Virus record (IMG/VR): IMGVR_UViG_3300009091_000050
Span: 1 to 27,670 of that record
Strand: one strand, 5' to 3'
DNA from: a virus
Length of the DNA stretch: 27,670 bases
Shown here in pieces: positions 1 through 27,670 of this stretch. How positions within the stretch are numbered: position 1 is the first letter of the stretch; every line of letters begins with the position of its first letter. The position numbers and the translations under genes were made by a program. The notes beneath the pieces were generated by a model. The model had not been told where the DNA came from, made no database searches, and worked only from the letters and a program-made list of their open reading frames with translations.

Positions 1-90
1 ACTATTAATTATTTACAATTAAGATTTATTGAGCAGTTGATTTTACGAATAAAAAACGATAAAGAATTTAAGGAGAAATTAAACATATGA
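1..90 (+). CDS. C-terminal end of an unknown phage gene (partial)
   Basis: The frame starting at base 1 is open for 29 codons and stops with TGA at 88-90. That stop overlaps the ATG of the next gene in an ATGA junction (87-90), the same coupling seen throughout this operon, which is the main reason to believe the frame is coding. The visible tail is charged and probably helical, ending in KEFKEKLNI. Nothing in these 29 residues identifies the product. The gene begins outside the window. Confidence 0.55.
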   Translation, partial: TINYLQLRFIEQLILRIKNDKEFKEKLNI

Positions 91-230
91 AAAAAATAAA
101 AGGGATCAATAAACAAAAACTTGAAAGGTGTATCAGAAGAGAATGCAATGGACATTATAAAGGAATTTGCAGAAGTCTTTTTGCATATAGAAATGGTCAA
201 AACATTTGTCCGGAATTGAGGTATAGATAA
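87..230 (+). CDS. Small cysteine-containing protein, 47 aa
   Basis: This short gene begins at an ATG 11 bases after a good Shine-Dalgarno site (AAGGAG, 70-75), overlaps the preceding stop by ATGA, and ends in TAATG shared with the next start at 230. The product is strongly basic and has cysteines at 15, 20, 28 and 41 with a histidine at 23, so a small metal-binding fold is possible, although the spacing matches no zinc finger that I recognise. It is below common gene-finder length cut-offs. Function is unknown; the call rests on SD site and stop/start coupling on both sides. Confidence 0.6.
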   Translation: MKKIKGINKQKLERCIRRECNGHYKGICRSLFAYRNGQNICPELRYR

Positions 231-460
231 TGCAAGCACTGAAAGCAGGACTTAATTATAAAATGCAAGGTGGTATACATAAAGGAATGACTATTCAAGA
301 AATAATAGATTCAGATTTACAATATATCGATTATCTACACAACTCTGGAAAATTAATGATTGATGCAGAAGCATTGATTTATATGATAAATAAACGACAG
401 GAAAAAATTGAAAAGTTATCTTTACAATGTGACAAGGCAAGAGAAAGAGAGGATTTATGA
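230..460 (+). CDS. ExoX C-terminal-like / DUF3820-like small protein
   Basis: Residues 13-45 follow the pattern of the short domain found at the C-terminus of exodeoxyribonuclease X-like proteins and in DUF3820-type phage proteins: a GGxHKGMTIQEI turn (usually GKYKGKxxxEI), then an aromatic-rich YIDYL helix. That domain usually accompanies nucleases or recombination proteins; here it stands alone with a charged coiled-coil-like tail (residues 54-76). The start overlaps the previous stop in TAATG and the stop overlaps the next start in ATGA. No catalytic residues are visible. The family match is by eye and moderate. Confidence 0.6.
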   Translation: MQALKAGLNYKMQGGIHKGMTIQEIIDSDLQYIDYLHNSGKLMIDAEALIYMINKRQEKIEKLSLQCDKAREREDL

Positions 461-663
461 ACTTAGGAAAAATTATGATAAAAGCACCGAATGATGCTTA
501 TAGAAAAGCATATGAAAAAATTAATTGGTCATATACAGGTAAGCATAAAGTAACATTTGATAATGGAGATGTTAAAATAATGTCAGATCAAGAAATAGAT
601 GAAATGTTATATAAAGATACAAGAGAATGGAATGATATATTAGGAGGAATAAGAGGTGATTAA
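457..663 (+). CDS. Hypothetical protein, 68 aa
   Basis: The ATG at 457 overlaps the previous TGA by four bases and follows a GAGAGGA ribosome site, so the start is well supported. The product is an acidic-basic mixed polypeptide with a KVTFDNGDVKIM segment (residues 31-42) that reads as a beta hairpin, followed by a helical acidic tail. I recognise no family. The stop at 661-663 abuts the next ATG at 664, keeping it inside the same polycistronic unit. Confidence 0.75.
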   Translation: MNLGKIMIKAPNDAYRKAYEKINWSYTGKHKVTFDNGDVKIMSDQEIDEMLYKDTREWNDILGGIRGD

Positions 664-867
664 ATGAAAACAAGGTATGTAAAGAGGAAGCTGAAGAGAT
701 GTGATATTGTTCAACGTGTAGGCAATCTGATAGGATTAAGATCACCAAAACTGAAAACGGGTTATCTTACACGTAAAGACCTTATGGAAATTTTAACAAA
801 ACTTGAAACTATGATTGATGCAACTAGAGGTATAGAACATGCAGAAACAAGAGATATTATTTCATAG
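664..867 (+). CDS. Hypothetical basic protein, 67 aa
   Basis: The ATG follows the previous stop with no gap and has an AGAGGTGA ribosome site just upstream. The N-terminal 35 residues are rich in Lys/Arg, which would suit nucleic-acid contact, and residues 38-55 look helical. The 3' end overlaps the primase-helicase gene by 29 bases in another frame. No motif or family is recognised, so its role is only suggested by its position immediately before a replication gene. Confidence 0.7.
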   Translation: MKTRYVKRKLKRCDIVQRVGNLIGLRSPKLKTGYLTRKDLMEILTKLETMIDATRGIEHAETRDIIS

Positions 868-2998
868 TAATTTAACAGCTTTCAAGCAGCATGGTTTTAT
901 TCCTTTAAGTATATCAGGAGAAAACCAAGCTGTCGGTAATTGCATATTTTGTAATGGTAAATCTAAAAATCATAAAGAAGGTTCTTTTTTTATTAATGTA
1001 GAAAATAAAATGTGGGATTGTAAACTTTGCGGAAAAGAGGGAGGATTTAAAACATTTATAAATGAAGTAATACGACAAGGAAAAGAAGATTTTAAAGATT
1101 TTAAGAGAATTAATGCTTTATGGTTGGCAAAGAATAGAGGACTGAAAATAAAAACATTAATTGATAATAATGTAGGTTATAATCCTCTAATGGATCATTA
1201 TATAGTTCCAGCATTTGATATCAACCGAAAAGAAATTTACAGTTTAAAAATTTTTTCATGGTCAAAAAATGGCACAAAGCATCGATCTATAACCGCTGGA
1301 ATGAATACCGCTTGTTTAGGTTGGTATAATTTATTGTATAAATTTAACGAATGCTACATTCTTGAAGGAGAGTGGGATTATTTTACATGGTATGAAATCA
1401 GTAAAACAATAGGAATAAGTTCGGATATTATTTTTATTAGTTTACCTATGGCAACTGGATTTAAAGACGATTATGTAAACTATTTCAAGAATAAAAATGT
1501 AAAGGTTTTATTGCACAATGATTATGATAGAATAGTAAATGGAAAAACTGTTTTTGGTGCTGGTGTTCAAGGGATGATTAAGATATATAATAAACTTTCT
1601 CAAGTAGCAAGTCATTTAGATTTCATTCATTGGCCGGAAGATAAAAAAGATGGTTATGATGTTCGGGATTTATATAATGATTTTAATAATAATGCAATGA
1701 AAACATTTACTTTTATTGAAAAAAATCTTCAAAAATATCCTCCTAAAATTAAATTATATTCTTTAGATAATCAAAAGAATATTAATAAAGAATTACCACA
1801 AATTTCTCAAATACCATTAAATCAGCGATACACTGGAAACGGAATTGATCGTACCGATGTTTACAACATATACGAAAAATGGTTGTTGCTTCCTTCAACT
1901 GATTTAATTGATGTGTCTATTGGTTGTGTAATTGGTAATAGACTTCCCGGTGATCCTATATGGTTACAACTTGTAGGGCCTTCCGGTTGTGCAAAGTCTG
2001 TAATATGCATGGCACTTGATTGCCATTTCGATATAGAGGCAATTGATACATTGACACCAGCAACTCTAATCAGTGGAAGTACTACTGCTGGTGGTGGAGA
2101 TCCGTCTTTACTCCCAAAATTGCATGGAAGGATTCTTGATATTAAAGATTTGACAACTATTTATGAAATGAATTCTGTTGCAAGAAATGAAATATTCGGT
2201 ATTTTTCGATCTGCTTTCGATGGTCATTACTCAAAACCATTCGGTAACGGTATGATGACACGTTCAGGAAACAGCAAATTCGGTTTCATTGCAGGTGTTA
2301 CACATGCAATCGAGCAATATACTGAAGGAGATACTGCACTAGGTACAAGATTTCTTTTATATAAAATTCAGTATGGTAATGTTCATAATATTCTAAAGCA
2401 GATTGATAAAAACCTTGATGAAGAATTTCTTAATAATAAAAGTATGAAAGCAGAACTTAAAGATGCTTTCAAAAGAGCAATTGATTTCAACTATAATATT
2501 CAAAGTATAGAACTTGATGATAAAATACTTGAACAATTGCGATACTTAAGCATTATTATCGAAATGACAAGGGGAACAGTATTGCAGGATCATTTTACGA
2601 AAGAAATTACTTATAGTCCGATGACTGCATTACCAACCAGAAGCTATGTTCAATTAAGAAAAGAATTGACAGGTATAATGCTATTCAGGAAAGTGAATAT
2701 ACCCGATAAAGAAAGTATGAAAATAATTTGTGATATAGCATCGGGGACCATTCCTCTTTCCAGAGAAAAGATATTATCAATTTTATGGAAAGCAAAATTG
2801 AAAGGTGAGGAAAAAATAGAGTTAGGAGTGTTAAGTAAAATATTGAAGCTTCCAACTATAACTTGTCAACGACAAATTGACAAGTTGGTTGCACTTGGAA
2901 CAGTTGAAAAGATTAATTTGTCATCAATAAAAACTGCTTATAAACTGACGGAACAAATTATTGAAGCAATTGAAAAAGGAGGAATGTATTCAAAATGA
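839..2998 (+). CDS. DNA primase-helicase fusion (zinc finger, Toprim, P-loop helicase)
   Basis: This 719-residue protein probably makes primers and unwinds DNA at the phage fork. A CHC2-like zinc finger is visible at C35/C38/C61/C64. A Toprim-like region follows, with the glutamate in LEGEWD (E176) and the DxD pair D228/D230. The C-terminal half is a P-loop ATPase with Walker A GPSGCAKS (380-387), Walker B ILDIKD (D434) and a GTRF arginine (R504) suited to an arginine finger. Residues about 640-715 resemble a winged helix, which could bind origin DNA. The helicase half resembles ATPases fused to primases in many phages and is not obviously DnaB-like. The ATG at 839 has an AGAGG site and overlaps the previous gene by 29 bases. 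The stop forms ATGA with a short downstream gene. Confidence 0.88.
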   Translation: MQKQEILFHSNLTAFKQHGFIPLSISGENQAVGNCIFCNGKSKNHKEGSFFINVENKMWDCKLCGKEGGFKTFINEVIRQGKEDFKDFKRINALWLAKNRGLKIKTLIDNNVGYNPLMDHYIVPAFDINRKEIYSLKIFSWSKNGTKHRSITAGMNTACLGWYNLLYKFNECYILEGEWDYFTWYEISKTIGISSDIIFISLPMATGFKDDYVNYFKNKNVKVLLHNDYDRIVNGKTVFGAGVQGMIKIYNKLSQVASHLDFIHWPEDKKDGYDVRDLYNDFNNNAMKTFTFIEKNLQKYPPKIKLYSLDNQKNINKELPQISQIPLNQRYTGNGIDRTDVYNIYEKWLLLPSTDLIDVSIGCVIGNRLPGDPIWLQLVGPSGCAKSVICMALDCHFDIEAIDTLTPATLISGSTTAGGGDPSLLPKLHGRILDIKDLTTIYEMNSVARNEIFGIFRSAFDGHYSKPFGNGMMTRSGNSKFGFIAGVTHAIEQYTEGDTALGTRFLLYKIQYGNVHNILKQIDKNLDEEFLNNKSMKAELKDAFKRAIDFNYNIQSIELDDKILEQLRYLSIIIEMTRGTVLQDHFTKEITYSPMTALPTRSYVQLRKELTGIMLFRKVNIPDKESMKIICDIASGTIPLSREKILSILWKAKLKGEEKIELGVLSKILKLPTITCQRQIDKLVALGTVEKINLSSIKTAYKLTEQIIEAIEKGGMYSK

Positions 2999-3174
2999 AT
3001 AACTTATATAAATGTATTTGTATAAATGGATTAATTTTTAATATGTTTATTCAAGTTTTAAAGATAAGAATAAAACATAGAAAAAATAAAATTTTAATGA
3101 CTATACTTATTAGTCAAATTGTTGCTATGACAAGAGCACATATACAAGTAATAATGCAAGTGATGATGAAATGA
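2995..3174 (+). CDS. Small hydrophobic/basic protein, 59 aa
   Basis: This frame fills the apparent 172-base gap between the primase-helicase and methyltransferase genes exactly. Its ATG overlaps the primase stop (ATGA, 2995-2998), an AAAGGAGG ribosome site lies at 2975-2982, and its TGA overlaps the methyltransferase ATG (ATGA, 3171-3174). Such double coupling is hard to explain by chance. The product is rich in Ile, Met and Val with a basic middle (KIRIKHRKNK). It could be a membrane-associated peptide, or mainly a translational bridge that delivers ribosomes to the methyltransferase start, which lacks its own strong ribosome site. Function unknown. Confidence 0.6.
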   Translation: MNNLYKCICINGLIFNMFIQVLKIRIKHRKNKILMTILISQIVAMTRAHIQVIMQVMMK

Positions 3175-4007
3175 TTACTCTTAACACCATATATAATGAA
3201 AACTGCATTATTACTCTTTCCAGAATGCCGGATAAATTCATTGATATGACATTGACTTCTCCTCCTTATGATGGAAGGCGCACTTATGAAGGTGAGCATA
3301 AATTTGATTTTGAAGAATTTAAAGTGATTGCAAAGGAACTTTATCGAGTGACAAAAGAAGGTGGTATTGTTGTATGGGTAGTTGCCGATGAAACAAGAAA
3401 TTATTGTGAATCACTTACATCATTCAAGCAGGCAATTTATTTTGTTGAAGAGTGCAAATTTAATCTTTTAGATACTATGATTTATTACAAATGTCCATCC
3501 TGCTTTAGAGGAATGCCAAAAGTAATGTGTGATCGAAAATATACAAATAGTTATGAATATATGTTTGTTTTCAGCAAAGGTATACCGAAAACTTTTAATC
3601 CTATTTTGATAAAAACAATGCCAGTAATTAAAACTGAAAGATCAACTTCACTAAGGAAAGAATCAGGTATTTTAAGACCAATAAAATATGAACATAAAGA
3701 ATTTAAATCATTAGATAATATATGGAAAATACTTCCCAATGATAATACAGATAATAAAGAAAACGAATCAATTCATCCGGCGGTATTTCCGAAACAGTTG
3801 GTAATTGATCATATAAAATCATGGTCAAATGAAGGAGATATTATTTATGATCCTTTCAGCGGATCAGGAACGGTTGCTAAATGCTGCAAATTAATGAATC
3901 GAAAATATATAGGTTCTGAAATTGTAAGAAAATACTGGTTAATGGGAAATATAACTCTTAAACGTACAGATGATAGAAAGAAGGGAAGTGCTTTATGGAA
4001 AATTTAG
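3171..4007 (+). CDS. Orphan DNA methyltransferase, beta class (m4C/m6A)
   Basis: The protein (278 aa) transfers a methyl group from S-adenosylmethionine to an exocyclic amino group in DNA. Catalytic motif IV is TSPPY at residues 29-33, near the N-terminus, and the AdoMet-binding motif I, DPFSGSGT, is at 227-234 near the C-terminus. The order IV then I defines the beta class. A serine before PPY is commonest in N4-cytosine enzymes, whereas adenine enzymes usually have DPPY, so m4C is favoured but not proven. HPAVFPKQL (202-210) is the conserved segment ahead of motif I. No restriction endonuclease lies beside it, so self-protection against host restriction, or regulation, is likelier than a complete restriction-modification system. 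The start is coupled to the upstream gene by ATGA. Confidence 0.9.
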   Translation: MITLNTIYNENCIITLSRMPDKFIDMTLTSPPYDGRRTYEGEHKFDFEEFKVIAKELYRVTKEGGIVVWVVADETRNYCESLTSFKQAIYFVEECKFNLLDTMIYYKCPSCFRGMPKVMCDRKYTNSYEYMFVFSKGIPKTFNPILIKTMPVIKTERSTSLRKESGILRPIKYEHKEFKSLDNIWKILPNDNTDNKENESIHPAVFPKQLVIDHIKSWSNEGDIIYDPFSGSGTVAKCCKLMNRKYIGSEIVRKYWLMGNITLKRTDDRKKGSALWKI

Positions 4008-4147
4008 CTTCTAAAATAATTAAGGAAATAGATATTGCTTTTAAAACATTTAAGAATTTATCAGATTTTTATAATAAAATTATTGATATTAAAGAAAAAT
4101 ATGAAGTAATACTCAATAATCAACAAAAGGAGAAGAATCATGAATGA
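3995..4147 (+). CDS. Small helical protein, 50 aa
   Basis: The ATG at 3995 lies inside the end of the methyltransferase gene (13-base overlap) behind an AAGGGAAG ribosome site, and the TGA at 4145-4147 overlaps the next gene start at 4140 by eight bases. It covers what would otherwise be a 132-base gap in a densely packed operon. The product is charged, has no cysteine and reads as one or two amphipathic helices (residues 5-42), compatible with a short coiled coil. No family recognised; coding call from packing and SD site only. Confidence 0.55.
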   Translation: MENLASKIIKEIDIAFKTFKNLSDFYNKIIDIKEKYEVILNNQQKEKNHE

Positions 4148-4877
4148 AACCTTAAAAGAAGATATGCATTATGTCATATCAAGATTACCGAAATCAGTAG
4201 TTGAAATAATGAAGAAATTCAATCTTTATCTTTCAGGAGGGTTTATTAGGTCTATAATATCTGGTGAAAAACCTTCTGATATTGATCTATTTGGCAAAAA
4301 TGAAGGTATAATAATAGAAGCAGTAGATTATTTAACAAAATATAAGTGGTCTGATTCTGCACATATAACTAAAACAGATAATGCATTTACTATTATTAGT
4401 GTAGGAAGATTACCAGTGCAATTTATTACACGATGGTTGTATGATGATCCGGTAAAATTGATTAATGAATTTGATTTTACAATTACACAAGCGGTAATAT
4501 GGTTTTCTCATACAGAAAGTTATTCTAATAATCAAAATGAACAAATAGATTCATATAAACCATATTCTATATGTTCTCCTTTCTTTTATTCGGATCTTGC
4601 AGCAAAAAGACTTCGATATACTTCACCTGATAGAAAAGAGGATGCTGGTGGAAGTATATTAAGAGTTGTAAAATTTTTGAGAAGAGGATATAATATTGCT
4701 CCTGAAGATTTATCAAAAGTTATTTGTCAACTATTAAAAGGAGTGAAAGATAATGTTGATTTAAGAGATAAATATCTATGTAAAATTCTTACTGGTCTTA
4801 TGAGAGAAGTTGATCCATTAAGATTAGTTGATGGATGTGAAGTAAATACTGAAATGACACATAATGAAATAGAATAA
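4140..4877 (+). CDS. Nucleotidyltransferase-fold protein (poly(A) polymerase/CCA-enzyme head-like)
   Basis: The N-terminus shows the Pol-beta nucleotidyltransferase signature: YLSGGFIRS (residues 30-38) with the GG turn and arginine, then SDIDLF with metal-binding D47 and D49, and a plausible third carboxylate D112 in EFDFTI. This matches the head domain of tRNA nucleotidyltransferases and poly(A) polymerases. A helical C-terminal half with AAKRLRYTSP and GGSILRVVKFLRRGY (residues 154-184) resembles the neck region that follows in those enzymes. At 245 aa it is much shorter than cellular CCA-adding enzymes. It could modify tRNA or RNA ends, or nucleotidylate a protein as in MNT-type systems; the substrate cannot be read from sequence. 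Confidence 0.75.
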   Translation: MNETLKEDMHYVISRLPKSVVEIMKKFNLYLSGGFIRSIISGEKPSDIDLFGKNEGIIIEAVDYLTKYKWSDSAHITKTDNAFTIISVGRLPVQFITRWLYDDPVKLINEFDFTITQAVIWFSHTESYSNNQNEQIDSYKPYSICSPFFYSDLAAKRLRYTSPDRKEDAGGSILRVVKFLRRGYNIAPEDLSKVICQLLKGVKDNVDLRDKYLCKILTGLMREVDPLRLVDGCEVNTEMTHNEIE

Positions 4878-4891
4878 ACTGGGGAATTAGT

Positions 4892-5095
4892 ATGACGTTT
4901 GAAAAAGACCTTTTTAATTTATGTCAACTAAATCAAATGAGTGATAAATTAGAAGAAGAGGGAAGTATATTACCGAAAAAGGAAGTTAATGATTTTAAAA
5001 AATCAATTGATTGGAAAATGAGACATTTACACACAAAGATATTAGATAATATAAATATAAATAAATCTGAAGAGGAGCTTTCCAATGGCAACTAA
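4892..5095 (+). CDS. Hypothetical acidic/helical protein, 67 aa
   Basis: A GGGGAATT ribosome site precedes the ATG at 4892. The product is highly charged and probably all helical. Its last codons overlap the ParB-like gene by 11 bases, so the two are translated from one message. No motif or family is recognised. Confidence 0.7.
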   Translation: MTFEKDLFNLCQLNQMSDKLEEEGSILPKKEVNDFKKSIDWKMRHLHTKILDNININKSEEELSNGN

Positions 5096-5702
5096 AATGA
5101 TGATAAAACAACATGCAATTCCTTCTGAAGATATGAAGGAAAATCTCGAACTAGTTTCAATTGATAGCATTAAGTTGTGGGAAGGTAATACAAAAAAACA
5201 CACCGATTCCAGTGTAAAAAGAATTGCAAAATTGATTGAGACTTATGGTCAACAATCTCCTGTTGTTGTATGGAAAAAGGATAGACAAATAAGAAAAGGC
5301 AATGGAACGTATCTTGCAATCACAAAAATATTAAATCGAAAAACCATTTATGTGAAATGGGCCGATTTTTCAAACAAAGCAGAAGCTGACTTGTATGCAG
5401 TATCTGATAATAAAAGTACTGAATGGTCCGAAAATGATGATGATGCATTACGTGAATTGTTTACCAGAGAAGATATTATAGAGTTCACTGGGAAAAACAA
5501 GCAGCGTTTAAAAGAGTTTTCAGGATTTACAGAAGAAGATTTGAAAGAGTTATTTATTGAAAAGGATTTAAAGAAAATTAATGACGAAAACGGTATGTGT
5601 ACCGTAAAGATTGAATGCAGAAAAGATGAATCGGAAGAGATAAAATCCGTTCTTTCCCAGTGGGCTATAAATTCAGGATTTGAAGGACTAATTATTCATT
5701 AA
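5085..5702 (+). CDS. ParB/sulfiredoxin-fold nuclease-like protein
   Basis: Residues 23-95 match the ParB N-terminal domain: an entry strand VSIDSIKLWEGN, a helix SSVKRIAKLIETYGQQSPVVV, then the nucleotide-binding turn IRKGNGTYLAI (69-79), which corresponds to the usual GHGRLLAA box. A conserved-looking YAVSDNKSTE (104-113) follows. The domain binds CTP in chromosomal ParB and occurs in phage proteins as a putative nuclease or DNA-modification partner, often beside methyltransferases as here. The turn lacks the usual arginine after the second glycine (T75 instead), so activity may differ. The C-terminal third has no recognised fold. No ParA partner is nearby, which argues against a partition role. 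Confidence 0.8.
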   Translation: MATKMMIKQHAIPSEDMKENLELVSIDSIKLWEGNTKKHTDSSVKRIAKLIETYGQQSPVVVWKKDRQIRKGNGTYLAITKILNRKTIYVKWADFSNKAEADLYAVSDNKSTEWSENDDDALRELFTREDIIEFTGKNKQRLKEFSGFTEEDLKELFIEKDLKKINDENGMCTVKIECRKDESEEIKSVLSQWAINSGFEGLIIH

Positions 5703-5720
5703 AAATATAAGGGATATTAA

Positions 5721-5924
5721 ATGAAAAGACCAATGTTAAAAGTACAAATTAGAAGAATAATGATGTTTAAGAGCAGAAAGCCTGTATTCATTCTTTACAG
5801 AAGCAATTTCAATTCAGAAATGGTATTTGAAAATTTTATGGATTTATTAAAATGCATGAAGGAGAGTTGTTTATTCAACTCTTATGCATTTTCAAGAGGA
5901 ATTAAAGTAGGAAGGTTATTATGA
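5721..5924 (+). CDS. Hypothetical basic protein, 67 aa
   Basis: An AAGGGAT ribosome site precedes the ATG, and the stop overlaps the macro-domain start by ATGA (5921-5924). The N-terminal 28 residues are markedly basic, and residues 31-48 form a mixed hydrophobic segment. I recognise no family. Its strict coupling to the macro-domain gene suggests the two are made in equal amounts. Confidence 0.7.
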   Translation: MKRPMLKVQIRRIMMFKSRKPVFILYRSNFNSEMVFENFMDLLKCMKESCLFNSYAFSRGIKVGRLL

Positions 5925-6352
5925 TTGAACAAGTTTGCGATATTTTCTCTAATAAATGCTTTTGTATTACTACAAACGGAACTGTTAAAAGGAATGATGA
6001 ACTTGTAATGGGTGCAGGAATTGCTTTAAAAGCAAAGATTTTGTATCCAATGTTACCTATTTTATTTGGTAAGCATGTAAGAAGTAATGGTAATATACCT
6101 TGTTTATTGAAATATAAAGATAAGATTATTATATCATTTCCTACAAAAGATCATTATTCTTTTAAATCTGATATTTCAATTATTATTAATTCATCTATTA
6201 AATTAGTTAATATTGCTGATGAATTAAAGCTATCGGAAATATATTTGCCCCGTCCCGGTTGTTCCAATGGTAAGTTAAATTGGTATTTTGTAAAGAAAAA
6301 CATATGCAATATTTTAGATAATAGATTCATTGTGTGTACATATGAAAAGTAA
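5921..6352 (+). CDS. Macro-domain protein (ADP-ribose binding/hydrolysis)
   Basis: The whole 143-residue protein is one macro domain. The ADP-ribose-binding features are visible: ITTNG (residues 16-20) with the asparagine that contacts the distal ribose, the glycine-rich loop VMGAGIALKAK (29-39), and the second loop LPRPGCSNGKLNW (109-121) that surrounds the phosphate and terminal ribose. This arrangement matches phage and bacterial proteins annotated as ADP-ribose-1''-phosphate phosphatase or ADP-ribosyl hydrolase. In a phage such a protein could recycle ADP-ribose phosphate from tRNA repair, remove ADP-ribose from DNA or protein, or bind an NAD-derived defence signal. It is the last gene before a long non-coding region. 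Confidence 0.85.
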   Translation: MIEQVCDIFSNKCFCITTNGTVKRNDELVMGAGIALKAKILYPMLPILFGKHVRSNGNIPCLLKYKDKIIISFPTKDHYSFKSDISIIINSSIKLVNIADELKLSEIYLPRPGCSNGKLNWYFVKKNICNILDNRFIVCTYEK

Positions 6353-6598
6353 ATTATTTTTATTAATTTTGTCAATATTTTCAGTATATTTCAACTATAT
6401 TTTTATACAATTTGAATGATTCGAAGGGTGATTTATGAATAAAAGTGCGATTTTTTAGAAAATTATTATCATGATTGTAAAAAGAAAAATTTTAACAGTA
6501 TGTAAGATTTATGATGAAAATATATATTGTTTATAAGAATGGTAAACATTTGTTTTTGTTCTTTAAGTTATTGAATTTATTATTAAAACTATATGTAT

Positions 6599-6619
6599 GT
6601 TACATAAAAAGTTACATAC
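6599..6619 (+). repeat. Left arm of perfect 21-bp inverted repeat (GTTACATA half sites)
   Basis: The 21 bases read GTTACATA, four A, GTTACATA, C: two direct copies of an octamer 12 bp apart. The extended sequence from 6595 also gives GTATGT facing ACATAC (6614-6619). The reverse complement recurs exactly at 6774-6794. Such repeated half sites are typical of repressor operators or initiator-protein binding sites. Confidence 0.8.
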
Positions 6620-6773
6620 GTAATTATAGGAAAGTGTATATATTATATATTATAAATATTTACAATTAATAATATAAATATAATAATATTAATAAGTTAT
6701 AAATTGAATTGTTGAAAATGAAGAAATTAAGGCATTTTTATAAATATATTTTATATCCCTAACCTACTGTTAT

Positions 6774-6794
6774 GTATGTAACTTTTTATGTAAC
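6774..6794 (-). repeat. Right arm of perfect 21-bp inverted repeat
   Basis: This copy is the exact reverse complement of 6599-6619, with 154 bases between the arms. It lies 9 bases upstream of the AGGAG ribosome site (6804-6808) for the gene at 6818, where a bound repressor would block a promoter or transcript start. A stem formed by pairing the two arms in RNA is also possible. Confidence 0.8.
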
Positions 6795-6817
6795 GTTTAA
6801 GAAAGGAGTACGATTTT

Positions 6818-7108
6818 ATGAATGATTTTATTGAAAGAGTTACTAAATCAAAAAATAAAGATGAACTATTAAAAAATATGAAAATTATGTTTGAAGTAAG
6901 TTGTATAACATTCGATACTGGTTTTAAAATATATTCTCTTATAAATAAAGGTCATGTTTATAAATGCAAAATGCATGTATTACATGAAATAATGAGAGAT
7001 ATGCTCAATAGTGAAAATCCTGATTTTAATCTTATTGATTACCTTTTAAAATTAATGGATATAGAAACAGAAGAAAACAGAAAGAAAGGAGCAAAAGGTA
7101 ATGACTGA
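6818..7108 (+). CDS. Hypothetical protein, 96 aa, first gene of second operon
   Basis: The start is well supported by AAAGGAG ten bases upstream. The protein is helical and charged, with a few cysteines (29, 50) but no recognisable motif. As the first gene behind the inverted-repeat control region, it is a candidate for the regulator that binds those repeats, although I see no clear helix-turn-helix. The stop overlaps the next start by eight bases. Confidence 0.75.
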   Translation: MNDFIERVTKSKNKDELLKNMKIMFEVSCITFDTGFKIYSLINKGHVYKCKMHVLHEIMRDMLNSENPDFNLIDYLLKLMDIETEENRKKGAKGND

Positions 7109-7391
7109 AAAGTATTTCCTTATTGGTGACACCGAAACGATAGGCATTTACTTTCAAGATGAAAAGGATAAATTAACAATAGGTGGTAATGCAAGATTTT
7201 CCCATATAATACAAGTTATAGTCGAAGAATATTTTAATTTCAGTAGTTATAAAATTACTATGACGGCAAAAAATAAAGTAAAATATGTTGCTGTTTGTAG
7301 AAGAACACAATTTGATATTGGTCTTAACAAAATAAAAAATGATGGGATGGTTATCAATCAAACAAAAAATTTTAATAGAATATGGTGGTAA
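7101..7391 (+). CDS. Hypothetical protein, 96 aa
   Basis: The ATG overlaps the previous gene and is preceded by AAAGGAGC. The product looks like a mixed alpha/beta fold; residues 7-14 read LIGDTETI, which superficially recalls the exonuclease DTETTG box, but no other exonuclease motif follows and the protein is too short for that fold. No family is assigned. Confidence 0.7.
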   Translation: MTEKYFLIGDTETIGIYFQDEKDKLTIGGNARFSHIIQVIVEEYFNFSSYKITMTAKNKVKYVAVCRRTQFDIGLNKIKNDGMVINQTKNFNRIWW

Positions 7392-7393
7392 TA

Positions 7394-7474
7394 ATGAATA
7401 ACATTGATATTTATACAGCAGCTTTCTTTATCGGATCATTATTTTTTCTTTTTGTGATTGGAGTATTATGCTGA
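7394..7474 (+). CDS. Single-span membrane peptide, 26 aa
   Basis: This short frame fills the gap between two genes: it starts three bases after the previous stop and ends with a seven-base overlap of the next start. After a polar eight-residue head, residues 9-26 are uninterruptedly hydrophobic (AAFFIGSLFFLFVIGVLC), consistent with one membrane span. The ribosome site is weak (GGTGGT). It could be a real micro-protein or simply a translated leader. Confidence 0.4.
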   Translation: MNNIDIYTAAFFIGSLFFLFVIGVLC

Positions 7475-7659
7475 TTAAATTTTTATTGTGGTATCTGTTA
7501 ATAAATTGTAAAACTGTTATATGGGTAATTAATAATTATAGATTTAAAAATAAATATAGTTATAAAAATAGATTTATATATAATGGATGTTTTTATTTAC
7601 GATCACAGTTAGAAAATATCATTCTATTTTTAGAAGATAGAAAGAAGTATAGTTTATGA
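7468..7659 (+). CDS. Hypothetical basic, membrane-leaning protein, 63 aa
   Basis: A GGAG site (7460-7463) precedes the ATG. The first 20 residues are hydrophobic (LIKFLLWYLLI, then VIWVI) and are followed by a basic, tyrosine-rich middle, so membrane attachment through the N-terminus is plausible. The stop overlaps the next start in ATGA. No family recognised. Confidence 0.6.
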   Translation: MLIKFLLWYLLINCKTVIWVINNYRFKNKYSYKNRFIYNGCFYLRSQLENIILFLEDRKKYSL

Positions 7660-7847
7660 AAGAAAATTATAAAATAGATCCTTGTCCTTTCTGTGGAGGA
7701 GAAGCGGATATTATAAGAGGGAATATAGGAATATACTGCATTCGATCAAAATTTAAAATTTATTGTAAAGTATGTCAAGTTAGGCAAATTTTTCATAAAA
7801 CATTGAAAAGTGCTATTGCAGATTGGAATAGTAGAAAGAGGGCATAA
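7656..7847 (+). CDS. Lar-like restriction-alleviation family zinc ribbon
   Basis: The N-terminus reads DPCPFCGGEA (residues 8-17), the hallmark first knuckle of the Lar family. A second cysteine pair in YCKVCQ (37/40) completes a four-cysteine zinc ribbon, and the C-terminal AIADWNSRKR matches the family's usual WN-R ending. In the Rac prophage, Lar modulates type I restriction-modification; most phage members are untested. The gene is coupled by ATGA to the previous one and is followed directly by the next start. Assignment to the family is good, function in this phage is unproven. Confidence 0.75.
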   Translation: MKENYKIDPCPFCGGEADIIRGNIGIYCIRSKFKIYCKVCQVRQIFHKTLKSAIADWNSRKRA

Positions 7848-8789
7848 ATGATTATAAGTAAGCAGAATCTTCTTCCAGTTGCATTGACGAAACCGGATAA
7901 GAATATTCCGGTATTGGATTGTTTACGGATAGAAAGTGATGGCAGTAGTGCAGGAGGTAATGGAAAATCATTTATAGTTGTCTCGTCAGTACCCGAATCA
8001 ATTAAAAATAATGTAAGTAAAGTATATGGCAATGATAAATCCGAAGGTGTTACTATTACAAGTGAAACAGTAAAGGAGGTATTGAAAAATATTCCTTCAG
8101 ATAGTAAATACGGCGGATTGTTGGAACATACTGAAGTCGTAAGTGCAGACGGCAGTTCAGTTAATTTTGTTTTGTATGATGGAGCCAGAAAAAGAAATAT
8201 TTCCGGTAAGGTGAATCCGTCTTCATATCCACCATACAAGAAATTGTTTCAAAGAGCAATGAATAATAAGAAGTCGATTCAATTAGTTATTAACTCAAAA
8301 AGATTTCTTCCGTTAATTGATACATTGATTAAATGTTCCAATGATTCAGGTGATTTCTCGCCTATGTATATTGAATTTACACAAGAAAATGATATTATCA
8401 TGAGAATGATTAATCCAAAAACAGGACAAAGGTGTATTGGTATAATGTGGAGTAATAAAGGACAAGAAGCTAAATGGTTGGATGAATCTACTTTTGAGAA
8501 AGGATTGAAAGATGGAAATGTTGTGGATGTTAATAGGAGTAATATCAGTAATGATATTAATGATATGGATAATATTCAACATAGTTTACGTAATAAAAAT
8601 ATATCTTCAGGATTGGAAATTCATAAAGGAGGAAAAGTTTCCAAAGGAGCAAAGAGAACAGGAAATAGAAAGTTGTCTCGAATAATAGATAAAATGTGTC
8701 CGATGTGTGGAAAGTTTCATTTAGCAAGTGATGGTAAGTATGAATGGTGTAGTTGTATATCTGGATGCAATTATTTTAAGGAGGTTTAA
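7848..8789 (+). CDS. Possible DNA sliding-clamp-like protein with C-terminal zinc ribbon
   Basis: The middle of this 313-residue protein has a pattern reminiscent of DnaN-type clamps: a beta-rich run with SADGSSVNFVLYDG (99-112), GKVNPSSYPPY (120-130, compare GKFPDYERLIP) and a new domain-like start at INSKRFLPLIDTLIKC (148-163) followed by a strand pair. Residues 211-280 are low in hydrophobics and probably flexible. The tail carries CPMC (284/287) and CSCxxxC (301/303/307), a zinc-ribbon-like ending not found in ordinary clamps. Clamp assignment is tentative; the alternative is a phage-specific beta-rich protein. It starts immediately after the Lar-like gene. Confidence 0.6.
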   Translation: MIISKQNLLPVALTKPDKNIPVLDCLRIESDGSSAGGNGKSFIVVSSVPESIKNNVSKVYGNDKSEGVTITSETVKEVLKNIPSDSKYGGLLEHTEVVSADGSSVNFVLYDGARKRNISGKVNPSSYPPYKKLFQRAMNNKKSIQLVINSKRFLPLIDTLIKCSNDSGDFSPMYIEFTQENDIIMRMINPKTGQRCIGIMWSNKGQEAKWLDESTFEKGLKDGNVVDVNRSNISNDINDMDNIQHSLRNKNISSGLEIHKGGKVSKGAKRTGNRKLSRIIDKMCPMCGKFHLASDGKYEWCSCISGCNYFKEV

Positions 8790-8791
8790 CA

Positions 8792-9052
8792 ATGGGTTAT
8801 TCAGTCAGTGATTCAATAGTAAGAGTAGATAGTTTTTATAGAGGAAACTATAATTCTACTTATGCAGTTGATATGAAAGATTTCTGGTTAGAATTTTTTG
8901 CCATGAATGCATTAAGAAAAGCAATTATAAGAATGTATGTCGAATCGGGAGGACGACCTGATCCGGATGTTATATATATTTGTATTGAACCTTATCATAA
9001 AGACAATCGCCCTTTGTGCGTTACATTTACAAAAGAGGAGTGTAAAAAATGA
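8792..9052 (+). CDS. Hypothetical protein, 86 aa
   Basis: One of the best ribosome sites in the window (AAGGAGG) precedes the ATG, implying high translation. The product has an aromatic central helix (DFWLEFFAMNALRKAIIRMY) and ends in a charged tail. No family is recognised. Its stop overlaps the next start by ATGA. Confidence 0.75.
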   Translation: MGYSVSDSIVRVDSFYRGNYNSTYAVDMKDFWLEFFAMNALRKAIIRMYVESGGRPDPDVIYICIEPYHKDNRPLCVTFTKEECKK

Positions 9053-9255
9053 AATACATTTTGTATACATTAATTTATTCACTATTTTGTATATTTATAA
9101 GTTTATTGATTAAGGAAATTGATATTTTAAAAATTAGATCTATTCCAAGTTGGATTATAAAAGTATGTAAATTTACTTATAATGTATCGGCCGTTTTATT
9201 TATTACTGGAATGACTATTATCTTAATTTCAATATTATTAGGGGTTAAAATATGA
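9049..9255 (+). CDS. Two-span membrane protein, 68 aa
   Basis: Residues 3-22 and 46-66 are hydrophobic enough to span the membrane, joined by a short basic loop (KEIDILKIRSIPSWIIKVCK). Both gene ends are ATGA overlaps with neighbours. A holin would have this size and topology, but there is no endolysin nearby, so I do not assign that role. Confidence 0.7.
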   Translation: MKYILYTLIYSLFCIFISLLIKEIDILKIRSIPSWIIKVCKFTYNVSAVLFITGMTIILISILLGVKI

Positions 9256-9635
9256 AAATAGTTACCGGAGTTGAAGTTATGGAATGTACACCTATGCATG
9301 GAGCAAATAATATTGTAAGAATTGCTCACAATGGGGTATTGGAAAATGAAGAAGTTGTCGGAAAAACATTTATTAATAGTAAAGGAGAAAAGATTATTAT
9401 TGGTATATCAAAAGTAGTTCAAGAAACTTTAGGATTGCCGATTCTTGAATTTGAGCGTATAGATAATGAAATGAAAAATTTAAGAAAAGCTTATTTTAAG
9501 GCAATAACGGATTTTATTGAAGCGAATAATAAAATACAAAAGTTAGAAGAAATAATTACAAAAGGTGCAAAAGCTGATTTCTTTCGACGATTTCAATATT
9601 TCATAACAGGTAAATTTAAATATTTAATTCATTGA
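9252..9635 (+). CDS. Hypothetical protein with coiled-coil segment, 127 aa
   Basis: The first 65 residues look beta-rich; residues 70-105 are a charged helix able to form a coiled coil. The tail (FFRRFQYFITGKFKYLI) is aromatic and basic, perhaps an amphipathic membrane-contacting helix. Start is fixed by an ATGA overlap with the two-span membrane protein, which may be its partner. No family recognised. Confidence 0.65.
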   Translation: MKIVTGVEVMECTPMHGANNIVRIAHNGVLENEEVVGKTFINSKGEKIIIGISKVVQETLGLPILEFERIDNEMKNLRKAYFKAITDFIEANNKIQKLEEIITKGAKADFFRRFQYFITGKFKYLIH

Positions 9636-9654
9636 ATTTATAGAAAGGATGCAT

Positions 9655-9708
9655 ATGTCAAAAATTCCAGTAGTTTATATAATAGGTCCGTTCTACATCA
9701 TAACATGA
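9655..9708 (+). pseudogene. 17-codon remnant resembling the start of a DUF4406/deoxyribosyltransferase-like gene
   Basis: An AGAAAGGA ribosome site is followed by an ATG and 17 codons before TGA. The peptide MSKIPVVYIIGPF resembles the first strand and GPF turn of phage nucleoside 2-deoxyribosyltransferase-like proteins (VxYxAGPFR). The frame then stops and the next gene begins 13 bases later. This looks like a decayed or truncated gene, or a very short leader peptide. The match covers only about 12 residues. Confidence 0.3.
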
Positions 9709-9721
9709 AGGGAATAATTTT

Positions 9722-10084
9722 ATGAATGATACAAACGGAAATGAAAAAGTAATTCAATTGATGAATAATGCAATAGATGAAGCGATAGGGCTTATTAATA
9801 AAGCAGTATTGGAAATATTGAAGGATTTTCGAGAAAAAGCAATAAAGACATTGTCTCTTGCACAGAATAAATTGAATATGGAAAGTGAGGATTCTTCGAT
9901 CGATAAAGAGTTTAAAATTGATGATAGAGTATGGTGCTTAATTTCAGGTTCAGGTTATATTGCAGGAAAAATTACAGGTATATCTTTTAATGATAATTAT
10001 ATTGTATCATTAATTGCAGGTCCAAATAAATTCAATCAAGAAGTTTATGCAAAAGAAAGTCAACTGAAAGTAAGAAAGGTGTGA
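9722..10084 (+). CDS. Hypothetical protein: helix plus SH3-like beta domain, 120 aa
   Basis: The ATG follows GAAGGGAA. Residues 1-55 are an amphipathic helix region. Residues 62-118 (starting FKIDDRVWCL) read as five short strands with the charged turn and GxIxGI pattern common to KOW/SH3-like barrels in small phage proteins. Function is unknown; nucleic-acid or protein contact would be usual for such a barrel. Confidence 0.7.
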   Translation: MNDTNGNEKVIQLMNNAIDEAIGLINKAVLEILKDFREKAIKTLSLAQNKLNMESEDSSIDKEFKIDDRVWCLISGSGYIAGKITGISFNDNYIVSLIAGPNKFNQEVYAKESQLKVRKV

Positions 10085-10087
10085 TAT

Positions 10088-10312
10088 ATGATTAAATCTA
10101 CAGTAAAAATTGAAAAAGAAAGTAATTTTAACTTTCCATGTATAATGATTTCAAATTATGATGGAAGCATAGTTCTTTTTATAAGCGAAAGTGAAGGTAT
10201 TTATCTTGATTCCGGAAGGGATACCTGTAGTAATAATATTGGTAAATATAGTAAATACTTCGTAATAAGTAATTTTCAATTATTTAAAGGATCTATAACA
10301 TTAGAGCAATGA
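10088..10312 (+). CDS. Conserved-type small phage protein, 74 aa
   Basis: Starts three bases after the previous stop with an AGAAAGG site. The pattern FPCIMISNYDGSIVLFISESEG and the ending SNFQLFKGSITL resemble a widespread family of small phage proteins of unknown function that read KNxDGxIVLF and FxxFxGxITL. The fold is probably all-beta. It is cytosolic by composition. Confidence 0.7.
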   Translation: MIKSTVKIEKESNFNFPCIMISNYDGSIVLFISESEGIYLDSGRDTCSNNIGKYSKYFVISNFQLFKGSITLEQ

Positions 10313-10325
10313 AAGGAACATTTCT

Positions 10326-10769
10326 ATGGCGCTCACTCCTATGCATACAATAGTAGGGATATCATTAGTAAAAATAATTCCAAATCCGTTTATCGGTATA
10401 TTGTCTGCATTCTTGAGTCATTTTATTTTGGATCTATATCCGGAATGCAACCTTAATGATTGTAAATCGAAAACGACTATTGCATTATTTGGTATAGTTG
10501 AATTGTTTTTATTCGGATTGATTATAACTGAAGCAATTAATAATTTGTCAATAGTAATAGTTGCCGGTGCAATATCCGCCAACATACCGGATATATGGGA
10601 TGCGGTTAATGTAAAAAGAGGAAAGAAAAGATTTTGGTGCTGTCATCCTAAAGGGTGGTTTCCGATTTGTTCCGATATATGGTCTCAATCATCATTGAAC
10701 ATTGAAGCAAATATGATGTTGGATTTACTATTTATTGGATTGCTGTTATTTCTAAAATGGGAAGGTTAA
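10326..10769 (+). CDS. YdjM-like membrane-bound metal-dependent hydrolase family protein
   Basis: This 147-residue membrane protein starts TPMHTIVG and then has LSHFILDLYPE, the N-terminal H and HxxxD arrangement of the YdjM/DUF457 family. Hydrophobic segments at about 10-36, 51-72, 76-88 and 130-143 suggest three or four spans. Possible metal ligands are H7, H32, D36, D89 and D92. Family members in bacteria include LexA-regulated proteins of unclear substrate. A phage copy could alter host lipids or envelope, but substrate is unknown. A GAAAGGAAC ribosome site supports the start. Confidence 0.7.
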   Translation: MALTPMHTIVGISLVKIIPNPFIGILSAFLSHFILDLYPECNLNDCKSKTTIALFGIVELFLFGLIITEAINNLSIVIVAGAISANIPDIWDAVNVKRGKKRFWCCHPKGWFPICSDIWSQSSLNIEANMMLDLLFIGLLLFLKWEG

Positions 10770-10777
10770 ATAAGTTT

Positions 10778-10990
10778 ATGTGTAATTTACCAACTTGTCG
10801 TAGTCAAGACTCATTGGATTGTTTTGAATGCCTTCACAGATCAATAGATTCGAATAAATGTATCAATTGTGGATGTAAATTGATAGGAGATGGTATAAAA
10901 ATCGTTCGACATTGTGAGAAGATCAGTGAATTAATCGATATAAGTAGTATAAAACCGGATGGTAATCCAATTTATTGTCGTAAACATTAA
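10778..10990 (+). CDS. Cysteine-rich probable zinc-binding protein, 70 aa
   Basis: Cysteines occur at 2, 7, 15, 18, 28, 31, 33, 46 and 67 of the 70-residue product; the pairs CFEC and CINCGC suit one or two zinc sites. I chose the ATG at 10778 because GGAAGG (10759-10764) sits at a usable distance; an in-frame ATG at 10757 would add seven residues and overlap the membrane-protein gene by 13 bases without a good site. No family recognised. Such proteins often bind nucleic acid, but this is only a possibility here. Confidence 0.65.
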   Translation: MCNLPTCRSQDSLDCFECLHRSIDSNKCINCGCKLIGDGIKIVRHCEKISELIDISSIKPDGNPIYCRKH

Positions 10991-11008
10991 CAACGGGGAG
11001 TTTCAAAG

Positions 11009-11347
11009 ATGAGAAAAAATGTTAATGACAACAGCAAGAAAGAAAGTGCCGGCTCTTCCAGCGGGATATATAAAAGATTTTTAAAAAGAAAGTATGGCAG
11101 TAAAAGAGGAAGGATAGTGTGTTGTTGGTTGGTTGATAAAAAGCATAATGATAATAATAATAACAGGCAAAAAAGAGAATTGTTGAATAAACCTATATGT
11201 TTATGTCTTGATAGAACAAAACGTTTTATTAATGGAGGAACAATATTCCCGGATAAGAAGAAGGATTGTCCTGAATGCTTTTGGAGAGATAGACAACTGA
11301 ATCAATATGCATCTGATGATATGGGAAAAATGCGAAGATGTAAATAA
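11009..11347 (+). CDS. Hypothetical basic protein, 112 aa
   Basis: A CGGGGAG site precedes the ATG. The product is strongly basic (GSKRGR, KRELLNK, KMRRCK) with low-complexity Asn in the middle (residues 49-52) and six cysteines, including CLC at 64-66 and CPEC at 87-90. A metal-binding, nucleic-acid-contacting role is conceivable. It is the last gene before a terminator, so it closes the second operon. Confidence 0.65.
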   Translation: MRKNVNDNSKKESAGSSSGIYKRFLKRKYGSKRGRIVCCWLVDKKHNDNNNNRQKRELLNKPICLCLDRTKRFINGGTIFPDKKKDCPECFWRDRQLNQYASDDMGKMRRCK

Positions 11348-11372
11348 AATAAATATTTAAATTTATAAAATT

Positions 11373-11411
11373 ATCTTAACTATATTGATTTATAGTTAAG
11401 ATTTTTTTTTT
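11373..11411 (+). terminator. Intrinsic (Rho-independent) terminator
   Basis: A perfect 12-bp inverted repeat (ATCTTAACTATA, 11373-11384, with its complement at 11391-11402) encloses a six-base loop and runs straight into ten T residues (11402-11411). The stem is A+T-rich but long, and the U-tract is excellent. It separates the accessory operon from the virion operon. Confidence 0.85.
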
Positions 11412-11412
11412 G

Positions 11413-11441
11413 TTGCATTTTTAAAAAACGGAGCATATATT
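11413..11441 (+). promoter_or_regulatory. Candidate late promoter
   Basis: Directly after the terminator, TTGCAT (11413-11418) and TATATT (11436-11441) are separated by exactly 17 bases. The -10 element matches five of six sigma-70 consensus positions, the -35 only three. Position between a terminator and the packaging genes makes a promoter likely here, but a phage-specific sigma site cannot be excluded. Confidence 0.4.
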
Positions 11442-11506
11442 TAGTTTAAGAAAGAGTAATATTCAATAACATCGTTTCAACACTAAATTTTTACGGATTG
11501 TAAATT

Positions 11507-11941
11507 ATGGGACAACCAAAAGGATATCATCCACCGCACCATTGGAAAAAAGGTGAATCAGGAAATCCCGGTGGAAGACCTAAAGGTTCTACGGATGTTC
11601 GCTCATTCAAGGACATACTTGACAAAATAGGAAAGGAAGATTTAATTAATAGTCCAATAGTGCCATTGAAGATAAAAAGAAAATTTTATTCAATGTCGCC
11701 TATTACAAAAAAAGAAGCAGTAATGCATCTTGTGTATCTTTCAGCAATGGAGAGGAAGGATTGGGCTGTTCGATATATTGCTGACTATTCTGAAGGAAAA
11801 CCAAAAGAGTTTCATGAGATTACAAAAAAGAATGTTACAGTCGATATAGATGACGAAAAGAATGTGAAAATTACGGAAGGAGATGAAATAGGAACTGATG
11901 AAGAAACTATTGTTACTTCTTCTGATAACAATAACAAATAG
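11507..11941 (+). CDS. DUF5681-containing protein, probable small terminase subunit
   Basis: Residues 12-28 (HWKKGESGNPGGRPKGS) are a near-perfect DUF5681 signature, a motif at the N-terminus of phage proteins commonly encoded just before the large terminase. Small terminases bind the packaging site on DNA and regulate the large subunit. Helices at 33-95 and an acidic, low-complexity tail follow. There is no strong ribosome site upstream of 11507, but the signature begins within a dozen residues of this ATG. Small-terminase role is inferred from position plus family. Confidence 0.75.
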   Translation: MGQPKGYHPPHHWKKGESGNPGGRPKGSTDVRSFKDILDKIGKEDLINSPIVPLKIKRKFYSMSPITKKEAVMHLVYLSAMERKDWAVRYIADYSEGKPKEFHEITKKNVTVDIDDEKNVKITEGDEIGTDEETIVTSSDNNNK

Positions 11942-11948
11942 CTTTTCT

Positions 11949-13190
11949 ATGTCGTATGATTTAAACATTCATATTACGAAACGCTTCTTCAACGATAAAT
12001 TTTTCCCTTATCTTCATTGCCAATGTCCACTACAAATAATCTACGGTGGTGCTTCGTCCGGTAAAAGTGTATTTGCAGCTCAACGTAGAGTTATTGCGAT
12101 GATACGTGAACCACGCAATTATATTATTACCCGCAAAGTTGCCGATACAATACGAACATCGGTATTTTCCGAAACTGAAAAAGCAATTTACAGTTTAAGA
12201 CTTCAGGATCATTTTAATATCAATAAATCAACTATGGAAATTGAGTACAATGTTGATGGAAGAAAAATGTATTTTAGAGGTCTTGATGATGTTGCAAAAA
12301 TAAAATCGATAACTGTTCCAGTGGGAGTGATTACCGATATTGAAATTGAAGAAGCAACTGAAGTCACTGAGGACGATTACGAACAGCTTGATTTAAGAAT
12401 GAGAGGTATCGCACCATGCATAAAAAGAATGTGTCTATACTTCAATCCTATTTTTCGTAATCATTGGATAATTAAAAAATGGTTTAATGGTCAATGGGTA
12501 CTTCGAAGATATATTGAAGGAAATATTTTAATTCTTCACTCTAATCATAAAGACAATAAATTTCTTGATCAGCAGGACCATGACAAGATTGAATCAAAGA
12601 TAGGTTATTTTCATGATGTATATGCAAAAGGAAAACCGGGTGTTCTCGGTGATTTAATTCTTACAAATTGGACTATTGGTGATTGCAAGGATCTTCATTT
12701 TGATAATACGGTTTATGGCCTTGATTTTGGATTCTCGAATGATCCTGCTGCAGTTTTAAAAATTGGAGTTGATAAATCAAGGAAGACTTTATATATACAG
12801 CAAGAGGTATATGTATATGGTTCAACAAATGATGTGTTAGCAGCACAATCGAAGCAAATGTGTGGCCTTTCTCCAGTGTGGTGTGACAATGCAGAACCAA
12901 AATCAATACGTGAAATGCATAATCAGGGAGAAAACAGAATTAATGCACAGCCTGTTATTAAAGGTAAAGATTCAGTATGGCATGCAATTCAATGGCTGCA
13001 GCAATGGAATATTGTAATTGATAAAGGATGCATTGAAACTATTAATGAAGTTTCGTGTTGGCAATGGATGAAGAATAAACAAGGTGAGAAAATCAATGAA
13101 CCAGCACCTGGACCTGATCATGCTATAGCTGCACTTCGGTACGGTACGGAAAAGATCAGGTTGGGTGCTGGTGTCAGTTGTTCTACTTAA
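11949..13190 (+). CDS. terL: Terminase large subunit (PBSX/Terminase_3 type)
   Basis: This motor-nuclease pumps DNA into the prohead. Numbered from the ATG at 11949 (413 aa): Walker A GGASSGKS at 33-40; Walker B and catalytic glutamate in VITDIEIEEATE (127-138); nuclease acidic residues D259 (GLDFGFSNDPA), D313 (WCDNAEP) and D390 (GPDHAIAALRYG). The layout is that of PBSX XtmB-type enzymes. Start choice is uncertain. An ATG at 11898 lies in the same frame inside the upstream gene with GGAAGGAG 15 bases before it, but would add a hydrophobic KKLLLLLLIT leader unlike the family. The 11949 start sits seven bases after the upstream stop, suiting reinitiation. Confidence 0.92.
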   Translation: MSYDLNIHITKRFFNDKFFPYLHCQCPLQIIYGGASSGKSVFAAQRRVIAMIREPRNYIITRKVADTIRTSVFSETEKAIYSLRLQDHFNINKSTMEIEYNVDGRKMYFRGLDDVAKIKSITVPVGVITDIEIEEATEVTEDDYEQLDLRMRGIAPCIKRMCLYFNPIFRNHWIIKKWFNGQWVLRRYIEGNILILHSNHKDNKFLDQQDHDKIESKIGYFHDVYAKGKPGVLGDLILTNWTIGDCKDLHFDNTVYGLDFGFSNDPAAVLKIGVDKSRKTLYIQQEVYVYGSTNDVLAAQSKQMCGLSPVWCDNAEPKSIREMHNQGENRINAQPVIKGKDSVWHAIQWLQQWNIVIDKGCIETINEVSCWQWMKNKQGEKINEPAPGPDHAIAALRYGTEKIRLGAGVSCST

Positions 13191-13201
13191 GAAAGGTTTT
13201 T

Positions 13202-13471
13202 ATGATTCAATCAGATGTAAATGAAGTAAAGAAGTTCATTGATGAAAAGATGGAAGAATTTAAGCTGTCTATTGATGGATATCTTTCCAGTATTCAGAAG
13301 TGTAGTATTAATTTTGCAAGTAAAGAAAATAATGATCAGTTTAGTAAGAGAGTTAATGCTATTCTTGTAATCTCTCGATGGGCAGTGAACAATAAAGTAG
13401 ATATTCAATTTGATCAAGCGTTGGGCCTTATTGATGCACTGTCGAAAGAAATAGAAGAATTGAGAAGATAA
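13202..13471 (+). CDS. Hypothetical helical protein, 89 aa
   Basis: An AAGAAAGG site precedes the ATG at 13202; an upstream in-frame TTG at 13178 overlaps the terminase and is less likely. The product is predicted helical with a charged C-terminus (DALSKEIEELRR) and no recognised motif. It sits between terminase and a membrane-anchored coiled-coil gene. Confidence 0.65.
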   Translation: MIQSDVNEVKKFIDEKMEEFKLSIDGYLSSIQKCSINFASKENNDQFSKRVNAILVISRWAVNNKVDIQFDQALGLIDALSKEIEELRR

Positions 13472-13472
13472 A

Positions 13473-13754
13473 ATGAAACAAATATCAAAATTCAGTTGGT
13501 TGATTCAAATTGTATTGACTACAATTGTTCTGTTATTCGGTTTTAATTATACAAATGGTAAGAACTGTCAACTTCTTGAACAGACGGCAGTAATAACAAA
13601 ACAAAATACTATTGACATAACTGAGCTTCGTAAGGCTGATGAAAAAGTATATGAGAAATTAGTTAATGAAATTCATCAGCTTGATAAATCAATTGTAGAA
13701 TTGACAGTTGAAATAAGATATTTAAAAGATAAGAGGTATAAATATGGCAACTGA
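13473..13754 (+). CDS. Membrane-anchored coiled-coil protein, 93 aa
   Basis: Residues 9-27 (WLIQIVLTTIVLLFGFNY) form one transmembrane segment behind a short basic N-terminus, so the C-terminal coiled coil (about 34-88, heptad-like LEQTAV, ITELRKAD, LVNEIHQLD) should face outside the cytoplasm. The topology resembles inner-membrane spanins or coiled-coil holin-associated proteins, but without an endolysin or outer spanin nearby the lysis role is only a possibility. It starts two bases after the previous stop and overlaps the next gene by 11 bases. Confidence 0.7.
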   Translation: MKQISKFSWLIQIVLTTIVLLFGFNYTNGKNCQLLEQTAVITKQNTIDITELRKADEKVYEKLVNEIHQLDKSIVELTVEIRYLKDKRYKYGN

Positions 13755-14055
13755 AAAAGTTAAAGTACCTATTAATGGAAACGAAGCTGAAAGGAATGGA
13801 TGGTTGGAAAATATTTCTCAATACCTTTCCGCTGGAAAAGATGTTGAATTTGTTGATAGGGAAACCGGAGTTGATATTAATATATCTCGAATTATTATTA
13901 ATGGTGCTGGTAATGTAACTATATGGGAAAAAGGATGTATTAAGGCGGATGGTCAATCTATTGCATTAACGGCAGGAGAAGTGCATAATATTGGCGGAAT
14001 TCATGGAATTAATATTTCAGATACAAGTGCAACAGGAATACATGTAAAGATTTAA
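13744..14055 (+). CDS. Stand-alone copy of a virion-associated beta domain
   Basis: Residues 22-103 of this 103-aa protein match residues about 680-761 of the next gene product: both read NISQY, then a short VxFVD strand, a GxVxIxxKG turn, SIxLTAGxxHxxGGIHGI and end in GIHxK. The pattern suggests a small all-beta domain, perhaps a trimer-forming or attachment module on a spike or decoration protein. Within the window it is found only in these two adjacent genes, pointing to a local duplication or domain gain. An AAGAGG site precedes the ATG. Its biochemical role is unknown. Confidence 0.75.
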   Translation: MATEKVKVPINGNEAERNGWLENISQYLSAGKDVEFVDRETGVDINISRIIINGAGNVTIWEKGCIKADGQSIALTAGEVHNIGGIHGINISDTSATGIHVKI

Positions 14056-14069
14056 GGAACAAAGTCTAT

Positions 14070-16355
14070 ATGAGTTATCCAGTTACTATTACACATAAAA
14101 GTAAAATCTTGGATGGCGAACAAGGTTCAAAGTTAAATTATTGCCATGGTGTAAAGGTTGTAGGTAATTATGCTTTTGTTGTTGCTCGATTGTCGAATGC
14201 ACTAAATATAATTGATATAACAAATCCATCTTTACCAATAGTTGCTTCGGTATTAAATCATGGTAATGGTGGAGCTTTATTAACTGGTTCAGAGAATATT
14301 GAGATATATGATAATTATGCTTATATATCGTGCCTTACCGGAAATGCACTTGAGATAGTTGACATTTCTAATCCATTACATCCTATACATTGCGGAAAAC
14401 TTGAAGGGTTAAGCGGTGCCAATCAAACATATGTAAAAGGTGATTATGCATATGTTGCATGCTTGAATGGTAATTGTATATCGGTAGTTAATATATCAGA
14501 TAAATCAAATCCGATATTGGTAACAACAATCGATGATGGTGATGGAGGAGCAGAATTAACAGGTGCCAATGGATTGTGGATTGATGGAAATTATTTATAT
14601 GTTGCGTCTTATGGTGGTGATACATTAGAGATATTAGATATTACAGATCAAGAATTACCTGTTCATGCAGGTAAAATTACTGCAAGTGCATCGATACCGA
14701 TGTATTTACCGATCGATGTTCAGGTGTCCGGTAATTTCGCTATTGTCGTAACAACCGGATCAAAAACATTAGTTGTTATAGATATATCTGATCCTACTTC
14801 ACCTATATATTGCGGAAGAGCTTTACATGATGAAAATGGAGCTATTCTAGATACTCCATATGGATTGCATGTTGAAGGATCATTTATATTTGCTTGTGCT
14901 ACTGCAAGTAATGCTTTATCTGTATTTGATTGGTCTGATCCATTTAATCCTATGTTTGTAGGATCTATTGCAAACGAAGATGGAGGTGCGTCAATAGGTG
15001 CACCACTTGGCATTTTCGTTTCCGGTAGATATGCATATATATGTGGATCAACTTCCGATTCACTTGAAATAGTTGATTTAGGTGAATGGAAAAAATCAAT
15101 AAGTTCTTATAGTACTGATTTGAAATTAGTCGTTTCCGCTAAAGCTGAGAATTTGTATTGTTTACCTTTTATAATATCTACTCCATCTTCAGATAATGAT
15201 TTTTGGAACAATGTTTTAAGTGATGGAAGTAATATACATATTTATGATATAGATGGTTATGCTGTCCCTTATGAATTAATAAGCATAGATACATTATTAA
15301 AGACAATTACTTTATGGACAAGAGTTAATGTAAAGACTTGTGAAACATGTTTATATATAGTATGTGGTGACAATGCTGCAGTTAATAAAATAGAAAATGT
15401 TTATCCTGGAGCTTGTCTTGTTCATCACTTGGAAGGCAATACTGATTCTGGAATTAATAGTTATGATTTAACCAATAGTAATGTGTCTTTTTCTTCTGCA
15501 AAGATTAAAAATGGTGGATCTTTTGTTGCAGCATCAAGTTCAAAATTAACAAATAGTAGTGCAGCTAATTTTGAAAGAACACAAAAATTCAGCGGTTATC
15601 TATGGATTAAGTTATCAGTGCTCAATGCATATCAACAAATAATGGGAAGATTAAATAGTGGATCTCCTTATAACGGATGGGAATTCACTATACGTGACAC
15701 AAATAAATTAACATTACAAATAAGATCATCTATTGGTGGAACTGACTTATTGATTATTAATACTGACACTGCAACATTAAATACTGATTGGCATATGATA
15801 GGATTTTCATATTCTGGAAATAGTCTTGCAACTGGAATAAAAATATTTATTGATGGTAATTCGGTTGATACTGCTATAGTAAATAATGGCTTGGAGAGTT
15901 CAATACTTGCATCTGTTTTATTTGGTATAGGTAATCGTAATGGAGCGTCTTTATTTGCAAGTGGCTTATTCGATGAGGTATTCTTATTAAAAAAAGATTT
16001 GAGTACTGAATGGATTCTTAATCAGTACAATAATCAGATATCTCAAGATACATGGAGTAAATACGAAAGTAGTTCAATAATAAAAGTTGATAATACAAAC
16101 AAGATATATAATATTAGTCAATATATCGATTCATTTAAAAATGTAACATTTGTTGATTATGAAAATAATCCTATTAATATGTCAGGTATTCAACTTAGTA
16201 CTGCAGGTTATGTAAATATATATGGAAAAGGATATTCACAACATGAATCAAAGTCTATTTACTTGACTGCAGGAAAGTTTCATAAACTTGGTGGAATACA
16301 TGGTATTGTTTCTGTTGGTACTGATAAAAATATTGGAATACATATAAAGGCATAA
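14070..16355 (+). CDS. Multidomain LVIVD beta-propeller / DUF2341 / LamG-like surface protein
   Basis: Four parts are visible in this 761-aa protein. Residues 26-338 hold seven LVIVD-type repeats (each with YAYVA- and LEIVDISNP-like strands, at about 26, 77, 118, 167, 215, 264 and 313), enough for a seven-bladed propeller. Residues about 355-455 fit DUF2341 ([10 protein letters not shown], then TLWTRVNV, and a HHLEG ending). Residues about 460-655 look like a concanavalin/LamG jelly roll ([34 protein letters not shown]). Residues 680-761 repeat the domain of the preceding gene. Propeller and LamG folds commonly bind glycans, so a receptor-binding, decoration or spike protein is plausible. There is no signal peptide. 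Its position upstream of the portal is unusual for a tail fibre. Confidence 0.82.
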
Positions 16356-16356
16356 A

Positions 16357-17289
16357 ATGGATAAAGATTCAAAGATTTATATCGCCGGGCATAATGGTCT
16401 TGTCGGATCAGCATTATTAAAAAATTTATTGAATAATGGGTATACAAATATTGTTTGCAGATCACATAGCGAAATAGATCTAATGTGTAAGAATCAGGTC
16501 GATGATCTTTTTTCCAGTGAATACCCTGAATACGTTTTTCTTGCGGCTGCAAAAGTCGGGGGAATAAATGCTAATAATACGTTTCCCGCTGACTTTATTA
16601 ATAATAATTTACAAATTCAAATAAATATTATAAATGCCTGTTTAGTGCATAAAGTAAGAAAATTGTTGTTTCTTGGATCTTCTTGCATATATCCTAAATT
16701 TTCACCACAACCTATTAATGAAGATTGTTTGTTGTCAGGTCCATTGGAACAAACAAATATTGCATATGCAGTTGCCAAGATTGCAGGTATTATAATGTGT
16801 CAAAGTTATAATAAACAATACGGTACTGATTTTATTTCAGTAATGCCAACTAATCTTTATGGTCCAAATGATAATTATGATCCAATTAGTTCACATGTAT
16901 TACCTGCTTTAATTCATAGATTTCATTTTGCAAAGACATATAATGATTCTGAAGTAGTTATTTGGGGAACAGGTAATCCAAAAAGAGAATTTTTACATGT
17001 TGATGATCTTGCAGATGCATGTATTTATTTAATGAATAATTATTCTAATAGTAAAATTGTTAATATAGGATCTGGTATAGAGATTACAATAAAGAAACTT
17101 GCTTATATGATTAAAGATATTATTGGATTTAATGGTATTGTGCAGTTTGATCCAACTAAACCCGATGGTACACCTCGCAAGTTTCTTGATTGTAGTTTTA
17201 TCCATAGTTTAGGTTGGACACATAAAATTTCTTTAGAAAAAGGAATTGAAAGTACATATGAATCATTTTTAAAAGAGATATATAAATGA
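16357..17289 (+). CDS. fcl: GDP-L-fucose synthase (GDP-4-keto-6-deoxymannose epimerase/reductase)
   Basis: The 310-aa protein matches the short-chain dehydrogenase family member that converts GDP-4-keto-6-deoxy-D-mannose to GDP-L-fucose with NADPH. Visible features: Rossmann glycines GHNGLVG (11-17), the SSCIYP box with C110, catalytic YxxxK at Y137/K141, LYGPNDNY (168-174), H180 in SSHVLPALI, and [19 protein letters not shown] (203-221). C110 and H180 align with the epimerisation residues of the E. coli enzyme. Its substrate must come from GDP-mannose 4,6-dehydratase (gmd), which is not in this window. The start is one base after the previous stop; the stop overlaps the portal gene by ATGA. 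A sugar-nucleotide gene between packaging and portal genes is unusual. Confidence 0.93.
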
Positions 17290-19448
17290 AAAGTTTATTA
17301 CTTGATAAAAATGGTAATAATTATATAAAGAAAAGCAGTGATTCCGCTCCTAATCTTGATCCTTCTTTTTGGATTATTGATAGAAGTAAGAATACTGTCA
17401 AGGATATTTTAAGCAGACCATATGAGCTTTATGTATGGGTATATGCATGTGTTCGTACAATTGCAAATAACATTTCTCAAATTGAACATAATATCAATAA
17501 TAAAATTAATAGTGAAGTAATTGCAAATCATATTGTAAATGAACGATTGAGTAAACCTAATAAGTTAATGACAAAAACAACTTTCTTATGGTCCATTGCT
17601 GCAAATCTTTTACTACCTGATAAGAATAGGGATTCGTCTTCTGGTGGACAGTGTTTCATTATTCCCTGGAATGGATTTACTGATGAGCCTGCAAGACTTG
17701 ATAGAGGTGATATACCCGATGAACTAATGCCTTTTTCCGAATCATGGTTTGAGCCCTGGAAAGAAAAATCTTCAAGGGGTATGGAAGATATTAAAGGGTG
17801 GACTTTTAAAATCCCTGGTATTACTGAATCAGAAATACATTTTGAACATGGTGAAATCATTCGAGTGTATTTGCCTAATCCTTATGATATGTTAAAAGGT
17901 ATATCATCATATTCATCTATCGCATCATCAGTTGAGCTGGATGTAAATGGAGATATTTACAATAAAAATGTTTTTAATAACGACGGTCAACTAAATGGAC
18001 TTGTAACATCCGAACAATATATTGAAAAAGAAGAACTTGACAAAATAAAAGATGAGTGGTATCGGCAATATACCGGAATGGATAGGAAAAGAGTTGCATT
18101 TCTTACAGGAGCACTAAAATATGAACAACTGGGTCTTTCTCCAAGCGAAATGCAAAATCTTGAACAGGGTAAATGGATACGACAAAAGATTTTAGGTTCA
18201 TATGGATTGAACCGTATTGCAATTGGTGATTATGAGGATATTAACTTTGCTACTATCAGAGAAGGCAGAAAACTTCTTTGGTATGACACTTATATACCGT
18301 TTGATAAATTGATAGTTGATGCTTTCAATTATCAATGGGTGGATTTTGTTGACAGTGGAAAAGTTTTATTAACTTCTGATTATAGTAAAATTCCAGCTCT
18401 TCAATCGGATCTTAAGGAAAGAGTGACAACTGGCGGGCTGCTATGTCAACAGATGGGATTTCCACCGGTACTTGCATCACGTATTATTGGTGTGCAATTG
18501 AAAAAAGAAGATTTGGAGCAATGGCCATTTCTGAATGAAAGGTTGACACAAAGCACTACTCCTGCTATACCTTTACAGGAAACATTATCAATTAAAGGAA
18601 AACGAAAGAGTATTGAAGAAAGAGATAATGAATATTCCGTTAAATATATAAAGTCCGTACTTGATCCGGTTGAACAGAAATTCAGGAAATCCCTTGATCA
18701 ATATTTTATAAGTCAACGAAACGATATTCTTGATAAAATTGATAATTTGGTAAAGGAAGAAAAGTCAATTAAGGCTTTTGTTGATAAAGGAATTAATATA
18801 AGTGGTTGGGAATTTCTTCCTGATGAAGCAATGGAAACATTTAAACTTTTAAAAATGCACAAACAAGCTGCAAAGCTTCAAGCTGCACTTGAAAAGAAAC
18901 AAGTTGAAAATGAATTGCATCGGGGAATTGAGTGGGATGTAGTAGGTACACAAATTGACTACTGGACAAGTGTACGTGCAGCTAACTTAAGAAAGATTAA
19001 TACCAATACTTTCATTAATGCAAGAGATGCAATTAATGCAACTGTAAAACAAGGATCAGAAGAAGGAATTACTGTTAATGAAATGAGGAATAGAATTAAG
19101 CAAGCTGTTAAAGATGTATATGAAGTACGGTTAGGAAAACCGATTATTCCTAATGGTCTTTTTGATCTTGGTGGTATGTCAAGTTCAAAAACTATTGCAC
19201 GTACCGAAATGGGAAGTATTGCATCTTTAACAAGAGCGGATATTTTCAAACAAGAAGGTATAGAGGAAATTGAATGGATTACGGCACATGATGAAAAGGT
19301 ACGTGACACACATGTAGTGCTTGATGGCAATATAGTTAAGTATGGAGAAGAATTTGCTTCTGGTTTACGATATCCAAGAGATCCAAATGGTACAGCGGAA
19401 GAAGTTATTAATTGTCGATGTTCATTTGTTGCAATAATTAAGGAGTGA
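17286..19448 (+). CDS. Portal protein fused to MuF-like head morphogenesis domain
   Basis: The N-terminal part (about residues 40-430) is an HK97-type portal: [19 protein letters not shown] (46-64) is the typical first stem, and the [18 protein letters not shown] region (293-310) matches the conserved portal helix. Residues about 545-720 form a MuF minor-capsid domain: ARTEMGS (638-644), [14 protein letters not shown] (663-676), LDG, [11 protein letters not shown] (690-700) and the closing NCRC (709-712). The portal forms the dodecameric DNA gate; MuF proteins usually sit in the prohead and are often separate genes, so the fusion fixes a 1:1 ratio. The ATG overlaps the fcl stop. Confidence 0.9.
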
Positions 19449-19451
19449 TTT

Positions 19452-19592
19452 ATGAGAAATGTATCTTTTACAAAAAACACAAAAACAAAATTAGGAATAA
19501 AAATACCTTTTAAGCGCAAAGATGCTAAATACGATAACAAAGCAATTCTAAATAATAAAAAGGAAGGTCGGAATGTCATCACCAAAAATTGA
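19452..19592 (+). CDS. Small basic protein, 46 aa
   Basis: An AGGAG site precedes the ATG three bases after the portal stop, and the frame overlaps the protease start by 20 bases. About one third of residues are Lys or Arg, with no hydrophobic segment. It fills the only gap between portal and protease genes. It might be an internal head protein or an assembly aid; there is no family match. Confidence 0.5.
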   Translation: MRNVSFTKNTKTKLGIKIPFKRKDAKYDNKAILNNKKEGRNVITKN

Positions 19593-20862
19593 AGAGAGAA
19601 TAAAGGAAAAGCAAATAAAATCTGTTAATGGATTAAAAGAAAATCCACGTATTGTTTCATTGACTGAAGATGAGTGTAGAAAGCTTTGTGATGATATTAA
19701 ATTGAAATTCATTCCCGGATATGAGAAAAGAGTTATTGAGAGAATTACTACAACCGAAAGTCCCGACAGGGATGGTGATATTGTTCGTGCAAAAGGTATT
19801 GACAATAAAAACTACCGTCTTAATCCTGTTGTTATGTTTGCACATAATAAAAGTGATTTTCCTGTTGGACAATCAGTCAAGGAATGGATTGATAAGAGTA
19901 TTATCGGATGGCGTTCATGGGACCTATATCTTGACAATACAGTAGATACCACTGGAAGAAGCGATCTTGTATTCAGGATGGTTGACTCTGGTGCTATGAT
20001 AGGTGGTTCGATTGGTTTTATTCCAAAATCAAACGGTGCAAAATATGATCATACAGATGAAGAAAGAAAAAATTTAGGACTTGGTAAATATGGAATTGAA
20101 TTTCTTTCCGTAGAAAAATTGGAACATAGTGTGTGTTCTATTCCAGCGAACGTGGAAGCTCTTGCTGCTGCTTTAAAATCTTGTAATTCAGAACAGATAA
20201 GAAAGCAGTTGGTAAAAGCTGATCTTGATATTATGGAAAAACAGAAAATGTTGGATAATAGTCTTATTGATGTTTTCTATTCAGTATTACAAATACCAAA
20301 AACTATCATTGAAATGCATTGTGATGATGATAATTGCGAAACATGTATGGAAAAAGCTGATATTGAATATGTACAGAAACCTTACCCGAATGAACATGCA
20401 TGTAGATTGAATGAACCTGGAAAGTATGATGAATTCAGAAGAGGTACAAGAAAACATAACGGAAAAACTTACTCTGTTATTTACGGTAAATTAAAAAATA
20501 AGGATTCATGGGAAGATCAGGCTTATCGTTATTCTAAAGATAAATGGACTGAATCGGAAGCACGTTCTCATTGTAAAGATCATAAGGGTATTCTTTTTGA
20601 ACCGGCAAGTGAAAAGGAAATCAAACAGGAGGAAGAAATGATAATCAACATCGATTTGAACAAAGCAATTGAAGGAATTGCAAATTTAACAAAACAAATG
20701 GAAATATTTAATGAGAACATGAAAAATATCGAAAAATCAATAACTGAAAAGTTTAAGTCTCTTATGGAGATAGCCGACAAATCTATCGCTTCCATCAAGC
20801 AGATTGATAACTCAAATTCAGTTTACGATAAAAAGAATATTGAAAACATTTTAAAAATTTAA
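19573..20862 (+). CDS. Prohead protease with C-terminal coiled coil
   Basis: Residues about 50-200 match HK97-type prohead proteases: TTESPDRDGDIV (60-71), YRLNPVVMFAHNKSDFPVG (81-99) with catalytic H91, GGSIGFIP (144-151) with nucleophile S146, and the SVCSIPANVEA (186-196) edge strand. They cleave scaffold and capsid N-termini during maturation. An extra domain at about 268-345 (PYPNEHACRL, EDQAYRY, KWTESEARSH) is a recurring phage head-protein module. Residues 356-410 are a coiled coil. A strong AGGAGG site (20627-20632) lies before an in-frame internal ATG at 20638. The ATG at 19573 follows AAGGAAGG. Confidence 0.92.
   Translation: MSSPKIEERIKEKQIKSVNGLKENPRIVSLTEDECRKLCDDIKLKFIPGYEKRVIERITTTESPDRDGDIVRAKGIDNKNYRLNPVVMFAHNKSDFPVGQSVKEWIDKSIIGWRSWDLYLDNTVDTTGRSDLVFRMVDSGAMIGGSIGFIPKSNGAKYDHTDEERKNLGLGKYGIEFLSVEKLEHSVCSIPANVEALAAALKSCNSEQIRKQLVKADLDIMEKQKMLDNSLIDVFYSVLQIPKTIIEMHCDDDNCETCMEKADIEYVQKPYPNEHACRLNEPGKYDEFRRGTRKHNGKTYSVIYGKLKNKDSWEDQAYRYSKDKWTESEARSHCKDHKGILFEPASEKEIKQEEEMIINIDLNKAIEGIANLTKQMEIFNENMKNIEKSITEKFKSLMEIADKSIASIKQIDNSNSVYDKKNIENILKI
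20638..20862 (+). CDS. Possible internally initiated scaffold protein (nested, in frame)
   Basis: Within the protease gene, AGGAGG ends five bases before an in-frame ATG at 20638. Initiation there would give a 74-aa coiled-coil protein equal to the protease C-terminus. Phage lambda makes its scaffold Nu3 by internal initiation within protease gene C, so the layout has precedent. However, the codons GAG GAG GAA here also simply encode glutamates, so the SD match may be incidental. Confidence 0.35.
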   Translation: MIINIDLNKAIEGIANLTKQMEIFNENMKNIEKSITEKFKSLMEIADKSIASIKQIDNSNSVYDKKNIENILKI

Positions 20863-20876
20863 TTAGGAGTATTTTT

Positions 20877-22214
20877 ATGCCTATTGAAAAATCAGAACTC
20901 GAAAGCTTGCTTACTACTTTTCGTGATGGAATTACGAAAGCAATAGAAGCAAAAGCAAAAGAACAAAGTGATGCTGCAAATAAAGAAATTGCAGAAATGA
21001 AGGTAAAACTTGAAGCAACAGAAAAAGCTCTTAATGATCTTAAAGAACAGGCAAAGAAGGGATTTGGATTGCCGGGACTTGATGGAAAAGATAAAAGTAG
21101 ATTCAGTTGGTCCAAATTTTTTGTTGGTCTTGCAAATGATTTTAAGGTAACAAAAGGCCATCTTGATGCAAGTGCAGCAAAAAACTTTTGGGATACAACT
21201 GCATCATTTGAACGCATTATTTGCAGTGAGTACGGAAAAATGATTGCAAAGGATTACAATGCAACGGATGGTTCTTCAGGTGGGTTTATTGTTCCTCCTC
21301 AAATCTATCAGGGTGATGTTATCGATGTTGTGTATGCAAATACGGCAATTCTTAAAATGCCTGTATTGAAATTTGAGAACCTTAAAGGAGACATGCCTAT
21401 TCCAGTGGACAACGGTCACTTGACTGCTTATTCATTGGGGGAAACTGAAGCACCTACTAAATCAGCAGCAACTTTTAAATTGGAATGGTTGAGACCAAAA
21501 AAGATCGGTACATATGTACGTGTGTCAAATCGATTGCTTGATCAAACTAATAATGCCATTGAAATGATAGTAAAAGGTAAAATGGCATTGGATACTTCAG
21601 TTGAGCTATCACGATGTCTTACTTGCGGAAAAGGTGCGGATAGTGAAGGAAAAGGTATTCTTGAATTTTATTCTCAAATGACAGGTACAAAAGCAATTTC
21701 AACGAATGGAAAACGTTTCAGTATTGATGATCTTGCAGCAATGAAACAAGCTCTTGCAGTTGCAAATGAGTTGAGAGATACGGCAACTTATGGAACTATT
21801 ATGCATCCGAGTGCATACTGGGGAATGTTGCGTGAGACTGCTGAAATGTATAGTAGTCAAACTAACGGCAAAGGAATGCCGAAACTTCCAAAGCTTTTAC
21901 TTGATGTTGCTGATATCCAGAATGCTTTAAAAGTAAAAATTGAATCAACTACTCAAATACCAATGACTCCGCTTGTTGGAAATTCATCAACATGCACAAA
22001 GGTTATTACAGGAGATTGGAGCAAGTTCGTATATGCTTCCTTCAGAGATCCTATTTTCAGGGTTTCCGATGTAGCAAGTGATTCAAGCGGTCGAAGTGCT
22101 CTTCTTAATGATGAATTGTTTATGGTTATGTTTCTCGAATATGACTGCAATTGCTTGCGTGCTGCAGCTTTTTGCGGTCGTGATGGTGCGGAAACAGCCG
22201 AGTCTTCATGGTAA
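20877..22214 (+). CDS. Major capsid protein, HK97 fold
   Basis: This 445-aa protein builds the head shell. Residues about 5-62 are a charged coiled coil typical of the scaffolding delta domain, removed by the prohead protease. The mature part begins after a linker, with GGFIVPPQIYQGDVIDVVYANTAILKMPV split around 135-163, and GTYVRVSNRLLDQ (211-223) entering the spine helix and P-domain. FRDPIFRV near residue 395 is the conserved A-domain strand, and MVMFLEYDC leads to the C-terminus. An AGGAG site precedes the ATG. It follows the protease with 14 bases between, the standard HK97 order. Confidence 0.93.
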   Translation: MPIEKSELESLLTTFRDGITKAIEAKAKEQSDAANKEIAEMKVKLEATEKALNDLKEQAKKGFGLPGLDGKDKSRFSWSKFFVGLANDFKVTKGHLDASAAKNFWDTTASFERIICSEYGKMIAKDYNATDGSSGGFIVPPQIYQGDVIDVVYANTAILKMPVLKFENLKGDMPIPVDNGHLTAYSLGETEAPTKSAATFKLEWLRPKKIGTYVRVSNRLLDQTNNAIEMIVKGKMALDTSVELSRCLTCGKGADSEGKGILEFYSQMTGTKAISTNGKRFSIDDLAAMKQALAVANELRDTATYGTIMHPSAYWGMLRETAEMYSSQTNGKGMPKLPKLLLDVADIQNALKVKIESTTQIPMTPLVGNSSTCTKVITGDWSKFVYASFRDPIFRVSDVASDSSGRSALLNDELFMVMFLEYDCNCLRAAAFCGRDGAETAESSW

Positions 22215-22245
22215 TTAACAATTAAAAACTTGAAAGAAGGTAAAT

Positions 22246-22701
22246 ATGATTGGATATGGTAAATCTACGGAAGGATTACTTGTTACTCCCACTTTTCGTG
22301 CAGAACGAATAGGAAGTGCAACTATTTACTATAACGGACAACCATTTACTAATGCTACCGGGTATGGATTTGATTCACAACCTTTTGATGACTGTATGTG
22401 TGTAATTAATGTAGGTACTATTGCCGGACCTTTGGCAACTCTTATTAACACGGTACTTGAAAGTGCAACGGATGATCCATCTGCAGCAACGGCAATTACC
22501 AATGCTGCATTCACACATATTACGCAATCAAATGATGAAACGTTAATGGTTGGTTCTATTATGTGTAAAGATACTAAAAGGTATCTCTTCCTGAAAACGG
22601 AAGCTCAAGGCAGTCCGATTACTATCGATTTTAGTGCTTCTTTTATTGGAGGACAGTCACGGACACAAGAAGCAGGACAGGTGCTTGAATTCGACGTTTA
22701 A
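22246..22701 (+). CDS. Probable head decoration or minor structural protein, 151 aa
   Basis: Encoded directly after the capsid protein with a GAAGG site. The pattern VGTIAGPLATLINTVLESATDDPSAATAI followed by an FTHI strand and LKTEAQGSP (residues given in pieces at about 55-82 and 116-124) resembles small structural proteins that follow capsid genes in many siphophages and read VxVQESxDxxxWTDI. The product is Ala/Thr/Gly-rich and likely beta-sandwich. Function as head decoration is inferred from position and composition. A hairpin follows the stop. Confidence 0.65.
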   Translation: MIGYGKSTEGLLVTPTFRAERIGSATIYYNGQPFTNATGYGFDSQPFDDCMCVINVGTIAGPLATLINTVLESATDDPSAATAITNAAFTHITQSNDETLMVGSIMCKDTKRYLFLKTEAQGSPITIDFSASFIGGQSRTQEAGQVLEFDV

Positions 22702-22710
22702 GGGTTTTGA

Positions 22711-22744
22711 AAGGATGAGACGTACTTTGATACGTCTCATCCTT
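22711..22744. terminator. Strong 14-bp hairpin, probable partial terminator or RNA stabiliser
   Basis: AAGGATGAGACGTA (22711-22724) and its exact complement (22731-22744) enclose a six-base loop CTTTGA. The stem is among the most G+C-rich short stretches here. A proper U-tract is missing (only ACTTT follows), so leaky termination or 3'-end protection after the abundant capsid transcripts is more likely than a full stop. Confidence 0.6.
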
Positions 22745-22749
22745 ACTTT

Positions 22750-22780
22750 AACGCTTAAGTAAGCCTTCTTAAACGCTTAA
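22750..22780 (+). repeat. Direct repeat AACGCTTAA, 22 bp apart
   Basis: AACGCTTAA occurs at 22750-22758 and again at 22772-22780, two helical turns apart, with a related CTTAAG/TTCTTAA element between. It lies between the hairpin and the next ribosome site. It could bind a protein on one DNA face, or be chance in A+T-rich DNA. Confidence 0.45.
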
Positions 22781-22798
22781 AATGAGGTAATTTTTCGA

Positions 22799-23638
22799 AT
22801 GCTTATTCTTACATCATACAACCGGATGATTCGGTATCTTTCTGCTGTTGCCGGATCACCACTTTCCGATACTAAAGCTCAAAAAGGGATGATAGTCCCT
22901 TGGATTTTAACAGCATCAAAACAAATAGAAAAATACTTAAGAAGAGAACTCTTAATTGATACATATACTGAATATTTTGACACGTTAAGCGAGAGAGATG
23001 TTCAATTTTTTGTCAAGGCATATCCTATTATTTCTTTAACAAGTGTATATAGAGACACTGAAGGAAAATGGGATGGTACGAATGAAAGTGAAATTGATGA
23101 TTGTATAATAGGTAAAAATATTGATAGTATAATCACGCCGTTTTCTCCAGAGACACTTGCACTTAAAAGTACAAGAATTATTTATATTGGAGGTCTTGCA
23201 TATAGTGGAATAAATTCCTTATTCACTTGTATAATGACAGGTACATGGACTGCAGGTACTTATTGTTATGGTCAAACTTCGGAAGCGGTTGGAATTGTAA
23301 AGGCAAAGACGGCTACAACTTTAACAATTGAGAATTTATACGGAATATTTGAAGCAGGAGAAACTCTTGCTGAATATTCTGATGAAAATATAACAACAGC
23401 AACAACAAATACGGCAGTATTAACTACTATTACAAGACAATCATTAGTTGAACAATATCCTGATATAGTACGTGCATGCGAAATACAGGTACGTTATTAC
23501 TGGAAACATAAAGATGACTTTGATTTAACTAGTACACAAAAAGACGGTACGAATCAAAGATCAACTTATGAGAATAAGAATAGATTAACTAATGAAACAA
23601 TGCATCTTCTTGAACCTTATATAAGACAAATAATATGA
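22799..23638 (+). CDS. Head-tail connector (HK97 gp6-like) with an inserted beta domain
   Basis: The N-terminal 80 residues match the gp6-like connector: helices with ASKQIEKYLRRELL (39-52), YTEYFD (56-61) and the VKAYPIISLTSVYRD strand turn (72-86). The closing helix is PDIVRACEIQVRYYWKHKDDF (split at 221-241). Such proteins form a ring under the portal. Between YIGGLA (129-134) and that helix, residues about 140-213 are an extra Thr/Gly-rich beta segment containing TTLTIENLYGIFEAGETL, which is not part of the minimal fold. A TGAGG site lies 11-13 bases before the ATG. The stop overlaps the next start by ATGA. Confidence 0.75.
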   Translation: MLILTSYNRMIRYLSAVAGSPLSDTKAQKGMIVPWILTASKQIEKYLRRELLIDTYTEYFDTLSERDVQFFVKAYPIISLTSVYRDTEGKWDGTNESEIDDCIIGKNIDSIITPFSPETLALKSTRIIYIGGLAYSGINSLFTCIMTGTWTAGTYCYGQTSEAVGIVKAKTATTLTIENLYGIFEAGETLAEYSDENITTATTNTAVLTTITRQSLVEQYPDIVRACEIQVRYYWKHKDDFDLTSTQKDGTNQRSTYENKNRLTNETMHLLEPYIRQII

Positions 23639-24282
23639 TTGTTGATTTTAAAAATAACTTTCAGGAAATTGCTGAAAAATGGAAAAAGTTTCCAAAGCAA
23701 TTTGAAGATGCTTTAAATATAGGATTTAAGGAAGGTTTAAAAAGGTATTCAGGTTATCTTGATAAAGAGCAATTAAGTGGTAGGAAATCGGAAAATTATG
23801 GACTTAATAGACAAAGTGGAACTGCTGCAATGTCTCTTGATGTAAAAACTTTTATAGATAGTCAAGATTTAGTTGGAACAATTACGGTTGCAAAAAATGC
23901 ATGGTATTTAAAATTGCATCAACACTTCGAATTTAACGGATATGCAACTGCGAAAGGTGGAACGTGTTTCTCTATTCCAGTGCATCCGGATGCAAAAGGA
24001 AGAAGACCTTCAGATTTTAATTTAAACTTTATAAAAATTCCTGGTAGAAATCCAATACTTATAAGAAGAATGTTTAAAGGCGGAAATAAAAGAGGTGGTG
24101 CTTCTGTAGCTGGACAACAATTAAAACGTGAAGATATCATGTTTGTACTGACTAAAAAAATATATATTCCGAAACGTCTTTACTTCTATGAAGAGTTTAA
24201 AACAGAAGGTAATAATATGATCATTGAACAATTAAATAATAGATTTAATGAACTTATGCAGAAATTAGGAGTTGCTTCATGA
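23635..24282 (+). CDS. Neck or tail-completion protein (gp10/virion-morphogenesis-like)
   Basis: Follows the connector by ATGA. The order of elements (an N-terminal helix, LSGRKSENYGLNRQSGTAAMSL at about 46-67 in pieces, then VAKNAWYLKLHQHFEFNG at about 84-101) fits phage proteins that complete the head-tail joint: a helix followed by a LxRQTGxLxxS strand and an A-YAxxHExG strand. The C-terminal part contains KRLYFYEEF and a helix. The assignment is from motif order and gene position, not from strong sequence identity. Confidence 0.6.
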   Translation: MIVDFKNNFQEIAEKWKKFPKQFEDALNIGFKEGLKRYSGYLDKEQLSGRKSENYGLNRQSGTAAMSLDVKTFIDSQDLVGTITVAKNAWYLKLHQHFEFNGYATAKGGTCFSIPVHPDAKGRRPSDFNLNFIKIPGRNPILIRRMFKGGNKRGGASVAGQQLKREDIMFVLTKKIYIPKRLYFYEEFKTEGNNMIIEQLNNRFNELMQKLGVAS

Positions 24283-24932
24283 AGAGAATAATTTCTTTTT
24301 CACTTTGGGGAAACAATTCACTTTACTGTGATGGTGCTGTATGGAATGCAGTTGAAAGAGAAAAATTTTATCCTGATTGGAATTGCAGATTTTACTATGA
24401 TGATTCTGTATCATTGGAAATAGTTGACAAGATTGCATCAACAAAATCGGAACTTATTCATATGAACAGAACAACCGATATGTTGGGAATGTTTTGGAGA
24501 TTTCATCCAATGTTTGATGATTCTGATATTGAAAGATTTATAGTCAGGGATACTGATTCCAAATTTACTAAACGTGAATCAATTTTAGTAAATGAATGGA
24601 TTGAAAGTAATAAACCATTTCATATTATAAGAGATCATCACTCTCATGGATCTTCTATTCTTGGTGGCACATGGGGAGCTATTCCTGGTTGTATACCAAA
24701 TTTTGAGAGAAGAATTGGAATTTTTTTCAGTAATTTATATCCCGACAAAAATAATCCGAGAGGTGTATTTCATGGATGCGATCAAACCTTTTTAAATGCT
24801 CATGTATGGCCATTCGTTAAAAATAATCATATAGCTCATATAAGGAAAAACAATCCTGGGCTGCGTTATACAGGAAACGAAATTGAAATTGATGATCCTA
24901 TTGATGGTCATTATGTAGGAATGGTTGCATAA
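24279..24932 (+). CDS. DTD-motif glycosyltransferase-like protein
   Basis: The 217-aa protein begins RIISFSLWG, a first Rossmann-type strand, and carries IVRDTDS (88-94), the acidic metal/nucleotide-sugar site of GT-A enzymes. GGTWGAIPGC (129-138) and HGCDQTFL follow. The set resembles bacterial proteins with RDTDSRxxxRE and ILGGMWG boxes found in polysaccharide and phage glycosylation loci, though the precise GT family is not certain. It overlaps the neck gene by ATGA. The next gene begins with a homologous domain, including long identical DNA stretches, so this is one half of a tandem duplication. Confidence 0.7.
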   Translation: MKRIISFSLWGNNSLYCDGAVWNAVEREKFYPDWNCRFYYDDSVSLEIVDKIASTKSELIHMNRTTDMLGMFWRFHPMFDDSDIERFIVRDTDSKFTKRESILVNEWIESNKPFHIIRDHHSHGSSILGGTWGAIPGCIPNFERRIGIFFSNLYPDKNNPRGVFHGCDQTFLNAHVWPFVKNNHIAHIRKNNPGLRYTGNEIEIDDPIDGHYVGMVA

Positions 24933-24933
24933 T

Positions 24934-26391
24934 ATGAAAAAAGTTATATCATTTTCACTTTGGGGAAATGAATCACTATATATAAATGGTGCAATAAGCA
25001 ATATAATTAATAGTAAGAAGTTTTATCCTGATTGGGTATGTAGATTTTATATTGATGATTCGATTAATAAAGAACTTCAAGATAAAATATTATCTCTTGG
25101 GAATACTGAAATAAAATTAATGCCAAAAGCAACCGATGTACTCGGTATGTTTTGGCGTTTTGCTCCTATGTGGGATGATTCTGATATTGAAAGATTTATA
25201 GTCAGGGATACTGATTGTCAACCTACAGAAAGAGAGGTTACTGCTGTTAATGATTGGATAAAATCAAATAAACCGTTTCATATTATAAGAGATAATCATT
25301 ATCACAATGTTCCTATTCTTGGTGGCACATGGGGAGCTATTCCTGGTTGTATTCCTAATATGCAAAGAGATATAAATAGTTTTCTATTAAATGTTAAGGA
25401 AACCGAATCACAACACAAAAATAGAAGATTTCATGGATGCGATCAAATTTTTCTTTACAATTTTGTATGGCCGATAATTAAAGATAATCATATTGCGCAC
25501 GTTCGTGACAATGAATCTAATCTTTTAATAACAGGTAAAGAAATAATTCTTCCTCCACTGGAAGAAAGCGGGCATTTTATAGGGATGCCTTGTACTGATA
25601 TTAATGGAAAATTTACCAGAGTTGAAAGTCACCTATTGAAGAGTAATTCATGGAAGTATAAAAAAATTTGTTTAATGCTTCCAACTTATAAACGAATTGA
25701 TAGGTTAAGCAGTTTTATTTATAGTGTATATGGTACTGTAAGTGATATTAATAATGTATGTTTTTCTTTTTGTGTAAATATTAATGATAAGGAAACAAGG
25801 AATTTTCTTAATAGTTATAATTGGCATGATAAGAATTGTTTCGAAATAATTGATGAAGATACTATTCAACCTAATTTATCTCTTTATTTCAATAAAATGT
25901 ATAAAGAAACAAAATTTAAAGATGCAATTGTAAGCATGTTAGGCGATGATATGCTTTTTAAAACTAAAGAATGGGAATTTAGAATACTTGATATAGTAAA
26001 TAAATATGATGGAAAGGCAATTGTTTATTGTGATGATAACTTTACAGCTCATGAATCATGTGCAGTTAATTTATTTACTACAAGAGAAATGATTGAATTG
26101 ACTAATAAACCTTTCATGTGTGAATATTTTCATGCCGATATGATAGATGCAATATGGACAATGGTGGGAATGATGACAGGGACAATACATTATTTACCTG
26201 ATGTCATTATTCAACATAACCATTCATCTGCACAACCAAAAGAACTTTGGGATGAAACTTATCAACGATTGAATCCTATTCAGAAAGTATGCAGCACAAA
26301 AGAAAATATGAAATTAGCAACTACTTATGCAACATTATGTGCAAAAAATCTTATTGAGAATGGAGTAGGACAGTGGAACATTCTTCAATAA
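24934..26391 (+). CDS. Two-domain glycosyltransferase (DTD domain fused to second GT-A-like domain)
   Basis: Residues 1-225 duplicate the preceding protein: ISFSLWG, RDTD (91-94), GGTWGAIPGC (130-139), FHGCDQ (166-171). Residues about 243-450 form a second GT-A-like domain starting ICLMLPTYKRIDRLSSFI (245-262), with LGDDMLF (336-342) as its acidic site and HNHSSAQ (428-434) near the C-terminal metal-ligand position. The protein could thus transfer two sugars in succession. I chose the ATG at 24934, right after the upstream stop (TAATATG), with TAGGAATGG upstream; an in-frame TTG at 24925 is a weaker start. The end overlaps the next gene by 19 bases. Confidence 0.8.
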   Translation: MKKVISFSLWGNESLYINGAISNIINSKKFYPDWVCRFYIDDSINKELQDKILSLGNTEIKLMPKATDVLGMFWRFAPMWDDSDIERFIVRDTDCQPTEREVTAVNDWIKSNKPFHIIRDNHYHNVPILGGTWGAIPGCIPNMQRDINSFLLNVKETESQHKNRRFHGCDQIFLYNFVWPIIKDNHIAHVRDNESNLLITGKEIILPPLEESGHFIGMPCTDINGKFTRVESHLLKSNSWKYKKICLMLPTYKRIDRLSSFIYSVYGTVSDINNVCFSFCVNINDKETRNFLNSYNWHDKNCFEIIDEDTIQPNLSLYFNKMYKETKFKDAIVSMLGDDMLFKTKEWEFRILDIVNKYDGKAIVYCDDNFTAHESCAVNLFTTREMIELTNKPFMCEYFHADMIDAIWTMVGMMTGTIHYLPDVIIQHNHSSAQPKELWDETYQRLNPIQKVCSTKENMKLATTYATLCAKNLIENGVGQWNILQ

Positions 26392-26942
26392 TTTTATCTA
26401 TTCTGATTTGTTCTCTAATTGAAAGAAAAAGAGAACTTGATTTTATATGCAATAAATTGCAAGATCAAGGAATGATTTATGATAAAGATCAGAAATTTGC
26501 AAGAATTGAATATATTACTGAAATTGATAACAGAGAAAAGACGATAGGTGAGAAAAGGAATATCCTTCTTTCCAGAGCACGAGGAGAATACATTTGCTTT
26601 GTTGATGATGATGACGATGTGTCCAATGATTATATTGAATCAATAATGAAAGCATTAGAAAGTAAACCTGATTGTGTTGGTATTGAAGGTATAATTGACT
26701 ATATGGGAATTAAAGGTATATTCAAACATTCTCGACAATTTCAGTCGTGGTATACCGGGCCTGATGCATTTTATAGGACTCCTAATCATCTTAATCCTGT
26801 AAAACGTGAGATTGCTTTAAGAATAGGTTTTCCACCAAAATCATTTGGTGAAGATCAAATTTATTCAGATGGTATAAAAAGAATGTTGAAAACAGAAGTA
26901 TACATTAATCATCCAATTTACTTTTACAAGAAAGAAAAATAA
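26373..26942 (+). CDS. Family 2 (GT-A) glycosyltransferase
   Basis: The start is GTG with GGAGTAGGA nine bases before it, inside the end of the upstream gene. Residues 5-14 are the first GT2 strand; RNILLSRARGEYICFVDDDDDVSNDYI (split at 62-88) is the diagnostic GT2 helix, strand and DDD acidic site; FGEDQIYSDGI near residue 160 provides the catalytic ED pair. The enzyme should move a sugar from a nucleotide donor to an acceptor. At 189 aa it lacks the C-terminal extension of many GT2 enzymes. It likely acts with the neighbouring transferases. The stop shares its last A with the next ATG (TAATG). Confidence 0.85.
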   Translation: MEHSSIILSILICSLIERKRELDFICNKLQDQGMIYDKDQKFARIEYITEIDNREKTIGEKRNILLSRARGEYICFVDDDDDVSNDYIESIMKALESKPDCVGIEGIIDYMGIKGIFKHSRQFQSWYTGPDAFYRTPNHLNPVKREIALRIGFPPKSFGEDQIYSDGIKRMLKTEVYINHPIYFYKKEK

Positions 26943-27670
26943 TGAATTTCTTTTCGATTGATCAGCACATTTCCGTTATTGCGGATATACGGTATATCCT
27001 TAATCAATTAGGTCATACTGTTAGAGAAATTTCATTAAGTGGTCATTCATCAATTGTTGGTAGACCTATCGGTAATGTACCTGAACTTAATAATGATAAT
27101 TGGTGTAATACAATTAGTCAAAGGAAATTCGATTCTTTTTATAATACATACAAAAAGGATCTTGATAAATATGATGGTTTTATCTGTTGCTATCCACCAA
27201 TTTTTTCTATGTTGTATCAATTGTCCAACAAACCAATAATAATTCAAATACCAATAAGATATGAATGTGGAGCGGAACATAATATTGAATTATGGGAAGA
27301 ATTCAACAAATTTTTGCAAAAGGGTATTGATGATCATAGAATTTTTCTTTGTGCAAATAATTTGTACGACAAAAAATATGCTGAAGGTTTTCTTGATAGA
27401 CCAGTAAGATACATCCCATCACTTTGCGAATACACTGGAATGAGTTATAACCCTGTTTATGATATGTTTCTTTATTTTGGCAGTTTCAGGATAAAAGAAC
27501 AATCCGGGAGAATGATTTATAAACATGATGCAATGAAAGCAGGTCATGCATGGCAAAATATTGCTGATTTCAAAGGATGTATTCATTATCCTTATAATGT
27601 ATCTACTATGTCGATATTTGAACAATACACTGCAAATATTCCTTTGTTCTTTCCAACTAAAAGATATTTA
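26942..27670 (+). CDS. Partial gene, GT-B-like putative glycosyltransferase
   Basis: The ATG at 26942 overlaps the GT2 stop by one base and the frame stays open for 243 codons to the window edge, so the gene is truncated by the window and not by a mutation. The N-terminus ISVIADIRYILNQLGHTV (10-27) is the usual strand-helix opening of GT-B folds, and YDGFICCYPP at about residue 76 recalls the second Rossmann-like strand. Near the end, VSTMSIFEQYTANIPLFFP is like the nucleotide-binding half of GT-B proteins, where a switch of acceptor sugar domain occurs. Family is uncertain. Clustered with three other transferase-like genes. Confidence 0.65.
   Translation, partial: MNFFSIDQHISVIADIRYILNQLGHTVREISLSGHSSIVGRPIGNVPELNNDNWCNTISQRKFDSFYNTYKKDLDKYDGFICCYPPIFSMLYQLSNKPIIIQIPIRYECGAEHNIELWEEFNKFLQKGIDDHRIFLCANNLYDKKYAEGFLDRPVRYIPSLCEYTGMSYNPVYDMFLYFGSFRIKEQSGRMIYKHDAMKAGHAWQNIADFKGCIHYPYNVSTMSIFEQYTANIPLFFPTKRYL

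Follow-up and report, generated by a model that had tools for sequence, protein, structure and literature searches.

The largest intergenic spacer of an uncultivated tailed-phage fragment carries an inverted repeat of paired boxes around an A+T-rich core, and this element is best explained, in our judgement probably correctly, as a phage replication origin. The window, i.e. the whole stretch of DNA analysed, is the complete IMG/VR virus record IMGVR_UViG_3300009091_000050 (27,670 bases); it was compared with two relatives, L123 and L139, which are also IMG/VR records, so that the comparison comprises three records, all partial and from uncultivated phages. The original prediction had offered a looping operator pair and an origin as readings that both fitted; the looping operator was weakened, and the origin gained because position and architecture are kept in both relatives, the core motif is invariant, duplex stability reaches its minimum at the element and the second copy in L139 carries iterons. 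For most uncultivated phages the origin is unknown, and GC skew fails where all genes are co-directional; a dyad conserved around an unchanging core motif offers a candidate origin open to testing, in a phage lineage for which the reference collections searched contained no close relative.

Arms, boxes and core in the window

Every recognisable gene of the window lies on one strand, and the spacer at 6353–6817 (465 bp) exceeds every other intergenic gap, the runner-up measuring 159 bp. The element is surrounded by replication genes (PolA, Sak4, SSB-like, primase-helicase and clamp-like); its earlier placement at the junction of a replication and an accessory operon was only partly right, since the sliding-clamp-like gene sits downstream. 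Features are listed in Table 1.

Table 1. Positions of the element and of associated genes in the window (strand given where assigned)
Feature	Position	Strand	Remarks
Primase-helicase, proposed initiator	839–2998	+	CHC2-like zinc finger, TOPRIM, P-loop
Codons of the predicted C-terminal winged helix (residues 659–703), proposed box-binding domain	2813–2947	+	Modest-confidence model
ParB-like (ParB-N) protein	5085–5702	+	Member of the conserved gene order; methyltransferase fusion in L139
Extra upstream box CTTACATA	6499–6506	-	
Left arm GTTACATAAAAAGTTACATAC	6599–6619	+	Two direct boxes (6599–6606, 6611–6618), 12 bp apart
A+T-rich core, proposed DNA unwinding element	6620–6773		154 bp, 14.3% G+C
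Core motif TTTACAATTAATAATATA	6659–6676	+	17/18 columns identical in three phages
Right arm, exact inverse of left arm	6774–6794	-	Boxes 6775–6782 and 6787–6794
Small ORF just past right arm	6818–7108	+	Missing from this place in L123 and L139
Small-protein family gene	7101–7391	+	Next after the element in all three phages
Sliding-clamp-like protein	7848–8789	+	Weak PHROG match (E 3.5e-4); conserved downstream

The predicted 21-bp perfect inverted repeat was confirmed, and the core, put at about 15% G+C, was measured at nearly that value (Table 1). Within 400 bp, the longest perfect inverted repeat of the actual sequence is 21; first-order Markov controls of the window (n = 150) peaked at 18 (once) and mostly gave 12–14, and 5000 controls built from the A+T-rich spacer itself went no higher than 19. 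The extended arms comprise 32 nt and are 88% complementary. The half sites proposed at the outset stood as boxes, with the correction that each arm holds two of them as direct repeats. The predicted extent of 6595–6796 starts about 100 bp too late, given the extra box upstream, and the right arm, said to abut a ribosome site, stops 8 bp ahead of AAGGAG. Exact GTTACATA occurs four times in 27.7 kb, all within the arms (1.24 expected), and 5/5 copies of [GC]TTACATA lie inside the spacer, so that boxes are confined to the element and none is scattered through the window; as the boxes were defined on the window arms, this clustering is not an independent test.

Some neighbouring sequences were recorded in passing. 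At 6340–6420 (plus strand) the window keeps a short vestige of a membrane ORF found whole in L123 (17217–17630), with 60 bp at 87% DNA identity followed by a stop; the gene preceding it in the window (5921–6352, phosphatase/macro-like PHROG) is a different one. A conserved membrane-type mini-ORF of 26 amino acids, MNNIDIYTAAFFIGSLFFLFVIGVLC, lies under the usual ORF size cut-off at 7394–7474 (plus strand; L123 18878–18958), where the DNA is ~87% identical and the surroundings differ. The 63-aa protein encoded at 7656–7847 (plus strand) matched the Pfam Lar restriction alleviation family (E 7e-10), and a DNA methyltransferase is encoded at 3171–4007; a counter-restriction role of the two is possible. 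Further off, 24279–24932 and 24925–26391 (plus strand) are tandem paralogues (DNA 73–78% identical over several blocks) that are also found in a relative; more glycosyltransferase-like ORFs follow them, and a nucleotide-sugar-epimerase-like ORF (16357–17289) lies upstream among structural genes.

Conservation in two relatives

L123 derives from a viral contig of 54.2 kb; its primase shares 91% identity with that of the window, and the element lies at the equivalent junction, upstream of the ORF 7101 homologue. GTTACATA is absent from L123; its arms are CTTACATAATAAGTTATATAC facing CTTACATAATCTCTTATATAC, with 148 bp between them. Both arms have undergone matching changes at three positions relative to the window; set against each other, the L123 arms disagree at no more than three adjacent positions, in the linker and at the edge of the second box. 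All four copies of [GC]TTACATA in the 54 kb fall within the equivalent spacer, as do 4 of the 14 copies of plain TTACATA, the 7-mer common to the boxes (0.13 expected, P ~1e-5). Two boxes like CTTACATA (record positions 22015 and 22036, 21 bp apart) lie ahead of the left arm, in the same orientation as the upstream box of the window. The remaining spacer aligns poorly between window and L123, and the element therefore looks like the footprint of a constraint. Coding across the left arm is unlikely, because the short ORFs of window and L123 use different frames.

L139 is a 22.8-kb contig encoding a clamp-like protein and a primase that are 40% and 36% identical, respectively, to those of the window; it shares the window's gene order, namely Sak4-like, SSB-like, PolA, primase-helicase, ParB-methyltransferase, spacer, 7101-family gene and clamp-like. 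Its spacer holds a perfect inverted repeat of 29 bp (9064–9092 and 9257–9285, 164 bp apart), the sequence of which is unlike that of the window. A second motif copy is found in this contig 16 kb off, on the opposite strand and in opposite orientation, between tail and early genes. This locus 2 consists of inverted arms, with three tandem 11-bp iterons starting AACGCA and a facing AACGCAA, and has ~36 bp of core in common with locus 1. The element is single-copy in the window and in L123, records that both end short of the late–early junction, so that lack of a second copy in them is uninformative. Box spacing is about one helical turn (12 bp in the arms of window and L123, 11 bp in the three iterons of L139 locus 2), and in all three records an A+T-rich region of unwinding type lies beside the boxes, as in iteron-type origins.

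Wider searches were made for the element. An exact search of viral contigs with a 20-mer of the arm gave no match, and a pattern search spanning the dyad recovered L123 only; the looser box-4-box pattern was present in at least 119 stretches, with one match each among those listed, and these are mostly chance. The core and its neighbouring genes gave no usable match to INPHARED phages.

Within the core, TTTACAAWTAATAATATA is common to all three phages on the same strand, 31–51 bp inside the left arm. Controls for the longer core motif (n = 40) reached at most 14 identical columns against 17/18 in the real alignment, a strong indication at sequence level that conservation exceeds the controls, which are few and thus give no exact probability. 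The motif occurs twice without mismatch in the L139 contig. A reading of the conserved TTTACA as a sigma-70 -35 box was rejected, because the three cores have no consistent -10 box at suitable spacing. The L139 phage also has an incomplete third occurrence of the core motif, TTTACAAATAATAATTTT (L146, 10133–10150, minus strand), directly upstream of the ribosome site of a late gene; it may be chance or a relic.

Duplex stability was calculated by the nearest-neighbour method in windows of 100 bp. A+T-rich spacers are generally weak in this respect; here each of the three records has its overall minimum within the element, in the window starting at 6604, in L123 at 22200–22206 and in the L139 contig at 19753, where the second copy ranks third lowest. 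A stability minimum at this place is what an origin core should show. The GC-skew minimum considered in the original prediction did not appear, since skew remains above zero across the window and across the 54-kb L123, with no change of sign; because all genes run one way, this result is uninformative on an origin in either direction. A skew change at an origin is frequent, not defining.

Proposed initiation and alternative explanations

The analysis shows the architecture, its conservation, the clustering of boxes and the stability minimum; how an initiator would bind, melt the core and start replication, and which protein it would be, is inferred as follows. Initiator copies would occupy the two boxes of both arms and, from either side, build an assembly that grows toward the A+T-rich core. 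That core, the least stable DNA of the record, would open, with TTTACAAWTAATAATATA as a conserved melting or loading motif, and helicase and primase would then begin DNA synthesis. The L139 phage would have two such loci, 16 kb apart. The most likely initiator would be the phage's own CHC2/TOPRIM primase-helicase, acting through a C-terminal winged helix as in P4 alpha. This protein (719 aa) has CHC2-like cysteines and a TOPRIM region, followed by a P-loop, GPSGCAKS, identified by eye; its families were recognised through the L139 homologue, which matches Toprim_2 and DNA primase families. Modelled from three sequences, the last 132 residues gave the order strand-helix-helix-strand-strand, as in a winged helix, with a mean pLDDT of 57 and ~70 over the winged-helix part (36 for the C-terminus modelled from a single sequence). 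The best Foldseek matches of this model were MarR and ArsR winged-helix proteins, at a weak E of ~0.02. The boxes are probably bound by this predicted domain. Between window and L139 the C-terminal part shows 30% identity, a level compatible with co-divergence of binding domain and boxes, and the three-phage series suits the question of how initiator domain and boxes co-change while the unwinding motif stays fixed. A primase fragment and the terminase were searched against genome contigs and gave no relatives, so that no host was assignable.

The main rival is a regulatory operator pair, in which a phage regulator on the boxes would govern the downstream operon's promoter, whether or not the DNA loops; we hold this to be unlikely. 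Its appeal lies in position, the right arm finishing 24 bp before the start codon at 6818 and both L139 loci lying upstream of gene starts, and A+T-rich spacers are the usual home of promoters. Promoter-like matches were nevertheless at chance level (22 vs 21.3, 18 vs 16.4, 4 vs 3.3 and 2 vs 1.8), at the second L139 locus the conserved core motif is directed away from the genes downstream, and no repressor family was found among the scanned proteins, which include many small ORFs without assignment. Looping in particular is disfavoured because the distance between arm centres, 175 bp in the window, is 169 bp in L123, a difference of about half a turn of the helix, so that phase is not kept. 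It is improbable that the arms act by folding, i.e. by pairing as RNA (a processing site) or as a DNA cruciform with the pairing itself under selection. The RNA does fold far better than shuffles (z -5.5, -3.9 and -9.2), and the arms stay complementary as their sequence changes (29/29 in L139, and the three parallel changes between window and L123); pRN1-like origins act as stem-loops, and to that extent folding overlaps with an origin. Against it, the three adjacent positions in L123 are unpaired, direct repetition of boxes, unpaired upstream boxes and tandem iterons require no pairing, the loop is the most conserved part, and a search of Rfam gave no match. The extra unpaired boxes, the tandem iterons and the invariant loop motif indicate a role at the DNA level. 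An intrinsic terminator was also considered and is disfavoured, no short G+C-rich hairpin with a T run being reported at the element in the window.

We give still less credence to a site at which a phage protein would act in partition, fork arrest or packaging. Iteron centromeres have a layout resembling boxes around an A+T-rich region, which the box spacing of 11–12 bp here recalls, and a ParB-like protein is encoded nearby; this protein is, however, of the methyltransferase-associated kind, as the L139 fusion shows, and no partition ATPase was found among the scanned proteins. For a packaging site, two copies per genome would be unusual. Fork arrest by one of the copies would have a parallel in a proposal for SPP1 oriR (PMC6316719). 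An invertible promoter switch, or a mobile element flanked by inverted repeats, is the most improbable of the explanations weighed. Perfect arms of 21 and 29 bp around ~150–165 bp, with a downstream gene adjoining, do resemble invertible promoters, but the core aligns forward between window and L123 (global score 88 vs 53 +/- 12 in shuffles; 56 vs 48 +/- 12 with the window core reversed), the strand of the motif at the junction is constant in the three phages, and the proteins examined included no recognisable site-specific recombinase. A mobile element is further opposed by the lack of duplicated flanks, by the single copy in window and L123 and by the same place in three phages.

Comparison with known origins

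Read as an origin, the element can be set beside four known systems. SPP1 oriL and oriR are two loci ~13 kb apart, each built of repeats and an A+T-rich unwinding element; one of the two lies in a long stretch between genes (PMC6316719); the L139 phage likewise has two loci of repeats with an A+T-rich unwinding element. SPP1 differs in having direct repeats and a separate initiator, loader and DnaB-type helicase, whereas in the present phage the arms face each other and primase and helicase are one protein; a separate DnaB-type helicase, a loader or a gp38 initiator was not recognised among the scanned proteins of the partial records. The origin of the crenarchaeal plasmid pRN1 is a large stem-loop, conserved in structure and not in sequence, that adjoins a primase-helicase with a C-terminal winged helix, and the origin of phage BIP-1 is proposed to be similar (PMC4234260). 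The likeness lies in arms conserved in structure rather than sequence and in a primase-helicase with a predicted C-terminal winged helix. In contrast, the pRN1 primase is of archaeo-eukaryotic type and its origin lacks iterons, while the present element has a TOPRIM primase, repeated boxes, an invariant core motif and a distance of ~4 kb from the primase gene. Membership of the pRN1 type (archaeo-eukaryotic primase with SF3 helicase) fails on the TOPRIM primase, and the resemblance is one of layout only.

P4 alpha, as cited in PMC4234260, unites a TOPRIM primase, a helicase and, at its C-terminus, a winged helix that binds the repeats of the origin. In the present phage one protein may likewise combine a TOPRIM primase, a P-loop (by eye) and a winged helix (by model), but family search detects no sequence relation, and box sequence and layout differ. 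In herpes simplex virus oriS, inverted initiator boxes lie on both sides of an A+T-rich spacer, and a third box is placed beyond them (PMC12543377); this is an analogy of layout only, virus and initiator being unrelated and the oriS spacer much shorter. The element is not filed as a member of the SPP1, pRN1, P4 or herpes oriS types. Tentatively, and at somewhat less than even chances, it may represent an undescribed type of phage origin, characterized by mirror-image paired boxes round an invariant TTTACAAWTAATAATATA, by co-evolution of boxes and winged helix and, in some phages, by two opposed copies flanking the replication genes.
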